Assembly (NCBI RefSeq): GCF_009905255.1
Contig: NZ_CP047602.1
Coordinates: 2,343,501-2,407,500 of the forward strand
Direction: 5' to 3'
Source: Thermoanaerobacterium aotearoense
Lineage (GTDB): Bacteria; Bacillota; Thermoanaerobacteria; Thermoanaerobacterales; Thermoanaerobacteraceae
DNA: 64,000 nt
The position numbers were made by a program, and so were the translations under genes. Numbering within the stretch: the first letter of the stretch is position 1; each line of letters starts with the position of its first letter. Positions 1-64,000 of this stretch are shown here, piece after piece. The notes beneath the pieces are model-generated. The model saw only the letters and a program-made list of their open reading frames with translations. It was not told the origin of the DNA and did not search any database.

Positions 1-729
1 ACTCCTTTCTGACTTTTCCACATTTCTGTACTTGCACATATAATAGCATTCCCTGTTTCTCTTTGAGTAATTACAGTCATCTGTCCTTTCAAAAGTTTCA
101 GGAAATTTGACATTCGATTCTTTCTCAAAAAATTCTACCGCTTCTTCTATTGATATCCTTGTGCATTTCTTGCAACATCTGGCACCACCAGCTTCACCGA
201 TGCTTTTAAGGGCATTTGCAACAGCTAAATGAGCCTTAGTCCTTTTAAGAGGTGTAAGAGGTGTCGCTTTGTAAATGACAGAAATAGCAACACCGATTCC
301 AACACCTGCACCACAGGCACCATAATAGCCGCATGCTCCGCCAGGTATCTCTTTCCCACGATTTATTGCCTCTAAGATATCCTCATCAGAAGCTTTTCCT
401 GTCAAATTTTTGTAAGCAGTGACTATTGCTGCAGGAACCAATGCATGATGTTCTGGCCCATGCATTGGTATCCTACTGTCTGACATGATATTTTCCACGA
501 TTTCCATAGGATCTTTAGAATCCGTAGACAGGCAATAATCCTTTATGACCTCAACGCCGTCCTTTGCGTGACATTTGTCGCAAACGTAGTGCCCATCCGT
601 ACAGTGGGCAAGAGTTAATTCTTCTGTACCACAGTATTCGCATTTTTTCAATACTGGCTTTTCTAAATACATGAGCGGCTTCCCGCATATCATGCAATTT
701 TCCATGTACTTTGTTTCGCAGCACTCCAT
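1..729 (-). CDS. DUF5714 protein, partial (C-terminus beyond window)
   Basis: I translated 243 codons by eye from ATG 729; the frame stays open to base 1, so the C-terminus is missing. The ATG at 732 is also in frame, but 729 gives better spacing (6 nt) from the AGGAG. The N-terminus is Cys-rich with paired cysteines (CMICG, CEYCG, CDKC), suggesting a zinc ribbon. A Gly/Cys-rich stretch follows (GGACGYYGACGAGVGIG), then GGARCCKKC. This pattern matches DUF5714 proteins, which often sit beside SAM methyltransferases; their biochemical function is not known to me. It is the last visible gene of the minus-strand operon with the thioredoxin reductase, radical SAM, Cys peptide and methyltransferase genes. 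The many cysteines suit a metal, Fe-S or thiol role, but that is inference. Confidence 0.8.
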   Translation of the reverse strand, partial: MECCETKYMENCMICGKPLMYLEKPVLKKCEYCGTEELTLAHCTDGHYVCDKCHAKDGVEVIKDYCLSTDSKDPMEIVENIMSDSRIPMHGPEHHALVPAAIVTAYKNLTGKASDEDILEAINRGKEIPGGACGYYGACGAGVGIGVAISVIYKATPLTPLKRTKAHLAVANALKSIGEAGGARCCKKCTRISIEEAVEFFEKESNVKFPETFERTDDCNYSKRNRECYYMCKYRNVEKSERS

Positions 730-766
730 CATTATCTCCTTTCATACTTTTTAAAAGTATGCAAAA

Positions 767-2035
767 TCACAGCTCTTGTATATACCTTTCTGCGCTTATA
801 GCAGCGGTAGCACCATCACCAGCCGCAGTGACCACTTGCCTTATCTTTTTATCTCTTATATCACCAGCGACAAATACGCCTTTCACATCGGTCATTAGAT
901 CCTCATTCGCTTTGATGTATCCGTACTGATTTAGCTCAAGCATTCCTTTAAATAGATCTGTCTTAGGTGTAAGGCCGATGTAGACAAACACACCATCGAT
1001 TTCTATATCTTTAAGCTCACCAGTCTTTAAGTTCTTGTACGTCAGCGACTTAAGCATTCCATCTCCATTTGCCTTTACAACGTGAGATTCCCAAATAAAG
1101 TCTATCTTAGGATTGGTAAAGGCTTTTTCTTGCAGCACGTTTGAAGCTTGTAAATTATCAAATTCGTGTATAACCGTAACTTTGTCGGCTATGTTTGCAA
1201 GGTACAATGCTTCCTGAATAGCAGAATTGCCTCCTCCTATTACAGCTACGTGTTTTCCTTCATACATTGCTCCATCGCATATTGCACAATAGTGAATGCC
1301 TTTTCCTCTGAATTCAGCTTCACCTTCTGCTGGAAGTTTTCTTGGCTGTGCGCCCATAGCTATTATAACCGCTTTAGGATAGTATATTTTGTCCTCTGTC
1401 CTTACAAATTTCTCATCATCAGTAAGCTTAATCTCGAATACTTCTTTTAAATCGTCAATGATTGCCCCAAAGCTTTCCGCCTGTTTCCTCATGTTTTCAG
1501 TCAGTTTCTTTCCTTCAATCTGCCCTTCTGTTCCAGGATAGTTTTCTATATAATACGTGTTGGCTGCTTGCCCACCTGTAGTTGCTTCATCTATGACGAC
1601 TGTCTTTAAGTTTGCTCTTGCTGAGTACAAAGCAGCCGTAAGACCTGCAGGTCCGCCACCCATTATGAGAACATCGCATTCCACCTTCTCTGGTTCTCTG
1701 TCCAAAAGTGAAAAACCTATCACCTTTTCTACTGCCTTGCGAAGATCTGGCTTTGAAATATATCCATTTAATCTCTCACCAGTTTCTTTGCCGTCTTTGA
1801 AAAACAAAAGCGTAGGGCTTCCTTTTACGCCAAGGCTTAACGCAAAGTCCTTATTGCCTTGCCTGTATATCTCTACAAATTCCATGTGATCTTTGTATAC
1901 CTCGGCTAATCTGTGAAATATCGGTTTTAGTTGAGCACATGGTGGACAATCAGTAGAATAAAAGTCTACAACAACTGGTTTCTTAGAATTCAAAACAACC
2001 TCTTCAAATTCATTAGCATTTATTTCTCTTACCAT
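767..2035 (-). CDS. trxB: Thioredoxin-thioredoxin reductase fusion protein
   Basis: This 422-residue protein carries a thioredoxin domain at residues 1-105 with active site CPPC at 30-33 and the cis-Pro motif GSPT. A flavoprotein thioredoxin reductase of about 310 residues follows, starting near residue 119. Its FAD motif is MGGGPAG, its redox pair is CAICD near residue 245, its NAD(P)H motif is GGGNSA, and its C-terminal FAD motif is GVFVAGDI. It should move electrons from NAD(P)H through FAD to the reductase dithiol and then to its own thioredoxin. The order thioredoxin-then-reductase is the reverse of the known mycobacterial TrxB-TrxA fusion. A strong Shine-Dalgarno precedes ATG 2035. It lies 22 nt after the radical SAM gene, so it probably supplies reducing power or disulfide reduction to that system. 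A generic antioxidant role is also possible. Confidence 0.93.
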   Translation of the reverse strand: MVREINANEFEEVVLNSKKPVVVDFYSTDCPPCAQLKPIFHRLAEVYKDHMEFVEIYRQGNKDFALSLGVKGSPTLLFFKDGKETGERLNGYISKPDLRKAVEKVIGFSLLDREPEKVECDVLIMGGGPAGLTAALYSARANLKTVVIDEATTGGQAANTYYIENYPGTEGQIEGKKLTENMRKQAESFGAIIDDLKEVFEIKLTDDEKFVRTEDKIYYPKAVIIAMGAQPRKLPAEGEAEFRGKGIHYCAICDGAMYEGKHVAVIGGGNSAIQEALYLANIADKVTVIHEFDNLQASNVLQEKAFTNPKIDFIWESHVVKANGDGMLKSLTYKNLKTGELKDIEIDGVFVYIGLTPKTDLFKGMLELNQYGYIKANEDLMTDVKGVFVAGDIRDKKIRQVVTAAGDGATAAISAERYIQEL

Positions 2036-2057
2036 AAATACATCCTCCTTAAAATTT

Positions 2058-3416
2058 TTAATCTTGAATTAAGACTTCATCCTTGTAATATTCGATACCT
2101 AATTGATACAGTTTTGTTATATCTCTACAATCAGGAGATAATACACTGCCATTTCTTTCATTGGCGACGACTCCACAGCCTCCGCCGCAAACTAAGCTTA
2201 CAGGGCATTCTTTGCACTGTGGTATATTCAAGACATTTCTCTCTTTCCACTGTAATACTTTATCATCAAAAATCCTTCTCTCAGGATAAAAAGTACCTAA
2301 GCGATAATCTTTCCTGCCACAGCTTGCAGTGCATCCGTATATATCACCGTATAAATCGTAAAGCCATTCTTTTTTGCCTGCTGGGCAAGTATCAAAAGTT
2401 GGAGAATACATAGTCCCTGAAACAAGGATATTCCTCATGCCTTTAAAATCTGGTTTATGGAATTTTTTCAGTATAGGATACTTTTTAGACATCTCTACAA
2501 ATGTAGCCCACTGTTCTACTTGTGACATAAGGCTTTGATGGTTTAGAGAACATTCAAAAAGCTCATAATTTCTGCCTATCTGCGTCTTGAATTTATTGCC
2601 ATCCAGATGGAGATACCCTTTTTTATCAAGAATTTCTGCCAACTCCGGCAGATAAGAATAATTGTCTTTATCCACCACAACCCTTAAATTCACAGGCATA
2701 TCATTCTCGATTAGGCTGTCAATTCCCAATAGAATCTTTTCAAAACTATCTCCACCGCCTAATAGCTTTCTTCGCCTGTTGTGAATTTCTTTCGGCCCAT
2801 CAAGAGTTACCTGTATTTCTTTCACATTTCCCTTTTTAAGGATATCTATATACTCTAATACATTGTAACCATTAGTAACTGCAGCTATCTCATAGCCGTA
2901 CAGTTTGCTCTTTTCTACAATGTAATTAATGATGTCTTTTTGAACATCTGTATCTATAAAAGGCTCTCCTCCAAAGAGCGTAATGTACGGCTTTACCTTC
3001 TCCAATTTAAACCTATCATTTATATCATCAAAAAAGGCATCAACAGCCTCTTTCGTTATTAAATCTTTCTTTGTCGGTATGCCTCTTTCATAACAATAGA
3101 TGCAAGAAAAATTACATCCGTATGTTGGCACAAGCAATATTTGTGTCGGCGATTCATCCATTATTTCCTTAAATTCTTCGTACGCTTCTTTTATCCTTAT
3201 ATCCTCATGCTCTTTTTCTTCATATATATAGCCTCTATCAATTACATAATCGAGAAAATCGATGTCGTAAACATCCTTTCCCGATTTTATGTCATAAAGC
3301 TTATCTACCTCATCTTTTGAAGCAATATCTGAACTGCCTGATAGCAGATTTAAAATAATAAAATTATTTTTCTCTTCACTAAAAGGCAGAATCATGTTAT
3401 ACTTACTAAAGTACAA
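2058..3416 (-). CDS. Radical SAM/SPASM protein, likely peptide maturase
   Basis: The protein has about 452 residues. An N-terminal segment of roughly 95 residues precedes the radical SAM core. The core carries CNFSCIYC near residue 101 (CxxxCxxC, binding the SAM [4Fe-4S] cluster) and the GGEP motif. A C-terminal SPASM-type region follows with many cysteines (CPAGK, GCTASCG, CKECP, CGGGCG) for auxiliary clusters. SPASM proteins typically modify ribosomal peptides or protein side chains. GTG 3425 overlaps the AAGGAG; TTG 3416 sits 8 nt from it and gives the N-terminus MYFSKYN, so I chose TTG. Directly upstream is a 35-codon Cys-rich peptide gene, the natural candidate substrate. The gene lies between that peptide and the thioredoxin-reductase fusion. 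I infer a RiPP maturase; anaerobic sulfatase-type maturation is less likely because no sulfatase is present. Confidence 0.9.
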   Translation of the reverse strand: MYFSKYNMILPFSEEKNNFIILNLLSGSSDIASKDEVDKLYDIKSGKDVYDIDFLDYVIDRGYIYEEKEHEDIRIKEAYEEFKEIMDESPTQILLVPTYGCNFSCIYCYERGIPTKKDLITKEAVDAFFDDINDRFKLEKVKPYITLFGGEPFIDTDVQKDIINYIVEKSKLYGYEIAAVTNGYNVLEYIDILKKGNVKEIQVTLDGPKEIHNRRRKLLGGGDSFEKILLGIDSLIENDMPVNLRVVVDKDNYSYLPELAEILDKKGYLHLDGNKFKTQIGRNYELFECSLNHQSLMSQVEQWATFVEMSKKYPILKKFHKPDFKGMRNILVSGTMYSPTFDTCPAGKKEWLYDLYGDIYGCTASCGRKDYRLGTFYPERRIFDDKVLQWKERNVLNIPQCKECPVSLVCGGGCGVVANERNGSVLSPDCRDITKLYQLGIEYYKDEVLIQD

Positions 3417-3435
3417 TAAAATCACTCCTTAATTT

Positions 3436-3458
3436 ATGCGGTAGAAGATCTACCGCAT
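3436..3458 (-). other. Intercistronic stem-loop between Cys peptide and maturase
   Basis: The arms ATGCGGTAGA and TCTACCGCAT form a perfect 10-bp stem with a 3-nt loop. It starts a few bases after the peptide stop codon, upstream of the radical SAM Shine-Dalgarno. On the operon (minus) strand no U-run follows, so it is not a full intrinsic terminator there; the T-run lies on the plus strand. It probably stabilises the peptide mRNA end or partly attenuates, which would give more precursor than maturase. The role is inferred. Confidence 0.7.
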
Positions 3459-3462
3459 TTTT

Positions 3463-3570
3463 TTAGTCATGGCAACCTACAACCAGCTTCGATGACTTTG
3501 AGCAGCATTGTGCTACGCTGCTATTTTGTGTTGTGCAGCAATTTGAATTTTTATTTGTTACAGCTTTCAC
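3463..3570 (-). CDS. Small Cys-rich peptide, candidate RiPP precursor (35 aa)
   Basis: GTG 3570 follows a strong Shine-Dalgarno (AAAGGAGGTG) after the methyltransferase stop; the frame ends with TAA at 3463-3465. The 35-residue product starts MKAVTNKN. It has two vicinal Cys pairs, C11-C12 and C22-C23, the second with a preceding Gln (QCC), and ends GCHD with C33. Residues 13-28 are mostly Ser, Thr, Asn, Gln and Lys. It has no signal peptide or membrane segment. It lies immediately upstream of a radical SAM/SPASM gene and is separated from it by a stem-loop, the usual layout of a precursor-maturase pair. The Lys/Asn N-terminus could be the leader and the Cys-rich remainder the core. I infer a RiPP or metal/thiol-binding peptide. 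Alternatives are a metallochaperone-like peptide or a regulatory leader ORF. Confidence 0.75.
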   Translation of the reverse strand: MKAVTNKNSNCCTTQNSSVAQCCSKSSKLVVGCHD

Positions 3571-3599
3571 CTAAATCACCTCCTTTTAATGCAAGATAT

Positions 3600-4229
3600 C
3601 TACCTTTTAATACCTTTGATCGTTATACTTGCAACAGGATAACCGTTTTTCATGTATTCACGCTTTTTAAGATATTCTATCTCTTTAAATCCAGCATTGT
3701 TTATGGCTTTTATATATTCTTCTTCCGGAATAGCTCCGCCAAAGCAATCAGCCCAAGCTTCAGGGTCATTTACAATCTCATCTGGAAGTCTGTCTTTTGA
3801 TACAACGTCTGAAACGACAAATCTCCCACCAGTCTTAAGAACCCTGTAAATCTCTTTATAGACTTTCTCTTTGTCTTTTGCATGATTTATTACGCAGTCG
3901 CTTATGACAACGTCAAATTTTTCACTTTGAAGTGGTATGTTTTCTACATCCCCTACGACAAATTCAGCATTTTTTACATTAAGCTTCTTTCTGTTTTTTT
4001 CTGCTTCTTCGATCATCCTCTCAGTAAGATCGAGACCTACTGCAATTGCTTTTTCACCTATTATCTTCGCAGCATTTAAAACGTCATTTCCTCTGCCGCA
4101 TCCTAAATCAAGGACATTTTCTCCTTCTTTTAAATCTGCCAAAACGATATTTTTACCGCCACAGCTTAAATTGTCCTCTTCTTCAGCTAATTTTTCATAT
4201 CTATTTATTATGTTTTCTTTCGCTTCCAT
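3600..4229 (-). CDS. ArsM-like SAM-dependent methyltransferase
   Basis: Counted from ATG 4229 (GGTGGTGACGAG upstream), the protein has 209 residues. A longer open frame to 4310 would put the promoter inside the gene, so I reject it. A class I methyltransferase fold is visible: SAM motif I is LDLGCGRGND and motif II/post I is VGLDLTERMI. Three cysteines resemble those of arsenite methyltransferases: an early SCGG, CVINHAKDK in the middle, and CFGGA near the C-terminus. These match the As(III)-binding cysteines of ArsM in context. It is shorter than typical ArsM (about 260-380) and lacks the usual C-terminal extension. It is the first gene of an operon with a Cys peptide and a radical SAM enzyme. 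The substrate could be arsenic or another thiophilic element, or a peptide thiol; arsenic is not proven. Confidence 0.85.
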   Translation of the reverse strand: MEAKENIINRYEKLAEEEDNLSCGGKNIVLADLKEGENVLDLGCGRGNDVLNAAKIIGEKAIAVGLDLTERMIEEAEKNRKKLNVKNAEFVVGDVENIPLQSEKFDVVISDCVINHAKDKEKVYKEIYRVLKTGGRFVVSDVVSKDRLPDEIVNDPEAWADCFGGAIPEEEYIKAINNAGFKEIEYLKKREYMKNGYPVASITIKGIKR

Positions 4230-4258
4230 CTCGTCACCACCTTTTACCAAAGACATAT

Positions 4259-4272
4259 CCCCTATATAGGGG
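4259..4272. promoter_or_regulatory. CsoR/CstR-like palindromic operator
   Basis: CCCCTATATAGGGG is a perfect 14-bp palindrome in the 5' UTR of the methyltransferase operon, about 10-20 nt downstream of the expected start. G-tracts around a TATA core flanked by AT-rich DNA resemble sites of the CsoR/RcnR/CstR family (copper, nickel, persulfide or formaldehyde sensors). No such regulator gene is in the window, so the assignment is inferred from the motif only. Confidence 0.5.
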
Positions 4273-4287
4273 GTGGTACTAAATGAT

Positions 4288-4316
4288 AGTATACCACAAT
4301 AATTTAACAAAGTAAA
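4288..4316 (-). promoter_or_regulatory. Sigma-A-type promoter of the methyltransferase/peptide operon
   Basis: On the minus strand, TTTACT (4316-4311) and TATACT (4293-4288) are separated by 17 nt. Transcription would start near 4281 and read through the palindrome at 4259-4272 into the ATG at 4229. Confidence 0.6.
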
Positions 4317-4391
4317 TACAAAACAAAAGAAAGAAAACGAATTTTATATTTAAATCTATTGTGTGGAATATTAGAATGTGGAGGTGTTTTT

Positions 4392-4712
4392 ATGAAAATA
4401 ACGGCCGTATTTCCTACTCAAGATATGGCAAGCGCGTTAGTCGACAGTTTAAAAAAGATGGGTTTCGATCGAAAAGACATGATCATAACAGACATGAAAA
4501 AATCTGTGCAGGATATGGATTTTATGGTTGACAACGCTATAGATATAAAGTCTGAAAGAGAAGGCTTAGGTGAAAAAAGACCTTATACAGACTTCTATAC
4601 AGATGACGTTGACTCCGGAATTCTCATTACAGTCGAAGCACCTAAGAAAGAACTGTCTAAAATAAGAGAGACAATGGAACAATGTGGTGCCACAAACATA
4701 ATCCAAAAGTAA
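4392..4712 (+). CDS. Small cytosolic protein, YflT/GspM-like
   Basis: The protein has 106 residues and starts at ATG 4392 after GGAGGTG. It begins MKITAVFPTQDMASALVDSL and has an alternating strand/helix pattern ending in ILITVEAPKKELSKIRETM. This resembles the ferredoxin-like fold of general-stress 17M/YflT-type proteins, which scan a sequence for a variable-residue pair. There is no signal peptide, membrane segment or catalytic motif. The gene is monocistronic: it diverges from the methyltransferase operon, and a hairpin follows at 4717. The family call is tentative and no biochemical function can be assigned. Confidence 0.75.
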   Translation: MKITAVFPTQDMASALVDSLKKMGFDRKDMIITDMKKSVQDMDFMVDNAIDIKSEREGLGEKRPYTDFYTDDVDSGILITVEAPKKELSKIRETMEQCGATNIIQK

Positions 4713-4716
4713 TCTA

Positions 4717-4742
4717 AGGTGGGGATATGTTTATTCCCACCT
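4717..4742 (+). terminator. Rho-independent terminator
   Basis: AGGTGGG and CCCACCT form a 7-bp stem directly after the stop at 4712, followed by the T-rich stretch AATTTCTTT. Confidence 0.65.
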
Positions 4743-4831
4743 AATTTCTTTGATGTTTTATTATCATTTACGTATTGCACGCAAATTCATCATATAGTAT
4801 ACTATGTACAAATATGGAGGGAGTGTTTTTT

Positions 4832-5110
4832 ATGAGTGAACAAAAGGCCATAATATCCGTAATTGGTGTCGACAGAGTGGGAATAATCTACAATGTATCA
4901 AAATTGTTAGCAGAAAACAACATCAATATCTTAGACATCAGCCAAACAATATTAAAAGACATCTTCACAATGATCATGATAGTTGATATAAAAAATTCTA
5001 CAAATGACTTTAACATATTAAAAGAAGAACTTAAAAATTTAGGCGAAAATCTTGGAGTCAAAATCGACATTCAGAAAGAAGACATATTTAGAGCAATGCA
5101 CAGATTATAA
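4832..5110 (+). CDS. ACT domain-containing protein, UPF0237 family
   Basis: The 92-residue protein is a single ACT domain. It begins MSEQKAIISVIGVDRVGIIY and contains the Gly typical of ligand-binding ACT loops (GVDRVGI). The start at ATG 4832 is set by GGAGGGAGTG upstream. UPF0237 proteins are small amino-acid-binding regulators, and this gene is almost always followed by a UPF0210/PFL gene, as here (33 nt to the next start). The pair is co-transcribed. The effector and target are unknown. Confidence 0.9.
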   Translation: MSEQKAIISVIGVDRVGIIYNVSKLLAENNINILDISQTILKDIFTMIMIVDIKNSTNDFNILKEELKNLGENLGVKIDIQKEDIFRAMHRL

Positions 5111-5143
5111 ACCTAATTGTTTTAACTGAAAGGAATGATTGAA

Positions 5144-6508
5144 ATGGGCTTTGCTTTTGAAGAAATAGAAGAAACTATAAGGATGGTTCAATCGGAAAAG
5201 CTCGATATAAGGACCATAACCATGGGCATAAGTTTAAGAGATTGTTCAGGAGATAATGCAAACAAAATCGCTGAAAAGATCTACGATAAAATAACAAGAA
5301 AAGCCGAAAATCTCGTAAAGGTAGCCGAAGAATTGGAATCTGAATTTGGCATCCCCATTGTCAACAAGCGCATATCTGTGACGCCTATAGCCATCGTTGC
5401 AGACAATATTAAAAAAGATGAGTTTATTAAAATAGCTTCGTCACTTGATAAAGCTGCAAAAAATGTAGGCGTAAACTTTATAGGTGGATATTCCGCTTTA
5501 GTACATAAAGGATTTACAGATGGCGACCTAAACCTTATAAATTCAATTCCCCAGGTTCTTAGTGAGACAGAAAGAGTTTGTTCATCTGTAAATGTAGCGA
5601 CGACTAAAGCAGGCATAAACATGGATGCGGTAGCTTTGATGGGAAAAATCATAAAAGATACAGCGTATCGAACAAAAGAAAATGACGGCATAGGTGCTGC
5701 AAAGCTTGTAGTATTTTGCAACGCACCTGAAGACAACCCGTTCATGGCAGGCGCTTTTCACGGCGTCGGTGAAGGAGAATGCGTCATAAATGTAGGTGTA
5801 AGCGGACCTGGCGTGGTATTAGCAGCACTTTCAAAACTGCCAAAAAGTGCAGATTTCGGTCAAATATCTGAGACCATAAAAAAGACGTCATTTAAGATCA
5901 CCAGAGCTGGTGAACTCATAGGGCGTCTTGCAGCGCAAAGATTAAATACATCATTTGGAATACTTGACTTGTCTTTGGCTCCGACACCAGAAATAGGTGA
6001 CAGCATAGCAAACATACTTGAATCAATGGGACTTTCAAAATGCGGTTCACATGGCACTACGGCTGCACTGGCTCTTTTAAACGACGCCGTAAAAAAAGGC
6101 GGTGTCATGGCATCATCGTACGTTGGCGGATTAAGTGGTGCATTCATACCTGTAAGTGAAGATGCCGGAATGATAGAAGCTGTTGAAGCAGGCGCTTTAT
6201 CAATAGAAAAACTTGAAGCCATGACGTGTGTATGCTCGGTTGGGCTTGACATGATTGCAATTCCAGGTGACACGCCCTATGAGACCATATCAGCCATAAT
6301 AGCCGACGAGATGGCAATAGGCATGATAAACAAGAAGACGACCGCTGTAAGGATTATCCCAGCTCCCGGCAAAAAAGAAGGTGACTATGTGGAATTCGGC
6401 GGTCTTTTAGGCCATGCACCTGTTATGAAAGTAAACAGTTTTTCTCCAAAAGATTTTATAGAAAGAGGCGGCAGAATCCCTGCACCGCTTCACAGCCTAA
6501 ACAATTAG
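5144..6508 (+). CDS. PFL family protein, UPF0210 (DUF711)
   Basis: The protein has 454 residues and begins [18 protein letters not shown] 5144 lies 9 nt after AAGGA, while the ATG at 5135 is too close to it. The hallmark [11 protein letters not shown] is near residue 25, followed by glycine-rich stretches ([26 protein letters not shown]). The family has a structural relation to glycyl-radical (pyruvate formate-lyase-like) barrels, but no glycyl-radical motif is visible, and its function is unknown. It is paired with the ACT gene upstream. A terminator follows at 6513. Confidence 0.9.
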
Positions 6509-6512
6509 TGAT

Positions 6513-6540
6513 AAGCATGAAATAAATTTTCATGCTTTTT
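6513..6540 (+). terminator. Rho-independent terminator
   Basis: AAGCATGAAA pairs with TTTCATGCTT and a run of T follows. It closes the ACT/PFL operon. Confidence 0.85.
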
Positions 6541-6587
6541 TTGTGTCACAAAATACAGTTCTGATGTGTTTATATAATGTAAGTCTC

Positions 6588-7091
6588 ATGTGGGAGGTGT
6601 TCAAAATACTCGATTCATTCAAAGATATCTTTGACAAATACTACTTTAAGATCTGCCGGCAAATAGCTCTCATCATAAATGATGATGACAAAGCACAGGA
6701 TATTGCACAGGAAGTCTTCATCAAATTGATTAAAAACCCTCCCCACGATGATGAAAATATAGGAGGCTGGTTATCGAAAGTGGCTATCAATCAAGCACTA
6801 AACTTCATCCGCTCAGAAAAGAACCTTAAGTCAAGGGAATTAAAAGTATATCAATTTAACGATGATTTTGCATCACCAGAGGATATAGCAATTGAAAAAA
6901 TAGAGATGGATAAAGTGAGAAAAGTTTTGTCTAAAATGGATAAGCGAGACATGCTTTGTCTCGTGCTGAAACACTCAGGCTACAATTATGAAGAAATTTC
7001 CATATCACTTGGAATAAAAAAATCATCCGTCGGAACAACAATAGCAAGAGCACACAAAAAATTCAAAGAGCTTTATGAAAAGGAGGTGTAG
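6588..7091 (+). CDS. ECF-type RNA polymerase sigma factor
   Basis: About 167 residues are read from ATG 6588. Region 2 is visible in the helix DKAQDIAQEVFIKLIKNP and the following GGWLSKVAINQALNFIR. Region 4 is the C-terminal helix-turn-helix, NYEEISISLGIKKSSVGTTI. A GTG at 6543 is in frame, but the putative -10 TATAAT (6573-6578) would then lie inside the gene. No start has an ideal Shine-Dalgarno; GGGAGG lies just inside the ATG, so a downstream non-ATG start cannot be excluded. The gene is followed 3 nt later by its probable anti-sigma factor and then an ABC-2 exporter. It probably responds to an envelope signal and drives this operon. Confidence 0.88.
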   Translation: MWEVFKILDSFKDIFDKYYFKICRQIALIINDDDKAQDIAQEVFIKLIKNPPHDDENIGGWLSKVAINQALNFIRSEKNLKSRELKVYQFNDDFASPEDIAIEKIEMDKVRKVLSKMDKRDMLCLVLKHSGYNYEEISISLGIKKSSVGTTIARAHKKFKELYEKEV

Positions 7092-7094
7092 CAT

Positions 7095-8237
7095 ATGTGC
7101 TTCGATGAAGGGACACTGCAATCATACTTAGACGGTGAAATAGATGAATCACTAAAAGAACAGATAAAAAATCATCTTGATACATGCGAAAAATGTTCAG
7201 TCAAGTTTAATGAGCTTAAGAATTTAAATAGCTTTTTAGATAAAACTTTAAAGACGAGTTCTATCGATCTCAATGAAGCATGGGAAAATCTAAATAAAAA
7301 GGTTAAAAAAGAAGAAAGAGGTGTATTCAATATGTTTAGAAAGTACAAAAAGTATATAGCATCAGCCGCTGCGGCAGCAGTAATTACAGCGTCAATAGCA
7401 TTGCCTCCTGTGCAAAAAGCGGAAGCCGAGATTTTAAGCTTGTTTAGACTTAATAATTTTAAAGCCGTAACAATAACACCAGGTGATTTATTAGATATAA
7501 AAAGCAAGTTCTATCAGGCAGGAAATAATGAAATCGACCTAAAGCAGTACGGCGATATTAAAGTAATTGGTGACTATGGTACATCCAAAGAATTCAACAA
7601 AAATGACTTAAATGAAATAAAATCTTATGTTGGCTACAATTTTAAAATTCCTCAAGATGTAAATGGTAATAATATGAGTAACAGCATCTATGTACAAAAA
7701 GGTCAAACTGTTGAATTTAAATTAAATGTAGATAAGATAAACAACCTCATAAAAACATTCGGAGGAAATGAGCTGCTGCCGGAAAACTTAAATGAAAAAT
7801 CATTTAAAATAGTTTTAAGCAATAGAGTGCATATATCTTTCACAGATAAAAATGAAGCAGATTCTCCAAAAAATATAAGCTACGGACTTGATATAATGAA
7901 AACCCCTGAGATAATTGTACCAGATGGTGTCGATATTGATGCGGTAAGAGATGCTATCATAAATATGCCGTTTATTCCAGACGACATTCGAAATCAAATA
8001 GCCAGCATAAAAGACTGGAAAAGCACCATACCAGTGCCTATAACAGACAAAGATACCGCAAAAAATATAACAATAAATGGAAATGACGGAATCGTAGTCT
8101 CAAGAAATTCAGGAGATCCCAATAACTCAGAAGTATTTTCATACCTTGCATTAAATGATAATGGTGTAATATATTTGTTCAGTGGAAATGATATTTCACC
8201 AGACGAGCTTATAAAAATAGCAGAATCCATGAGGTGA
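7095..8237 (+). CDS. Zinc-finger anti-sigma factor with extracytoplasmic domain
   Basis: The protein has 380 residues. The N-terminal ~40 residues hold a ZAS-type zinc site (HLDTCEKC, HxxxCxxC) that would clamp the ECF sigma. One membrane segment lies near residues 82-107 (IASAAAAAVITASIALPPV), so most of the protein (about 270 residues) is outside the cell. The outside part is unrecognised and may sense a cell-wall signal. AAAAGGAGGTG precedes ATG 7095, and the sigma gene ends 3 nt upstream, the standard sigma/anti-sigma arrangement. The gene leads into the ABC transporter genes with a 4-nt gap. The signal is unknown. Confidence 0.88.
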   Translation: MCFDEGTLQSYLDGEIDESLKEQIKNHLDTCEKCSVKFNELKNLNSFLDKTLKTSSIDLNEAWENLNKKVKKEERGVFNMFRKYKKYIASAAAAAVITASIALPPVQKAEAEILSLFRLNNFKAVTITPGDLLDIKSKFYQAGNNEIDLKQYGDIKVIGDYGTSKEFNKNDLNEIKSYVGYNFKIPQDVNGNNMSNSIYVQKGQTVEFKLNVDKINNLIKTFGGNELLPENLNEKSFKIVLSNRVHISFTDKNEADSPKNISYGLDIMKTPEIIVPDGVDIDAVRDAIINMPFIPDDIRNQIASIKDWKSTIPVPITDKDTAKNITINGNDGIVVSRNSGDPNNSEVFSYLALNDNGVIYLFSGNDISPDELIKIAESMR

Positions 8238-8241
8238 TGAA

Positions 8242-9147
8242 ATGATACTTGAAACGCAGAACCTTACAAAACAGTTTGATGGTAAAGGCGGATTTAAAGA
8301 TGTAAATATTTCTATCGATAGCGGAATGGTTTTTGGATTTCTCGGTCCAAACGGCGCCGGAAAAAGCACGTTTGTAAAAACTATGGTGGGGCTTTTATAC
8401 CCCACCTCTGGTTTTGCTTGGATCAATGGCTTTCCCATCGGCACTATAGAATCAAAAAGAAAAATTGGATTTCTTCCTGAAAACTTCAAGTACTACGACT
8501 GGATGACAGGAAAAGAATTGATGAAATTTCATGCAGAATTATACAAGATGAAAAAAACAGATAAAAAAATTGAAGAGCTTCTTGATCTGGTTAAGCTTAA
8601 AGGGCATGAAAATAAAAAAGTAAAAAATTACAGCAAAGGGATGCAGCAAAGGATAGGACTTGCCATTGCTCTTTTAAATGATCCGGAAGTAATCTTTTTA
8701 GATGAACCCACATCAGCCCTTGATCCTGTTGGGCGCATTGATGTAAGAGAAATAATAAAAAGGCTAAAAGATGATGGTAAAACAGTCTTTTTAAACAGCC
8801 ACTTATTAAGTGAAATCGAAATGATCTGCGACGAAGTCGCAATTATAAATCACGGGCATGTGATAGCTGAAGGAAAGCTTAAAAACCTATTAAGCAAAAA
8901 TACCTATGTAGAGATGGTTATATCAGATTATAATAGCGAATTAATCGAAAAGATTTCTAAGTTAGCATATGACATTGTATTTAAAGATGGCAAACTTACA
9001 TTTAAAGTAAAAGACAAAGACAGTATCCCTAATATCGCAAAAACTGTCGTAGATTCCGGCGCAAAACTGTATCAATTGGATTCAAAAACGAGTTCATTGG
9101 AAGATCTGTTTATAAATATAGTTGGAAAGGATGAGGATGTATGCTGA
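8242..9147 (+). CDS. ABC transporter ATP-binding protein (ABC-2 exporter)
   Basis: The protein has 301 residues. Walker A is GPNGAGKST near residue 38, the signature is YSKGMQQRIG, Walker B is VIFLDEPTSALDP, and the switch histidine lies in LNSHLLSE. The C-terminal ~80 residues form the extension common in CcmA/NatA-type exporter ATPases. The gene overlaps the permease gene by 7 nt, and the two should form an exporter. It lies in one operon with the ECF sigma/anti-sigma pair, so it is probably the regulated output. The substrate is not apparent; antimicrobial or lantibiotic-type efflux is common for this class. Confidence 0.92.
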   Translation: MILETQNLTKQFDGKGGFKDVNISIDSGMVFGFLGPNGAGKSTFVKTMVGLLYPTSGFAWINGFPIGTIESKRKIGFLPENFKYYDWMTGKELMKFHAELYKMKKTDKKIEELLDLVKLKGHENKKVKNYSKGMQQRIGLAIALLNDPEVIFLDEPTSALDPVGRIDVREIIKRLKDDGKTVFLNSHLLSEIEMICDEVAIINHGHVIAEGKLKNLLSKNTYVEMVISDYNSELIEKISKLAYDIVFKDGKLTFKVKDKDSIPNIAKTVVDSGAKLYQLDSKTSSLEDLFINIVGKDEDVC

Positions 9148-9995
9148 CAATGGCAAAATACACCATTAAAGAGATGATTAAAAAGCGTGCATTCCTCCTA
9201 ATTGCAATACTTACAGTAGGATATCTCTTTATTTATGGCTATGGATTAAGCTTAGCTTTTGATGGCAACAATCAAGTTATAAATAATACGCCAGATGTAG
9301 CTAAGATATTGCTTGAATCACAGCTTCTTTCAATTGGACTCTATTTTTCAAATTTTATAATAGCTTTTTTGATAGTTCTGACATCAGCAGGAGCTATTTC
9401 AGGCGATGTAGAAAGTGGAGCTATATATGCAGTGCTGGCAAAACCAATAAAGCGGCATGAATACGTACTTGGCAAATTTATCGGCCTTCTCACAATTATT
9501 GTTGTCTACAGCACATTGTTATTTCTTTCAATAATTGGACTTAATATAGCTTTTGGGACAAAAATATACTTAGGATTAGGGAACGTCTTCCGGGCATTAT
9601 TCTTTTTTAACCTTGGTCCAGTAGTCCTTTTATCTTTAGTAATCGCCTCAAGTTCAGTAATGTCAACTGTAAATACAGGTATATTAGCAGTGATGGCCTA
9701 TGGTATAGCAATGATAGGCGATGTTCTGGAACAGTCCGGAGCAGTATTTTCGAATGCATCAGCGCAATCTCTTATAAACATAGGCATCATAACCAGTTTA
9801 ATCTTACCAACGAATGTAATATTCCGAAAGATGAACGCTGTACTCCTTACTCAAAATACAGGTTTAATCTTCATCACTCAAGGACCTCTTGGTGGCACCT
9901 CACAGCCAAGTCCTATTATGTTTGTGTACATCGCCTTGTATATCTGTTTTTTGCTTTATTATGGAACAAAGAAATTTGAAAAAAGAAATTTATAG
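9141..9995 (+). CDS. ABC-2 type transporter permease
   Basis: The protein has 284 residues and about six hydrophobic segments: near residues 18-36, 64-88, 117-137, 155-175, 180-200 and 262-278. The motif SGAIYAVLAKPIKRHEYV after the second segment is typical of ABC-2 permeases. ATG 9141 overlaps the end of the ATPase gene, so the two are translationally coupled. It is the last gene of the operon; a convergent prenyltransferase gene ends 3 nt downstream. The substrate is unknown. Confidence 0.9.
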   Translation: MLTMAKYTIKEMIKKRAFLLIAILTVGYLFIYGYGLSLAFDGNNQVINNTPDVAKILLESQLLSIGLYFSNFIIAFLIVLTSAGAISGDVESGAIYAVLAKPIKRHEYVLGKFIGLLTIIVVYSTLLFLSIIGLNIAFGTKIYLGLGNVFRALFFFNLGPVVLLSLVIASSSVMSTVNTGILAVMAYGIAMIGDVLEQSGAVFSNASAQSLINIGIITSLILPTNVIFRKMNAVLLTQNTGLIFITQGPLGGTSQPSPIMFVYIALYICFLLYYGTKKFEKRNL

Positions 9996-9998
9996 CCG

Positions 9999-10943
9999 TT
10001 ATAAAATCAATCCCAGCCCTATAGCGATTATCTCTGCAACATTCATAATCAAAAAGTTTTTAACAGACAATGGAAATGTATCTTTCTTTGTCTGGACTTT
10101 ATAAAATTTTCTTATGTTTTTATTTACAGGTACAAATGTCAACAATACAATAAGCGCCAACAAAGGCAGCACCTTTAAAATCACAAGGACCACAATGTCA
10201 ATGTATGAAATATAGTATAAAGCCTTAAACAATTTTAGGGCTTTTTCTTTTCCTATGTAGATAGGCAGTGTATAGCGCCTGTTTTCTAAGTCGTCCTCAA
10301 TGTCGCATATATTGTTGGCCAGCATTATATTAGCAATTCCCATCACCGCTGGCAACGATGTAAAGAAAATTTTTAGTACAACAGATATATCAAACCATAC
10401 ATTGAAAATGCCATCGCTGTATGTAACATAAGCTATATTTTTGTCGTATACATGGATAAAAACAGATAAAAATACAATCACAAATCCCATAAAAAAGCCT
10501 GAAAAAATCTCCCCTAATGGCATCCTGGATATTGGTATGGGCCCAAATGAATACAAAATACCAACTGCAAATGACATCATGCCAATCAAAAGCACTACTA
10601 AATTTGTGCGCAAATAAAGTATAAATCCTGAAACAGACGCTATAAGAAGAAGTACAAGTATAGTTATTAAAACGGTTGACTCAGATAAATTATCCCTTAC
10701 AATTGCGTTGTGTTTCTCATAATTATACCCGTGAGTTTTATTTGCCTTTTTGTAGTCCATATAGTTATTAATTGCGGTAGTAACCATATCAAACGAGATG
10801 AGTGATATAAACATAATTAAAAAATTAACAACTTTGAATTCATGAAAAGCGTACAATGCATATACAGTTCCCAGCATAAACGGTGTCACGCTGGCAGCCT
10901 TCGTCTGTATCTCCACTAATTTTAAAAAACTCCTTACTGTCAT
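9999..10943 (-). CDS. UbiA-family prenyltransferase (MenA-like)
   Basis: The 314-residue integral membrane protein has about eight hydrophobic segments. Two Asp-rich prenyl-diphosphate motifs are visible: NNYMDYKKA near residue 58 and DIEDDLENRR near residue 212, the latter followed by TLPIYIG, close to MenA/UbiA motifs. These enzymes attach a polyprenyl chain to an aromatic acceptor at the membrane. The first motif lacks the first Asp of classical NDxxD. No other quinone genes are nearby, and a strict fermenter may not make menaquinone, so the acceptor is unclear. The gene stands alone on the minus strand. Confidence 0.88.
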   Translation of the reverse strand: MTVRSFLKLVEIQTKAASVTPFMLGTVYALYAFHEFKVVNFLIMFISLISFDMVTTAINNYMDYKKANKTHGYNYEKHNAIVRDNLSESTVLITILVLLLIASVSGFILYLRTNLVVLLIGMMSFAVGILYSFGPIPISRMPLGEIFSGFFMGFVIVFLSVFIHVYDKNIAYVTYSDGIFNVWFDISVVLKIFFTSLPAVMGIANIMLANNICDIEDDLENRRYTLPIYIGKEKALKLFKALYYISYIDIVVLVILKVLPLLALIVLLTFVPVNKNIRKFYKVQTKKDTFPLSVKNFLIMNVAEIIAIGLGLIL

Positions 10944-11023
10944 TTTATTTCCACTTCCTCCTTTTTCCCTTGTGATTTTATTTTAACATCAAATCACAAT
11001 TAAAAAAATACTAACATTTTTAA

Positions 11024-11422
11024 TCATCTTAAATTTTTCAATCCATCCACACAATATCCATATTCTTTCCAATTACAATTACGGCATATACCATTCATAA
11101 TATCCTCGGTCATAAATAATTTTATATTAGCCATAATCTCGCTATATTTCATTGATTCTCCAGGTTTTATGTGAATGCTTTCGAGCACAGCATCATCCAT
11201 TTCTTTAATGCTGTCTTTATGATGTTCATTTTTGCACACACCAGAGAAATTATTTGGGCATTGCTCGCAAATGTTATCCACATTATCCACAAGCTTTATA
11301 AACACATCACCGTCATTTTTAAGCTTTTTCACGATTTTATCCATGTTTTTGATAAATTCTTCATCATATCCTAAGCCTTTAAAGCCTAACATACACAAAA
11401 GATGGTGCCCTCTTATAATCAT
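11024..11422 (-). CDS. DUF1284 Cys-rich protein
   Basis: The protein has 132 residues and starts at ATG 11422 after AGGAGG. It begins MIIRGHHLLCMLGFKGLGY, the hallmark N-terminus of DUF1284. Two Cys clusters follow: CEQCPNN...C (middle) and CRNCNWKEYGYC (C-terminus), able to bind an iron-sulfur cluster or zinc. The family's function is unknown to me. The gene is monocistronic, divergent from the small spore surface gene. Confidence 0.9.
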   Translation of the reverse strand: MIIRGHHLLCMLGFKGLGYDEEFIKNMDKIVKKLKNDGDVFIKLVDNVDNICEQCPNNFSGVCKNEHHKDSIKEMDDAVLESIHIKPGESMKYSEIMANIKLFMTEDIMNGICRNCNWKEYGYCVDGLKNLR

Positions 11423-11493
11423 GTAAAAACCTCCTAAAATTCGCATAATAAAATAATACACAATGATTATACTACATTTTAAGGAGTGATTTT

Positions 11494-11655
11494 ATGATTA
11501 GAAAAAGCAAAAAATATTATAAGGAACCTATTGAAAAGCACGAAACAGCCTCATGGGCGAATATTAAAGAAAATGCCAGCAAAGCAAAAGTACCTATTCC
11601 AAATGAGATAGAAGTCATAAATGCTAAAGAATGGGTAGATGAAAACGAAAAGTAA
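11494..11655 (+). CDS. Small spore surface protein, DUF3787 (CDIF630_02480 family)
   Basis: This 53-residue ORF starts at ATG 11494, 8 nt after AAGGAG, and ends at TAA 11655. Its key stretch KEPIEKHETASWANI, followed by VPIPNEIEVINAKEWVDENEK, matches DUF3787 proteins of clostridia, described as spore surface proteins. The product is highly charged with no membrane segment. It should be made late in sporulation; no sigma site is obvious. It shares a bidirectional terminator with nifJ. Confidence 0.85.
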   Translation: MIRKSKKYYKEPIEKHETASWANIKENASKAKVPIPNEIEVINAKEWVDENEK

Positions 11656-11690
11656 AAGTATGGCCTCATTAAGCTGAGGCCATACTTTTT
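11655..11690. terminator. Bidirectional terminator between spore gene and PFOR
   Basis: AAAAGTATGGCCTCA and TGAGGCCATACTTTT form a 15-bp stem with a 6-nt loop, with T-runs in both directions. It serves the gene ending at 11655 and the PFOR gene ending at 11689. Confidence 0.9.
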
Positions 11691-14600
11691 AAAGTTGGGA
11701 AAGAGCCTTATACATTTCAAATCTCTCTTTTGCGTCTTTCGAAGACTCATCATACAGTTTTTGTGCCAAATCAGGGAAAAGGGTCTCCAATGACGAATAC
11801 CTTATTTCGCCTTTTAAGAAGTCTATGTAAGGCGCCGTCGGTTCTTTCGAATCTAATATGAATGGATTTTTACCTTCGGCTTTAAGCTCTGGATTGTACC
11901 TATAAAGATGCCAATACCCTGTATCCACAGCTTTTTTCTCTTCTTTAATGCTTGTACCCATTCCTGATTTTATCCCATGATTTATACATGGCGAATAAGC
12001 GATTATAAGTGAAGGTCCTTTGTATTTCTCCGCTTCAGCAATCGCCCTGACTGTGTGGTTCATGTTTGCCCCTAAAGCGATTTGTGCCACATAGACGTAT
12101 CCATAGCTCATAGCCATTAATCCCAAATCTTTTTTCTTTATCTTTTTCCCAGATGCCGCAAATTTTGCAATAGCTGCCGTAGGCGTAGATTTTGACGACT
12201 GACCGCCGGTATTGGAGTAAACTTCAGTATCCAGCACAAGCACATTTACATCTTCCCCAGATGCCAACACATGATCCAATCCTCCAAAGCCTATATCATA
12301 AGCCCAACCATCACCGCCTATTATCCAGTGGGACTTTTTGACAAGATAATCTTTCAGTCTGTATATTTCCTGTACTATTTTATTTGATTTTAAGTTTTCA
12401 CGGCTAATTATATTTACAATTTTACTTGACGCAAGTTGAGATGCTTCACCATCGTCCTTATTGTTTAACCAATCTACAAAAGCATCTTTCAACTCATCAG
12501 GTATCTGAGTTTTAAGCGCTTCAGAGATCAATTCTCCAAGCCTCTGCCTTATCTTCTTATTTGCGAGGTATATACCGTATCCGTACTCCGCATTATCCTC
12601 AAAAAGAGAATTTGCCCACGCAGGTCCTTTGCCTAAATCATTAGTTGTATATGGTATTGATGGTGCGCTTCCACCGTATATTGACGAACATCCTGTTGCA
12701 TTTGCTATTATCATCCTATCGCCAAACAATTGTGTCAATAGCTTTATGTAAGGAGTCTCTCCGCATCCAGGGCACGCTCCATTGAATTCAAATAGAGGCT
12801 TAGAAAATTGGCTTCCTTTCAGAGTAGTCTTTTCCATCACATTATCTTTTGGCTTAATCTTTACAGCATACTCCCAGTTGTCAGCTTGGCTCTCTATTTC
12901 TCCTTCTGCCATCATCATTACAAGAGCTTTTCCCGGTGCCGGACATACATCTGCGCAGTTGCCACATCCTGTACAGTCTAATGGGCTTACCTGAATGCGA
13001 TACTGAAACGCTTCAAGCCCTCTACCTACCGCCTTTTTGGTCTCAAAAGTAGGCGGTGCATTCTTCACTTCCTCATCGTTTAGCAAAAACGGCCTAATTA
13101 CAGCGTGAGGGCATACTAACGAACATTGGTTGCACTGTATACATTTTTCTATCTGCCATTTCGGAATCATTACAGCTATGCCGCGCTTCTCGTATGCGGT
13201 TGTTCCTAATGGGAATGTGCCATCTTCCATGCCTGAAAAAGCACTTACAGGCAAATCATCACCTTCATTCTTTGCCATAGGTCTTTGTATTTTGGTCAAA
13301 AATTCTGGTTCGTCTTTGACAAAGCCTTCATTTTCAACGGCATTTTCCCATGAAGCCGGAATATTCACTTTTCTCAAGGACTCCAATGTCTTATCAACAG
13401 CTTTAATGTTCATATCGACTATATTTTGCCCTTTGCTGCCGTAAGTCTTTTGTATTGATTCTTTTAAGTACCTAATGGCATCTTCAAAAGGTATTATATT
13501 GATAAGCTTAAAAAACACCGTCTGCATTATCATGTTTATCCTGCCGCCTAAGCCTACTTCTCTTGCAATAGATATGGCATCGATTGTATAAAAATTTATC
13601 TTGTTTCTGGCAATGTACCTTTTCATAGATGCCGGAAGTTTTTCGTCAAGTTCTGCTTCACTCCACAGACAGTTTAAGACAAAAGTTCCACCATTTTTTA
13701 GCCCCTTTAAAACATCATAATTGTAAATAAATGACTTGTTGTGGCACGCTATATAATCGGCATGATACACAAGATAGCTGGATTTTATAGGTTTTTGGCC
13801 AAATCTCAAATGGGATATGGTAGTACCTCCAGATTTTTTGCTGTCATATTGAAAATAGCCTTGCACATAAAAATTTGTATTATCACCGATTATCTTTATG
13901 GCTGATTTATTTGCACCAACTGTTCCATCTGAGCCTAAGCCATAAAATTTACAGCTTACAGTTCCCTGTGGTACAGTTTCTATCAATTTACCTGCATCCA
14001 AAGACGTCATAGTCACATCATCTTTTATTCCTATAGTAAATCTGTCTATAGGATTGTACTTTTTAAGATTCTCATACACTGCTATGATTTGCGACGGAGT
14101 CGTATCTTTTGAGCCTAAACCATATCTACCTCCTACTATTAGAGGCTTATCTTGTTTGCCAAAAAATGCTTTCACCACATCAAGATATAAAGGTTCACCG
14201 ATAGAACCCGGCTCTTTCGTCCTATCCAATACAGCTATCCTCTTGACTGTGCTTGGAATGACATTTAAAAAGTGTTTTTCTGAAAACGGCCTGTAAAGCC
14301 TAACTTTTACAAGACCAACTTTCTCGCCTAACCCCAAAAGATAATCAATCGTTTCCTCAATTGTCTCACATACAGAACCCATCGCTACTATCACATATTC
14401 AGCGTCTTTTGCGCCGTAGTAATCAAACAAATGATACTCCCTACCTGTCAGCTCTTTTATTTTCTCCATGTAGAATGAAACTACATCTGGCACCTTTTCA
14501 TAAAACTTATTTGATGCTTCCCTTCCTTGAAAGTATATGTCAGGGTTCTGAGCAGTTCCTCTGACTACAGGATGTTCGGAGTTTAAGGCCCTATTCCTAA

Positions 14601-15207
14601 ATTCATTTATTGCATCATAATCTACAATCTTTTTTAGATCCTCGTAATCAATCACTTCAATCTTTTTTATCTCGTGGGATGTCCTAAAACCGTCAAAAAA
14701 GTGTAAAAATGGGACTCTTGACTTGATGGCACTAAGATGTGCAATACATCCTAAGTCCATCACTTCTTGAACGCTATTTGACGCAAGAAGTGCAAATCCT
14801 GTTTGCCTGCATGCCATCACATCCTGATGATCCCCAAAAATTGATAAGGCATGTGCAGCGATTGCACGGGCACTTACGTGAAAAACACCAGGCAAAAGCT
14901 CACCTGCAATTTTGTACATATTTGGTATCATAAGGAGAAGACCCTGTGATGCTGTGTATGTAGTAGTCAGTGCACCTCCTTGCAATGATCCATGCACTGC
15001 TCCTGCAGCACCTGCTTCTGATTGCATTTCTACGACTTTGACCGTATCGCCAAAAATATTTTTTTTGCCATGTGCAGACCATTCATCTACACTCTCTGCC
15101 ATTGGCGATGACGGAGTAATAGGATATATGGCCGCAACCTCTGTAAATGCGTATGATGCATACGCTGCAGCAGTATTTCCATCCATCGACTTAAATTCTA
15201 CAGACAT
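11689..15207 (-). CDS. nifJ: Pyruvate:ferredoxin (flavodoxin) oxidoreductase
   Basis: The protein has 1172 residues, full length for single-chain PFOR. The N-terminal pyruvate/TPP domain begins MSVEFKSMDGNTAAAY and has YPITPSSPMAE. A ferredoxin domain near residues 680-760 carries CIQCNQCSLVCPH and CTGCGNCADVCP, two [4Fe-4S] clusters. The proximal cluster is at CPGCGETPY, and the TPP-binding GDGWAYDIGFGG is near residue 970. It oxidises pyruvate with CoA to acetyl-CoA and CO2, reducing ferredoxin. In this host the ferredoxin would feed [FeFe] hydrogenase; hydF lies at 39251-40486. The start is set by AAGGAGGG upstream of ATG 15207. The gene is monocistronic. Confidence 0.97.
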   Translation of the reverse strand: MSVEFKSMDGNTAAAYASYAFTEVAAIYPITPSSPMAESVDEWSAHGKKNIFGDTVKVVEMQSEAGAAGAVHGSLQGGALTTTYTASQGLLLMIPNMYKIAGELLPGVFHVSARAIAAHALSIFGDHQDVMACRQTGFALLASNSVQEVMDLGCIAHLSAIKSRVPFLHFFDGFRTSHEIKKIEVIDYEDLKKIVDYDAINEFRNRALNSEHPVVRGTAQNPDIYFQGREASNKFYEKVPDVVSFYMEKIKELTGREYHLFDYYGAKDAEYVIVAMGSVCETIEETIDYLLGLGEKVGLVKVRLYRPFSEKHFLNVIPSTVKRIAVLDRTKEPGSIGEPLYLDVVKAFFGKQDKPLIVGGRYGLGSKDTTPSQIIAVYENLKKYNPIDRFTIGIKDDVTMTSLDAGKLIETVPQGTVSCKFYGLGSDGTVGANKSAIKIIGDNTNFYVQGYFQYDSKKSGGTTISHLRFGQKPIKSSYLVYHADYIACHNKSFIYNYDVLKGLKNGGTFVLNCLWSEAELDEKLPASMKRYIARNKINFYTIDAISIAREVGLGGRINMIMQTVFFKLINIIPFEDAIRYLKESIQKTYGSKGQNIVDMNIKAVDKTLESLRKVNIPASWENAVENEGFVKDEPEFLTKIQRPMAKNEGDDLPVSAFSGMEDGTFPLGTTAYEKRGIAVMIPKWQIEKCIQCNQCSLVCPHAVIRPFLLNDEEVKNAPPTFETKKAVGRGLEAFQYRIQVSPLDCTGCGNCADVCPAPGKALVMMMAEGEIESQADNWEYAVKIKPKDNVMEKTTLKGSQFSKPLFEFNGACPGCGETPYIKLLTQLFGDRMIIANATGCSSIYGGSAPSIPYTTNDLGKGPAWANSLFEDNAEYGYGIYLANKKIRQRLGELISEALKTQIPDELKDAFVDWLNNKDDGEASQLASSKIVNIISRENLKSNKIVQEIYRLKDYLVKKSHWIIGGDGWAYDIGFGGLDHVLASGEDVNVLVLDTEVYSNTGGQSSKSTPTAAIAKFAASGKKIKKKDLGLMAMSYGYVYVAQIALGANMNHTVRAIAEAEKYKGPSLIIAYSPCINHGIKSGMGTSIKEEKKAVDTGYWHLYRYNPELKAEGKNPFILDSKEPTAPYIDFLKGEIRYSSLETLFPDLAQKLYDESSKDAKERFEMYKALSQL

Positions 15208-15345
15208 AAATATTTAGCCCTCCTTTTTTAAACAAAACATTTTTGCTAAAATTAGTATTTCATAAAAAATGATTATCATACACATATCTGCCAATTTACC
15301 TTTATCTTAATGGACTTTGATGGCACAATATAAATTTTTATCATA

Positions 15346-15374
15346 TTGACAATTTTTTCATCGTAGAATATAAT
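15346..15374 (+). promoter_or_regulatory. Sigma-A promoter of the TetR/ABC exporter operon
   Basis: TTGACA (15346-15351) and TATAAT (15369-15374) are both perfect and separated by 17 nt. Transcription would start near 15381, at the edge of the inverted repeat. Confidence 0.85.
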
Positions 15375-15384
15375 AGATAAAAAA

Positions 15385-15398
15385 TGAGTGAGCACTCA
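15385..15398. promoter_or_regulatory. TetR operator-like inverted repeat
   Basis: TGAGTG-AG-CACTCA lies just downstream of the promoter and before the Shine-Dalgarno of the TetR gene. It is placed to let the regulator repress its own operon. Confidence 0.65.
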
Positions 15399-15413
15399 CT
15401 TGGAGGTGTGTAA

Positions 15414-16028
15414 ATGAAAAAAGATGACATTTCAACAGAAGAAAAGATCATAAACGCATCAATTGAGCTTTTTAGCGAAAAAGGCTTCGACAGCACAAAG
15501 ACAAGCGAAATCGCCAAAAATGCAGGCATCGCAGAAGGAACTATATTTAGGTACTTTAAGACAAAAAAAGATATACTTATGTCCATCGTCACAAAGGCGA
15601 TCCAATTTTTTTCTGAGAAGTTTATCGTATTGCCTCTAAATAAAGTCCTTCACTCTGAAAAGCCAGAAGAGGAAATTCTCGCAGATCTATTGAAAGACAG
15701 GTATGAAATGATCACAAAAAATTTCTCAATAATCAAAGTGATAGGTACAGAAGCATTGACAAAAGAAAAAATACGCGAAAAATTGGTGGAACACGTCGCA
15801 ATAAAGACATTGGAAATAGGAGAAGAATTTTATCAGAGTGGTATTGAAAAAGGCATATTTAGAGATTTGCCTCCACGCACTGTTGTACGCTCGCTGTTTG
15901 GCTCCGTAATAATGCTTATAGCAGAACAGCAATTTTTCCCTGATGACAAAAAGTCAAAAGACGTTGAAAAAGAAATCAGCACTATCGTGGAGATCTTTAT
16001 GAATGGCATAAAATCGAGAAAGGAGTAG
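15414..16028 (+). CDS. TetR/AcrR-family transcriptional regulator
   Basis: The protein has 204 residues. The N-terminal TetR helix-turn-helix spans about residues 10-55 (IINASIELFSEKGFDSTKTS, then IAEGTIFRYFKTKKDIL). The C-terminal ligand domain has no recognisable ligand signature. The gene is first in an operon with a HlyD-like lipoprotein, an ABC ATPase and an ABC permease. A near-perfect promoter and an inverted repeat lie directly upstream, so it probably represses its own operon until an inhibitor binds. Confidence 0.93.
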   Translation: MKKDDISTEEKIINASIELFSEKGFDSTKTSEIAKNAGIAEGTIFRYFKTKKDILMSIVTKAIQFFSEKFIVLPLNKVLHSEKPEEEILADLLKDRYEMITKNFSIIKVIGTEALTKEKIREKLVEHVAIKTLEIGEEFYQSGIEKGIFRDLPPRTVVRSLFGSVIMLIAEQQFFPDDKKSKDVEKEISTIVEIFMNGIKSRKE

Positions 16029-16034
16029 TGATCT

Positions 16035-16778
16035 ATGAAGCGTTTAATGTCGTTTATAGTATTATCGGCCATATCAGTATTCATCGTCTCAGGATGTTCA
16101 AATACAAGTTCAAATGAAAACAAATACTCTGGAACAATTGAAGCAACAACAGTAAGCGTTCAATCAGAAATATCTGGCCGCATTTTAGATTTATACGTTA
16201 GTCCAGGTGAACAAGTTAAAAAGGGAGACAAGATAGCTTTGCTTGATGTCAGCCAATATGAAGAACAGGCAAAAGAAGCAAGAGCGGCTCTCGATATGGC
16301 AAAATTAAATTACGAACAAATCAAAAATGGACCCAAGGAACAAGCCGACATTGCAAATCTTAAAGTAGAGCAAGCTCAAGCAGCCTATGATCTGTCTAAT
16401 CTAATGGTTAAAAAAGGCGCCATAACATCTCCTATTAGCGGTACTATCACAGACACATATTTTAATGCAGGTGAAATCGTAACTTCAGGCGGAAATATAG
16501 CCGAAATATCTGATCTAAACAATCTTTGGATTAAAATATACGTTCCAGAAAAATACTTGTACAAAGTATCCCTTAATAAAGATGTTACCATAAACGTAAG
16601 TTCCATTAATAAGAAAATAAGCGGTAAAGTCGTGTACATTTCTCCAAACGGCGAATTTACGCCCAAAAATACTACTACAGAGTCTTCAAAAGAAGACATA
16701 GTTTACGAGGTAAAGATACAAATAAAAGATAATGTTAAAGAGTTAAAGCCTGGAATGCTGGCAGATGTGACTATATGA
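16035..16778 (+). CDS. HlyD-family membrane fusion lipoprotein of an ABC exporter
   Basis: The protein has 247 residues. A lipoprotein signal occupies residues 1-21 with lipobox VSGC. A barrel-sandwich (biotinyl-lipoyl-like) half follows around residues 40-75 (SGRILDLYVSPGEQVKKGD), then a short helical hairpin (EARAALDMAKLNYEQI), the second half (SPISGTITDTYFNAGE) and a beta-barrel. It is the periplasmic-adaptor type used by MacA/YbhG-like exporters; in a Gram-positive cell it would sit on the outer face of the membrane. It lies 6 nt after the TetR gene and 13 nt before the ATPase. Confidence 0.9.
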   Translation: MKRLMSFIVLSAISVFIVSGCSNTSSNENKYSGTIEATTVSVQSEISGRILDLYVSPGEQVKKGDKIALLDVSQYEEQAKEARAALDMAKLNYEQIKNGPKEQADIANLKVEQAQAAYDLSNLMVKKGAITSPISGTITDTYFNAGEIVTSGGNIAEISDLNNLWIKIYVPEKYLYKVSLNKDVTINVSSINKKISGKVVYISPNGEFTPKNTTTESSKEDIVYEVKIQIKDNVKELKPGMLADVTI

Positions 16779-16791
16779 TGAAGGTGATAAA

Positions 16792-17535
16792 ATGGAATAC
16801 GTTATAGAATTAAAGGATTTGACCAAGCGCTTTGGCAACATCACTGCCGTGGATAAGCTTTCAATTAAAGTTCCATCAGGCAAAATCTTCGGTCTATTAG
16901 GTCCTAATGGATCTGGAAAGTCAACAACGATACGAATGATATGCGGAATAATAAAACCCACATCTGGTCACGGCACAGTCCTTGGCTTCGACATTGTAAA
17001 GGAAAGTGAAAAGATAAAGAAGTCCATCGGATACATGTCACAGAAGTTCAGCCTTTATGAGGATTTGACTGTTAAGGAGAATATGGATTTTTACTCCAGC
17101 ATATATGGGCTTGACAAAAAAGAAAGAATCGAGAGAGAAAAAATCATAATCGACATGATGGAATTACACAATCGCGAAAATCAGATAGTCGGCACACTGT
17201 CTGGCGGCTGGAAGCAAAGATTGGCTCTTGGATGTGCCCTTTTGCACAATCCAAAATTCATCATACTTGATGAACCTACATCTGGTGTAGACCCTGTCTC
17301 GAGAAGGCTTTTCTGGAACACAATAAAAAAGCTTACATCAGAGGGTCTATCTGTATTAGTCACGACACACTACATGGAAGAAGCTCAAGAAAGTGATTTT
17401 GTCGCATTCATGTTTAACGGCCATCTTTTGAAGTTTGGCACACCTTCAGAAATCATTAAAGAAAACAATTCAAACAACCTTGAAGATGTCTTTATAAAAT
17501 ACGTCAATGAGCATGGCGGTATGGACAAATTGTAA
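16792..17535 (+). CDS. ABC transporter ATP-binding protein (YbhF-like)
   Basis: The protein has 247 residues with Walker A GPNGSGKST near residue 38, signature LSGGWKQRLALG, Walker B FIILDEPTSGVDP, and the switch histidine in VTTHYMEEA. The variant WKQR in the signature and the YMEEA helix are typical of drug-type ABC-2 exporters of the YbhF/DrrA class. It pairs with the permease that follows and the HlyD-like lipoprotein before it. The substrate is not known. Confidence 0.93.
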   Translation: MEYVIELKDLTKRFGNITAVDKLSIKVPSGKIFGLLGPNGSGKSTTIRMICGIIKPTSGHGTVLGFDIVKESEKIKKSIGYMSQKFSLYEDLTVKENMDFYSSIYGLDKKERIEREKIIIDMMELHNRENQIVGTLSGGWKQRLALGCALLHNPKFIILDEPTSGVDPVSRRLFWNTIKKLTSEGLSVLVTTHYMEEAQESDFVAFMFNGHLLKFGTPSEIIKENNSNNLEDVFIKYVNEHGGMDKL

Positions 17536-17551
17536 TGAAAGGATAGTAAAT

Positions 17552-18676
17552 ATGAGTATTTCAAGGCTTTTTGCCATTATAAAAAAAGAATTTATACAGA
17601 TAAAGAGAGATAAGCCAAGTCTAGTCATATCAATAGTGATGCCTCTTGCTATGCTTTTTCTTTTCGGGTACGCCGTATCTACAGAAGTAGATCATATACC
17701 AATGGCAGTATTTGACCAAAACAAGACGCAAGAAAGCCGGGACTTTATAAATGCCTATAGAAATTCACTGTACTTCAATCCTGATTACTACGTAGATAAT
17801 ATTGATGAACTCAACAATCTGATAGATGCAGGAAAAGTAAAAGCTGGACTTATCATTCCACCAGATTTCTCTCAATATAAAGATAAGATGACAAACGTAC
17901 TGCTTAAAATCGACGGTTCCGATCCTACAACAGCCAGGACTGCACTGTCCAGCGGTATAATGGTTGCTCAATACTTCTCAAACAAAAATACAGAGAAAGA
18001 ATTAGCAAAGAAAGGTATGCACATACCTAATATAGGCATAGACTTAAGCACAAAAGTCGAATACAACCCTGATTTAAACACATTGACATTTACCATACCT
18101 GGACTTTTAGGATTAGTAATGCAGAACATAACGATAATATTGACGGCTTTTGCCTTAGTAAGGGAAAAAGAAAAAGGCACAATGGAGCAGCTTATTGTGA
18201 CGCCTATAAAGTCAGTAGAGCTTATGATAGGAAAATTGATACCATATATTCTAATCGGATATATAGATTTTCTGATGGTTCTTGCTTTAAGCATTTATTG
18301 GTTCCGCGTCCCTGTAAATGGCAGCATATCTTTACTGCTTCTTTTAGGCTTTGATTTTATAATATGCGCTCTCGCTATAGGTATGCTTATATCGACAGCA
18401 GCAAAGACTCAGACACAAGCAATGCAAGGTGCTTTCATGGTGCTTTTGCCTACAATAATTTTATCAGGCTTCATATTCCCAAGAGAACAAATGCCCTCTG
18501 TCATAAGAGCAATAAGTGATGTAATTCCACTCACATATTTTCTCGATATATTGAGAGGAATAATAATAAAAGGAGTAAGCGCAAACATATTATTAAACCA
18601 AATCATAATTATGACATCTATGGGATTTGCACTCCTTTTAATCGCCGTACTAAGATTCAGAAAGAGGCTTGACTAA
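17552..18676 (+). CDS. ABC-2 permease (YbhS/YbhR-like)
   Basis: The protein has 374 residues and starts at ATG 17552 after GAAAGGATAG; an in-frame start at 17507 would overlap the ATPase gene. One membrane segment lies near residues 20-40, then a large extracytoplasmic domain of about 140 residues, then five hydrophobic segments from about residue 175. The motif EKEKGTMEQLIVTPI before the third segment is typical of ABC2_membrane_3 permeases. It completes a tripartite exporter. The stop codon lies inside a terminator stem. Confidence 0.92.
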   Translation: MSISRLFAIIKKEFIQIKRDKPSLVISIVMPLAMLFLFGYAVSTEVDHIPMAVFDQNKTQESRDFINAYRNSLYFNPDYYVDNIDELNNLIDAGKVKAGLIIPPDFSQYKDKMTNVLLKIDGSDPTTARTALSSGIMVAQYFSNKNTEKELAKKGMHIPNIGIDLSTKVEYNPDLNTLTFTIPGLLGLVMQNITIILTAFALVREKEKGTMEQLIVTPIKSVELMIGKLIPYILIGYIDFLMVLALSIYWFRVPVNGSISLLLLLGFDFIICALAIGMLISTAAKTQTQAMQGAFMVLLPTIILSGFIFPREQMPSVIRAISDVIPLTYFLDILRGIIIKGVSANILLNQIIIMTSMGFALLLIAVLRFRKRLD

Positions 18677-18686
18677 GCCTCTTTCT
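18659..18686. terminator. Terminator overlapping the permease stop codon
   Basis: AGAAAGAGGCTT and AAGCCTCTTTCT form a 12-bp stem with a 4-nt loop containing part of the TAG-free stop region. The minus-strand gene ending at 18691 may share it. T-runs are weak on both sides. Confidence 0.6.
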
Positions 18687-18690
18687 GCAA

Positions 18691-19248
18691 TTATTTGGCA
18701 TTAATAAACTTAGACGAAATATTATTCATGACTTCGTATATTCTTGATGTACTTTCAAGTCTTGGATATTTCAAATTTACAAAGTTTGATTCCTTAATAA
18801 ATTTAAGATACTCATTAAATAAGATATCATATTTATTTGACATATTTTTTATATAATTTTCATCCTGTATGTTAACTTTATTACTATGTATATCACCAAT
18901 AACTTTATCTGTTGCTTCTTTTATATTATGAAGAAAACCATATTCAAAATATCCAACATTTTTACTATTCAATTTACCTTTTAAAATATATAAATTATTA
19001 TATTGAACAAAATATTCTAAATTTTTATAACTATCTTCTATCAATTGTTCATCATGAAAATCCTTAAATTTCACACTTTCTAAAATTGCTCTATTTTCAT
19101 CCATTAGATTTGCATAATAGTAAAGATAAACCAATTCGTGTTTATAGATAAAATATTTAGAGATTATTATTGATAATAAAATTATTATCGATATATTCAT
19201 CAATATAAATAAATATAATAACTTTCTATTTTTAAATTTAACTATCAT
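18691..19248 (-). CDS. Hypothetical membrane-anchored protein
   Basis: About 185 residues are read from ATG 19248, which follows AGGATGTGG. An N-terminal membrane anchor lies near residues 10-35 (LYLFILMNISIIILLSIIIS), and the rest is a mostly helical, Asn/Lys/Tyr-rich outer domain. I do not recognise the family. The region is richer in A+T than its neighbours. The gene is monocistronic on the minus strand, between the exporter operon and the uracil permease leader. Confidence 0.7.
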   Translation of the reverse strand: MIVKFKNRKLLYLFILMNISIIILLSIIISKYFIYKHELVYLYYYANLMDENRAILESVKFKDFHDEQLIEDSYKNLEYFVQYNNLYILKGKLNSKNVGYFEYGFLHNIKEATDKVIGDIHSNKVNIQDENYIKNMSNKYDILFNEYLKFIKESNFVNLKYPRLESTSRIYEVMNNISSKFINAK

Positions 19249-19391
19249 TAAATATCCACATCCTATCAAAATTTTTTACATTTCTATTTTAAAACTTTTT
19301 GTAAGTCGTTCCAACAAAAGATTTTTGTAAGTTGTCAACATTTTTAACGATTTTGTTTTAACAGCACAAATTGCAACTTTAAAATATTATA

Positions 19392-19420
19392 TAGACATTC
19401 CCATTTTCTTATGTTATAAT
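19392..19420 (+). promoter_or_regulatory. Promoter of the uracil permease leader
   Basis: TAGACA (19392-19397) and TATAAT (19415-19420) are separated by 17 nt, upstream of the PyrR-type leader. Confidence 0.6.
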
Positions 19421-19436
19421 TTGTATAGTTTAATAA

Positions 19437-19525
19437 GACCCTTTAAAATTAGTCCAGTGAGGCTAAAAAGGAGGAACGATATTGCTGCATATCTATATGT
19501 TTATCCTCCTTGAGAGGGTTTTTTT
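19437..19525 (+). promoter_or_regulatory. PyrR-dependent attenuator leader
   Basis: AGTCCAGTGAGGCT at 19451-19464 matches the PyrR-binding loop consensus, in an RNA that can fold into an anti-antiterminator. Downstream, AAGGAGGA can pair with TCCTCCTT and a GAGAGGG with a long T-run follows, a terminator before the permease gene. PyrR with UMP should favour termination, so uracil permease is made when pyrimidines are low. The pyrR gene is not in this window. Confidence 0.88.
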
Positions 19526-19552
19526 ATGCCAAAAATTAAAGGAGGAATCGTC

Positions 19553-20830
19553 ATGAAGAACAAATTTTACGGTATACAAGATGTACCGCCTATCAATGAA
19601 GCTGTCCCACTGTCATTCCAGCATGTATTTGCAATGTTTGGCGCAACAATATTGGTACCGCTTTTGACAGGATTAGACCCTGCCGTAACATTGTTTACAT
19701 CAGGACTTGGCACATTAATATTTCACTTAATGACAAAAGGAAAAGTTCCTGCATATTTAGGTTCATCATTTGCATTTATCGCCCCTATAATCGCAGCGAC
19801 AAAAGCTTACGGCGTAAGAGGAGCTTTCACAGGCATGATAGCCGCGGGGCTTGTGTACGTGGCAGTTTTCATAATAATAAGCTTAACCGGCATAGACTGG
19901 ATTGAAAAAATTCTTCCATCCGTTGTAGTAGGTCCAGTTGTAATGATTATAGGCTTAAGCCTAGCACCAACAGCTATACAAGAGGCACAAAAAGATTTGC
20001 CTACGGCTTTAGTTACAGCCGCACTTGTCATAATCTTCAGCATGTTTGGAAAAGGATTCATGAAGGTTATACCAATCTTATTAGGAACCATTGGCGGATA
20101 TATCTTCGCCATATTTAGAGGTCTTGTAGATTTTTCTCCTGTCTTAAAGGCATCGTGGATTGCTGTACCGAAATTCTCATTTCTTGTCGGTCATTCACCT
20201 GTGCTTGCATGGGGTGCCGTGACACTTATTGCACCATTAGCATTAGTCGCAATAATCGAAGATTTAGGCCACGTCCTTGTAATAGGAAATATAGTCGATA
20301 AAGATTTGATAAAAGATCCAGGTTTCCATAGAGTGATGCTTGGAAATGGCTTAGCAACGTCAATAGCCGCACTGTTCGGCGGTCCACCAAGTACGACGTA
20401 TGGAGAAAATATAGGCGTATTAGCCATGACAAAAGTATACAGCTCAAGAGTCATAGAAGGCGCCGCTGTCATAGCGATACTTCTAAGTTTTATCCAGAAG
20501 ATAGGCGCACTTATACAAGTCATACCGCAAGCTGTAATGGGCGGTGTCACCATAATCCTATTTGGAATGATTGCAGCCGCAGGTATCAGGACATTAGTGG
20601 AAAATAAAGTTGATTTTTCTGACAGCAGAAATTTGATAATAGCATCAGTCATTTTGACTCTCGGTGTTGGCGGCATTAAAATAGGATCAGGAAATTTCGT
20701 GTTTGAAGGTGTCGGCCCTGCGACATTGGCAGGCATAATCCTAAATTTAGTTCTTCCTAAAATCAAACTTGCAAAGCCGAAAGATGAAAAATCCAAAGTT
20801 AAAAACGACAGCGTCATTACACAAGCGTAA
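19553..20830 (+). CDS. uraA: Uracil permease (nucleobase:cation symporter-2)
   Basis: The protein has 425 residues starting at ATG 19553 after AAAGGAGG; an in-frame ATG at 19526 lies in the terminator region. It has about 12-14 hydrophobic segments. Hallmarks are the early SFQHVFAMFGATILVPLL, the SSFAFIAP loop, EDLGHVLVIGN and GGPPSTTYGENIGVLAMTKV, all typical of UraA-type NCS2 transporters. It imports uracil with protons. The upstream PyrR-type attenuator strongly supports uracil over xanthine or guanine. The gene is monocistronic with a strong terminator. Confidence 0.95.
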   Translation: MKNKFYGIQDVPPINEAVPLSFQHVFAMFGATILVPLLTGLDPAVTLFTSGLGTLIFHLMTKGKVPAYLGSSFAFIAPIIAATKAYGVRGAFTGMIAAGLVYVAVFIIISLTGIDWIEKILPSVVVGPVVMIIGLSLAPTAIQEAQKDLPTALVTAALVIIFSMFGKGFMKVIPILLGTIGGYIFAIFRGLVDFSPVLKASWIAVPKFSFLVGHSPVLAWGAVTLIAPLALVAIIEDLGHVLVIGNIVDKDLIKDPGFHRVMLGNGLATSIAALFGGPPSTTYGENIGVLAMTKVYSSRVIEGAAVIAILLSFIQKIGALIQVIPQAVMGGVTIILFGMIAAAGIRTLVENKVDFSDSRNLIIASVILTLGVGGIKIGSGNFVFEGVGPATLAGIILNLVLPKIKLAKPKDEKSKVKNDSVITQA

Positions 20831-20836
20831 AAAATA

Positions 20837-20872
20837 ACTGTTGCAAGCTATTTTAAATAGTCTTGCAACAGT
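20837..20872. terminator. Strong bidirectional terminator
   Basis: ACTGTTGCAAG and CTTGCAACAGT form an 11-bp stem, with T-runs on both strands. It serves uraA and possibly the minus-strand holin gene. Confidence 0.85.
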
Positions 20873-20888
20873 CATTTTTTCTTTTAAA

Positions 20889-21224
20889 TCAAGTTTTTTT
20901 GCTTGTGGTACTAAGTCCTTTTAGGTTTAATACGTAGTTCATCTCAAACACAGCAGCTTCAATTAATTTGTCTATTTCTTCATCCGTCAGCTTGTTTCCT
21001 ACTATCTTCTTTATTAGGTTTACTGCTTCTGCCTTTTTATCAGCACCATTTCCCGCACCAAATTCCTGTTCTACTCCCCTTACAATCATTTTAGCTATCT
21101 CGAAATACCTTTTTGTCTTTTCAGTGCCTATCTTTGAATACAAATAATTTATGACATAGCCCAATGTGGCAAGTATTAAAAGTTGCAGCCCTGCTGTCAA
21201 TATGGTCATGATTAAATCTTTCAT
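20889..21224 (-). CDS. Phage holin, LLH family
   Basis: The protein has 111 residues. One N-terminal membrane segment (TAGLQLLILATLGYVINYLY) is followed by a charged helical tail with IAKMIVRGVEQEF and LTDEEIDKLIEAAV. This matches the LL-H holin family (Phage_holin_6_1). It would form membrane lesions that let an endolysin reach the wall. It follows the amidase gene by 6 nt. No other phage genes are near, so it is either a prophage remnant or a domesticated lysis pair, for example for mother-cell lysis. Confidence 0.85.
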   Translation of the reverse strand: MKDLIMTILTAGLQLLILATLGYVINYLYSKIGTEKTKRYFEIAKMIVRGVEQEFGAGNGADKKAEAVNLIKKIVGNKLTDEEIDKLIEAAVFEMNYVLNLKGLSTTSKKT

Positions 21225-21230
21225 TCTTTT

Positions 21231-21884
21231 TTAACCCCCTATAATTTTTAATAATGCACCCGCAATATCTTTCCATTTCACATAGCTTTCTGGATCGTAG
21301 TAATCAGAGATTATACCCATCTGATGAAGTTTTTCTATATCACTGGAACCATTTACCTGTTTCAAGCCTACAGTATTGAATATTCCATTTGAAATAGATG
21401 CAGCATACAGATTTTGTTTATTCAAAAGAAGATCTAAATCATCCTTATTTGTTATAAATCCTAATTCAACTAAAATTGATGGCATATTTGTATGATGTAA
21501 TACGTAGAAGTTAGCTGTTTTTACACCTCTATCCGTTGTTTTTAAATTTGTCACAATGGCTTGCTGCACACCTTTCGCCAATTTTGCTCCAAAAGTGCTT
21601 CCAGGATATGAATAAGTCTCTGTCCCTTTTGCTGAAGAATCTTTAAAGCTATTGCAATGAACTGAAACAAAGTAATCTGCCTTGTTTTTATTGGCAATAT
21701 CGCACCTTTCGCTAAGTCCCAACGTCATATCTTTATCCCTTGTCAATATTACATCTATGCCGTTTGCCTCTAATACATCCCTCAATTTAAGAGATATGCT
21801 TAAGTTTATATCTTTTTCAAAATAGCCATATCCTATAGCACCGCTGTCAGACCCGCCATGGCCAGGATCTACAACTATTAACAA
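21231..21884 (-). CDS. N-acetylmuramoyl-L-alanine amidase (Amidase_3)
   Basis: The protein has 217 residues. The Amidase_3 zinc hydrolase spans about residues 1-175: VVDPGHGGSDSGA (first His), the glutamate in YGYFEKDINL, SVHCNSF (second His), then the catalytic LVELGFITN. A short C-terminal tail (EKLHQMGIISDYYDPESYVKW) resembles peptidoglycan or S-layer-type contact sequences. The only well-placed start is TTG 21884, 10 nt after AGGAGG. There is no signal peptide, so export needs the adjacent holin. It cleaves the MurNAc-L-Ala bond. It is paired with the LLH holin gene. Confidence 0.93.
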   Translation of the reverse strand: MLIVVDPGHGGSDSGAIGYGYFEKDINLSISLKLRDVLEANGIDVILTRDKDMTLGLSERCDIANKNKADYFVSVHCNSFKDSSAKGTETYSYPGSTFGAKLAKGVQQAIVTNLKTTDRGVKTANFYVLHHTNMPSILVELGFITNKDDLDLLLNKQNLYAASISNGIFNTVGLKQVNGSSDIEKLHQMGIISDYYDPESYVKWKDIAGALLKIIGG

Positions 21885-22008
21885 TTATTCATCACCTCCT
21901 ATTGTATTTACCTCTCCTTATAATATGTTTTTCTCAAAAAAATTTATATAGAAAACATAAAAAAATCGGATGTATATTTTGTGTATACACCCGATTTTTA
22001 AATATCTC

Positions 22009-23661
22009 CTACGCTACGATTATGAGTTTTTGATAATTTTGAATTATATTATATATTCTTTCTTCTTCTTTAATAATCCTGTTGCTATCATAGTCATAAG
22101 CATAGCACGCACCATTTATGACCTTTGTAGTCAGCATGCCACTTGCGCTTTTATTTCCTTTTAAATGCGGTGCATCTAAAATGCCAAGCTTTATAGCCTG
22201 TGATAGTGTATGTGGATCTGACAGCGGATCGCTGCACAGTGTATTAAGATCCTTTATGGCATTGATTATTACCATCGCATCATTTACAAGTTCCTCTTTC
22301 CTCTTTACAACATCAAGATCTTTAGTAAAATCCACCATGCCACGCAAAGTGTTATTCACCACAGCTTTTGTGATTTTCACACTTTCTATTATGTCATCTG
22401 GCGTTGCAGCATGATGTGCTTCGCAAAAACCTACAACATGGTATATGTGTGGCTTTATCGCCATGGAAAGATATGCGCTGGATGCAAGCTGCCCTTTTGC
22501 CTCATAAAGATCCTGCGGCATACTTGCAAGCCCTGCCCTTGCCTGTCTAAATACTTTAAAGTTATCATCCTGCAAACTCTCTACCAGTTCTATGGACGCC
22601 AGCATTTTAGCAAGATCCATTTTGGGAGATGCGGTAGGAGGAACATTAAACATAAACTGCGCTATATACGTCTTTACACCCATTTTCTTCGCATTGTACG
22701 CTGCAATGTAGCTTGCCGCCACATAAATAGCATCATGTGCATCTCTAAGTCCCCAATGGTGTGCTTCATTTACTTCAACAGGTATATTTCTGTCAGCATG
22801 CCATTTCATCAACATCTGATTCTCTCTAATTGACTCCTCCACTTGTCTTGGCCCTCTGCCATCTAATACATTGTACCAACAAAGGGGTATAGCAGCCCAG
22901 GCATTATTTATCGTGTCTTTTAACATTTTTGCCATTTTAAAGACATCATTTGTTCCACTGTAACATCTAAGCAAAGGATAATTTCCACGCCTTGACTCAT
23001 CGTAAAGTCTTTTAAATTCTTCTTCAGTTCTTATAGGTACGCCACCTGCCCCATCAAGTGATTCTTTATAATTCTTATCAAAAAAGTGCTCTTGTGTGTT
23101 TTGATCAGGCGCTATCGATATTACATCGAGAACTTTTTCTTCCGCGATTCTCCTTACACCTTCAAGCGTATCATCATACGAAGGCAGTCCAAAGTGATGT
23201 CTTATTATAGGATACGGATAGCTTTTTTCAATCCTTTCAACCACATCTTTACCGTATTCTTCTTTGCTATATACGGTTTTCTTTCCTCTTAGATATGAAA
23301 CTGTGTGCTCATCACCAAAAGTTCCATCAAAAATTTCCTCAAATATCCCTGATTCTTTAGCAATTAGACAATTTGGCTCCGTCCCTCCAAATATCCATCT
23401 AACATTGTCCAAACTATATTTTCGTATTTTATCTCTAAGCTCATTTAATATGGATTTTAGTGCCTCTGGAGTCAATCTATAGCTTACACCTACTATGTCA
23501 GGTTTCTTTAAAAGCACTATTTCTATCAATCTATCAATAGATGTAGCAGGACCTAAAAATTCCACTCTATACCCTTCCTGCTCCGCCATATTTAAAAATC
23601 TATATACTCCCGCAACATGAACATCATTTTCTATGGAAGCTGCAATAATATACTTTTTCAT
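22009..23661 (-). CDS. B12-dependent mutase-like enzyme with N-terminal B12 domain
   Basis: The protein has 550 residues. The N-terminal ~130 residues match a cobalamin-binding Rossmann domain: DVHVAG (DxHxxG), then VSYRL (SxL) and FGGT, the three B12 contacts. The remainder is an alpha/beta barrel with GAGGVPIRT, RCYSGTND and FNVPPTASPKMDLAKML. This resembles the glutamate mutase epsilon barrel, although glutamate mutase is usually split into MutS and MutE. It would catalyse a radical carbon-skeleton or aminomutase rearrangement of an amino-acid-like substrate. It overlaps the opine-dehydrogenase-like gene by 4 nt (ATGA), so the two act together under the c-di-AMP riboswitch. The exact substrate is unknown. 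Confidence 0.75.
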   Translation of the reverse strand: MKKYIIAASIENDVHVAGVYRFLNMAEQEGYRVEFLGPATSIDRLIEIVLLKKPDIVGVSYRLTPEALKSILNELRDKIRKYSLDNVRWIFGGTEPNCLIAKESGIFEEIFDGTFGDEHTVSYLRGKKTVYSKEEYGKDVVERIEKSYPYPIIRHHFGLPSYDDTLEGVRRIAEEKVLDVISIAPDQNTQEHFFDKNYKESLDGAGGVPIRTEEEFKRLYDESRRGNYPLLRCYSGTNDVFKMAKMLKDTINNAWAAIPLCWYNVLDGRGPRQVEESIRENQMLMKWHADRNIPVEVNEAHHWGLRDAHDAIYVAASYIAAYNAKKMGVKTYIAQFMFNVPPTASPKMDLAKMLASIELVESLQDDNFKVFRQARAGLASMPQDLYEAKGQLASSAYLSMAIKPHIYHVVGFCEAHHAATPDDIIESVKITKAVVNNTLRGMVDFTKDLDVVKRKEELVNDAMVIINAIKDLNTLCSDPLSDPHTLSQAIKLGILDAPHLKGNKSASGMLTTKVINGACYAYDYDSNRIIKEEERIYNIIQNYQKLIIVA

Positions 23662-24758
23662 GCGACAGTGATCTCCTCCTTTAACCCCTCTATCATTTCC
23701 TTTATTTCTTCTACACTTTTTCCTTCCAATCCCAATTTCCCCACTGTGCGTCCGATTTTCCAGTAGTTTACCTCATGCATGCATGACGCCAGATGAATTA
23801 TAGAATCTATAGTATAAGTAGGAATGCCTAATTGTTTGCCAATTGATGAAATAGGCACCAAGCTCATTGGCACATCTTCAAAAATGTACCTACAATCAAG
23901 ATTCTTTGGCGCTAACAAGCCTCTATAAGCATCTGTATTCTGTATCGCATCGTACAGATTATCTGCAATAACGCCGTATGCATCTTTAAGCCAATCAAGT
24001 GCTGTAACAGCATTGACGCCTAAAGCGTGAGCAACTGCTATTCTCTCTCTGTCCATTCTTTCCAATATTTTGGCAACCGATGGCGATATTCCTTCCAAAT
24101 AATATTGAAAATCACCTTCTGTAGTCTCTATTCTTGCAGAGTTCAAAAGTGTAGGCGCTGGATGAAAGATAGAACCTATGTTATTCAAACTGGTCTCTAA
24201 TACATTTTCAGCAGGCACTATTTGCGAATAAGCCAACCTCAATAAATCAACAACATAATCAGCTTTCCAAGACGGTATAGCTGCCAGTGAAACTACATCT
24301 TTTATTTTAAATATTTTCGACACACCATTATTCGATCTGCAAGCATATATAAACGTATCAGTCTCTGCAATTACCACATTTATATCATCTCTAATTTTGA
24401 CAATGTTATAGAATTCTATCGCGCCAAAAGTCCTGCCCGGATTCAAAACTATTATCTGATCATTTCTTAAGTGCGGTAGCATTTCATAAGCTATATCCCT
24501 GTGTCCAGAGGCAGGGACAGTCACCATGATTATGTCTGCATCTTTTATAGCGTCTTCCATACTATCAGTGACCATATTAATCTTTGCAAATCCATCTACC
24601 ACACCCTCAAGATAGATACCGCCATTATTTAAGATAGGAACTAATTTTTCACGAGACCTGTTGTACAAATTAACTGTAAAACCCTTTAGCGAAAGATGTG
24701 CCGCCATTGCCTGCCCACCGTTGCCGGCACCAATGACAGAAAAAATAGGTAATCTCAT
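23658..24758 (-). CDS. Octopine/nopaline dehydrogenase family enzyme
   Basis: The protein has 366 residues. An N-terminal NAD(P) Rossmann fold begins VIGAGNGGQAMAAHLSLKG (GxGxxG). The octopine-dehydrogenase C-terminal domain includes NNIGSIFHPAPTLLNSARIE and a His (HPA) at the expected catalytic position. Such enzymes reductively condense an amino acid with a 2-oxo acid, or oxidise opines. The gene is first in its operon: an RBS precedes ATG 24758, and the c-di-AMP riboswitch with its terminator lies upstream. The next gene overlaps by 4 nt. The pairing suggests an unusual amino-acid-derived solute pathway; no substrate can be assigned. Confidence 0.85.
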   Translation of the reverse strand: MRLPIFSVIGAGNGGQAMAAHLSLKGFTVNLYNRSREKLVPILNNGGIYLEGVVDGFAKINMVTDSMEDAIKDADIIMVTVPASGHRDIAYEMLPHLRNDQIIVLNPGRTFGAIEFYNIVKIRDDINVVIAETDTFIYACRSNNGVSKIFKIKDVVSLAAIPSWKADYVVDLLRLAYSQIVPAENVLETSLNNIGSIFHPAPTLLNSARIETTEGDFQYYLEGISPSVAKILERMDRERIAVAHALGVNAVTALDWLKDAYGVIADNLYDAIQNTDAYRGLLAPKNLDCRYIFEDVPMSLVPISSIGKQLGIPTYTIDSIIHLASCMHEVNYWKIGRTVGKLGLEGKSVEEIKEMIEGLKEEITVA

Positions 24759-24789
24759 CTTAAAAAACCTCCTTCTATTTTAGGGTATT

Positions 24790-24817
24790 AAAAAAGCCAT
24801 AGAGAAAATCTATAGCT
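24790..24817 (-). terminator. Riboswitch expression-platform terminator
   Basis: AGCTATAGA and TCTATGGCT (one G-U pair) form a 9-bp stem with the loop TTTTC, followed by TTTTTT on the minus strand. It lies between the ydaO aptamer/leader ORF and the opine-dehydrogenase-like gene. Confidence 0.85.
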
Positions 24818-24829
24818 TGAACCCGGCAA

Positions 24830-24862
24830 CTAATAGAAGGTAGTTGTACCGAATATATTCAT
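24830..24862 (-). CDS. Leader ORF inside the riboswitch 3' region (10 aa)
   Basis: ATG 24862 has a near-ideal Shine-Dalgarno (GAGGAGG, 7-nt spacer) right after the aptamer. It encodes MNIFGTTTFY followed by TAG at 24832-24830. The stop is 13 nt before the terminator stem at 24817-24795, so ribosome occupancy could affect terminator folding. It has no repeated regulatory codons that would mark an amino-acid attenuator. A short functional peptide or a passive leader are both possible. Confidence 0.55.
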   Translation of the reverse strand: MNIFGTTTFY

Positions 24863-24880
24863 GCTATTTCCTCCTCTTTC

Positions 24881-24985
24881 AACGCTTACGAGGTTAGCTG
24901 ACGGGTTAGGGTCGAAAGATAACCCCTCCATATAAATGGATTCACCCCAAAATTGGTTTCCCCGCTTCATACGAATTCAGCGTTA
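24881..24985 (-). ncRNA. ydaO/yuaA-type c-di-AMP riboswitch aptamer
   Basis: The minus-strand RNA starts AACGCTGAATTCGT, ends CGTAAGCGTT and pairs as P1 (AACGCT/AGCGTT). Between them are the conserved parts AGCGGGGAAACC, GGGGTGAATCC and ACCCGTCAGCTAACCTCG, which match the RF00379 consensus as I know it from Bacillus ydaO. A terminator follows, so c-di-AMP should switch transcription off. Typical targets are K+ transporters and cell-wall hydrolases; here it precedes an opine-dehydrogenase-like gene and a B12 mutase-like gene. Confidence 0.93.
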
Positions 24986-25008
24986 TAGCATATTATTGAA
25001 TTAATTAA

Positions 25009-25037
25009 ATTATACCATAGCAAAATCTCATTTGCAA
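25009..25037 (-). promoter_or_regulatory. Promoter of the riboswitch operon
   Basis: On the minus strand, TTGCAA (25037-25032) and TATAAT (25014-25009) are separated by 17 nt, giving a start near 25002, just before the aptamer. Confidence 0.7.
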
Positions 25038-25376
25038 ATATATTAAAAAAATGTAAATTTTGTAACAAAACTGTGTCTAAAAATATCAACCTTTTAAAAA
25101 TTTGTTTCAATTCATCATAAGTTGGCTAAAAATCTTTATTCATTTCCTTTTATAAAGCCATTCTCTTTTTAAAAAAGGCAATTTCAAGCTATCATGCTTC
25201 ATAACTTAGCAGTCTTTCCTCCTCGTATAAAACTTTCCATCCGGCATTTATAATCAAACAAAACCAATGCTCTTTTTTGTTAGCGCAAAATTCGCATTCA
25301 CTTAACCATACATATTGACTCATATATACCATAAATGTAAATTAAAATTAATTTTTTATTCGTTGGATTTCTGCTG
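25038..25376. other. Gene-free AT-rich stretch
   Basis: I see no convincing gene, RNA or repeat here. A 20-codon frame on the minus strand (near 25136-25200) has a Shine-Dalgarno-like AGGAGG, but 15 nt away, which is too far. This stretch separates the riboswitch operon from the toxin-antitoxin locus and may hold only regulatory or remnant DNA. Confidence 0.5.
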
Positions 25377-25404
25377 TTTACTTTTATTCTTATCGTGTTA
25401 TAAT
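25377..25404 (+). promoter_or_regulatory. Promoter of the antisense (antitoxin) RNA
   Basis: TTTACT (25377-25382) and TATAAT (25399-25404) are separated by 16 nt, giving a start near 25411. Confidence 0.65.
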
Positions 25405-25410
25405 ATAAGT

Positions 25411-25498
25411 AAGAGTAATCGGCACCGCAAAGTGCGGTCGCCCAGCGTAAGTTATAAATTTATAACCACTCTGGTTGCAGCAGGGTGGTTATTTTTTT
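25411..25498 (+). ncRNA. Candidate antisense RNA antitoxin
   Basis: The short plus-strand transcript would begin near AGAGTAATCGG, contain a small hairpin (ACCGCA/TGCGGT) and end at a strong terminator (25462-25492, ATAACCAC.../...GTGGTTAT, followed by T7). It is complementary to the 3' end of the toxin mRNA and overlaps the last codons of the toxin gene, the layout of TxpA/RatA and BsrG/SR4 type I modules. Confidence 0.7.
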
Positions 25499-25575
25499 CT
25501 GTTAAAACTAAGAAGTGCTATGACGAACATTCCAAACATTATCATTAAAGATAACGTTTCATATGTATTCATCAT
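25489..25575 (-). CDS. Small hydrophobic toxin, holin-like type I toxin (28 aa)
   Basis: ATG 25575 has a strong Shine-Dalgarno (GGGAGG, 9-nt spacer), and the frame ends at TAA 25491-25489. The 28-residue product starts MMNTYETLSL, has one membrane segment (MIMFGMFVIALLSF) and ends NRKK. This is the pattern of putative holin-like toxins in Firmicute type I toxin-antitoxin modules: N-terminal MNTYE-like head, single helix and basic tail. The 5' UTR contains CCAC...GGGAGGTGG complementarity that may hide the Shine-Dalgarno. An antisense RNA gene lies opposite its 3' end. It would insert in the membrane when not silenced. Confidence 0.78.
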   Translation of the reverse strand: MMNTYETLSLMIMFGMFVIALLSFNRKK

Positions 25576-25641
25576 ATGCAACCACCTCCCTTCGCGGGAA
25601 AGTGGCAACCACACCCTGCCATATCCGATTACTCTATCCAT

Positions 25642-25671
25642 ATAATACCACAATTATATAAACATCTACAA
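25642..25671 (-). promoter_or_regulatory. Promoter of the toxin mRNA
   Basis: On the minus strand, TTGTAG (25671-25666) and TATTAT (25647-25642) are separated by 18 nt, giving a start near 25635, about 60 nt upstream of the toxin ATG. Confidence 0.55.
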
Positions 25672-25803
25672 TATAAAATATATAATCTGCTTCTAAACCA
25701 GTAACTTTCCAAATAAAGCTCTCTTTCTCCGTCTATTTGGTAATACCATCTCAAATGTTTGAAACAGCAATTGACAGAAGCAAATTATTACCTCTATAAA
25801 AAC

Positions 25804-25838
25804 AAAAGCACTCCTGCAAAATAAGCAGAGGTGCGCTA
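25804..25838 (-). terminator. Possible terminator after the chemotaxis-type gene
   Basis: GCAC-CTGC and GCAG-GTGC form an interrupted stem (25808-25834), followed on the minus strand by CTTTTGTTTTT. It lies about 65 nt after the gene ending at 25900. Confidence 0.45.
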
Positions 25839-25899
25839 TAAATTCGGATTTTTGTTTTGAGCAGAGCGAAAATGAAAAATCCACACTGCTTTTATAATC

Positions 25900-26733
25900 C
25901 TACAAACTTCTAGATAGATCTTCTAAAAGCCGAGAAGTAGCACTTAATTCCTCTATAGAAGAACTAATTTCTTCAAAAGCGGTAGCTTGCGTCTCAAAAA
26001 ATGAACTTGATTCATTTATTTTGTCAGATATACTTTTTATGGATTCCTGTATTTTTTCTAATATCGAGTCTATTCTACTTATTGATTCACTGCTGCTATT
26101 AGATAGCTTTCGTATTTCTTCAGCAACTACACTAAAGCCTTTACCCTTTTCGCCAGCTCTTGCAGCCTCAATAGCCGCGTTCAAACCTAATAAATTCGTC
26201 TGTTTAGAAATGTTTTGAACAAATTTTAAAACATCATCAGTACCTTTCGTATTTTCAATAGCTTTATTTACTTCTTCCAATATCTTAGTATTAGAATTAA
26301 CTACAATCTCAACTCCAGAGGAAACCTCCTGAATTGATGAAGATATTTGCTCAAGTGATGATGCCAAACTTTCTGATAGTGACAATACTTTATGTCTTTT
26401 CTCTAAACTTTTCCCCATAAGTAGGACTCCAATTACAGTGTTATCGTAATCTTTTATAGGGATAGCATATGACTTAAATGGCACTCCATATACTTCTTTT
26501 GGTACATCTTTTATAATATAGTTTCCAGTTCTAAGAGCTTCAAAGGCTGCTCCACCCTCTGGAATTGCATCGCCTACTTTTGCATTAATAGGAAGCTCAT
26601 CGCAATTTTGTATTTCTAAATATTTTTCATTATCTACAATAGCAAAAGATACACTGTCCTCAAAAAGCAAAGGTAAAAAAGCTGTTAACTTATGAAAAAA
26701 GTCAAGCATCTCATCTTTAGATATAGTTATCAA
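25900..26733 (-). CDS. Soluble methyl-accepting chemotaxis-type transducer
   Basis: The protein has 277 residues and no membrane segment. The N-terminal ~115 residues form a sensor-like domain ([57 protein letters not shown]), which looks like a cytosolic Cache/PAS-like fold. The C-terminal part is the signalling hairpin with the tip [32 protein letters not shown], trimmed here to its core. It should bind CheA/CheW and signal in the cytosol. The hairpin is shorter than in full transducers. The ligand is unknown. The gene is monocistronic. Confidence 0.87.
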
Positions 26734-26887
26734 TCTTAACCCTCCTTGAGTTGTTAATTTTTTAACTTCTTGTAAAGTACTATAATAAATTATATAAAAT
26801 TAACGACTTTTGTCAAATTTAGTTAGTATATTTAAATCCCGAAAAGACATGATTTCATTTGCAACACAAACTATATTCATAAAGGTA

Positions 26888-26916
26888 TTGACTTATTGTT
26901 CTTTATGTAATATAAT
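26888..26916 (+). promoter_or_regulatory. Promoter of the tRNA cluster
   Basis: TTGACT (26888-26893) and TATAAT (26911-26916) are separated by 17 nt, upstream of the first tRNA. Confidence 0.75.
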
Positions 26917-26942
26917 TAATGATGTCGCTGGTTGATGTGAGT

Positions 26943-27032
26943 GCCGGAGTGGCGGAACTGGCAGACGCACAGGACTTAAAATCCTGCGGGCCTTTAAAGC
27001 CCGTACCGGTTCGATTCCGGTCTCCGGCACCA
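26943..27032 (+). tRNA. tRNA-Leu (UAA)
   Basis: The acceptor arm GCCGGAG pairs with CTCCGGC, followed by A and an encoded CCA. The anticodon stem CAGGA/TCCTG frames the loop CTTAAAA with anticodon TAA. The long variable arm (GCGGGCCTTTAAAGCCCGT) fits tRNA-Leu. Confidence 0.95.
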
Positions 27033-27046
27033 ATTAAATAGTGCAT

Positions 27047-27122
27047 CGCGGGGTGGAGCAGTTGGCAGCTCGTCGGGCTCATAACCCGGAGGTCGCAGGT
27101 TCAAGTCCTGCCCCCGCAACCA
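27047..27122 (+). tRNA. Initiator tRNA-Met (CAU)
   Basis: CGCGGGG at the 5' end gives an unpaired C1 opposite A72, and the anticodon stem ends in GGG/CCC, both features of initiator tRNA. The loop CTCATAA carries anticodon CAT. CCA is encoded. Confidence 0.95.
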
Positions 27123-27127
27123 AACAT

Positions 27128-27201
27128 GGCGGCGTAGCTCAGTTGGCTAGAGCATGCGGTTCATACCCGCAGTGTCGGTGGTTCGACTCCACTCGCCGCT
27201 A
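27128..27201 (+). tRNA. Elongator tRNA-Met (CAU)
   Basis: The acceptor GGCGGCG pairs with CGCCGCT (one G-U), and the loop TTCATAC carries anticodon CAT. It closely resembles bacillar elongator tRNA-Met. CCA is not encoded (CTT follows), unlike the two tRNAs before it. An Ile-lysidine reading is possible in principle, but the sequence matches Met better. Confidence 0.9.
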
Positions 27202-27447
27202 CTTCCAAGTAAAATCAACAGTTTGAGGTTTTTAAAAAACATATAGTCAAAATGAATGAGCATAATCATTTACCAAGAAAGGTGAGTGATTTTTTTATAT
27301 GTTTTTTTAATATAAGATAATATTAAATACATTAAATAAACATGAAAAAAGCTTTAAAATGAGTCTTAAATACTATTGAATTTATAAACTTTATAAATTA
27401 GAATAAATCTATGAGAAAAATTTTGTGCCAAAGAGAGGTTTTTGTTG

Positions 27448-27976
27448 ATGGAGGAAGAAAAAATTCTTTTTTTGTTGGAAAAAATCAACAATAATATAGG
27501 AGACTTAAATAAAGCAATAACTGATTTGAGGTCAGATGTAGATAGTATAAAAGAAGAAATGACTGGTTTAAAATCTGAAGTTTATAGTGTAAAAGAAGAA
27601 ATGACTGATTTAAAATCTGAAGTTTATAGTGTAAAAGATGAAATGGCTGGTTTAAAATCTGAAGTTTATAGTATAAAAGAAGAAATGACTGATTTAAAGT
27701 CGGGAAGTGTATAATGTAAAAGAGGAAATGACTGATCTAAAATCTGAATTACATACTGCAAAAGAAGAAATAAAGAAACTTGGCACTAAGATTGATAATG
27801 AGATAACTGATAAAATAAGAGCTTTATTTGATGATAGACAGATTGTTCACGAAAAAATTGATGAAATAAGTGAAAAAATTGATAGAGTACAAATAGATGT
27901 AAACAACATGACGATTAAGACGTTATATCATGACAATAAAATATTGGAATTAGGACAAAAGCTGAGCAACAGGTAA
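27448..27976 (+). pseudogene. Coiled-coil protein gene with 42-bp repeats, frameshifted
   Basis: ATG 27448 follows AGAGAGG. The frame encodes a coiled coil: a head (MEEEKILFLLEKINNNIGDL), then 14-residue units such as SEVYSVKEEMTDLK, then a tail with KIDEISEKIDRVQIDV and ending LGQKLSNR. A 1-bp insertion (CGGGAAG instead of CTGAAG) in repeat 5, near 27701, shifts the frame so it stops at 27714. The remainder continues in another frame from 27707 to 27976. Restoring one base would give a continuous protein of about 175 residues. It could be a true pseudogene, a sequencing error or a slippage-variable gene. The product is cytosolic with no known function. Confidence 0.8.
27523..27775 (+). repeat. 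Six 42-bp tandem repeats (14-residue coiled-coil units)
   Basis: Units begin at 27523, 27565, 27607, 27649, 27691 and 27734. The fifth is 43 bp because of one extra G. The internal units are nearly identical (GTTTAAAATCTGAAGT), and the outer units are more diverged, as expected from recent internal duplication. Confidence 0.93.
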
Positions 27977-27987
27977 TCTCAGCTTTT
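27958..27987 (+). terminator. Rho-independent terminator
   Basis: AAAGCTGAG and CTCAGCTTT form a 9-bp stem overlapping the stop region, followed by TTTTTT. Confidence 0.85.
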
Positions 27988-28117
27988 TTGTTTTTTCTCT
28001 ATATACAGCAAAATAAGCATCGGTTATTTCTTCCAAAGCTTGTAATCCATCTTTTTCTCCATTGTGGTGCATATATTATTTGCATACAGCGCCATAAATT
28101 AATTGCCTATTTTCCCA

Positions 28118-29035
28118 TTAGTTTTTCCCATTAGTTTCTTTTATATATTTTTCTACTAAAGCGCCCTCCAAATTATCCCACTCGCTTACGGTAATTGAAG
28201 TGCAGTTCAAAAGTTTTAAAATTGTATAGACTATTATTGTGCCAGCAACGATAATATCAGCTCTTTCAGGCTGCAAGCCATTTAAAAGTCTTCTTTCGTC
28301 CAAGCTCAACGACATCATTAAATCCAGCAACCTTTTTATTTCGCTTTTACTGAGCACATATCCATGAACTAATTCTCTCGAATACATTTTTAAATCCTGT
28401 GACATAGCAGCAAGTGTTGTTATTGTGCCACCTATGACTACTATATCTGTAGGTATTTCTCGATTCTCGCTTATAAACGGCGTAAGCATGTCTGTTATAT
28501 ATAGGCTTATATTATTATACTCATCAATCGAAATAGGATCATTCTTTACAAATTTCTCAGTAAGTCTTAAAGCACCTATGTCAAAACTTTTTTTCACGAG
28601 GTTTTCATTAAGATATGAAAATTCTGTGCTTCCTCCACCAACATCTAAAACCAGCACATTATCTTTTTTTGTTCCGTACGAGACACCAATATATCCATAA
28701 AGGCTTTCAGTCTCACCATCTATTATATCAACATTTATACCAAGTTTTGTAAGTTCATTTATAAGACTATCAGCATTTTTAGCATCCCTAACTGCAGATG
28801 TAGCAAAAGCATATATATCTTGTACCTTGAGATTTTCAGCATCATCTAAAAAAGCTTTTATTGCATTTGCTGTTCTTCCAATAGCATCAGTGGATAATTT
28901 TGCATTTTTCGACACAGAATCTCCAAGCCTCGTTATTTTAACATCCTTCTTTATGTGTTTAATATTTTCTCCATCCACATCGCAGACAAGATGGCGGACA
29001 GAATTTGTTCCTATATCGATAACAGAACACCTCAT
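28118..29035 (-). CDS. ppx: Ppx/GppA phosphatase family protein
   Basis: The protein has 305 residues, matching the two-domain ASKHA core without a C-terminal HD domain. Motifs are VIDIGTNSVR (phosphate 1), FATSAVRDA, VLVLDVGGGSTEFSY (phosphate 2) and VVIGGTITTLA (adenosine-like). It removes phosphate from polyphosphate chains or converts pppGpp to ppGpp; short forms in Firmicutes may do either. It lies downstream of the S1 domain gene in the yab cluster. The start is at ATG 29035. The symbol marks the family rather than a proven activity. Confidence 0.9.
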   Translation of the reverse strand: MRCSVIDIGTNSVRHLVCDVDGENIKHIKKDVKITRLGDSVSKNAKLSTDAIGRTANAIKAFLDDAENLKVQDIYAFATSAVRDAKNADSLINELTKLGINVDIIDGETESLYGYIGVSYGTKKDNVLVLDVGGGSTEFSYLNENLVKKSFDIGALRLTEKFVKNDPISIDEYNNISLYITDMLTPFISENREIPTDIVVIGGTITTLAAMSQDLKMYSRELVHGYVLSKSEIKRLLDLMMSLSLDERRLLNGLQPERADIIVAGTIIVYTILKLLNCTSITVSEWDNLEGALVEKYIKETNGKN

Positions 29036-29076
29036 ATTAGTCCTCCCATAAAAAATCTTCGGGCTTACCCGAAGTT

Positions 29077-29499
29077 TTAATAACTAGCGTTTCTTTTATA
29101 ACCGCCGCCTCTTCTTTTTGAATCAAAATTTTTCTTAAGCTGCTGCTGCCTTTCGTCAGAATCCTTTAAAAATTTTGATATCCTTTCTTCAAAAGATATA
29201 TTATTATTCCGATTGTTATAATTGTCACCGTCATAGCCTTTGTTGCTTTTTGCCTGTTTTGGCTTTGGCAAAGCCTTTTTTATTGATAGGCTTATTCTTC
29301 CGCCCTTATCCATAGAAAGAATCTTTACCTTCACCTTGTCGTTTTCTTTCAAAAACTCGTTTATGTCTTTTACATACGTGTTAGCAACTTCTGATATGTG
29401 GACTAGCCCTGTTTTGCCTTCTGGTAATTGAACAAACGCTCCAAAATCTGTGATGTTTAGAACAGTTCCTTCAACTACCTCTCCTACCTGAAATGGCAT
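29077..29499 (-). CDS. yabR: S1 domain RNA-binding protein (YabR-like)
   Basis: The protein has 140 residues. An S1 domain occupies residues 1-75 (VGEVVEGTVLNITDFGAFVQ, then GLVHISEVA and VKVKILSMDKGGRISLSIK). A basic, Asn/Gly/Arg-rich tail ends RRGGGYKRNASY. ATG 29499 gives the usual MPFQVGEVVEG start; GGGAGG is 12 nt upstream, slightly far. The tail suits RNA or ribosome binding. It sits next to divIC and yabQ, as yabR does in Bacillus. Confidence 0.9.
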   Translation of the reverse strand: MPFQVGEVVEGTVLNITDFGAFVQLPEGKTGLVHISEVANTYVKDINEFLKENDKVKVKILSMDKGGRISLSIKKALPKPKQAKSNKGYDGDNYNNRNNNISFEERISKFLKDSDERQQQLKKNFDSKRRGGGYKRNASY

Positions 29500-29592
29500 A
29501 TAAATGTTTATCCTCCCTCTTTTTATTTGATTACTAATATGTTTATTATATATTAAAAAGTCATTTCTATCAAGCATATTAAAAAATTCGCC

Positions 29593-29892
29593 TTAATTCG
29601 AGGAATTTTGTGTATCCTTAGCAGTATCTATAAACATTATCTCTCCTTTTTTGATAAGCCCTAATTTTTGCCTGGCTTCATTTTCGATAAATTCATCTGT
29701 CTTTATATATTTTATCTGATTATTTAATTTTTTATTCTCTTCTTCAGCAGCATTTACCTGCGTAGTAGCCGCATTCAATTTTTTATCCAGCACATTTAAC
29801 GTCATTTGCTGTTTTACAAGCGTAAATAATATGTACACGACAAAAAGAATCAAAAGAGCAGGTTTTAACTTCATTTTTCTCCTTTGTTTCAT
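29593..29892 (-). CDS. divIC: Cell division protein FtsB/DivIC family
   Basis: The protein has 99 residues from ATG 29892. One membrane segment near residues 9-27 (KPALLILFVVYILFTLV) is followed by a coiled coil (LDKKLNAATTQVNAAEEENK) and a C-terminal YIKTDEFIENEARQKLGLIK, the DivIC/FtsB hallmark. It forms part of the FtsL-FtsB-FtsQ (DivIB) complex at the division septum. ATG 29901 and a third ATG at 29874 (KLKPALL) are alternative starts. It is next to yabQ, as in the Bacillus yab cluster. Confidence 0.92.
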   Translation of the reverse strand: MKQRRKMKLKPALLILFVVYILFTLVKQQMTLNVLDKKLNAATTQVNAAEEENKKLNNQIKYIKTDEFIENEARQKLGLIKKGEIMFIDTAKDTQNSSN

Positions 29893-29959
29893 GGTTAACA
29901 TACCTCACACACACATTTTTAGTCTTTTAAATATATTCGACATTTATTAGAAAAATCCT

Positions 29960-30436
29960 TTATTTTTTTCTCTTAAAAATATTAAAATGTGATATTGTAT
30001 TATTGATTAATTTACCGGGAATGCCCAGTACCTTTGAAATATATCGTAAAGGCACCGATAAAATTTTATAAATAGCAACAAATGGATATGATGCAATTTT
30101 ATATACCCATATCACTGTATTTTTTATGACCTTATAAAAAAATAGCAGTATTTTCATCACAATAGGGCTTAAAAATATATCGTACAAAAGTATGCCAATC
30201 AAAAGACCAAGAAATGAATAAAACCTTATTTCTGCGTAATTACTTACATATAAAAAAAATATAAATACGATTGTAGCCAATATCCAATAGATAATATCTC
30301 CTATGTCAGTTCCAATCCTCTTTGGCCTTAGTATAAATCTAAACAATTTATATATATCGTATAAAATAGCGATTATTATGCCACCATATAACATGACAAG
30401 AAAAGAATAAAGTTGACTCTCAACATTCATTACCAT
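29960..30436 (-). CDS. yabQ: Spore cortex biosynthesis protein YabQ
   Basis: The protein has 158 residues and about four hydrophobic segments. The N-terminus MVMNVESQLYSFLVMLYGGI, with GIIIAILYDIYKLFR, is typical of YabQ, an integral membrane protein of the forespore/mother-cell membrane needed for cortex formation. The C-terminal part (VPLRYISKVLGIPGKLI) is also typical. It is usually in an operon with yabP; here yabP lies 2.5 kb away, past an mtnX-like gene and a plus-strand pyrophosphatase gene. Confidence 0.9.
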   Translation of the reverse strand: MVMNVESQLYSFLVMLYGGIIIAILYDIYKLFRFILRPKRIGTDIGDIIYWILATIVFIFFLYVSNYAEIRFYSFLGLLIGILLYDIFLSPIVMKILLFFYKVIKNTVIWVYKIASYPFVAIYKILSVPLRYISKVLGIPGKLINNTISHFNIFKRKK

Positions 30437-30588
30437 TTACATTATACCTCCTCATATTATATTATATTTATGTGGGAATTTGATATGATTCATTTAATGC
30501 GCCAACCGATATTCATGACAATCTTACATAACTTTCAATCTTAAACAATTTGCGAAGTTTAAAAATCTAAACAAAGGAGAAATTGAAT

Positions 30589-32208
30589 ATGAGTGTTGTA
30601 TTTGTTTCAGGGCATAAAAATCCAGATACTGATTCCATTTGTTCAGCGATCGCATACGCCAATTTAAAGAGAATAGCTGACAAAATAGATGCAGTACCAG
30701 TAAGGCTTGGGCCTATTAACAGGGAAACGCAATTTGTATTAGACTATTTTGATGTAAATGAACCACTATTGATAGACAATGTATATACTCAGGTTGGCGA
30801 TATTGCTTATGATAAACCACTTACCATAAGCGAAAAAGCACCAATGTATGAAGCTTGGAATATTTTATTAAGTAACAATTCCAAGACAATTGTGGTTGTA
30901 GATGATGAAAATAAATTAAAAGGCATTGCAACTATGGGAGACCTTGCAAAAGCATACCTGACATCATCACATGAGTTGTCAAATTACACTATCCCAGTTG
31001 AAAACATCATAAAGACATTAAACGGAAAGCTAATCTTAAAGAATGAAGAATTTGTAAGAGGCGATATAATTGTCGCCGCCATGCAAACGCAAAGTGTGGT
31101 AAGCAGAATAGAACCTGGCATGACATTAATCGTAGGAAACAGAGAAAACATCCAATTAGAATCAATAAAAAAAGGCGCAAAGACCATAATAATCACTGGT
31201 GGTGAAGCCCCATCGAATGCAGTCATAGAAGAAGCAAAAAAGTTTGACTCCACTTTAATAGTAGTACCTTGCGACACTTTTGATACCATAAAGCTTATAA
31301 ACCAATGCTTGCCTGTATTACTTATAATGATCAAAGATGACATTGTCACATTTAAAGACAGTGATTACATAGATGATGTAAGACAGACAATGTTAAAATA
31401 CAGATATAGAAATTTCCCTGTGGTTGATGATGAAGGGAAAGTATTGGGTCTATTGGCAAGGCGTCACATATTGGACTATGAAAGAAAGAAAATAATACTT
31501 GTAGATCACAACGAATTGTCTCAAGCCGTTGATGGGATAGAGGATGCTACTATCCTTGAAATCATTGACCACCACCGAGTTGGCGGCATTGAAACAAATC
31601 AACCTATACTATTTAGAAACCAGCCTGTAGGCTGTTCTTCTACAATAATCAATAAAATCTATGAAGAGAGAGGTATAACGCCAGATAAGCGTATTGCAGG
31701 GCTTATGTGTGCAGCCATATTATCAGACACGCTTGTATTCAAATCGCCAACATGCACACCAGAAGATATACGAGCGGCAAAAAAATTAGCTGAAATAGCT
31801 GAGATAGATATAGAGTCTTTCGGCAAAGAGATGTTTGAAGCCGGCACATCCTTAAAAGGCAAAACAGTTGAAGAGATATTTTATACCGACTTTAAAGAAT
31901 TTTTAATCGGCAACTTAAAAGTTGGCATAGGACAAGTCAATACACTGTCAAGCATCGGAAATCTTAAAGATGATCTTCTTAAATTCATGGAAGAGGAAAG
32001 AAAAAACAAAAGCTTTGATATGCTTTTGCTAATGCTGACAGATATAATCAACGAGGGCTCTTTGTTCTTGTTTGCAGGCAATCACAAGGAGTTATTAGAA
32101 AGAGCATTTAACATAAATATCGATGACAATCATTTTTACCTTCCATACGTCATATCGAGAAAAAAACAAGTTGTACCTCCAATAGCAAAAGCGATAAACT
32201 TAAAATAG
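30589..32208 (+). CDS. Mn-dependent inorganic pyrophosphatase with CBS/DRTGG domains
   Basis: The protein has 539 residues from ATG 30589 (AAAGGAG at 9 nt). The DHH phosphoesterase half has HKNPDTDSICSA at the start, and DHHRVGG near residue 325 in the second part. Between them are two CBS domains around residues 65-125 and 240-305, and a DRTGG-like segment (KGAKTIIITGGEAPS). Regulated family II pyrophosphatases of clostridia have this build; AMP, ADP or Ap4A can bind the CBS domains. It releases phosphate from PPi. The gene is convergent with mtnX, sharing a terminator. Confidence 0.92.
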   Translation: MSVVFVSGHKNPDTDSICSAIAYANLKRIADKIDAVPVRLGPINRETQFVLDYFDVNEPLLIDNVYTQVGDIAYDKPLTISEKAPMYEAWNILLSNNSKTIVVVDDENKLKGIATMGDLAKAYLTSSHELSNYTIPVENIIKTLNGKLILKNEEFVRGDIIVAAMQTQSVVSRIEPGMTLIVGNRENIQLESIKKGAKTIIITGGEAPSNAVIEEAKKFDSTLIVVPCDTFDTIKLINQCLPVLLIMIKDDIVTFKDSDYIDDVRQTMLKYRYRNFPVVDDEGKVLGLLARRHILDYERKKIILVDHNELSQAVDGIEDATILEIIDHHRVGGIETNQPILFRNQPVGCSSTIINKIYEERGITPDKRIAGLMCAAILSDTLVFKSPTCTPEDIRAAKKLAEIAEIDIESFGKEMFEAGTSLKGKTVEEIFYTDFKEFLIGNLKVGIGQVNTLSSIGNLKDDLLKFMEEERKNKSFDMLLLMLTDIINEGSLFLFAGNHKELLERAFNINIDDNHFYLPYVISRKKQVVPPIAKAINLK

Positions 32209-32220
32209 TTTATCGCTTTT
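32187..32220. terminator. Bidirectional terminator between pyrophosphatase and mtnX-like genes
   Basis: AAAAGCGATAAACT and AGTTTATCGCTTTT form a 14-bp stem with a 6-nt loop. It overlaps the 3' ends of both convergent genes. Confidence 0.85.
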
Positions 32221-32841
32221 TTCTAAATATTCCATGATGTCTCTAAAATCTCCAAATGGAACAAATGGAATGCCATTGTCCTCACAGTATTTTAACAACA
32301 CACCTTTTGCAAAAAGCAAATCGGCATGTTTTGAAATGCAAATATCAGAGTAACCATCGCCAATATAGATAATCCGCGTGTTTTCATTCTTATACTTTTT
32401 TAAGATGTCCAACTTGCAAGAACCACATTTATCGCAATCATCAGATGTATTAAATGATGCCACAATTTTACCGTCGCGAAAGTCCAGTTTATTGCTAAAA
32501 TACTCTATGCCAATATTGTATTTATCTAAGACAGTCCTTATGTTGAAGTCATAGCCATCGCTGACTATTATAACTTTATAGCCTCTATCTTTGCAAAACT
32601 CCATGAAATCTTTAAAGTATAAATCTATTTCCATCGTCAAAAGCAATGATTTCAATTTTTCTTCATCCATGTCCATAAGCTTAAATGTCTCTAATGCACA
32701 TTCTTCCGTAGTTATCTTGCCTTCTTCCCAATCTTTCTCTATCTCTTGCCAGCCGTCTTTAGCAAAAGCCTTTACCATCGCATAACACGTGTCTTCTTTT
32801 GTTATTGTTCCATCAAAATCTACAAGCACATAAGTATCCAT
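32200..32841 (-). CDS. HAD-IB phosphatase, MtnX-like
   Basis: The protein has 213 residues from ATG 32841 (AAAGGGG upstream). HAD motif I is VDFDGTIT, motif II is VIIVSDG, motif III contains the Lys near KLDILKKY, and motif IV is YIGDGYSDIC. A Cys pair (CDKCGSC) sits in the cap region. It resembles MtnX (hydroxy-ketomethylthiopentenyl-1-phosphate phosphatase) and 2,3-diketo phosphatases, but other methionine-salvage genes are not near, so the substrate is not certain. It lies in the yab cluster. Confidence 0.85.
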   Translation of the reverse strand: MDTYVLVDFDGTITKEDTCYAMVKAFAKDGWQEIEKDWEEGKITTEECALETFKLMDMDEEKLKSLLLTMEIDLYFKDFMEFCKDRGYKVIIVSDGYDFNIRTVLDKYNIGIEYFSNKLDFRDGKIVASFNTSDDCDKCGSCKLDILKKYKNENTRIIYIGDGYSDICISKHADLLFAKGVLLKYCEDNGIPFVPFGDFRDIMEYLEKSDKLF

Positions 32842-32910
32842 AAAGCATATCCCCTTTAAATCATCTATTATTATAATACATGATTTAAAGGAATACATCA
32901 ATTCTCAAAT

Positions 32911-33207
32911 TCATCTAAACATCCTGCTTAAAAAGCCGCCAGATTTACCCATTAATCCGCCTCTATCGCTGTAAACAATACTTATAAGTTCGCCATCTAT
33001 TGATACATTTCCATCGTCCAAATTCAGCTTATTTATGTGAAGTTCTTGGCCTTTAATCGTGAGAATACCCATTGATGTTTCCAGCACAACAGTTTCATCA
33101 TCAAAACTTACAACATTGTCCACGCCTGTTATTTGCATCTTTTCCCTATTTTGCACAGAGATATTTTGCGGTTTGTTGATGTTTGTCCCTTTTCTATCAT
33201 CCATCAT
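32911..33207 (-). CDS. yabP: Sporulation protein YabP
   Basis: The protein has 98 residues. The core KMQITGVDNVVSFDDETVVL, followed by ETSMGILTIKGQELHI, is the YabP fold typical of YabP/YqfC proteins. It takes part in spore coat and cortex formation in the mother cell. ATG 33207 and 33204 follow GAGGAGG. A sigma-E-type promoter is likely but not clear to me. In Bacillus yabP is followed directly by yabQ; here the mtnX-like gene follows. Confidence 0.9.
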   Translation of the reverse strand: MMDDRKGTNINKPQNISVQNREKMQITGVDNVVSFDDETVVLETSMGILTIKGQELHINKLNLDDGNVSIDGELISIVYSDRGGLMGKSGGFLSRMFR

Positions 33208-33256
33208 AACACCTCCTCTTTTAGAATAATTTTATGTCCACATAGATTTTTTAGAA

Positions 33257-33283
33257 CAAAAAAGAGAGCTTTTGGCTCTCTTT
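33257..33283 (-). terminator. Terminator after spoIID
   Basis: AAAGAGAGC and GCTCTCTTT stems with a short loop follow the SpoIID stop, with a T-run on the minus strand. Confidence 0.85.
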
Positions 33284-34256
33284 ACTCCCAAAGTTTTACA
33301 ATATTTATATTTCTAAAATAATGCATTATGATGTCACTGGCTTTAGCTCCATTTTTAGCCATCTGATATGCTCCCCATTGAGACATGCCAACACCGTGCC
33401 CAAAGCCTCTTCCCTTTATTGTAAGATTACTTCCATCGTATTTGACACTGTCTAACATTGTAGACTTCATCTTTTCACTTCCAATAGCAATCCTAAAATC
33501 TGGCGCATTTACAGGTATTTTATCAAAGTCCAGAAGTACCGTCCTGCCAGATATTCCTTTCGCTCCTATCTTTACTGTTTTAAAATCGCTTATTTCTATG
33601 CCCATCTTGTTTAAAGCACTTAAAACTTCCTGCTTTGTAAAAGTATATGACCAATTTCTTATATTGGGAGGAGCTACTTTAATATCGTCTGATTTTACAC
33701 TTTCTGTGTATGGTGGCTCACTTTTTTTATAATTAAGCCCTTCTTTAGCCAATGCCGTTCTGCCTGCAGCATCTGAATGAAACCATGCTTCGATGTATTT
33801 TCCATCGTATACCGCCACTAATCCCCTCGTGTCATTCACCGCTTTCTTTATATTCGAATTGATATTTGACGGATTCCACGCTTGCGCTTCTTCGAAATCA
33901 GTCGATATATCCGCATCTGTGTATTTTGATTTTTCATTATTGACAAAATTTAAGACGTAGCTTCTCGCCAATATTGCTTGTGCTTTCAATGCCTCAAGCG
34001 GCCAATCGTTTTTTATTTCACCTGCGACTGTTCCCATGACATATTGTTCCAAAGGCATTGTCTCTATTTTCCCCGTCTGTGTAATGTAGACTTTCAAGAC
34101 AGGCTCTTTATTATATCCACGGCTTATTTTATCAGGTATTTTAGGAAGCGTTGTTTTCTCTTTTGTTGGCTGTATAGGCTTTTTGGCTGGCGTACCACAT
34201 GACGTCGAAACAAACATAAAAATAAAAAAAATTAAAATCCACTTTATTTTAGCCAT
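33282..34256 (-). CDS. spoIID: Stage II sporulation protein D (SpoIID/LytB family)
   Basis: The protein has 324 residues from ATG 34256, placed 7 nt after GGGAGGG. A lipoprotein-like signal occupies residues 1-20 (WILIFFIFMFVSTSCG). The SpoIID domain follows with EQYVMGTVAGEI, WPLEALKAQAILARSYVL and the Arg-rich helix, and ends GRGFGHGVGMSQWGAYQMA. SpoIID is a lytic transglycosylase of the engulfment complex. The position next to rqcP and yabP is unusual; this may be a SpoIID paralogue. The gene has its own terminator. Confidence 0.9.
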   Translation of the reverse strand: MAKIKWILIFFIFMFVSTSCGTPAKKPIQPTKEKTTLPKIPDKISRGYNKEPVLKVYITQTGKIETMPLEQYVMGTVAGEIKNDWPLEALKAQAILARSYVLNFVNNEKSKYTDADISTDFEEAQAWNPSNINSNIKKAVNDTRGLVAVYDGKYIEAWFHSDAAGRTALAKEGLNYKKSEPPYTESVKSDDIKVAPPNIRNWSYTFTKQEVLSALNKMGIEISDFKTVKIGAKGISGRTVLLDFDKIPVNAPDFRIAIGSEKMKSTMLDSVKYDGSNLTIKGRGFGHGVGMSQWGAYQMAKNGAKASDIIMHYFRNINIVKLWE

Positions 34257-34326
34257 AAAAAATCCCTCCCATTCAAAATTCATTCCTTATCTTAGTATGG
34301 GAAGGATTGTCCTATTTAATTCTTTT

Positions 34327-34566
34327 TTATAGTAACCTGTACATTTTAGCAGCGTCATCTTTAAGCACATGATCTTTTACATCTAAAACTTCCGCTTTTA
34401 TTACTCTACTGCCAAAATTAATCTCTACCACATCGCCTACTTTTAAAATATCGCCTGCTTTTGCCACTTTTCCATTTACAAATACCATTCCCTTGTCGCA
34501 AGCTTCTTTTGCCACTGTCCTTCTTTTTATAAGCCTGGACACTTTCAAAAACTTATCAAGCCGCAT
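34327..34566 (-). CDS. rqcP: S4-domain RNA-binding protein RqcP (YabO)
   Basis: The protein has 79 residues. MRLDKFLKVSRLIKRRTVAK, with VNGKVAKAGDILKVGD and VEINFGSR, is the S4 RNA-binding fold. RqcP/YabO binds the 50S subunit with RqcH during ribosome-associated quality control. ATG 34566 lies 9 nt from GGAGG; ATG 34572 is too close. The gene follows hup, with a terminator-like palindrome between them. Confidence 0.92.
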   Translation of the reverse strand: MRLDKFLKVSRLIKRRTVAKEACDKGMVFVNGKVAKAGDILKVGDVVEINFGSRVIKAEVLDVKDHVLKDDAAKMYRLL

Positions 34567-34589
34567 GTCCATCGTCCTCCAAAAAAACA

Positions 34590-34609
34590 ATCAGGTCATA
34601 TGACCTGAT
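34590..34609 (-). terminator. Terminator/palindrome between hup and rqcP
   Basis: ATCAGGTCATATGACCTGAT is a perfect 20-bp palindrome followed on the minus strand by TGTTTTTTT. It probably ends hup transcripts in part. Confidence 0.8.
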
Positions 34610-34610
34610 C

Positions 34611-34889
34611 TTATGCATTTACTAAATCTTTTAATGCCTTTCCTGCTTTAAATACTGGTGCTTTTGAAGCAGGAATCGTAATTTCCTCTTTTGTCTGAGG
34701 ATTTCTGCCCTTTCTTTCTGCTCTTTCCCTCACTTCAAATGTTCCAAAACCTACTAACTGAACTTTGTCTCCTTGTTTTAAAGCTTCTTGAACTGCATCA
34801 ACAAATGCATTTAATGCCTTTTCTGCATCCTTTTTTGTTAACTCACTTTTTTCTGCAATTTTAGTAACAAGATCTGCCTTATTCACCAT
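34611..34889 (-). CDS. hup: HU-type DNA-binding protein
   Basis: The protein has 92 residues. The dimerising helices begin [20 protein letters not shown], the arm is [19 protein letters not shown], and the C-terminus is [15 protein letters not shown]. It bends and wraps the nucleoid as a dimer. It lies between mazG and rqcP, as in Bacillus-type yab clusters. Confidence 0.96.
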
Positions 34890-34960
34890 AATACCTCCTT
34901 AGTAATTTATACTACACTTATTTATTCTTCACAAATCTTAAAAATCCTGCTAGTTTAAGC

Positions 34961-36448
34961 TTATTTTTGTGCTTTTTTATTAAATTTATTCATTTTTGCC
35001 TCGTTCCAAAGGCTATCCATCTCAGATAATGTCATATCTTCCAATTTATGTCCAGATTTCTCTGCTGCATCTTCTATGTAATTGAACCTTTGGATGAATT
35101 TTTCAATGGTCTTATGGACAGCAATTTCGGGGTCAATTTTTAAAAATCTAGCAACATTTACGACAGCAAAAATCAAATCTCCTAATTCTTCTACTTTATC
35201 ATTTTCGTCTTTCCCTTTATACACCTCCTTAAATTCATTTAATTCTTCATAGACTTTTGCCATTGCGTCGTCTACATTGTCCCAGTCAAAGCCTACTTTT
35301 GCCGCTTTCTCTTGTACTTTATAACCCCTAATCAATGCTGGCATAGACCTTGGAACACTTTTTAACTCATTTGTGTGGGATTTAAAGCCTTTTTCATCTT
35401 TTTTTATCTCATCCCACCTTTTTAGAACATCTGCTGAAGTAGCTATTTCCTCAACTCCAAACACATGAGGATGCCTGTAAATCATCTTTTTGCACTCGGC
35501 ATCACATACATCATGAAAGTCGAATGCCTTTCTCTCATCAGCAATCTGAGAGTGAAAAACCACTTGCAACAAGACGTCTCCAAGCTCTTCCAACAAACCT
35601 TCGTCTGAATCCTTCTCTATTGCATCGATTACTTCATAGCATTCTTCAATCAAATATCTTTTTAATGTGCTGTGATCCTGCTCTTTATCCCAAGGACATC
35701 CATTCTCACCTCTGAGCTTTGCCATTATGTCAAGCAAGTCATCTATATCGTACCTTGCTTTAAAAATACCTTTGACAGGCGGTATGAATATAGATGTAAG
35801 GTAATCAATCCAGTCTACCATGTCAATTTTATACAAAGGCATGGTCTCAATTCGCTGTTCGCCCTTTACACCAGCACTTTTTACGACCGTCACCAAAAAT
35901 TCGTCGCCGTAAATGTCCATAAGCTTAAGCTTTACTTCAGAAGCTACTCTTCTATTGTAAACCTGTGTTACTAAATTATTGCACCTTTTATCAGGTTTTA
36001 TACTATCAAGCGAAAGTCCATCGATGATTTTCAATCCATAAATAGGATCTATTTTTAATTCATTTACAACAACATCGACAAAGCTCATAGCAGGAACAAC
36101 TTCTACCTTTATATCGTCATTGTCGTTTAAAAACTTTAACAGATACTCAACAGTTTTTTCCGCAACTAAAGGATTGCCCGGAACAGCATAGACTACATTA
36201 CCGCATTTTTCGGCAATTTCTATTATTTCCCGAGTAATATTATCATAAACTTCCTCAAATGTCGAGGCTTTTTCATAAATTTTATCAAAAGTTTCAAAAG
36301 ACAATCCCATGTCTCTTAAATATTTTACAACAGGATGCTTTTCCGTTCTCAAATACAACTTATCTGCATTTTTCATTTTGTCAATAGTTTCAATTGTCAT
36401 GTGTTCAAACCCGCCAGGTCCAAGCCCTACTATGGTTAATTTGCCCAT
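34961..36448 (-). CDS. mazG: Tetrapyrrole methylase-MazG fusion (YabN)
   Basis: The protein has 495 residues. The N-terminal ~220 residues are a tetrapyrrole-methylase fold (MGKLTIVGLGPGGFEHMT, VVYAVPGNPLVAEKTVEYLL). The C-terminal half holds two MazG pyrophosphohydrolase repeats: the first has LRGENGCPWDKEQ, LIEECYEVIDAIEK and ELGDVLLQVVFHSQ; the second has ELNEF and ELGDLIFAVVN. It hydrolyses NTPs to NMP and PPi; the methylase role is unknown. It precedes hup on the minus strand. Confidence 0.95.
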   Translation of the reverse strand: MGKLTIVGLGPGGFEHMTIETIDKMKNADKLYLRTEKHPVVKYLRDMGLSFETFDKIYEKASTFEEVYDNITREIIEIAEKCGNVVYAVPGNPLVAEKTVEYLLKFLNDNDDIKVEVVPAMSFVDVVVNELKIDPIYGLKIIDGLSLDSIKPDKRCNNLVTQVYNRRVASEVKLKLMDIYGDEFLVTVVKSAGVKGEQRIETMPLYKIDMVDWIDYLTSIFIPPVKGIFKARYDIDDLLDIMAKLRGENGCPWDKEQDHSTLKRYLIEECYEVIDAIEKDSDEGLLEELGDVLLQVVFHSQIADERKAFDFHDVCDAECKKMIYRHPHVFGVEEIATSADVLKRWDEIKKDEKGFKSHTNELKSVPRSMPALIRGYKVQEKAAKVGFDWDNVDDAMAKVYEELNEFKEVYKGKDENDKVEELGDLIFAVVNVARFLKIDPEIAVHKTIEKFIQRFNYIEDAAEKSGHKLEDMTLSEMDSLWNEAKMNKFNKKAQK

Positions 36449-36576
36449 TTTTACACCTCCGCCTATTTAATTAATATTATACCATTGAATTTACACAAAA
36501 AAACAAATTTCTACAATATCAAGCCAGCAAAAATTTTACTTTGCTTAAAATATATTAATAGCACAAATAAAAGCGA

Positions 36577-36605
36577 TTGAAAATTTCAACTAGTTAAATT
36601 ATAAT
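36577..36605 (+). promoter_or_regulatory. Promoter of the XRE-TPR/MFS operon
   Basis: TTGAAA (36577-36582) and TATAAT (36600-36605) are separated by 17 nt, with ATG 36645 some 40 nt downstream. Confidence 0.75.
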
Positions 36606-36644
36606 ATATTTTATAATAAAAAGGGGGAGGGAGGCCAATTTCTG

Positions 36645-37961
36645 ATGGATGTGGTCAAATTAGGAAAGAAAATCAGAGATGAAAGAAAAAAACTCCTTTT
36701 AAAACAGGGTGATATTTCGGGTGATGAGTTTTCAAAAGGCTATATAAGTTTAATAGAAAAGGGAAAGATAAATCCTTCGCTAAAGGCTTTAGATTTTATT
36801 GCAAAGAAGCTAAATAAACCGTTGGTGTACTTTCTTGACGACGATTACAAAGACAAATCAGAGCTTATGGATGAGATAAATACTTACAAAAAAGTATTGA
36901 AATTAGTGATCGAAGGAAGAAAGTCACTTGACAGCGGAAATTTAACCGATGCTATATCTTACTATCAAAAAGCTTTAGAGCTTAATGTAGATGAATACAC
37001 TTTAAATATAATAAGTTTTTATTTGGGCAGAACATACACAAAAATCGAAGACTACAAATCTGCTTTAGATTCATTTAACAGGTGCTTGCCTTACTTCTCT
37101 CAAAATTCTTTACACGAAATTCTCGTTGAAATATATTGCAGCATAGGTCTGTGTCATGAAAAATTACAAAATGCTGATACTTCGCTGATTTTTTATTTGA
37201 AAGCTATCGACGAATTCGAAAAAAGCAGTATAATTAATTATGAGCTTAAATGTAAGATACTTTATAGCATTGGCGATCTTTACAACAAGCTGGGAGAACT
37301 TATAAAATCGAGGGATTACTATTTAAACTGTTTAAACTATGCTACAATGACAAACACTGTTAACTACATTGCAAAATGCAACAATGGTCTTGGACTCATA
37401 AGCTACAAACTAAAGGAATACAACGACGCTTTAAATTACATAAGGAAATCTTTAGTAATAAGCAAAGCCTTAAACATAAAAAGCGACATTGCCAGCGAAT
37501 ACAACTTGTTGGGATTCGTCTATACAGACCTTAAGAAATACGATATGGCAAAAAGATTTTTCCTTAAAAGTTACTCTATGCACAAAGATTTAGGCAACAA
37601 AGCGGGCATGGCATGTAATCTGACTGAATTAGGCAGAATAGAGTTCTACTTAGAAAATTATGATAAAGCTCTTGAACACATAAATTCATCCATGAATATA
37701 TTGAAAGAGTTAAATGCAGAAGAAGAGATTGGCAGATTGTACACTGTGCTGGGAACTATACATCTAAAACTTAAAGACTTTAACCAATCTGCATCGGAAC
37801 TAAATAAATCATTGGAAATATTAAAAAAGCTGGGGCTTAAAAGAGAACTTTCAGATGCCTACAAAGCTTTAGGCAACTTGTATATATCAATTGGCAAGCC
37901 TGATTTAGCCAGTGAAAATTTTAATAAATCCATTGAGCTTTTATGTGATTTTTACAAATAG
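36645..37961 (+). CDS. XRE-HTH regulator with TPR repeats
   Basis: The protein has 438 residues. An N-terminal HTH spans residues 1-65 (LGKKIRDERKKLLLKQGD, SKGYISLIEKGKINPS). At least eight TPR units fill residues 95-435, for example AISYYQKALELN, ALDSFNRCLPYF and SASELNKSLEILKKL. This build is typical of RRNPP-type peptide-sensing regulators (PlcR, Rap, NprR) and of ordinary XRE-TPR regulators. No pheromone gene is visible nearby. It is followed 12 nt later by an MFS transporter and may control it. ATG 36645 follows GGGAGGGAGG. Confidence 0.88.
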   Translation: MDVVKLGKKIRDERKKLLLKQGDISGDEFSKGYISLIEKGKINPSLKALDFIAKKLNKPLVYFLDDDYKDKSELMDEINTYKKVLKLVIEGRKSLDSGNLTDAISYYQKALELNVDEYTLNIISFYLGRTYTKIEDYKSALDSFNRCLPYFSQNSLHEILVEIYCSIGLCHEKLQNADTSLIFYLKAIDEFEKSSIINYELKCKILYSIGDLYNKLGELIKSRDYYLNCLNYATMTNTVNYIAKCNNGLGLISYKLKEYNDALNYIRKSLVISKALNIKSDIASEYNLLGFVYTDLKKYDMAKRFFLKSYSMHKDLGNKAGMACNLTELGRIEFYLENYDKALEHINSSMNILKELNAEEEIGRLYTVLGTIHLKLKDFNQSASELNKSLEILKKLGLKRELSDAYKALGNLYISIGKPDLASENFNKSIELLCDFYK

Positions 37962-37973
37962 GAGGCATTTTAA

Positions 37974-39239
37974 TTGAACTCATTCTATATCTTTCTCGAA
38001 AAACTTACTGATAGTGTTTTCCCTGCATTGAAGCATAGAAATTTCAGATTGTTTTGGTTTGGACAAATGATATCACTCATAGGCACGTGGATGCAAAATA
38101 TTGGTCAAGATTGGTTAGTCCTTAAATTGACCAATTCTGCATTTTTGTTGGGTGTTGTAAGCGCCCTTCAATTTCTGCCTATGCTTTTTTTATCTCTTTT
38201 TGCTGGTGTCGTAATAGATAGGTTTCCAAAGCGAAAAATCCTTATATTTACTCAGACAAGTCTGATGGTGACAGCTTTGGCTCTTGCGACGCTAACCGCA
38301 CTAAATGCAATAAACTACTGGGAAATACTCGTTTTAGCAACCATCGTCGGTTTCATAAATACCATAGACAACCCTGCAAGGCAATCATTTATAATCGATT
38401 TAGTTGGCAAAGAAGACTTGATGAATGCAATATCGCTTAATTCTTCCATATTCAATGCAGCCAGAATCATAGGACCTGGTATCGCAGGCGTACTTATAGG
38501 TCTTTTAGGTTATGCACTGTGCTTTTACCTTAACGCATTAAGCTTTATTGCAGTAATCACTGGTTTAATCCTTATTGACGTAAAAATGAACAAATCAAGA
38601 GCATTGCTAAAAAAGGAAGATGTGATAGCCGACATAAAAGAAGGACTTCTTTACATCAAAAATACTCCAATAATTTTTGCTACTATACTTATGATGGCGG
38701 TTTTAAGCACATTCGCCATAAATTTCAATGTTTTAGTGCCTGTGTTTGCAAAAAACATCTTAAATCAAAATTCCACAGGATACGGCTTTCTCATGTCATC
38801 AATGGGTGTTGGCGCATTAATAGGCGCTCTCATACTTGCATCATTAAGCAAGAAAGGCGCGAAACCATTCTATCTCATATTAGGTGGATGTGGCTTATGT
38901 GTCTTCCAAATCTTAATCGGTTTTCAAAGCTACTATTGGCTTACAACGATTCTCCTTGCTTTGTCTGGATTTTCTATGATTACTTTCTCCGCATCAGCAA
39001 ATACTACTGTACAGCTTAATTCCAGCAATAAATTTAGAGGGAGGGTCATGAGCGTATACTCTTTGGTATTTGGGGGCGTCACACCTATTGGTGCCATCTA
39101 CGCAGGAAGCCTTGCAGAAAAAGTAGGAGCACACATGACGTTTATAATAAGCGGTCTTATAGGCATTGCATATATCTTGTATGTAGTACTGTTTAAGTAC
39201 AAAAAGAGCTTTTCTTTAGACATTGTAGAAGACGACTAA
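37974..39239 (+). CDS. MFS exporter (EntS-like)
   Basis: The protein has 421 residues and about 12 hydrophobic segments. LKHRNFRLFWFGQMISLIGTWMQ, then ASAL-type turns and DRFPKRKIL after the second segment, mark the MFS_3/EntS group that exports enterobactin-like or lipophilic compounds. TTG 37974 lies 8 nt after AGGAGG. It follows the TPR regulator, probably in one transcript. The substrate is unknown. Confidence 0.87.
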   Translation: MNSFYIFLEKLTDSVFPALKHRNFRLFWFGQMISLIGTWMQNIGQDWLVLKLTNSAFLLGVVSALQFLPMLFLSLFAGVVIDRFPKRKILIFTQTSLMVTALALATLTALNAINYWEILVLATIVGFINTIDNPARQSFIIDLVGKEDLMNAISLNSSIFNAARIIGPGIAGVLIGLLGYALCFYLNALSFIAVITGLILIDVKMNKSRALLKKEDVIADIKEGLLYIKNTPIIFATILMMAVLSTFAINFNVLVPVFAKNILNQNSTGYGFLMSSMGVGALIGALILASLSKKGAKPFYLILGGCGLCVFQILIGFQSYYWLTTILLALSGFSMITFSASANTTVQLNSSNKFRGRVMSVYSLVFGGVTPIGAIYAGSLAEKVGAHMTFIISGLIGIAYILYVVLFKYKKSFSLDIVEDD

Positions 39240-39242
39240 AAA

Positions 39243-39265
39243 GACCAGCTTTAATATTGCTGGTC
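39243..39265 (-). terminator. Terminator after hydF
   Basis: GACCAGC and GCTGGTC form a stem overlapping the 3' end of hydF, followed on the minus strand by TTTTT. Confidence 0.75.
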
Positions 39266-40486
39266 CTCATCATATATAAGCTTTGCAGATGGAAACATCT
39301 CAATAGCCCGCGGCAAAATCCCCTGCACGTATGCTATTAAAAGTCCATAATTCACAATCGGAATTTCCTTGCCTTTTGCATAGGATATCCTGTACATCAT
39401 TTCTCTCTTATTAAGCATACAGCCACCACAATGAACAATAAGCTTGTACTGGTCCAGATTATCTGGAAACGTCATTCCGCTGGAAAAATCAAATTGAATA
39501 TCGCCGCCTACAATTTGGCGTATCCACCTTGGTATTTTTACTTTTCCTATATCATCCGACTGCCTGTGATGCGTACACCCTTCTGCTATAAGAACCTTGT
39601 CGCCGGGTCTAAGCCTTTCTAATGCTTTAAGCCCTTTTGTCAATTCGTCAAGGTCACCTTTGTACCTTGCAAAAAGAATTGAAAAAGACGTTAAAGGTAT
39701 GTCCCGAGGTGTATCAGCACTTACTTTTAAGAAAACTTGTGAATCAGTAATAACTAATGCCGGTTTCTTCCCTAAATTCTCCAATGTCTCTTTCAGCTCG
39801 TATTCTTTCGTGACAACGGCAATAGCATCACTTTCAATCACATCCCTTATCACCTGTTGCTGTGGCAGTATAAGCCTTCCCTTAGGCGCAGCCTTATCTA
39901 TCGGTACCACCAGTACCACAAAATCACCAGGATTTATCAAATCAGACACCAAAGAAAGCTCTTTATCATCATAAGGAGCCTTTTTTATTATTTGCCTTTT
40001 AAGCTCCTCTATGCCATAACCATTATTGGCAGACGTCTCAACAAGCTCCAATTTCAATCTTTTTTCCCAATCGGCTTTTTGATTGAAATGAAATTGAGCT
40101 AAATCCGCCTTGTTTAAAACACCTACCACCGGAATATTTTTTTCTCTGATCTTCTCTAAAATTTCCTCCTCAAACTCCGACGGCCCCACCATGCCATCTA
40201 TCACAAGCAAGGCAAGATCAGTCCTATTTAGCACTTCATACGTTTTTTTAATCCTCAATTCACCAAGCTCTCCTGTGTCGTCAAGTCCTGCAGTATCTAT
40301 TATAACTACAGGGCCTATCGGCAGTATCTCCATGGCTTTTTGCACAGGGTCTGTTGTGGTTCCTGCTACATCAGAGACAATAGCGATGTTTTGATTAGTA
40401 AGAGCGTTTATTATGCTTGATTTTCCAGCGTTTCTTCTGCCAAAAATTGATATGTGCAGCCTCGATGCATTTGGCGTTGTATTCAT
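39251..40486 (-). CDS. hydF: [FeFe]-hydrogenase H-cluster maturation GTPase HydF
   Basis: The protein has 411 residues. The GTPase domain has GRRNAGKSS (Walker A), DTAG and NKAD motifs within residues 1-170. The middle dimerisation domain follows, then a C-terminal [4Fe-4S] site with CTHHRQSDD and HCGGCMLNKREM, fitting the HydF CxH...HCxxC pattern. HydF is the scaffold that gives the 2Fe precursor to the hydrogenase. It overlaps aspA by 4 nt. The other maturases hydE and hydG are outside the window. Confidence 0.95.
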   Translation of the reverse strand: MNTTPNASRLHISIFGRRNAGKSSIINALTNQNIAIVSDVAGTTTDPVQKAMEILPIGPVVIIDTAGLDDTGELGELRIKKTYEVLNRTDLALLVIDGMVGPSEFEEEILEKIREKNIPVVGVLNKADLAQFHFNQKADWEKRLKLELVETSANNGYGIEELKRQIIKKAPYDDKELSLVSDLINPGDFVVLVVPIDKAAPKGRLILPQQQVIRDVIESDAIAVVTKEYELKETLENLGKKPALVITDSQVFLKVSADTPRDIPLTSFSILFARYKGDLDELTKGLKALERLRPGDKVLIAEGCTHHRQSDDIGKVKIPRWIRQIVGGDIQFDFSSGMTFPDNLDQYKLIVHCGGCMLNKREMMYRISYAKGKEIPIVNYGLLIAYVQGILPRAIEMFPSAKLIYDEDQQY

Positions 40487-41898
40487 CTATTTTCCCCTCT
40501 CAATCTTTTTAAACCCGGTATGCCAGGTTTTGTCATTTCGTATTCATTAAGTATGGCATCAAGCTGTTCTTCTTTAAAATACTTTTTAGCAACTTCCCTT
40601 ATTGTCTTTCCTTCCTCTTTAGCCTCTTTTGCTATCATGGATGCTTTTTCGTATCCCAAATGAGGGCTTAACACAATCGCATAAGACAAGCTCTTTTCCA
40701 CCATTTCTTCAAGGTGATGTCGATTTGCTTTAATTCCTTTTATGCATTTATATATAAACATATCAACTGCATTTTTAAGAAGGTCAATCTCATTGAAAAG
40801 ATTATAGGCAATAAGCGGCAATGTGAAATTAAGCTCAAATTCCCCAGATTGTGCTCCTAATGTGATGGCGTAATCGCAGGCCAATACCTGATATGCTGCC
40901 TGTTTTACTGCCTCAGGTATTACTGGATTTATTTTGCCTGGCATTATCGACGAACCAGCTTGCACTTCTGGTATGGTTATCTCCATAAGTCCACATCTTG
41001 GACCTGATGACATAAGCCTAATATCATTAGATATCTTAATAAGGTTTGTAGCTGCAGCTTTCAACATGCCTGAAACTTCCACAAAAACATCGTTATTTTG
41101 AGTAGGATCCATCATGTACTCAGCTCTGGCAAGTCCAATTCCTGTTATGTCTCTTAAAATCTCAATGACGCTATAAATATACCTTATGTCAGCATTTAGC
41201 CCTGTGCCAACAGCAGTCCCACCTATATTCACCTGCCTTAGCCTTTCCTCTACTTTGTATATCCTCCACCTATCCCTTGCGATTGCCTGTGCATACGCTC
41301 CAAACTCCTGCCCCAGCATCACAGGCACAGCATCCTGCAGTTCCGTCCTACCTATCTTAATTACGTCTTTAAACTCATCTTCCTTTTCTTGAAGTGCTAC
41401 TTGGAGATTAGCAAAGCTTTCACTTAAAGGCTTTAAAAGTTTAATAGCTGCTATTCTTACAGCAGTAGGAAAAACATCGTTTGTGGATTGGCTTAAATTT
41501 ACATGATCGATAGGACTTACTAAGTCGTAATTTCCTTTTTTGCCGCCAAGTAGCTCTATCGCCCTGTTTGCTATGACTTCATTCATATTCATATTTGCAG
41601 ATGTACCTGCTCCACCCTGAAGTGCATCAACGATGAATTGGTCATGAAATTTGCCTTCTATTATTTCATCACATGCAATAATTATAGCATCTGCAATTTT
41701 TTTATCAAGCAATTTTATGTTTTTATTGGCTATGGCAGCCGCTTTCTTTACCTGTGCCAGCGCTATTATAAGCTCTCTATGAATTGATTGACCTGACAAA
41801 TTGAAATTTTCATGAGCTCTTAGACTGTGAATGCCGTAATAAGCATCGTCAGGCACTTCCATATATCCTAAAATATCGTGTTCTATCCTGTAGCCCAT
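40483..41898 (-). CDS. aspA: Aspartate ammonia-lyase
   Basis: The protein has 471 residues of the fumarase/aspartase superfamily. Motifs are SQSTNDVFPTA near residue 140, the catalytic loop GSSIMPGKINPV near residue 320, and LGQEFGAYAQA. It converts aspartate to fumarate and ammonia. In clostridia it is often next to hydF, and ammonia and fumarate have been discussed as links to hydrogenase maturation; here it is translated with hydF by the overlap ATGA. ATG 41898 is the start. Confidence 0.95.
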   Translation of the reverse strand: MGYRIEHDILGYMEVPDDAYYGIHSLRAHENFNLSGQSIHRELIIALAQVKKAAAIANKNIKLLDKKIADAIIIACDEIIEGKFHDQFIVDALQGGAGTSANMNMNEVIANRAIELLGGKKGNYDLVSPIDHVNLSQSTNDVFPTAVRIAAIKLLKPLSESFANLQVALQEKEDEFKDVIKIGRTELQDAVPVMLGQEFGAYAQAIARDRWRIYKVEERLRQVNIGGTAVGTGLNADIRYIYSVIEILRDITGIGLARAEYMMDPTQNNDVFVEVSGMLKAAATNLIKISNDIRLMSSGPRCGLMEITIPEVQAGSSIMPGKINPVIPEAVKQAAYQVLACDYAITLGAQSGEFELNFTLPLIAYNLFNEIDLLKNAVDMFIYKCIKGIKANRHHLEEMVEKSLSYAIVLSPHLGYEKASMIAKEAKEEGKTIREVAKKYFKEEQLDAILNEYEMTKPGIPGLKRLRGENR

Positions 41899-41995
41899 CT
41901 TTTCACCTTCTTAACATATATTCCAGCAAAAGCAGCAAAGCTTTCATACAATATATTAGCATATTTTTATCAAAAAATATATTATTATATACTAC

Positions 41996-42024
41996 TTGAT
42001 TTTAATTTATATGAGGTGTATAAT
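41996..42024 (+). promoter_or_regulatory. Promoter of desulfoferrodoxin
   Basis: TTGATT (41996-42001) and TATAAT (42019-42024) are separated by 17 nt. An inverted repeat GATAATTTTTATC at 42035-42047 lies just after the start and could be a Fur/PerR-type site, though this is weak. Confidence 0.65.
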
Positions 42025-42088
42025 ATTTACAAAAGATAATTTTTATCAAAAGAAATAAATTATCTTCAAATTAAAAGGAGGTTTTTTC

Positions 42089-42469
42089 ATGACAAATTTA
42101 TTTGGAGTTTACAAATGCAAGGAGTGCGGAAATGTTGTAGAAGTTTTAAACGCTGGTGATGGAACATTGACATGCTGTGAAAAGCCAATGGAAGAGCAGA
42201 TAGTAAATACAGTTGACGCCAGCAAAGAAAAACACGTTCCTGTGATATTGAAAGACGGCGATACAGTAACAGTAAAAGTTAGCAGCGTAGAACATCCTAT
42301 GGAGGAAAAACACTACATAGAATGGATTTCAATTTTAGCTGACGGAATTTACATGAGAAAGATGTTAAAACCAGGAGATAAACCTGAGGCAACATTCAAG
42401 ACGGATGCAGCAAAGATTCAAGCTTGGGCATATTGCAATTTGCACGGCTTGTGGACTGCAGAGATTTAA
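42089..42469 (+). CDS. dfx: Desulfoferrodoxin (superoxide reductase)
   Basis: The protein has 126 residues. The N-terminal rubredoxin-like site is YKCKECGNVVEV and TCCEKPM (four Cys, Fe). The C-terminal superoxide reductase site is VEHPMEEKHYIEWI, with CNLHGLW holding the Cys and His ligands. It reduces superoxide to hydrogen peroxide, which suits an anaerobe. AAAAGGAGG precedes ATG 42089. The gene is monocistronic, with a strong terminator. Confidence 0.96.
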   Translation: MTNLFGVYKCKECGNVVEVLNAGDGTLTCCEKPMEEQIVNTVDASKEKHVPVILKDGDTVTVKVSSVEHPMEEKHYIEWISILADGIYMRKMLKPGDKPEATFKTDAAKIQAWAYCNLHGLWTAEI

Positions 42470-42506
42470 ACTTTACTCCTCCTATTTTTGCATTTGTTTA
42501 TGCATA

Positions 42507-42534
42507 AAAGATGTCCTGATGCGGACATCTTTTT
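42507..42534. terminator. Bidirectional terminator
   Basis: AAAAGATGTCC and GGACATCTTTTT form a stem between dfx and the convergent mntH. Confidence 0.9.
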
Positions 42535-42541
42535 GTTTTGT

Positions 42542-43831
42542 TCACAACATTCCTTGAAATGTAGTATACAAAAGTATTCCGTTTAAAAGTATTATAAAAA
42601 TCGAAATTACCCACCCTGCAATTGTAGCAGCCAAATTATTTGCAAATTGCCCCATGTATTCCCTTTTGGATGTTATTATTAAAAGCGGTATTATGGCGAA
42701 TGGAAGTGCAAAACTTAAAACAACTTGGCTTAATATTAGAGCATTCATTGGATTTACGCCTAAGAAAAGAACTGCAATTGACGGTATTATCGTAATAAGC
42801 CTTTTTAAGAGTGGAGGAAAAGTTTTATTTAAAAATCCATCCATGACCGTCTCACCTGCCATAGTCCCAACTGCAGATGATGAAAAACCAGATGATAAAA
42901 GGGCTAATGCAAAAGCTATGCTGGAAAAAGGGCCTAATAGCGGTTCTAACGACTTATGGGCATCTTCTATAGAATTTACATAGACGCCATTTTTAAAGAA
43001 AACTGCCGCTGACACAATTACCATAGCCGCATTGACAATAAAGGCGATATTCATGGCTATAATAATGTCCAGCCTTTCCATCGACAAATGGTGCCTTTTC
43101 TCTTTTAAACTTAAATTTTTGTTTCTGCTTTGGACTAATTGGGAATGAAGAAATATTACATGAGGCATTACTGTTGCTCCCAGCATGCCAACTGCTATAT
43201 ACAAGGCATCTTTATCAACAATCGTTGGCATCAAAGTACTAAGCCCTACCTTTATCCACTCTGGCTTTGCTAAAAACATTTCAAATCCATACGCTAAGCA
43301 TATTACACCTATCAACATTTCAATGATCGACTCCACTGCCCTCTGTCCAAATTTCTGTAGATGCGTTATGAAAAGCGTCACAATTCCAGTTATAACACCT
43401 GCATAGGCCAATGGAACCCTAAAAAGAAGGTATATTCCAACAGCGCCGCCTAAAAATTCTGCCATCGTGGTTGCAATGGATGCAATCTCGGAGACGATAA
43501 AAAGCAATACATTAGTCCTTTTGGGAAATACGGCTCCACACATTTGAGACAGATTTTTTTCAGTAGCTATCCCTAATTTAGCCGACAAATACTGTAGAAA
43601 GATTGCAATAATGTTGCTCCACAAGATGACCCATAAAAGGCTGTAATTGTACTTGGCTCCTCCAGTTATATTTGTAGCAAAATTACCAGGATCTATATAA
43701 GCAACGCTTACTACAAATGCTGGACCTAAGTACTTTAAAAAATCAGCAATCTTCTTTACAATCAGATTTTCTGATGCTTTCTTATTTCTTTCAGAAAAAT
43801 CTGTCACAGCTACACTGCTTGAATCTTTCAT
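42542..43831 (-). CDS. mntH: Nramp-family Mn2+/Fe2+ transporter
   Basis: The protein has 429 residues and about 11 hydrophobic segments. SVAYIDPGNFATNI near residue 50 is the DPGN metal-binding motif of Nramp helix 1, and GATVMPHVIFLHSQL holds the helix 6 MPH motif. It imports manganese or iron with protons. It diverges from a DtxR/MntR-family regulator gene; a likely operator lies in the shared intergenic region at 43892-43908. The start at 43831 follows AAAGGGTG. Confidence 0.93.
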   Translation of the reverse strand: MKDSSSVAVTDFSERNKKASENLIVKKIADFLKYLGPAFVVSVAYIDPGNFATNITGGAKYNYSLLWVILWSNIIAIFLQYLSAKLGIATEKNLSQMCGAVFPKRTNVLLFIVSEIASIATTMAEFLGGAVGIYLLFRVPLAYAGVITGIVTLFITHLQKFGQRAVESIIEMLIGVICLAYGFEMFLAKPEWIKVGLSTLMPTIVDKDALYIAVGMLGATVMPHVIFLHSQLVQSRNKNLSLKEKRHHLSMERLDIIIAMNIAFIVNAAMVIVSAAVFFKNGVYVNSIEDAHKSLEPLLGPFSSIAFALALLSSGFSSSAVGTMAGETVMDGFLNKTFPPLLKRLITIIPSIAVLFLGVNPMNALILSQVVLSFALPFAIIPLLIITSKREYMGQFANNLAATIAGWVISIFIILLNGILLYTTFQGML

Positions 43832-43891
43832 TTATGTCACACCCTTTTTCACATTGGCAAAATTATTAGCCAATCCTAAAATTTAAAATCC

Positions 43892-43908
43892 TAACATAGA
43901 ATATGTTA
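43892..43908. promoter_or_regulatory. MntR/DtxR-type operator
   Basis: TAACATA-GAA-TATGTTA is a perfect inverted repeat in the divergent promoter region of mntH and the regulator gene, the size and shape of DtxR-family sites. A second repeat, TTGGC...GCCAA at about 43853-43873, lies nearer mntH. Confidence 0.7.
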
Positions 43909-43949
43909 AACGGATGTATTTCGTTACATTTAAAAAGAAGGTGAATAAA

Positions 43950-44420
43950 TTGCAGGACAAGTATCACACTTTTAGCGAATACATGAAGAAAGAGAATAAC
44001 TCATTGACAGCGTCTATGGAAGATTATCTTGAAATGATATGCAGACTGTCGACTAAATCAGGCTATGTAAGACTGCACGAATTGGCAGAGGCATTGAATG
44101 TCCAGCCGCCATCCGCTACAAAGATGGTTCAAAAACTTTCTGAGCTTAATCTCATAGACTATGAAAAGTACGGCGTCATAACTTTAAGCAATGAAGGCAA
44201 ATCAATCGGCGAAGCTCTTATAAAAAGGCATAATACAATTTTAGAACTTCTAAAGACGCTTGGAATTGAAGAAAACAATCTTCTTGAAGAAACAGAAAAA
44301 ATAGAACACACCGTAAGCACAGAAACGCTTCATTGTTTTTTACGTTTCATGGACTTTTTAGAACAAAATAACGATATTAAAGAAAAATTAACCCAGTACA
44401 TGAAATCAAAAAGAGATTAA
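43950..44420 (+). CDS. mntR: DtxR/MntR-family metal-dependent regulator
   Basis: The protein has 156 residues from TTG 43950, which follows GAAGGTG. The winged helix spans SMEDYLEMICRLSTKSGYVR and LNVQPPSATKMVQKLSELNL; the metal-binding dimer domain includes EENNLLEETEKIEHTVS, with E and H ligands. The divergent mntH and the inverted repeat between the genes support a role as a Mn2+ (or Fe2+) repressor of mntH. Confidence 0.88.
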   Translation: MQDKYHTFSEYMKKENNSLTASMEDYLEMICRLSTKSGYVRLHELAEALNVQPPSATKMVQKLSELNLIDYEKYGVITLSNEGKSIGEALIKRHNTILELLKTLGIEENNLLEETEKIEHTVSTETLHCFLRFMDFLEQNNDIKEKLTQYMKSKRD

Positions 44421-44516
44421 AAGTGGATTAAAATTTACAATTCTGTAATAATTGCAATTTTTAATATGCTATAATTATAAATGTACACTATTTTGCAAAA
44501 AGGAATGGGGATTTTA

Positions 44517-45146
44517 ATGTCATTATTTAAATTGGGAATCGATGTAGTTCTTCATCTCGACAAGTATTTAGGCACCATAATCCAAACGTATGGTACCGCC
44601 ACATATTTACTTATATTTCTCATATTGTTTTTTGAAACAGGTATCGTCATTACGCCATTTTTGCCTGGAGACTCGCTAATATTTGCTGCAGGTGCTTTTG
44701 CTGCCATAGGTTCACTAAATGTATTTACATTATTTATAGTAGTCTCATTGGCTGCAATATTAGGTGACACTGTAAACTACCACATAGGAAAATTTATAGG
44801 CGAAAAGATATACGAAGCGGAAAACTTAAAGTTGATAAAAAAAGAACACCTTTTAGAAGCCAGAAACTTCTATGATAAATACGGTAGCATGACAATAGTA
44901 TTAGGAAGGTTTATACCTATCATAAGGACGTTTGTGCCATTTGTAGCAGGCATAGGTGAGATGAATTACCTTCACTTCCTCACCTACAACGCATTAGGCG
45001 GCATAGCCTGGGCAGCGTTATTCTCGTTTGGCGGATACTACTTTGGAAATCTTGAAGTTGTCAAAACACATTTTGGGTTCGTCACAATAGCCATAATTGT
45101 TATTTCTTTGATACCTGCTTTAGTGACTTTCTTGAAAAAGAAGTAA
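44517..45146 (+). CDS. DedA-family membrane protein
   Basis: The protein has 209 residues from ATG 44517. It has about five hydrophobic segments. ETGIVITPFLPGDSLIFAAG is the hallmark DedA motif near residue 40, and GRFIPIIRTFVPFVAG near residue 140 is the second. The family moves lipids (undecaprenyl phosphate or phosphatidylethanolamine) across membranes. The gene is monocistronic with a strong terminator. The exact lipid is unknown here. Confidence 0.93.
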   Translation: MSLFKLGIDVVLHLDKYLGTIIQTYGTATYLLIFLILFFETGIVITPFLPGDSLIFAAGAFAAIGSLNVFTLFIVVSLAAILGDTVNYHIGKFIGEKIYEAENLKLIKKEHLLEARNFYDKYGSMTIVLGRFIPIIRTFVPFVAGIGEMNYLHFLTYNALGGIAWAALFSFGGYYFGNLEVVKTHFGFVTIAIIVISLIPALVTFLKKK

Positions 45147-45170
45147 GCGAGATATAATCTCGCTTTTTTT
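45145..45170 (+). terminator. Rho-independent terminator
   Basis: AAGCGAGAT and ATCTCGCTT form a 9-bp stem overlapping the stop codon, followed by a T-run. Confidence 0.88.
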
Positions 45171-45233
45171 ATGTTTTTATTTGATAAGGCTTTATCATAA
45201 TTCTTTAATTAAAAAATATTTTTAGTTAAATTA

Positions 45234-45265
45234 TTGACAATAAAATTAATATATTGTAATATTAA
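45234..45265 (+). promoter_or_regulatory. Promoter and ArsR-type operator of the persulfide-type operon
   Basis: TTGACA (45234-45239) and TAATAT (45257-45262) are separated by 17 nt. TTAATAT-ATTGTA-ATATTAA (45246-45265) is a perfect 7-bp inverted repeat covering the -10, as in ArsR/SmtB operators. The ArsR gene at the end of the operon is the likely repressor. Confidence 0.75.
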
Positions 45266-45298
45266 GATATAATAATACTTTTAATAGGAGGAAGAATC

Positions 45299-47761
45299 AT
45301 GAAAGTTGTAATTATCGGGGGCGTTGCTGGCGGTGCATCTGCTGCAGCAAGGTTGAGAAGACTTGATGAAGACGCTGAAATAATACTCTTTGAAAAGGGA
45401 GAATATATATCTTATGCCAACTGCGGTCTGCCGTATTATATAGGCGAAGTCATAAAAGAACGTGAAAAATTAGTCGTTCAAACACCAGAAGCTATGTCAA
45501 AGCGCTTCAACATCGACATAAGGACATTATCAGAAGTCACAAAGATAAATCCTGATGAAAAAACCGTAGTCGTTCATGATATAAAAAATGACAGAACCTA
45601 TACAGAAAGCTACGACAAACTGATACTATCACCTGGTGCAGAACCTATAAAACCTCCAATGCCAGGCATAGATGGCAAGAACATTTTTACGCTTAGGACT
45701 ATTCCAGATACCTATAGGATAAAAGACTTTGTCGACAACAACAAACCTAAAAAAGCCGTTGTAGTAGGCGGTGGTTTCATAGGACTTGAAGTTGCAGAGA
45801 ATTTAAAAGAAGCAGGACTTGATGTGACAATAGTAGAATTGGCTGACCATGTAATGGCACCACTTGATTACGAAATGGCTGCAATTGTCCATCAACGCCT
45901 TAAAGATAAAGGTGTAAATCTCATATTAAAGGATGGTGTAAAAGAGTTTCACCACAAAGAAGGCATAACGACTGTCGTTTTGAATAGCGGCAATACGTTA
46001 ATCACTGACATGGTCGTATTAGGCATAGGCGTGAGGCCAGACACTAAATTAGCAAAAGACGCAGACCTTGCAATCGGCGAAAGAGGCGGCATAAAAGTCA
46101 ATGAATACATGCAGACATCAAATCCTGATATATACGCTGTAGGCGATGCTATAGAGGTAAAAGACTATATAAACGGAAGCAATACTTTGATACCATTAGC
46201 AGGACCTGCAAACAAACAAGGCCGTATCGCAGCAGACAATATTTGCGGAAGAAAAAGCAAATATGATGGTACGCAGGGTACTTCTGTTGCAAAAATTTTC
46301 GACTTGACTGTGGCAGCGACGGGAAACAATGAAACAATCTTAAAAAGAGCCGGAATAGATTATGAAAAAGTCATAATACACCCAAATTCACATGCCAGCT
46401 ACTATCCTGATGCACTGCCTATGACCATTAAACTCATATTTAAAAAAGATGATGGAAAAATCTTAGGCGCTCAAATAGTTGGATTTGACGGCGTTGATAA
46501 GAGAATAGACGTCATTGCTACTGCAATACGCAGCAATATGACAGTTTACGACTTAGAAGAACTTGAATTGGCATACGCTCCACCATACTCATCAGCAAAA
46601 GACCCTGTAAACATGGCTGGTTTTGCAGCTTCAAATATATTAAAAGGCGATATAAGCGTATTCCATTGGGACGAAGTTAAAGATATAGATTTGTCTAAAT
46701 CTTTAATACTTGACGTAAGAACAGATCTTGAATATCAGCTCGGAAACATCAAAGGCTCCATAAACATACCTGTAGATGAGCTAAGAGAAAATCTTCACAA
46801 GATTCCAAAAGACAAAGATATATACGTATACTGTCAAGTAGGCTTAAGAGGATATATAGCTTGCAGGATACTGATGCAAAATGGCTTTAAATCTGTCAAA
46901 AATCTAAGTGGCGGTTATAAAATATACGAAACTGCAACATCAGATTTCACCGATATAACAGTGAGGTACGACGATGAACAGACAGAGTGCGGCATGTGCG
47001 TAACAGATAAAAAAAAATCAGATGATGCAGTGGCAACATTAGAGATCGATGCGTGTGGGCTTCAATGTCCAGGTCCTATAATGCAGACATTTAACGCAAT
47101 AAAAAATCTAAAAGATGGAGACATACTAAGGATAAAAGCTTCGGACCCTGGATTTGAAAATGACATTAAGACATGGTGTCAAAGAACAGGAAATGCGCTT
47201 CTTAACTTATACCATGAAGGAAAAATCATTGTAGCAGAGATAAGAAAAAATGCATCTGCAAAAGCAGTTGAAACAAAGACATCTTCTGATAAAAACGATA
47301 AGGCCATTATAGTATTCAGTGGAGACTTAGACAAAGCCATAGCCGCATTTATAATAGCAAATGGAGCTGCTGCAATGGGAAGAAAGGTGACTCTTTTCTT
47401 CACATTCTGGGGACTCAATATACTGAGAAAGCCAGAAAAAGTTTCAATCAAAAAAGACTTCTTAAGTAAGATGTTTGGCATGATGATGCCAAGGGGTTCC
47501 AAGAAGCTAAAACTTTCCAAGATGAACATGTTTGGCATAGGACCTAAAATGATACGATACATCATGAACAAAAAAAATGTATCTTCACTGGAAGATTTAA
47601 TACAGCAAGCGCTTAAAAACGGTGTAAGGATTGTGGCATGCAACATGTCATCTGACATAATGGGCATAACTAAAGATGAGCTTATAGATGGTGTTGAATT
47701 AGGCGGTGTTGCATCATTTATAGGTGCAGCTGAGCAGTCAGACACCACACTCTTTATATAA
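45299..47761 (+). CDS. CoA-disulfide reductase-rhodanese-TusA-DsrE fusion
   Basis: The protein has 820 residues with four domains. Residues 1-445 are a flavin-dependent CoA-disulfide reductase type: FAD motif IIGGVAGGASAAARLRRLDE, single redox Cys in YANCGLPYYIG, NAD(P) motif VVVGGGFIGLEVAENL. Residues 455-550 are a rhodanese domain with active Cys YCQVGLRG. Residues 575-650 are a TusA domain with CGLQCPGPIM. Residues 665-820 are a DsrE-like domain. It should move sulfane sulfur from a persulfide or CoA persulfide between cysteines and reduce disulfides with NAD(P)H. It is followed 3 nt later by an ArsR repressor. Confidence 0.93.
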   Translation: MKVVIIGGVAGGASAAARLRRLDEDAEIILFEKGEYISYANCGLPYYIGEVIKEREKLVVQTPEAMSKRFNIDIRTLSEVTKINPDEKTVVVHDIKNDRTYTESYDKLILSPGAEPIKPPMPGIDGKNIFTLRTIPDTYRIKDFVDNNKPKKAVVVGGGFIGLEVAENLKEAGLDVTIVELADHVMAPLDYEMAAIVHQRLKDKGVNLILKDGVKEFHHKEGITTVVLNSGNTLITDMVVLGIGVRPDTKLAKDADLAIGERGGIKVNEYMQTSNPDIYAVGDAIEVKDYINGSNTLIPLAGPANKQGRIAADNICGRKSKYDGTQGTSVAKIFDLTVAATGNNETILKRAGIDYEKVIIHPNSHASYYPDALPMTIKLIFKKDDGKILGAQIVGFDGVDKRIDVIATAIRSNMTVYDLEELELAYAPPYSSAKDPVNMAGFAASNILKGDISVFHWDEVKDIDLSKSLILDVRTDLEYQLGNIKGSINIPVDELRENLHKIPKDKDIYVYCQVGLRGYIACRILMQNGFKSVKNLSGGYKIYETATSDFTDITVRYDDEQTECGMCVTDKKKSDDAVATLEIDACGLQCPGPIMQTFNAIKNLKDGDILRIKASDPGFENDIKTWCQRTGNALLNLYHEGKIIVAEIRKNASAKAVETKTSSDKNDKAIIVFSGDLDKAIAAFIIANGAAAMGRKVTLFFTFWGLNILRKPEKVSIKKDFLSKMFGMMMPRGSKKLKLSKMNMFGIGPKMIRYIMNKKNVSSLEDLIQQALKNGVRIVACNMSSDIMGITKDELIDGVELGGVASFIGAAEQSDTTLFI

Positions 47762-47764
47762 AAG

Positions 47765-48079
47765 TTGGAGGGATTTCCGCTGAAAAACAGTGCTATAGAC
47801 ATCGAAAAAGATTTTAAAAAGTATGAAACGATAGCAGAAAAATTAAAAGCCATAGCGCATCCTTACAGGCTTTGCATCGTAAGAGGGCTTCTATCAGGAG
47901 AATGCAACGTAAGTACGATACAAGAATGCTTAAACTTGCCTCAATCCACAGTGTCGCAGCACATATCAAAGCTAAAATCTGCCGGCATAATAGAGGGAAA
48001 GCGAAACGGACTTGAAATCTGCTATCGAGTTGTAGACAATGACATAATAAATGCCGTAAAACTTTTATTCAATGATTAA
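47765..48079 (+). CDS. ArsR-family regulator, probable persulfide sensor
   Basis: The protein has 104 residues from TTG 47765; a CTG at 47780, better spaced from GGAGGG, could be the true start. The winged helix is LKAIAHPYRLCIVRGLLSGE with NLPQSTVSQHISKLKSAGII. Cysteines at about 43, 53, 61 and 92 could sense sulfane sulfur, as in BigR/SqrR, or metal. It follows the sulfur-transfer fusion in one operon that has a matching inverted repeat at the promoter. I infer a persulfide-responsive repressor. Confidence 0.88.
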   Translation: MEGFPLKNSAIDIEKDFKKYETIAEKLKAIAHPYRLCIVRGLLSGECNVSTIQECLNLPQSTVSQHISKLKSAGIIEGKRNGLEICYRVVDNDIINAVKLLFND

Positions 48080-48103
48080 GAGATAGGATTTACCCTATCT
48101 CTT
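48078..48103. terminator. Bidirectional terminator
   Basis: AAGAGATAGG and CCTATCTCTT (5-nt loop) separate the ArsR gene from convergent argH. Confidence 0.85.
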
Positions 48104-48109
48104 ATATTT

Positions 48110-49432
48110 TTAATCATCCAATCGTGGTGACCCTATCGTTTTTTTGTTTTTTATCGTGTTCCTTAAATCAATTGCACTGTACACATCTTCATCTATCACA
48201 TCACAAAACGACTTTAACTCATCTATTGATAGGTCTTCTATGGCACAATTTTTATCTATGGCGTACAATACGACTTTACCAGTTATCTCATGTGCTTTTC
48301 TAAAGGGAATCCCTTTAAATACAAGGTAATCTGCAAAATCTGTAGCATTCATATATCCGTATTTTGCTGCATTTGCCATATTATCACTTTTTACCTTCAT
48401 CGTTTTTACCATGCCATTAAAAACCGCAATCGACATTTTCAAAGTATCTATAGCATCAAAAAGCGCTTCTTTGTCCTCCTGCATATCTTTGTTGTATGCC
48501 AAAGGAAGTCCTTTCATGACTGTAAGCAACGTCATGAGGCTGCCGTACACCCGCCCTGCCTTGCCTCGTATAAGCTCCGCAGCATCTGGATTTTTCTTCT
48601 GAGGCATCATGCTGCTTCCTGTTGAGTACCTGTCATCCAGCTCTACAAAATCAAATTCTTTGCTGGACCATAGCACAATTTCCTCGCAAAAGCGGCTTAG
48701 GTGCATCATCATGATTGAAGAAAAGCTCAAAAATTCTATCACAAAATCCCTATCGCTAACTGCATCGAGGCTGTTTTTAGTTATGTCGTCAAACCCAAGA
48801 AGTTTTGCCACGTACATTCTGTCTATATTGTACGATGTGCCTGCTAAAGCGCCTGAACCTAATGGCATCACATTTACCCTTTTTACCATATCATTAAGCC
48901 TTGATAAGTCTCTTTTAAACATCTCCACATACGCCATCATGTGATGTCCAAAAGTGACAGGCTGAGCCCTTTGCAAATGGGTATATCCAGGCATGATCAC
49001 ATTCTTATGCTCAAAAGCCTTATTTTTAAGCGTGTCAATTAGAGTTTCAATGTTTTTCCCAATTTCACCTGCGACATCTCTCAGATAAAGCCTCACATCT
49101 GTTGCTACTTGGTCATTGCGGCTTCTTCCAGTATGAAGTTTTTTGCCTACATCACCTATTTTTTCAGTCAAAAGCCTTTCAACGTACGTGTGTACATCTT
49201 CATCATCAGGTATAAAACCTGTATCAGTTTCCTTTAAAATCTCATTTAGCCCATCTACAATAAGCTTTGTCTCATCGTCCTTTAATACACCTGCCTTGTT
49301 TAAACCTTTCGCATGGGCTATGGAACCTTCTACATCGTATTTGAAAAGGCGCATATCGAAAGAAATGGAGGAATTAAAATCCTCCATAAGTTTGTCTGTA
49401 TCCCCTTTAAACCTACCGCCCCACAGCTTCAT
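48110..49432 (-). CDS. argH: Argininosuccinate lyase
   Basis: The protein has 440 residues. [20 protein letters not shown] starts the family, [14 protein letters not shown] is near residue 110, and the catalytic loop [12 protein letters not shown] is near residue 275. It splits argininosuccinate to arginine and fumarate, the last step of arginine synthesis. It overlaps the end of argG by 20 nt and ends the operon. Confidence 0.97.
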
Positions 49433-50651
49433 TAAAATCTTCCTTTCTGCTTATATCCATAAGCGCTTTTATTTTAAGCGGCAATCCGAATAAGTTTATA
49501 AACCCTTCTGCATCCTTTTGATTGTAAACTTCATCTTCACCAAATGTAGCAAATTCTTCACTGTACAGTGAATACGGCGACTTTGAACCTGCATTTATCA
49601 AGTTTCCTTTGTAAAGTTTAAGCCTTACAGTACCAGTCACATTCTGCTGAGTCACATCCACAAACGCATCTAAAGACTCTCTAAGTGGTGAAAACCACAA
49701 TCCATTGTAGACAATGTCTGCATACTTTTGCGCCACCAAATCTTTAAACCTCATGGTTTCCTTGTCTAAAACCAAATACTCCAATTCCTTGTGAGCTGCG
49801 TAAAGAACCGTTCCTGCAGGTGTCTCATACACACCGCGAGACTTAATGCCTACAAGCCTATTTTCTACAATATCAGCTATGCCTATACCATTTCTTCCAG
49901 CTATCAAATTAAGCTCTTCTATCATCTTCGAAGGACTCGCGTATGACTTTCCATTTACTTTTACAGGTATCCCCTTTTCAAACTCTAAGACGACGTACTC
50001 CGGCTCATCCGGTGCATTCTCCGGTGGAACAACAATATCGTACAAACTGTTTTTAGGCTCATTCCACGGATCTTCCAAATCACCGCCTTCATGGCTTATG
50101 TGCCATAAATTGTTGTCAACGCTGTATATCTTTTCCTTTGTGACAGGGACAGGAATGCCTTTTTTCTTGGCATAATCTATTTCTTGCTCCCTGGACTTAA
50201 AATCCCATATCCTCCATGGCGCTATTATCTCTATTGATGGATCAAGAGCTTTTATTGATACTTCAAATCTTACTTGGTCATTCCCTTTTCCAGTAGCACC
50301 GTGCACTATCGCCTTTGCACCTTCTTTGTGAGCTATCTCCACAAGCTTTTTAGCAATGAGGGGCCTCGCAAATGAAGTGCCTAACAGATACTTGCCTTCA
50401 TACACAGCTCCTGCTTTTAATGTGGGGAAAATATAATCCTCTACAAACTCATCTTTTACATCTTCAACGTATATCTTGCTGGCACCGCTTAGTAGTGCCT
50501 TCTCTTTTATGCTGTTAAGCTCGCTTCCCTGACCTACATCTATACACGCAGCTATTATCTCACATTCGTAATTTTCTTTAAGCCATGGTATTATGACAGA
50601 CGTATCTAAACCGCCTGAATACGCCAGAACCACTTTTTCTCCTTTTAACAT
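49413..50651 (-). CDS. argG: Argininosuccinate synthase
   Basis: The protein has 412 residues from ATG 50651. It has the ATP-PPase loop [26 protein letters not shown] near residue 118 and a long C-terminal helix typical of ArgG. It joins citrulline and aspartate with ATP. It lies between carB and argH. The AAAGGAAG site sets the start; the ATG at 50669 is too far upstream. Confidence 0.97.
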
Positions 50652-50676
50652 ATAAATCTTCCTTTCCAAGTTAATT

Positions 50677-53600
50677 TTACAAAGCAGATTTCTTTAAATT
50701 TTTAGACTGCAACTCATGATACTCATTTAGCGACAGATAGTTAAGTCCGCTTATTTTCACCTTCTGCACCGCCTGAAGGGCTGCTTTTGCCGTATCAAGG
50801 GATGTAAACAGCGGAACCCTGTATTCACATGCAGTTCTCCTCAGTATAAATCCATCATTGTCTACTTTCTTGCCGCGATTCGGTATATTGATGACTAATG
50901 AAAAATACCCTTCTTTTAATAGCCTTATGGCATCTTTTATATTCACATGCTTAACACTAATTCCAGCAGAATTAAAATGTCTGGCTGTACCGGATGTGCC
51001 AAATAACTCATATCCCGCATCATGATACTTCTTTACCGTACTCATTGCATCGTTTATGCTTCCACTGGCTATAGAAATTAAGACCCTTCCACTGACAGGT
51101 ATATCTAAGTTAGCTCCTGCCATAGCCTTGTAAAGAGCTCCTTCGTAGCTTAGATCTATGCCCATTATTTCTCCAGTAGATTTCATCTCAGGTCCCAACA
51201 TCACTTCAACATTAGTAAGCTTCTCTGTTGAAAATACAGGTGCCTTAACGATTGTATGAGCTGTCTTAGGCCATAAAACATCTTCGTAGCCTAAACTCTT
51301 TAATGTGTCACCTAACGCGATTTTTACGGCTATGTCTATCATAGGAACTCCTGTTGCCTTACTTATTACAGGAACTGTCCTTGAAGCCCTCGGATTTACT
51401 TCTAAAACGTAGACGACGCCATCTTTAACCACAAATTGAATATTGATAAGCCCTTTTACTTTTAAAGCACACGATATTTTCTTTGTATACTCTACAATTG
51501 TAGATATTTCATGGTCAGATAGGTTTCTCGCAGGGTACATTGAAAAACTGTCACCAGAATGTACACCTGCTCTTTCTATATGCTCCATTATTCCAGGAAT
51601 CAAGACATCAGTGCCATCGGATATGGCATCTACTTCAACTTCTCTTCCTTCAATGTACTTGTCGATCAAGACAGGCTTCCCTGGAGATACTTTCATAGCA
51701 TTGGTAACATAATCTATTATCTCTTGAAGTGTGTTTACTTTTTCCATCGACTGTCCGCCTATTACGTATGAAGGTCTTACTAAGAGAGGAAATCCTATTG
51801 TCAGCGCTACATCTTTTGCATCGCCTACTGATAGCGCATATCCACCTTTTGGCTGGTTTATATTCAGCTTTTTAAGAAGCTTAGAAAACTTTTCTCTGTC
51901 TTCACTGTCGTCGATGCTTTCAAATGAAGTGCCCAATATATTTACGCCGTTGTCAGACAATCCTTGTGCTAAGTTTATAGCTGTTTGGCCTCCAAACATC
52001 ACCAAAACGCCAAGTGGCTTTTCTTTTTCGATGATATTCAATACATCTTCCAGCGTCAATGGTTCAAAGTACAGCCTATCGCCTGTATCGAAGTCTGTGC
52101 TTACCGTCTCAGGATTGTTATTTATTATGATTGATTTGATTCCCTTGCTTTTAAGAGCCCAAAGTGCTTTTACTGAGCAATAATCAAATTCTACGCCCTG
52201 CCCTATTCTAATAGGTCCTGAACCTAAAACTATGACTTTCTTTATGTCGTGATGAATAGGTACTTCATCATTTTCTCCGTACGTTGAATAAATATACTGC
52301 GTAACAGATTCAAATTCTGCCGCACAAGTATCAACCATCTTATAAGCAGGTAATATGCCATAACTTTTCCTCAAATTTCTAACATCTTTTTCGTCTATCC
52401 CTTTGATATTGGCAATTTCTCTATCTGAAAAGCCCATTCGCTTTGCCTTCCATAAAACCTCTTTTGTCAGGTCGTTTATGAATATCTCTTTTTCCATCTT
52501 TACTATATCTAAGAGCTTATTTATAAACCACTTATCTATCTTAGACAGTTCATTTATATGATTCACAGTGACACCGCGGCGAAGTGCCTCAGCTATATAA
52601 AATAGCCTCATGTCATTTGGCTTTTTAATGTTATCGATGATCTCCTCATCGCTTAATTTCTTTATGTTTTCATTTGTAAGTCCATAAGCTTTTATCTCTA
52701 AAGACCTTACGGCCTTTAGGAGTGATGCTTCAAAGCATCTGTCTATTGCCATCGTCTCTCCTGTAGCTTTCATCTGTGTGCCAATCTTTCTGTCTGTCTC
52801 ATAAAATTTATCAAATGGCCACCTTGGAATCTTTGTAACAACATAGTCAAGCGATGGCTCAAACAAAGCTGTAGTCTTTCCCGTGACAGGGTTTTTTATC
52901 TCATCAAGCGTAAAGCCAACAGCTATTTTAGCAGCTATCTTGGCTATAGGATAACCTGTAGCTTTTGATGCCAAAGCACTTGAGCGGCTAACCCTCGGAT
53001 TTACCTCTATAACGTAGTACTGATGGCTATTAGGGTCCAACGCAAACTGGACATTGCATCCGCCTTCAATCTTCAATGCCTTTATGATTTTAAGACTGGC
53101 AGTCCTCAGCATTTGATACTCGTAATCTGTCAGTGTCTGTGACGGCGCAACAACAATGCTGTCACCCGTGTGGACGCCAACCGGATCAAAGTTTTCCATA
53201 TTGCATATGGTTATGCAATTGTCGTTGCTGTCCCTCATAACTTCGTATTCTATCTCTTTGTAACCGTAAAGGGATTTTTCTATCAGCACTTCATGTGCCA
53301 TGCTTTTCTTCAAACCCAAATCAACTATAACCTTAAGTTCATCCACATTGTTTGCTATGCCCCCGCCAGTTCCACCTAATGTAAAGGCAGGCCTGACTAT
53401 AAGCGGATAGCCGCACTTTTCTGCAAATTTAACCGCATCATCTACATTATTTACGGTTGCGCTTTCTGCTATAGGTTCTCCTATTTCTTCCATCTTCTTC
53501 TTAAACAATTCCCTGTCTTCAGCAGTCTTTATTGATTCAATAGAAGTTCCCAATACCTTTAGATTGTATTTATCGATTATTCCGCTTTCTTTAAGCTTTA

Positions 53601-53898
53601 CGACTACATTAAGCCCTGTCTGTCCACCGATTGTCCCTAATATTCCATCTGGCCTTTCTTTTTCTATGATGGCTTCCAACACATCAACTTCCGGATTTTC
53701 TATATAGACCACATCGGCGATCTCTGTATCTGTCATTATTGTAGCAGGATTGTTATTCACTAAGATAACTTTTAATCCTTCTTCTTTCAATGATTTGCAT
53801 GCTTGTGTTCCGGAATAGTCAAACTCTGCAGCTTGACCTATTACGATAGGCCCTGAGCCTATAACAAGCACTTTATTCACTCCTTCATATTTCAGCAA
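50677..53898 (-). CDS. carB: Carbamoyl-phosphate synthase large subunit
   Basis: About 1073 residues are read from TTG 53898, which has AGGAGG 7 nt upstream. It has two homologous ATP-grasp halves: the first has [20 protein letters not shown], the second [20 protein letters not shown]. Each half has ATP loops ([20 protein letters not shown]). The C-terminal ~140 residues are the MGS-like allosteric domain (ALISIAS-type [16 protein letters not shown]). It makes carbamoyl phosphate for citrulline (and pyrimidines). It overlaps carA by 14 nt, and the carA end contains its Shine-Dalgarno. It lies between carA and argG. Confidence 0.97.
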
Positions 53899-54955
53899 GA
53901 TAAGACCTCCTTCTATAAACACAAGTTATATCCATAAATTTATCAAAAATGTACATTGAATCATGTGGGCCAGGACACGCTTCTGGATGATATTGTACGG
54001 AAAATACCGGCAGGTACTTATGCTTTATTCCTTCCACCGTATTGTCATTTAAGTTTACATGAGTGACCACTATTTCATCGCTATTTATAGAGCTTTCTTC
54101 TACAGCGTAGCCATGGTTTTGCGATGTTACAAATGACTTCCCTATCATCAAGTCTTTTACAGGCTGATTTGAGCCTCTGTGTCCAAACTTCATCTTTATG
54201 GTATTGCACCCCATAGCAAGTGCAATTATCTGATGTCCTAAACATATACCTAAAACTGGTATCTTACCTATGAAAAACTTCGCCAGTTCTATGGCAGAAG
54301 TTGCATCTTTCGGATCTCCCGGACCATTTGAAAAAAATATGGCTTCAGGCTCAATCGCCATTACGTCTTCTACGCAAACATCGTAAGGAAACACGTATAC
54401 GTCAAATCCTACGTTTCTCAACATGTTCAAAATGTTCTTTTTGGTGCCAAGATCTATAAACGCCAATTTCGGCCCTTCTCCTTGTACGTGATACGGCTTT
54501 TTCGTGGACACTTCTTTAAGCAAATCCACTTTTATATCAGGCACTAAAGCGTTGGCATCGTCAGTTATGATGCCTCTCATAGTCCCATTTGATCTCAATT
54601 TTTTAGTCAATTCCCTCGTATCGACACCTGCTAATACCGGTATCCCATTTTTGTCGAGATAGTCAATCAATGAAGAATCTGAGAGAAAATTGCTGGGACT
54701 ATCACAGTACTCTCTTACAACATACCCTCTAATATGCGGCTTTTCCGATTGAAAGTCGTACTTATTGATACCGTAATTTCCAATAAGCGGATATGTCATG
54801 ACGACGATCTGCCCAGCATAAGACGGATCTGTGATGATTTCCTGATATCCTGTCATGCCTGTATTAAAGACAACTTCCCCAAAACCTTGAAAATTCTTGC
54901 TTATAATATTGCCTTCAAAAATGCTGCCATCTTCTAACTTCAAGTACCCTTTCAT
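53885..54955 (-). CDS. carA: Carbamoyl-phosphate synthase small subunit
   Basis: The protein has 356 residues from ATG 54955; upstream ATGs are poorly placed. The N-terminal domain has [20 protein letters not shown]. The C-terminal class I glutaminase has FFSNGPGDP, the nucleophile in GICLGHQII near residue 240, and the His of [12 protein letters not shown]. It supplies ammonia to CarB from glutamine. It follows argD with a 1-nt gap. Being inside the arg operon suggests arginine control. Confidence 0.97.
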
Positions 54956-54956
54956 C

Positions 54957-56141
54957 TTAAAACCCCATTTCATGTAATACATCATCAAGAATTATCACCG
55001 CAGTATCAAGCTCATCAGTAGTGACGATAAGTGGCGGTACAAACCTCAAAACATTATGGTTTACGCAGTTTATGAGAAGACCTTTTTCCAAGGCTTTTAG
55101 CACTATCTCACCTGCATCATCCAAATCAACTTCACATCCTATCATGAGGCCTTTTCCTCTTACATCTTTTATGACTTTGTACCTATCTTTTAATCCATTA
55201 AGTTTTTCCTTAAAATACTCTCCTTTTTTCACTACATCATCAAGAAAACCTTCCTTTGTAACTTCCTTCATTACTGCAATTCCAGCAGCACATGCAAGTG
55301 GATTTCCTCCAAACGTTGATGCATGATCACCAGGTTTAAATACTGCCACATTTTCCTTTGCCACAATTGCACCTATTGGCACACCACCGCCTAATGCCTT
55401 TGCCAACGTCATAATATCAGGTTCTATGCCAATATGCTGATATGCAAAGAGTTTTCCAGTACGTCCAATACCTGTCTGGACTTCATCTACAATCAATAGG
55501 ATGTCATTTTCATCGCATATTTCCCTGACCTTTTTTAAATATTCAAGGCTGCCCTCATGTATGCCGCCTTCCCCTTGTATAATCTCTATCATGATTGCGC
55601 ATACATCATCATCTAATGCACTGTAAATATCGTCAATGTCATTGTAGTTTACGTACTTAAATCCTTCCAGCAATGGTCCAAAGCCTTTGTGATATTTTAT
55701 CTGTCCTGTTGCTGTAAGAGCGCCAAACGTCCTGCCGTGAAATGAATTTTTTGCGCTGATAATCTTATACCTTTTATCACCGTATTTGATCGATGCGTAT
55801 TTTCTTGCAAGCTTTATGGCACCTTCATTAGCTTCTGCACCGCTGTTGGCGAAAAACACCTTGTCACCAAACGAGTTTTCCGCAATGATCTTGGCCAGTT
55901 CAATCTGATTTTCGTTCCAGTAAAGATTTGAACAGTGTATCAATGTTTCCGCTTGACTTTTGATGGCATCTACTATTGGTGGGTAGCAGTGCCCAAATGC
56001 GTTTACAGCAATGCCTGCTACAAAATCAAGGTACATATTTCCATCTGTATCCCAGACTTTTGTTCCACTGCCTTTTACCAATGTAATAGGATATCGTCCG
56101 TAAGTATTCATCACGTACTTTTTGTCATCAGAGATTGTCAT
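54957..56141 (-). CDS. argD: Acetylornithine aminotransferase
   Basis: About 394 residues are read from ATG 56141. It is a class III PLP transaminase: [16 protein letters not shown], the PLP lysine region [18 protein letters not shown] and [15 protein letters not shown] (catalytic Lys). It converts N-acetylglutamate semialdehyde to N-acetylornithine. It overlaps argB by 14 nt. TTG 56147 is an alternative start. Confidence 0.96.
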
Positions 56142-57027
56142 CGTCAAAACACTCCTTTCCTATCATAGTGCCAATCCCTTCATCAGTGAAGATCTCTAAA
56201 AGAAGCGAATGTGTCAATCTTCCATCGATTATGTGCGCTCTCTTAACTCCATTTTCTACTGCTTGAATGCAGCATTTTAATTTAGGTATCATGCCGCCTG
56301 TAATCTTTTCTGTCGCCATAAGCTCTTTAGCCGCATCTAAATCAATTCTCGATATAACGCTGCTTTTGTCATTCACATCTGACAGTATGCCTTCCACATC
56401 TGTCAAAAGTATGAATTTCTCAGCTTTTAAAGCTTCAGCTATTCTACCTGCTGCTGTATCAGCATTTACATTGTAAGTCTTTCCATCTTTGCCCACAGCA
56501 CACGGGGCAATAACCGGTATAAATCCCTTGTCAAGCATCATCTTTATAACATCAATATTGACTTCTTCAATTTTCCCAACAAAACCTATGTCTCCATTTG
56601 CAGTATCTTTCTCGGCTACGAGAAGCTTGCCATCTTTTCCGCTTATACCTATAGCCTTGCCGCCTATCTCGTTTAGCATTGAAACTATCTCTTTATTTAT
56701 CTTGCCTGTAAGAACCATCTCAACTACTTCCATCGTCTTCTCATCTGTAACCCTCAAGCCATTTATAAATTTCGACTCAATATTGAGGCTTTCAAGCATC
56801 TTATTTATGTCAGGACCGCCACCGTGTACGACGACTGGATTCAGTCCAACGTACTTTAGCAAAACTATGTCCTGCATTACCATTTTCTTTATTTTACAAT
56901 CTATCATTGCATTGCCGCCGTATTTTATCACGACAGTAGCACCGGAAAACTTTTTAATATAAGGTAGGGCTTCTATCAATATTTCAGCTTTTGCGATTTC
57001 ATCGCCGTATTTTTGTCTCTTTATCAT
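56128..57027 (-). CDS. argB: Acetylglutamate kinase
   Basis: The protein has 299 residues from ATG 57027, with GGGAGC upstream. Motifs are [12 protein letters not shown] near residue 28, [13 protein letters not shown] and [23 protein letters not shown]. The N-terminal helix ([20 protein letters not shown]) suits the arginine-sensitive hexameric form. It phosphorylates N-acetylglutamate. It overlaps argJ by 4 nt (ATGA). Confidence 0.96.
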
Positions 57028-58244
57028 GTTCTGTAGCTCCCATTTATCTTCACATAATCGTAGCTTAAATCGCAGCCCCACGCTAAAGCATCATATTTTC
57101 CGACATTTAAATCAACTACTATCGAAATCTCTTTTTCGCTTAAAATCTCTTTCGCTTTATCTTCGTTAAAAGGAACGTAACCGCCATTTTCGCAAACTTT
57201 TATAATTCCCTTGTTGCTTTTCAAATATATATCAACGGCATCTTGCGAAAAATTAGCTCCTGAATAACCTAAAGCAGCAATGATTCTCCCCCAGTTGGCG
57301 TCTTCGCCAAATATAGCCGTCTTAACCAAATTTGAATTTACAATAGATTTAGAAGCAAGTATCGCATCATCTTCCGTAGGCGCATTGACTACACTTACTT
57401 CCATGAACTTAGTAGCACCTTCGCCATCTTTTGCTATTTGCTTTGCTAAATGCTTGTTTACGTACAAAAGTGCGTTGTAAAAAATCTCATACTCATGTGT
57501 ATCTTCCTCTATCGTAGGATTGCCTGCCATACCATTGGCCAGCATTATGACAGTATCATTTGTGCTCATGTCTCCGTCGACTGATATCATGTTGTAGGAC
57601 CTCTTTACCGTCTCTTTCAACGCCTTATCCAAAGCCTTTTTCGATATATCTGCATCTGTAGTGATAAAAGACAACATAGTAGCCATATTTGGAGAAATCA
57701 TTCCTGACCCTTTAGCAATGCCGCCTATATAAGCTTCATAGCCTTCTATGTTCAACTTTACAGCGACTTCTTTTGTAAATGTATCTGTGGTAAGAATCGC
57801 TTCTGCAGCATCTTTCCCACCATCTTTCGACAGTTCCTGAGAAGCCAACTCTATTCCTTTAGCTACCTTTTCCATGGGCAGTGTCACACCGATAACACCT
57901 GTTGAGCAGACAAGCACATCATCTTTATCTATGTTTAATTTCTCTGCCACCATAAAAGCCATAGATGAAGCATCTTCATATCCCTTTTGTCCTGTGCACG
58001 CATTGGCATTGCCGCTATTTACGACTATTGCCTGCGCTTCACCGCTTTTTATTTTTTCCATGTCTAAAATCACTGGAGCCGCTTTTACCTTATTTGTAGT
58101 AAATGCCGCCGCGGCCTTGGCCTTTTTCTCAGAGTATATTATGGCAAAATCCTTTTTCGCTTTCTTTATGCCTGCAAACACACCCGAGGCTAAAAATCCT
58201 TTAGGCGATGTGACATTTCCCTCAATCACCTCAAAATCCTCCAT
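57024..58244 (-). CDS. argJ: Bifunctional ornithine acetyltransferase/N-acetylglutamate synthase
   Basis: About 406 residues are read from ATG 58244, 8 nt from AGGAGG. The self-cleavage and nucleophile site is [16 protein letters not shown] near residue 180 (the Thr of MATM). [12 protein letters not shown] is another hallmark. It recycles the acetyl group from N-acetylornithine to glutamate. ArgJ in many clostridia can also use acetyl-CoA. It overlaps argB by 4 nt and lies 25 nt from argC. Confidence 0.96.
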
Positions 58245-58269
58245 TATCATATCCTCCTTAAGCTTATCA

Positions 58270-59304
58270 TTATGGAAAAACTGGCACCATCTTTAATCCT
58301 TTAGCTTCATCGATGCCAAACATTATATTCATATTTTGGACAGCTTGCCCTGATGCACCTTTCACCAAATTATCAATGACAGACATGACTATCAATGTAT
58401 TAGAATGCCTATCAATTTCTAATCCAATATGGCAAAAATTTGAGCCGTATACGCTTTTTGTAGAAGGGTATTCACTAATATCCAATACTTTCACAAAATA
58501 TTCATCTTTATAAAACTCCCGGTAAATCTCGTGAATGCTTTCTATCGAAATATCTTTTTTCAATCGGCAATACATAGTGCTTAATATTCCTCTTGTCATA
58601 GGCGTCAAATGTGGTGTAAAAATGACTTTTGTATCTTCGTGATTTAACTTTGAAAGCTCTTGCTCTATTTCTGGCATGTGTCTGTGTTTTGCTACATTGT
58701 AAGGTTTTATGCTTTCATTGCACTCCGCGTACATATTGCCTTGCTTTGGACTGTGGCCTGCACCAGATACACCAGATTTAGAATCTATTATTATATGATT
58801 TTCTATTATTCCGCTTTTTAAAGCCGGCGCCAAACCGAGAATTGCAGATGTAGGATAACAGCCCGGATTTCCCACAACCATCGCATTTTTGATCTCCTGC
58901 CTGTGAATTTCTGGAAGCCCATAAACTCTGCTTACGCTTCCGTAATCATCGCTACTTGCCCCATACCATTCCTTGTAAATCTTAAAATCATCAAATCTAA
59001 AATCCGCACCAAGATCAATGAGTCTTACCCCACTACTGCATAATTTCTCAACTATATTCATTGCATATCCAGATGGAAGTGCTGCAAATACCACATCACA
59101 GCTTTCAACAATGTCGTCAATGTTTAGCTCATGAAGCTCAACATCGCAATATCCCTTCAAAGAATGATACACATCTTCAATTTTTTTGCCATTGAAGTTT
59201 TGAGATGACAAATATTTTATCTGGACATCTTCGTGATTTGATAAGATTCGAATGAGTTCTACGCCTGTATAACCTGTAGCTCCTAATATGCCGACCCTCA
59301 CCAT
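58270..59304 (-). CDS. argC: N-acetyl-gamma-glutamyl-phosphate reductase
   Basis: The protein has 344 residues. It has the NADP fold [17 protein letters not shown], the catalytic Cys in [12 protein letters not shown] near residue 145, and a His near [11 protein letters not shown]. It reduces N-acetylglutamyl phosphate to the semialdehyde. It is the first gene of the operon; GAAGGTGGG precedes ATG 59304. Confidence 0.97.
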
Positions 59305-59324
59305 TGAGATCCCACCTTCAATAT

Positions 59325-59440
59325 TTTATATATATTAATTTTAACTTATATTTATGCATTAAACATTAAAAAAATAATGTGAAATATGTATAAATAGTAG
59401 TTTATTTTTATATTTATTCACCGTTTTTATTATTATATCA
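59325..59440 (-). promoter_or_regulatory. Leader and possible ArgR boxes of the arg operon
   Basis: The minus-strand region before argC is very AT-rich, with AATAAATAT and TATTTATAC stretches that resemble ARG boxes (TGAATAAATAT near 59418; TATTTATACA near 59392). I cannot fix the -10/-35 with confidence. No riboswitch or T-box is visible. Assignment to ArgR is inferred from the operon content. Confidence 0.4.
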
Positions 59441-59545
59441 CCTTCTGAAATTTTTTCAAGTATTTTTTCGCAAAAATATAGTTAAATTTTCATCCATTTA
59501 TAGTAAAATATAAATGAAAGCCAAAACTTTTCAGGAGGTTTAATC

Positions 59546-60046
59546 ATGGGAAGAAAAATAATCGGAATTGTACTTATATTGTTAGGACTTATATATCTCA
59601 ATGACAACCTGGGCTTGCTATCAAGATACGGAATATCATTAGATATGTCTAATATATGGCCTCTTTTTATATTGATACCAGGAATCATGATGGAAGTAAG
59701 CTACTTAAAGCAAAGAAAAAATCCTGAAATCTTAGTTCCAGGCGGAATACTTACATCAATGGGCATCATTTTTTACTTTGACATCTTCACAAACTGGATT
59801 TACTCTGAATACACATGGCCTCTATACATTCTATCTGTTGCAATAGGTCTTTTTCAGCTTTACATCGTAAGCAGGGATTTTGTACTGATGGGCTTAGTCA
59901 TGGTAATTACCGCTACTGTAATATTAAGCTATACATCAATTTTGTACAACCAATTCTCCATCGTATGGCTAAACCCAAACTTGATAATCTCGATCATGAT
60001 AATCTTATCGGGCCTTGCTTTAGTCATAAGGAGCCGGAGAAAGTAG
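59546..60046 (+). CDS. LiaF/LiaI-like small membrane protein
   Basis: The protein has 166 residues and about five hydrophobic segments. It begins MGRKIIGIVLILLGLIYLND, then NIWPLFILIPGIMME, close to the N-terminal TM repeat of LiaF/DUF5668 proteins, which often sense cell-envelope stress. It has no soluble domain, so it is a stand-alone membrane piece. AGGAGG precedes ATG 59546. It is convergent with the gene 59929-60723, and their 3' ends overlap by 118 nt. Confidence 0.8.
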   Translation: MGRKIIGIVLILLGLIYLNDNLGLLSRYGISLDMSNIWPLFILIPGIMMEVSYLKQRKNPEILVPGGILTSMGIIFYFDIFTNWIYSEYTWPLYILSVAIGLFQLYIVSRDFVLMGLVMVITATVILSYTSILYNQFSIVWLNPNLIISIMIILSGLALVIRSRRK

Positions 60047-60723
60047 TAGTAGTAAAAAGGCTGTTTTTCACTTGCAGCAATATTATCAATAACTGTGCCT
60101 TTCATATTCATTATTTGCCCTTTTTTATCAAGAGTATTTTCGATTTTAGCGGCAATATTTTCATCATCTGAATTAAATCCATTGCCAGTATCTTTTAAGT
60201 ATTCTATAGATGGGACTGATAGCCTTACTATTTTCCAGCTTCCATCTTCTTTTGTAACAACAATAACACGATAGTTTATACCATTATATAGCCATTTATC
60301 TTCTTTATCCACCGTGAAGTTAATTTCAGCGTAAAAAATACGTGTATCGTCCAAATTTAAGTTTTCTCCAGATGAAATACCTGCAGCTACTACACCTACT
60401 TCCTTTGGAAGCTCTTTAATTTGAATCAACTTAGCCTCTTTCTCTTTAAAGAATGATTCTGATTTATTACTTGAAAGAAATTGTGTCATGGCTGTGCGAT
60501 TAGAATTGGTAAAATAGTTCATATACTCATAAGGATCCTGATCGTTAATTGCTTGAATCATCCCTTTAATTACTGCAATAGAGTCATCAAAATTTGTCGT
60601 ATTGCTCAGACTAACCGATTCTTTTGCGCTTGCTTTCGGTATTGAAGTAAACCCTGTAATCACTATACCTATTAAAAACGTCGTTATAAGCAGTACTGCT
60701 GTTAATCTTGTTTGATGTTTCAT
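59929..60723 (-). CDS. Secreted protein of unknown function, probably 3'-truncated
   Basis: The protein has 264 residues. A signal peptide spans residues 1-33 (RLTAVLLITTFLIGIVITGF, SKASA-like KASAKE). The middle resembles an NTF2-like or DUF4829-like domain (IKGMIQAINDQDPYEYMNYF, KEDGSWKIVRLSVPSIEYL). The last ~45 residues run antisense through the convergent membrane gene and look unlike a natural end (KQPFYYYYFLRLLM), so the gene may have lost its original 3' part. A 153-bp repeat lies upstream. The function is unknown. Confidence 0.65.
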   Translation of the reverse strand: MKHQTRLTAVLLITTFLIGIVITGFTSIPKASAKESVSLSNTTNFDDSIAVIKGMIQAINDQDPYEYMNYFTNSNRTAMTQFLSSNKSESFFKEKEAKLIQIKELPKEVGVVAAGISSGENLNLDDTRIFYAEINFTVDKEDKWLYNGINYRVIVVTKEDGSWKIVRLSVPSIEYLKDTGNGFNSDDENIAAKIENTLDKKGQIMNMKGTVIDNIAASEKQPFYYYYFLRLLMTKARPDKIIMIEIIKFGFSHTMENWLYKIDV

Positions 60724-60774
60724 AAAAGATCTACCTCCCTCATATTTAAGGGGAATATTTCATAATTCTTTTCC

Positions 60775-60927
60775 TCACCTCCATTTTCTGCATTTCCCCT
60801 TCTACTTATATAAAAGCTAAATTTTTCTAAAAATATTCCACATCATAAAAATAATTCTTATCATTTTGCATATTATGCTCTTAACTTCCCATACCTCACC
60901 TATTATAAAATTAGGAATTATAAATTT
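60775..60927. repeat. Duplicated upstream region, copy 1
   Basis: About 150 bp here is about 85% identical to 62649-62804. It holds the Shine-Dalgarno-side part CACCTCCAT, CTAAATTTTTCTAAAAATAT and an AT-rich near-palindrome around ATAAAAATAATTCTTAT. It lies upstream of the secreted gene ending at 60723. Confidence 0.88.
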
Positions 60928-60936
60928 ATCTATCAA

Positions 60937-62043
60937 TCAATCCATGCCGTTCACATTTGGAAAATAGACATCATCTTCGCCGATTAAAGTTTTCGCTTTA
61001 GGCATATTATATTTTGATGCAACATTTCCTGCCGTATCAATTATTTCAATATCATTTATCGTTCTGTGCATAATCCCTATAAGTTTATCATCCTTCACAG
61101 CAAATATATACAATTCTGTCCCTTCATTTTTATGCACTGGTATACTTAAAAACAAAATATCATTATAGCTTCCTAAAACATCTATATATTCAGGGAATTC
61201 ACTGTTTAATGTTTCAGATGCGTATTTCTTCTGAAGATCAGATATATTATTTATAATTTTATAACCTACTTTTTCGGTATACACTTCTATAGGATTAGCT
61301 TGCGTTCTTATGATAAAATTTTCTCCGATAGTAGCCGTACGATTAGCCAATGGCGGAAAGCTTGGTGATAACTCTATACCTTTAATAGGTCCAACCTCTT
61401 GCCATTTAATGCTTTCTGATGCGTTATCATATTTTAAAATAAATAATTTTCCGCCACCTAATGTGAAACAAGGATAGAGCATTGCTGCACCATAACTTGT
61501 CTTGACTACCGATGTTACTGTTCCGCATTTTGTTGCTTCATATTTTTTGCCATCCTCTCCTTTAAAAGTATGAAGAGGAATCGTTATTTCATTCTCCTCA
61601 GTCTTACCGTCTTCTGTTAATGTTAACTTATACCTATTTTCTTCATCGCTTTTTACCAACTTTACGTCTTGTCCCCATATCGTCTTTGGTTGAAAATAAA
61701 AATCCGCTTTTTCTACAAAGTCATTAAATTTGTCCGATGCTTCTAAATAAGAAGGCAAAACTACATGATTATGTCCATCCCAAGCTATCGGAAATATCGT
61801 ATATGATTCTTTATTTACTATCATCTTTTGTGGAATTTTATATAAGTTTTCATTTGTTTCTTTTATTTTATTATTTATCACATTCCAGTAATATATATCC
61901 GCCTTAAAGCTTCCAGCATCATCATTTAAAACAACAAATGGCACTTCAGCATTATTTCTCACTGTGTCAGAACAGCCAAAGAGTACAACAGACATAAGTA
62001 GCAAAAATATAAAAGCTAATGAAGTTCTAAACGATTTAACCAC
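60937..62043 (-). CDS. Secreted lipoprotein of unknown function
   Basis: The protein has 368 residues from GTG 62043, which follows GGGAGG by 8 nt; longer frames lack a Shine-Dalgarno. The signal has lipobox VLFGCSD near residue 24. A large beta-rich outer domain follows. I recognise no catalytic motif. It lies in a row of small lipoprotein genes on the same strand; the next gene upstream ends about 38 nt away. It may belong to a cell-surface or sporulation-linked group. Confidence 0.75.
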   Translation of the reverse strand: MVKSFRTSLAFIFLLLMSVVLFGCSDTVRNNAEVPFVVLNDDAGSFKADIYYWNVINNKIKETNENLYKIPQKMIVNKESYTIFPIAWDGHNHVVLPSYLEASDKFNDFVEKADFYFQPKTIWGQDVKLVKSDEENRYKLTLTEDGKTEENEITIPLHTFKGEDGKKYEATKCGTVTSVVKTSYGAAMLYPCFTLGGGKLFILKYDNASESIKWQEVGPIKGIELSPSFPPLANRTATIGENFIIRTQANPIEVYTEKVGYKIINNISDLQKKYASETLNSEFPEYIDVLGSYNDILFLSIPVHKNEGTELYIFAVKDDKLIGIMHRTINDIEIIDTAGNVASKYNMPKAKTLIGEDDVYFPNVNGMD

Positions 62044-62081
62044 ATCATCTACCTCCCGTATATAGCTTTTCTTAAAAAACT

Positions 62082-62642
62082 TTATGGTGATGAAGCAATA
62101 TAACTTATACACCAGCCACCATATAAAGGCGACTTAGAAACTGTAATAAATCTGGTGAAGTACCCTTCCTCAGGAAATTTTTTAATATCATTTGATTTTT
62201 GCATATAATAAACGCAGTAAAGCTTAGAATGTTTTTCTACACTTTCACTACCATTCTTTTTCATCGTATCTGGATATACTTCTATTGATTTGATGTCAAT
62301 TCTCTTTATATTTTTCAAATATTCTATATGTTCATTATACACATAACTGATATCTTCAGATGATTTATTTGCTGCATTATTTAAAAAATTGGAGGCACAA
62401 ACAACGGCGAGATTATAATTCTTATCATTTATGCTATTATAATAGATATTTATTATTTCTTCCGGAGACGCATTTGAAATTTTAATTTTATCTTCCTTAG
62501 TCAGCATATTGAAATACTTTTGCGCTATTGAATTATTTCCCTTTTCTTTAATAACGCTGTTATTGCTTTTAGATGAACATCCGACCACGATAAAGGCAAA
62601 AAATATCAAAAAATATAAAACAGTTCTTTTAAAGAATACCAC
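62082..62642 (-). CDS. Lipoprotein, DUF4829-like
   Basis: The protein has 186 residues. The signal with lipobox IVVGCSS is near residue 20. ASPEEIINIYYNSINDKNYN and KRIDIKSIEVYPD match the NTF2-like DUF4829 pattern seen in clostridial lipoproteins. The ligand is unknown. A copy of the 150-bp upstream repeat precedes it. Confidence 0.75.
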   Translation of the reverse strand: MVFFKRTVLYFLIFFAFIVVGCSSKSNNSVIKEKGNNSIAQKYFNMLTKEDKIKISNASPEEIINIYYNSINDKNYNLAVVCASNFLNNAANKSSEDISYVYNEHIEYLKNIKRIDIKSIEVYPDTMKKNGSESVEKHSKLYCVYYMQKSNDIKKFPEEGYFTRFITVSKSPLYGGWCISYIASSP

Positions 62643-62648
62643 TACTGA

Positions 62649-62804
62649 TCACCTCCATTTCCCGTATTTCCCCTTCTACATATATAGAAGCTAAATTTTT
62701 CTAAAAATATTCCACATCATAAAAATTATTTTTATCATTTTCAAATGTTATACTCTTAACCTCCCATGCCTCACCTCTATTATAAAATTAAAAATTATAA
62801 ATTT
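62649..62804. repeat. Duplicated upstream region, copy 2
   Basis: The second copy of the 150-bp repeat (see 60775-60927). It contains a perfect palindrome ATAAAAATTATTTTTAT-like core near 62718-62734, which is slightly changed in copy 1. It lies upstream of the DUF4829-like gene. Confidence 0.88.
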
Positions 62805-62886
62805 TATTAATTATTCCTTAATTTTCTATTACAATCTTGTAACATAAAAAAACATGGCAAATGCCACGATAAATTTAATAATTAGA

Positions 62887-63222
62887 TTATCTTTCATTTT
62901 TAACATAATAAATGTCGGGTTTTTTATAATTTACATATACAGTTAAAGACTCTCCTTCTTTATCAACACCTTTTATTATCCAATAAACAGGGCAAGGAGA
63001 TTTTTCCTTGAGTTTTGGATCATCAAAAAATTTATCCAGATCAACTTCTAAATTTTTAAGCTCTTCTGATTCTACTTTAGTAATTTCCACTTTTTCTTTA
63101 GCTATTTTCAAAGCTTCATTATCAGATATTCCGCCTACCACATCTCCCTGTTTTTCTAGATTTGAACATCCTGTAAGAGCCGAAATAAGTAGTATTGTCA
63201 TTATCCATTTTTTTGATATCAT
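62887..63222 (-). CDS. Small lipoprotein of unknown function
   Basis: The protein has 111 residues from ATG 63222, after GGAGTG. The signal with lipobox LTGCSN is near residue 18. A PepSY-like segment (ISDNEALKIAKEKVEITKV) precedes a short beta region (VYWIIKGVDKEGESLTVYV). PepSY domains often bind or inhibit peptidases, but the family here is not certain. Confidence 0.75.
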   Translation of the reverse strand: MISKKWIMTILLISALTGCSNLEKQGDVVGGISDNEALKIAKEKVEITKVESEELKNLEVDLDKFFDDPKLKEKSPCPVYWIIKGVDKEGESLTVYVNYKKPDIYYVKNER

Positions 63223-63264
63223 AAATATCACTCCAATATGCTTAAAAAGCATTTAGCAATTTAT

Positions 63265-64000
63265 TTAATCCAAAGTAATCCACTCTGATTTGCACTTTTC
63301 TCCTTTGACGTACCACCACAGTATATTGTCTGAAATATTACCACCGCTTGTAATACCTGAATCTTTTAACTTCAATATCTCTCCCTTTTCTATAGAGTAA
63401 ATGTATAAACCATCACCGTTAGTATTCCATGAAATAAATTTATCATTAAGTGAGCTATTCCAAACGCCTGTCATACCCCAATTTACAATAGTTTTTTCTT
63501 CTTTTGTCTTTATATTGTATAATTTTAGAATAGAATCGCCTGAATTCCATACTCCATATGGAAATTTAATTGATGCACCGCTAACTTTTAATCCTTCATC
63601 TAATATTCTTTTTTCGTTATTTTTAAGATTTACAAGAACCAATTTCCCATTTCTTGCCAGTGCTTTCATATCGATCTTCCCAATATCATATACAAGCCAA
63701 TCCCCATCTAATCCTGGCTGCCCGAATTCTCCATCTTCAACATTTAATCTATCAATGATTTTATAAGTATTGTTTTCAATATCGTATAATTTGACAATTG
63801 CATTAACAGATTTCTCATCTTTTTCGAAAGCTGTCCATACAATTTTGTCGTTAGATGCAGCTATCAACGCTCCTAACAAAGTAGGCGTTTTTACTTTTGC
63901 ATTTACAACATTTCCTTTATCAATTTCTATGCGACGATTGTCATCTATATTTTTAGCATACAAAGCCCAATCGCTTTTTGTCATATCGTTGCTGGATTCA
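63265..64000 (-). CDS. Beta-propeller-like protein, partial (N-terminus beyond window)
   Basis: The frame is open from base 64000 to the stop at 63265, so at least 244 residues belong to a longer protein whose start lies to the right. Repeated motifs such as DKIVWTAFEKDEKSVNAIV, DWLVYDIGK and ISWNTNGDGLYIYSIE suit a TolB/WD-type beta-propeller. An internal ATG at 63984 has no Shine-Dalgarno. It is probably an exported protein, since its neighbours are lipoproteins. The function is unknown. Confidence 0.7.
   Translation of the reverse strand, partial: ESSNDMTKSDWALYAKNIDDNRRIEIDKGNVVNAKVKTPTLLGALIAASNDKIVWTAFEKDEKSVNAIVKLYDIENNTYKIIDRLNVEDGEFGQPGLDGDWLVYDIGKIDMKALARNGKLVLVNLKNNEKRILDEGLKVSGASIKFPYGVWNSGDSILKLYNIKTKEEKTIVNWGMTGVWNSSLNDKFISWNTNGDGLYIYSIEKGEILKLKDSGITSGGNISDNILWWYVKGEKCKSEWITLD

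Follow-up and report, generated by a model that had tools for sequence, protein, structure and literature searches.

Comparison across genomes gives good support for a co-inherited cassette in which a short peptide with an invariant core always stands with one radical SAM enzyme of a putative RRE-SPASM type (rSAM) and one methyltransferase of an ArsM subfamily (MT1), nearly always with a thioredoxin-thioredoxin reductase fusion (Trx-TrxR) and often with a DUF5714 protein. Because the peptide, rSAM, the ArsM-like enzyme and the thiol reductase are inherited together in at least six bacterial phyla, the cassette points to an undescribed, peptide-based handling of a toxic thiophilic element, arsenic for example; no description of this gene set was found in the open-licence literature. 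Independently of the element, the peptide would represent a RiPP family marked by a characteristic invariant core, found in many phyla and not covered by NCBIfam.

Layout and distribution of the cassette

The genes lie on the minus strand at one end of the window, the 64,000-nucleotide stretch of Thermoanaerobacterium aotearoense DNA that was analysed, in the order MT1, peptide, rSAM, Trx-TrxR, DUF5714, DUF302 and a second methyltransferase (MT2), after which comes tRNA-Glu (Table 1). The five minus-strand frames named in the original prediction were all found where it had placed them, but the operon does not end at the window edge: the DUF5714 gene stops 18 bases past that edge and, since the DUF302 and MT2 genes follow beyond it, the operon comprises seven genes. 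The single upstream promoter that had been proposed agrees with the one sigma-70-like match found, which taken alone is weak evidence. For rSAM, the TTG start was chosen by alignment with relatives.

Table 1. Features of the cassette within the window and immediately beyond its edge
Feature	Position	Strand	Remarks
Promoter-like site TTTACT-N17-TATACT	4288..4316	-	Consensus scan, 9/12, TG before -10; chance matches common
Candidate CsoR/RcnR-type operator, 14-bp palindrome CCCCTATATAGGGG	4259..4272	.	Just downstream of -10
MT1, putative ArsM-subfamily SAM-dependent methyltransferase, 209 aa, ATG start	3600..4229	-	
Precursor peptide, 35 aa, MKAVTNKNSNCCTTQNSSVAQCCSKSSKLVVGCHD, GTG start	3463..3570	-	Core conserved in 49 loci
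10-bp stem-loop between peptide stop codon and rSAM gene	3436..3458	.	
Radical SAM/SPASM peptide maturase (predicted), predicted RRE-like N-terminus, 452 aa, TTG start	2058..3416	-	
Thioredoxin (CPPC) fused to thioredoxin reductase (CAICD), 422 aa	767..2035	-	
DUF5714 protein, Cys-rich zinc-ribbon-like N-terminus	1..732, runs off window	-	L002:9983-10732
DUF302	L002:9610-9993		Outside window, after DUF5714
MT2, second methyltransferase	L002:9048-9575		Outside window, after DUF302

Within a phylum sample of 398 genomes an rSAM orthologue, scored at a threshold of at least 550 bits, was present in 20, with the next match at 293 bits, and the MT1 subfamily (at least 250 bits) was present in the identical 20 genomes, with the next match at 215 bits. 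The peptide, which would be expected wherever rSAM is kept, lies beside the rSAM gene in 20/20 of these genomes. The predicted co-occurrence of the gene set likewise extends across phyla for MT1, peptide, rSAM and Trx-TrxR, the core being kept by relatives in Bacteroidota, Myxococcota, spirochaetes, Leptospiraceae and Ignavibacteria. Neither of the two outcomes named beforehand as refuting the prediction, loss of the peptide where rSAM is kept or rarity of the gene set, was seen. DUF5714 follows more loosely (17 of the 20 system genomes versus 30 of the 378 others), and is local to the cassette or fused in many loci; it is an accessory, but associated, member.

The precursor peptide and its predicted maturase

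The peptide, whose GTG start in the window is preceded by GGAGGTGA, ends in the core AQCC-[SA]-K-x-S-x4-G-C-H-[DN]-stop, in which A, Q, C, C, K, G, C and H are identical in 49/49 loci. Two CC pairs had been noted in it, the second of which proved universal and the first optional; the N-terminal pair is missing in Bacteroidota, Leptospiraceae and others, which rules it out as an essential core. A degenerate DNA pattern for the core yielded 19 matches in the 398 genomes, never two in the same one, and since all 19 adjoin an rSAM orthologue while a reversed-control pattern yielded 0 matches in the same genomes, we regard the core as more than chance. Seven homologues from the genus differ from the window peptide by 44 synonymous versus 2 non-synonymous codon changes, counted pairwise against this one reference and therefore not as independent events. 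The core-pattern search, the conservation and the codon changes rule out a chance ORF, and the peptide falls in no NCBIfam or Pfam family. The stem-loop that follows it recurs with unrelated stem sequences, z being < -2 in 20/40 loci, and may serve to keep the peptide in excess over the enzyme.

The RiPP layout of the original prediction gains support from a predicted RRE-like N-terminus of rSAM, by conservation of all of its radical-SAM and SPASM cysteines, and by the finding that no curated family claims the enzyme. Each position of the CxxxCxxC and seven-Cys SPASM motifs is kept in at least 36 of 39 sequences, the exceptions being gaps or one divergent member. The AF2 model places a beta3-alpha2 domain of RRE type at the N-terminus in this predicted structure, and the best folds (CteB, anSME, TigE and SuiB) are all peptide-modifying, CteB being both the best fold and the sole PDB sequence match. 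Scores against curated cut-offs were 161/600 bits for CefB, 136/525 for TIGR04463 and 85/425 for SCIFF, and three group members reached none of the curated maturase cut-offs (CefB, TIGR04463, SCIFF, PapB and others), which rules out membership of a named maturase family. Across a wider set of loci the peptide adjoins the rSAM gene in 36 of 39. A divergent rSAM at locus L059 (31% identity) has a CCSKAS peptide directly upstream.

In pairing a short Cys-rich precursor with a neighbouring SPASM maturase, here with a predicted RRE-like N-terminus, the cassette resembles the SPASM radical SAM RiPPs (ranthipeptide/SCIFF maturase CteB, CefB, TIGR04463, PapB, TigE); unlike them, its rSAM lies far under the cut-offs, its peptide core fits no family, and its ArsM-like and Trx-TrxR partners are obligate. 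Copper-binding RiPPs (MNIO thiooxazole metallophores; PMC13097082, PMC12538549) share the concept that a modified Cys peptide can hold a soft metal, whereas the cassette relies on an rSAM/SPASM maturase and on ArsM-like and Trx-TrxR partners.

Partner enzymes, neighbouring genes and putative regulation

The best PDB relatives of MT1 are ArsM enzymes (94 bits), and LahSB is a distant match (54 bits). MT1 shares with ArsM (PRK11873/NF008823; PDB 4fr0, 4kw7, 5evj) the fold, the SAM motifs and three metalloid cysteines: C23, C112 and C162 are invariant in 37/37 cassette members, C23 and C112 aligning with residues 72 and 174 of 4kw7 and C162 with the third conserved motif. It differs from ArsM in being shorter (~209 aa, without the ArsM C-terminal part) and in having an invariant His after CVIN, where ArsM has Leu or Ser. 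Its score of 214.6 bits, below the curated ArsM cut-off of 263 (NF008823), rules out a canonical ArsM; MT1 forms a separate profile cluster that is inherited only with the peptide. Its ArsM-type cysteines match the As(III)-binding set, and MT1 may methylate a metalloid.

Trx-TrxR scores 362.2 bits against TIGR01292, above the cut-off of 343.45, and the fusion adjoins rSAM in other phyla too. Such a pair is the expected electron donor for ArsM-type reductive methylation, as is established for ArsM/AS3MT. The DUF5714 protein matches PF18978 at 212 bits, and in six Firmicutes loci (L036-L041) its domain is fused to the rSAM C-terminus; an AF2 model (8 sequences, pLDDT 75) found no PDB fold match at E<=0.001 and therefore gives no functional hint. 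Passages of PMC13188914 list ArsM-family and MbdU selenoprotein neighbourhoods (from Haft and Tolstoy 2025), which resemble the cassette in combining ArsM-like methyltransferases with a DUF5714-type protein but differ in having Sec where the cassette genes have Cys. The window DUF5714 protein scores 164 bits for MbdU, under the cut-off of 600, and these passages do not describe the peptide/rSAM/Trx-TrxR set.

Genes for ArsR, an ArsP-type permease, ArsC-like proteins or Pst adjoin some loci (L036, L037, L040, L048). Arsenic genes stand beside only a minority of the loci and are no more frequent as neighbours than those for DUF302, DUF1847, rhodanese and SQR-like proteins, and Acr3 is only weakly commoner (14/17 system genomes versus 12/24 random and 16/19 ordinary-ArsM genomes). 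Because arsenic neighbours are too sparse, we rejected the neighbourhood as proof of the element. It is the MT1 cysteines that would favour arsenic over selenium; the neighbouring genes do not single arsenic out. Relatives of MT1 and DUF5714 include selenoproteins, the system genes read carry Cys, and no Se-specific neighbour stood out among the loci read; selenium is a weak alternative. We also discarded a defence system, the PADLOC hits reflecting only the methyltransferase and radical-SAM superfamilies.

The palindrome at the promoter, a candidate CsoR/RcnR-type operator judged from its sequence, ranks first among such sites in the genome and is kept with variants in the genus. TACCC-N3-GGGG(G)TA sites occur at a comparable position in other Firmicutes (8/41 loci versus 0.7 expected), and a G/C-tract palindrome of this type at the promoter, together with a family member in the genome, was found only in Firmicutes. 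The genome encodes two CsoR-family proteins; both keep the Cys-His-Cys pattern of metal sensors, neither matches any persulfide-sensor model, and one is nearest the copper sensor RicR (78 of 175 bits). Elsewhere in the genome, candidate CsoR-type sites stand ahead of csoR-trxA and of a DsbD-redoxin pair, all of them thiol-disulfide genes.

Proposed role and rival explanations

We infer the chemistry of the cassette and the element handled as follows. In the reading that we find plausible, if somewhat short of probable, an intracellular RiPP thiol carrier, an ArsM-type enzyme and an NADPH-thioredoxin reductase act on a thiophilic metalloid, As(III) first. rSAM would bind the short basic leader of the peptide through its putative RRE and modify Cys, His or neighbouring residues in the core, a Cys thioether being the default modification by analogy with its nearest structural relatives. 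Because no exporter or protease was found conserved beside the cassette among the loci, the matured peptide would be retained inside the cell, where its thiols would bind a trivalent, thiophilic metalloid with high affinity and carry it, the element most likely being As(III). MT1 would then methylate the peptide-bound element, and Trx-TrxR, drawing electrons from NADPH, would return both MT1 and the peptide to the reduced state, thereby replacing glutathione, usually absent from such anaerobes. The Cys-rich DUF5714 protein might be a partner that either loads the peptide or receives it, and in Firmicutes a CsoR-family repressor would free the operon under thiophile or thiol stress. Counting against As(III) are the small share of loci flanked by arsenic genes, the weak excess of Acr3, the use of this operator type by copper and persulfide sensors as well, and the departures of MT1 from ArsM in its length and in the His after CVIN.

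Arsenic and other metalloids are methylated by anaerobes and, to our knowledge, the thiol that presents the element to ArsM-type enzymes in glutathione-free cells is an open question, for which a peptide inherited one-to-one with such an enzyme is a concrete candidate. That the radical-SAM-matured thiol peptide is the metalloid-carrying co-substrate of the ArsM-type methyltransferase, and a stand-in for glutathione in metalloid detoxification, seems to us possible but doubtful; if true, it would be a genetically encoded glutathione substitute, widespread among anaerobes and so far undescribed.

A sulfane-sulfur or redox carrier is an unlikely but substantial rival, in which the matured peptide holds a persulfide or buffers as a dithiol reduced by Trx-TrxR, sulfide or thiols are the methyl acceptors of MT1, and a CstR-like CsoR-family repressor senses reactive sulfur. 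This would suit the thiol-disulfide genes behind other candidate CsoR-type sites and neighbours in several phyla (DUF302, DUF1847, once rhodanese-fused, an SQR-like flavoprotein, CoA-disulfide-reductase-rhodanese and OsmC), but it leaves the three invariant ArsM-type cysteines of MT1 unexplained and is at odds with two CsoR-family proteins that carry the metal-sensor pattern and fail to match any persulfide-sensor model. One-to-one inheritance of MT1 and peptide would also be expected of a tailoring enzyme that S-, N- or O-methylates the peptide after rSAM cross-linking, the product serving as a cofactor or as a peptide for secretion or signalling. RiPP-acting methyltransferases exist, LahSB among the distant PDB matches, yet MT1 is far closer to ArsM and has its metal-binding cysteines, and neither exporter nor protease is conserved beside the cassette; tailoring is distinctly improbable.

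The candidate operators, the protein nearest RicR and the CC..CH ligand set of the peptide would fit a modified Cys/His peptide under CsoR control whose ligand would be Cu(I), in a role like that of methanobactin or bufferins. We hold copper chelation to be very unlikely, given that none of the loci read showed a copper ATPase or chaperone next to it, that neither ArsM-type enzymes nor Trx-TrxR are known to take part in it, and that the operators were found in some Firmicutes only. Just as small is the likelihood we give to a genuine but unmodified, metallothionein-like peptide, the rSAM substrate lying elsewhere: short Cys-rich proteins are able to bind metals without modification, but rSAM, with its predicted RRE-like N-terminus and full SPASM motif, is one-to-one with the peptide, and even the divergent enzyme at L059 keeps its CCSKAS peptide.

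Operon content and the peptide gene

The original prediction of a five-gene minus-strand operon with one promoter held for the five genes and for a single promoter-like site upstream, but the operon runs past the window to a total of seven genes; beyond DUF5714, the genome sequence places a DUF302 protein, a second methyltransferase and then tRNA-Glu.

Operon genes in the window (C1:2343501-2407500 of the source genome, 2.67 Mb in a single contig)
Gene	Location	Strand	Length
MT1 (ArsM-subfamily methyltransferase)	window 1-4316 region	minus	209 aa
Cys peptide	window 1-4316 region	minus	35 aa
Radical SAM/SPASM protein (rSAM)	window 1-4316 region	minus	452 aa
Thioredoxin-thioredoxin reductase fusion (Trx-TrxR)	window 1-4316 region	minus	422 aa
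DUF5714 protein	window 1-4316 region, ends just past window	minus	

Sequence comparison shows that the peptide frame is a true gene. It occupies the same position in all genus members examined and in two members of the order, and is likewise placed in a genome of another family whose rSAM is 47% identical. Searching genome contigs with an rSAM alignment yielded 27 additional loci (L035-L061), nearly all at 38-50% rSAM identity (L059, 31%), from Desulfosporosinus, Clostridium, Sinanaerobacter, Anaeromyxobacter, other Myxococcales, Bacteroidales, Ignavibacteria, Spirochaetia and Leptospiraceae. The peptide adjoins or lies near the rSAM gene in 36 of 39 loci (the L061 copy was located by motif), the exceptions being L042, where the contig ends soon past the rSAM gene, L044, which is rearranged at a contig edge, and the divergent L059; with 20/20 in the phylum sample, these counts bear out the conservation predicted for relatives keeping rSAM. 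Across 49 sequences the core residues A-Q-C-C, K and G-C-H do not vary, Ser is present in 48 and the final residue is D or N, while codon differences within the genus are almost all synonymous.

At L059, from a Desulfobacteraceae MAG with fatty-acid-synthase-like genes nearby, a 66-aa peptide of CCSKAS type ending SVAFCCSKASLDERDINQCTQCVI (4333-4533) lies directly upstream of the rSAM gene; this is apparently a sister family with the CCSKxS motif in common, lacking the ArsM-like enzyme. At L015, in the related genome G058, a short Cys peptide ending ACINLCCWNCCFQI precedes tandem SPASM rSAM genes, a further uncharacterised system built on a Cys peptide.

Co-inheritance and novelty

Among 398 phylum genomes, a degenerate DNA pattern of the peptide core matched in 19, once each and always adjoining the cassette-type rSAM gene (control, 0). 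The rSAM profile separated 20 genomes (550-719 bits) from all others (≤293 bits); the DNA pattern had missed the twentieth, G276, whose peptide carries Ala in place of Ser. The same 20 genomes topped the MT1 profile (251-334 bits; next match 215 bits), and from ~206 bits down the many matches resemble ordinary ArsM in length and range. One MT1-like domain that, at 215 bits, falls between ordinary ArsM and the cassette type lies within a 790-residue open frame (G312:C5:49068-49670) in a genome that also carries the cassette.

The predicted co-occurrence of five families thus stands for MT1, peptide and rSAM, and for Trx-TrxR in nearly all loci (none seen at L178), but is looser for DUF5714, found in 17/20 cassette genomes versus 30/378 others (Fisher p = 8e-15, phylogeny ignored) and fused to rSAM as its C-terminal domain in six Firmicutes loci. 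G005 retains MT1, peptide and rSAM, with an OrfB_IS605 (TnpB-like) element (L188 8833-9930) where Trx-TrxR, DUF5714 and DUF302 lie elsewhere in the genus, a natural partial deletion. No entry found in NCBIfam (June 2026), Pfam or the open literature covers the peptide or gene set; the architecture, a radical SAM RiPP, is already known in kind, and the partner set and peptide core are new.

Enzymes and the element handled

rSAM conserves CxxxCxxC, all seven SPASM cysteines and C289 (window protein numbering; motif GRNYEL(x)2C), is predicted to have an RRE-like beta3-alpha2 N-terminus (AF2 model, pLDDT 89), and best matches CteB, anSME, TigE and SuiB in fold. Among PDB entries MT1 comes nearest to ArsM enzymes; its C23 and C112 correspond to 4kw7 residues 72 and 174, and its C162 to the conserved Cys of the next motif, all three invariant (37/37). 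MT1 was rejected as a canonical ArsM, being under the cut-off score, shorter, and marked by an invariant His after CVIN.

The favoured reading is that the cassette performs thiol-peptide chemistry inside the cell on a thiophilic metalloid, with arsenic as the leading candidate: its obligate ArsM-type enzyme keeps the metalloid cysteines intact and is accompanied by an NADPH-Trx reductase of its own, and the CC..C-H peptide has a dedicated maturase but no exporter or protease. Inheritance, residues, folds and fusion were established by comparison; in the proposed scheme the maturase would modify the peptide, the thiol peptide would bind metal, MT1 would carry out methylation and the operon would be regulated. 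Neighbouring genes do not settle the choice between metalloid, sulfane sulfur and copper. ArsR, ArsP or ArsC-type genes adjoin the cassette at four loci (L036, L037, L040, L048), and DUF1847, rhodanese, SQR-like and DUF302 neighbours are at least as frequent, as might suit sulfane sulfur; the element may also be copper. Both remain candidates because gene neighbourhoods are mixed and Acr3 is only weakly commoner in cassette genomes. DUF1847 proteins recur beside the cassette in several lineages (L039 1267-2169; L051, L054, L056, L185), one as a rhodanese-domain fusion.

Regulation and expression

A 14-bp G/C-tract palindrome just downstream of the operon -10 is retained, with variants, within the genus, and TACCC-N3-GGGG(G)TA lies upstream of MT1 in several other Firmicutes (8/41 loci versus 0.7 expected, the eight including near-identical pairs and hence fewer lineages). 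Such sites are typical of CsoR-RcnR repressors (PMC10318464). One of two CsoR-family members in the source genome leads a csoR-trxA pair (L033) with a similar site upstream, and the genome's second-best palindrome copy (L116 1501-1516; G000:C1:1610198) closely precedes a DsbD-redoxin gene pair. Because similar candidate sites precede both pairs, they and the operon palindrome suggest a putative thiol-redox/thiol-stress CsoR regulon. In half of loci a strong hairpin immediately follows the peptide stop codon, as expected if the peptide is required in excess over enzyme.

Follow-up and report, generated by a model that had tools for sequence, protein, structure and literature searches.

The window, i.e., the whole stretch of 64,000 nucleotides of Thermoanaerobacterium aotearoense DNA analyzed here, carries on its minus strand a c-di-AMP riboswitch that almost certainly controls a two-gene operon for an opine dehydrogenase (ODH) and a B12-dependent mutase. 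Our reading, to which we give a probability of roughly 0.6, is that this leader acts as an OFF switch on the biosynthesis of a product that would serve turgor or K+ homeostasis. An earlier note on this DNA had put the opine/B12 genes under the control of a c-di-AMP riboswitch, and both the anatomy of the locus and its recurrence in other genomes strongly support this claim. In general, c-di-AMP keeps K+ and turgor balanced, and unknown osmotic genes have repeatedly come to light through its riboswitches.

The riboswitch leader and its operon

The features of the locus are the following, all on the minus strand:

25009..25037 (-): promoter-like site TTGCAA-17-TATAAT with extended -10, 10/12 consensus matches only
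24985..24992 (-): inferred 5' strand of the outer P1 helix, UAUGCUAU, from the minimum-free-energy fold
24869..24992 (-): c-di-AMP (ydaO) riboswitch aptamer, RF00379, full length (cmscan)
24860..24867 (-): AUAGCAUG, which in computed folds pairs with the outer P1 5' strand or, partly, with the terminator 5' arm (candidate antiterminator)
24794..24818 (-): intrinsic terminator of the expression platform, 10 pairs, then a T-rich tail
23658..24758 (-): opine dehydrogenase (366 aa), CENDH-like, from a PF02317 match and alignment to CENDH
22009..23661 (-): B12-dependent mutase (550 aa), B12-binding domain 1-128 and glutamate-mutase-E-type barrel 135-538, from profile match and structure model
21961..21999 (-): intrinsic terminator closing the two-gene operon, 16 pairs

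When the whole window was scanned with the covariance models of 4227 families, the aptamer reached 103.2 bits (E 2e-23), the gathering score being 38; it is the sole RF00379 match within the window (24992-24869, minus) and faces the opine/B12 genes. The earlier note had described an aptamer that fits the ydaO consensus along its length and is followed by a terminator, and both statements hold: model positions 1-134 of 134 are covered, and the terminator (24818-24794, minus) lies about 50 nt past the aptamer end, ahead of the ODH ATG. With its full-length aptamer, its downstream terminator and its place as leader of a transcription unit, the element resembles the RF00379 (ydaO/yuaA) class, from which it differs in governing a gene pair without assigned function. 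As far as the sequence tells, it is an ordinary RF00379 member with nothing different in the RNA itself. The aptamer presumably binds c-di-AMP, and a c-di-AMP synthase domain is encoded in the same genome (161.5 bits).

The promoter-like site would put the start of transcription just upstream of the aptamer; we regard this part as weak, because this AT-rich region contains many such matches (55, with 35.2 expected). On the far side of the site, the plus strand near 25400-25600 holds a small unit with a strong terminator at 25462-25492 as its end, and the minus strand holds a short reading frame (near 25500-25580) that looks by eye like a type I toxin resembling holins; the two may form a type I toxin-antitoxin pair next to the riboswitch promoter.

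The two genes of the operon share 4 nt, at the ODH stop and the mutase start. Past the mutase gene, the 16-pair terminator (21999-21961) cuts the operon off from the amidase and holin genes that follow (21884-20889); these were rejected as members for this reason and probably form a separate unit. They encode a CwlD-like N-acetylmuramoyl-L-alanine amidase and then an LLH-family phage holin (20889-21884, minus).

Besides the terminator between aptamer and ATG, the expression platform comprises alternative folds, which were computed. The full leader, folded alone, forms the outer P1 helix, in which UAUGCUAU pairs with AUAGCAU, together with the terminator. In a leader segment that lacks the 5' half, AUAGC pairs with GCUAU of the terminator arm instead, and removal of the 5' P1 strand lowers the computed probability of the inner terminator pairs from about 0.92 to about 0.12. 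Counting against the switch model, the best fold keeps the terminator when the 5' P1 strand is merely barred from pairing within the full leader. In the proposed mechanism, bound c-di-AMP would close P1 and sequester AUAGCAU, so that the terminator can form and shuts the operon off; in the absence of ligand, this strand would be free to pair with the 5' arm of the terminator (GCUAU), and both genes would be transcribed. Since a ligand-stabilized P1 frees the terminator, an OFF switch is predicted. It is very likely that the leader is a transcription-attenuating c-di-AMP riboswitch, and nearly as likely that it works in the OFF direction.

A terminator-like hairpin follows 43 of 48 operon riboswitches (that of the window and those of 47 named loci, see below), a count that includes a probably false call at locus L221, placed within the coding region of the ODH. 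At L205 and L221, the aptamer has no convincing terminator right behind it, its end leading into a stretch rich in purines and an ATG; this suggests translational control there. The antiterminator was dropped as a statistically proven element, as short pairings failed to beat shuffles in most leaders: the pairing in the window is equalled by 70/200 shuffles of its own leader, and just 3/43 leaders have one matched by at most 20/200 shuffles. An ATAGC-type strand is present in 14/19 leaders with a GCTAT-type arm and in 0/14 with an ACTAT-type arm. This motif comparison is one-sided, with the expected ATAGT-type partner in just 5/14 ACTAT-type leaders, and the two groups of leaders are also largely two clades. 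The antiterminator element is thus suggestive.

Distribution of the riboswitch-operon pair

Within the class to which the window belongs, the mutase gene occurs in 21 of 37 genomes, every one of which has an RF00379 match upstream of it in the same orientation (21/21, coordinates compared by eye); the search for the same pair in other Thermoanaerobacterales, proposed in the earlier note, thus has a positive outcome. In two genomes of the class, G035 and G036, the operon is preceded by tandem RF00379 elements. The tandem of G035 (G035:C12:44882-45250) and one at L205 (4509-4898), likewise before the ODH-mutase operon, belong to two genomes of one family.

At the level of the phylum, 149 of 398 genomes contain some match to the mutase, many of which cover the B12 domain only. 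Outside the class, 74 long matches were taken, weaker or partial matches below them being left out, and one long match cut by a contig end (G346) was excluded before the phylum count. The riboswitch lies upstream at 30 of these 74 loci (23/60 and 7/14). For class and phylum together, this gives 51 of 95 loci with a riboswitch, spanning 16 families by our own count of family codes; the ODH gene was found at 92 of the 95.

A further, named set, obtained by an independent scan, consists of 80 loci, the best 80 of at least 582 relatives, and shares some genomes with the other sets. RF00379 scores above the cut-off in 57 of the 80 named genomes, at the operon in 47 and elsewhere in 10. Of the 47 loci, 35 passed a strict motif check and 12 were assigned by place, strand and terminator. 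The latter were counted because the Rfam model scored above its cut-off and each of the 12 is followed by a terminator-like hairpin; they lie on the right strand at a distance of 1.2 to 1.4 kb, with contigs matched by position and strand rather than by name. Where a named genome has exactly one RF00379 element above the cut-off, this copy lies at the operon in 17 of 23 cases, many of these genomes being metagenome-assembled (MAGs) and maybe incomplete.

On a tree of 81 mutases (48 with riboswitch, 29 without, 4 not counted), presence of the riboswitch needs at least 6 changes, 4 of them forced by starred branches, compared with 23.5 in shuffles. The riboswitch is therefore strongly clustered by descent, yet has been gained or lost several times. 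Operons without it make up 44 of the 74 phylum loci outside the class and 33 of the 80 named loci; among them are archaea, Bacteroidota and Halanaerobiales MAGs, in which the genome either has no RF00379 or carries the copy elsewhere. Consequently, control by c-di-AMP is not intrinsic to the pathway, and the pathway is older or broader than this control.

Two further observations were made at related loci. At L157, an OLE RNA (RF01071, 474.5 bits; 4172-4824, plus) lies close to the ODH-mutase operon and its riboswitch. At L003 (1769-3118), genes that by eye are Ku-like and LigD-like DNA repair genes adjoin a riboswitch-controlled NlpC/P60-like gene.

The pair of ODH and B12 protein was pointed out in 2009 in Halothermothrix orenii and relatives, its role being unknown then (PMC2626281); the passages on the pair in that paper do not mention a riboswitch alongside it. 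A full-text literature search returned no paper that pairs an opine dehydrogenase with glutamate mutase, and none was recognized on a c-di-AMP riboswitch with this gene pair, the likeliest gene lists (Block 2010, Nelson 2013) lying outside its reach. To see whether the crystallized ydaO aptamer quoted in PMC5393176, whose printed construct may be altered, stems from this operon, a 27-base stretch of it was compared with 265 loci, of which it matched none. The novelty rests in the pathway, not in the riboswitch, and we do not claim that the pairing itself is unpublished.

The two enzymes and their companions

Both gene identities given in the earlier note, opine and B12, were recovered by profile search. 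The ODH matches PF02317 (Octopine_DH) with 174.9 bits against a cut-off of 30 (E 1.4e-51) and NAD_binding_2 with 42.6 against 21. It aligns across nearly the whole chain with N-(1-D-carboxyethyl)-L-norvaline dehydrogenase (CENDH, PDB 1bg6; E 2.1e-83). H199, R290 and D295 stand opposite CENDH H202, R292 and D297, which, with positions counted on the alignment, we take to be its active-site residues, so that the His/Arg/Asp catalytic triad is kept. The enzyme is predicted to join an amino acid reductively to a 2-oxo acid; it differs from CENDH in its translational coupling to a B12 mutase.

The mutase matches the B12-binding family PF02310 (40.6 bits, E 2.6e-10). PF06368 stays below its curated cut-off (18.5 against 26.6 bits), which sets the protein apart from glutamate mutase, while some relatives pass with up to 32.1 bits. 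A structure model built from 52 sequences (mean pLDDT 91.1) has a GlmE-type barrel and a B12-binding domain, with Z 31.4 to 1cb7_B and 16.4 to 4jgi_B. The modelled barrel (135-538) superimposes on chain B of glutamate mutase (1cb7) over 372 residues with an rmsd of 3.0; the next best among the matches listed are lysine 5,6- and ornithine 4,5-aminomutases (Z 25-29). The cobalamin motif DxHxxG is present as D13-x-H15-x-x-G18, of which H15 and G18 are invariant in 52/52 sequences, position 13 being mostly Cys across the family. Going by the modelled fold, the protein is therefore a one-chain cobalamin mutase of glutamate-mutase type. It shares with GlmE/GlmS (1cb7/6h9e) the barrel, the DxHxxG B12 domain and, in some lineages, an adjoining GlmL gene, but has both domains on one chain, at 15-16% identity. 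Separate S and E chains with a GlmL activator are thus not what the window encodes, and GlmL was not found in its genome.

Methionine synthase, to which the 2009 paper saw "distant similarities" in the B12 protein (PMC2626281), was rejected as the identity of the 550-aa protein: the match is confined to the B12-binding domain, and the barrel leads to glutamate mutase and the aminomutases.

By motif reading, the mutase family has PDQN, with D186 invariant in 52/52 sequences, where GlmE has YTRQN; two arginines, R154 and R232, do not vary within the first and third strands. The substrate clamp of glutamate mutase presumably consists of R66, R100 and R149. D186 stands opposite R100 by motif only, as the profile alignment covered just 233-525, and one arginine of the clamp appears to be Asp here. 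Because PDQN with D186 replaces YTRQN, the substrate may not be glutamate. A residue-level mapping of the pocket was given up, hhalign reaching E 0.00012 (55.7% probability) over 233-525 only, and forced global alignments of smaller pieces gained nothing.

Neighboring genes were compared in 137 distinct loci pooled from both sets, whose flank lengths differ. An ODH gene lies near the mutase gene in 122 of them. A gene for a D-Ala-D-Ala-ligase-like ATP-grasp enzyme was counted at 33 loci, at 22 of these on the same strand; the corresponding numbers are 17 for the asparagine-synthetase-like enzyme, 9 for GlmL and 8 for a hotdog thioesterase. Representatives fall into PF07478 (ATP-grasp), PF00733 (asparagine-synthetase-like) and PF13941 (GlmL). 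The one GlmL tested, from L128, exceeds the cut-off of the equivalog NF040745 (606.6 against 475 bits); the gene order at that locus is riboswitch, opine dehydrogenase, ATP-grasp, thioesterase, GlmL, mutase.

At L086 and L218, a separate RF00379 element directly precedes the asparagine-synthetase-like gene and adjoins the riboswitch of the operon (6248-6413 and 3871-4036, both minus, at L086; 2123-2279 and 4595-4763, plus, at L218); an O6-methylguanine-DNA methyltransferase gene lies between the asparagine-synthetase-like gene and the riboswitch-led ODH-mutase operon. In Thermoanaerobacter and Caldanaerobacter, the asparagine-synthetase-like gene stands next to the operon; three genomes from the genus of the window have it at another place, and the genome of the window itself lacks it at E 1e-60. 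This patchy placement within the class marks it as an optional step. In a Desantisbacteria MAG (L237), whose operon is riboswitch-free, CBS-domain and Na_H_Exchanger genes lie between the mutase gene and the asparagine-synthetase-like gene, and in a Thermococci MAG (L217) a D-glutamate-cyclase-like gene takes this place. Asparagine synthetases need an N-terminal Cys to use glutamine. The enzymes of L166, L215, L217, L230 and L237 lack this residue and are perhaps ammonia-dependent or lactam-forming.

Product of the pathway and its regulation

The two enzymes quite likely act within one biosynthetic pathway. We propose that the operon makes a small molecule by means of the ODH and an adenosylcobalamin radical mutase of glutamate-mutase fold, which would rearrange either a substrate or the product; reaction order and substrates are conjectural. 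In other lineages, the ATP-grasp ligase or the asparagine-synthetase-like enzyme would then form an amide. The product would act as a compatible solute or as an organic counter-ion, and it would be synthesized at low c-di-AMP, i.e., at high osmolarity or when K+ is short. That it serves osmotic or K+ balance is, in our estimate, somewhat better than an even bet. The earlier note had put forward an osmolyte or turgor role; this is plausible and now better supported, though still something we infer. Reuse of a turgor signal, the genomes whose single riboswitch lies at the operon, the companion amide enzyme with a second riboswitch and the Na+/H+-exchanger gene in one distant operon all fit a pathway for a solute or counter-ion.

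Known systems offer partial parallels. In Dehalobacter sp. CF, a tandem Na+/c-di-AMP riboswitch stands over ablA, the gene for lysine 2,3-aminomutase, and a c-di-AMP OFF riboswitch over this gene of β-lysine (osmolyte) synthesis has been demonstrated in vitro (PMC9337991). The likeness lies in a c-di-AMP OFF riboswitch over a radical enzyme that rearranges an amino acid, osmolyte synthesis being a property of ablA; the enzyme of the window differs in being B12-dependent and fused, in its glutamate-mutase fold and in its pairing with an ODH. There is no Na+ riboswitch in the window, in which only RF00379 and tRNAs reached the gathering score. Among osmolyte pathways, that of N-acetylglutaminylglutamine amide (NAGGN) combines an amide-forming ATP-grasp and an asparagine-synthetase-like enzyme acting together. 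Both enzyme types occur among the companions, and TIGR03104 is among the matches of the companion enzyme; however, it stays far below its cut-off (123.2 against 570.1), and the two types occur together in 0/137 loci.

The regulon of the organism bears on a different product. RF00379 occurs four times in the genome, the copy at the opine/B12 operon scoring best, and the other three all precede cell-wall-hydrolase-like genes, with domains, read by eye from the translations, that are LysM and spore-cortex-hydrolase-like, peptidoglycan-binding and NlpC/P60-like, and SH3 and NlpC/P60-like. The statement of the earlier note that known targets concern K+ and the cell wall agrees with these three copies but is too narrow, as the target groups reported, in general terms, include amino acid transporters and osmotic-shock genes (PMC7266159), to which ablA can be added (PMC9337991). 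The operon might thus sit in the cell-wall branch of the c-di-AMP regulon, under riboswitch control as described, and make a component or modifier of the cell wall or envelope, and the D-Ala-D-Ala-ligase-like companion could be taken in the same sense. This companion, however, falls far short of the curated cut-offs for D-Ala-D-Ala ligases (e.g., 154.7 bits where 245.65 are required), the pathway is present in archaeal MAGs, i.e., in organisms without murein, and we know of no murein role for either core enzyme; we hold an envelope product to be improbable.

Slightly less improbable, but still unlikely, is an operon of fermentation or nitrogen metabolism, for redox balance through opines or for methylaspartate-like glutamate turnover, which c-di-AMP would tie to the metabolic state or to glutamate/2-oxoglutarate pools. 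The named carriers are, judged by their names, anaerobes or come from anoxic settings, and anoxic animals regenerate NAD+ by forming opines. Since K+ has glutamate as its main counter-ion, glutamate turnover could itself explain c-di-AMP control. An ODH is up-regulated in ethanol-adapted Thermoanaerobacter, which the authors of that study read as arginine or acid-stress protection and not as osmoregulation (PMC3751872). Catabolism, on the other hand, needs no ATP-costing amide-forming enzyme such as the ATP-grasp or asparagine-synthetase-like companions, and no β-methylaspartase was recognized among the recurrent neighbor clusters, which were mostly judged by eye. Opine dehydrogenases also make opine metallophores in other bacteria, and export of the product as a metallophore or signal of staphylopine type was considered; given that no recurrent exporter or uptake system was recognized within the operon among these clusters, and that c-di-AMP is not, to our knowledge, a metal signal, this is very improbable.

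We therefore return to the OFF switch over a pathway for turgor or K+ homeostasis. In its most specific form, which is tentative and carries clearly less than an even chance, anaerobic bacteria and some archaea would make a new opine-type compatible solute or K+ counter-ion with a fused B12 radical mutase, its synthesis being a main target of c-di-AMP riboswitches, in some genomes the only one. The ODH may first make an N-(1-carboxyalkyl) amino acid, which the mutase would rearrange, with amidation in part of the lineages.

Across many Firmicutes families, a two-enzyme pathway without known product is a recurrent target of c-di-AMP riboswitches. The osmolyte reading is directly testable in Thermoanaerobacterium. 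Should the pathway indeed yield an osmolyte, this compound would be new, and so would the use to which B12 radical chemistry and opine dehydrogenases are put.
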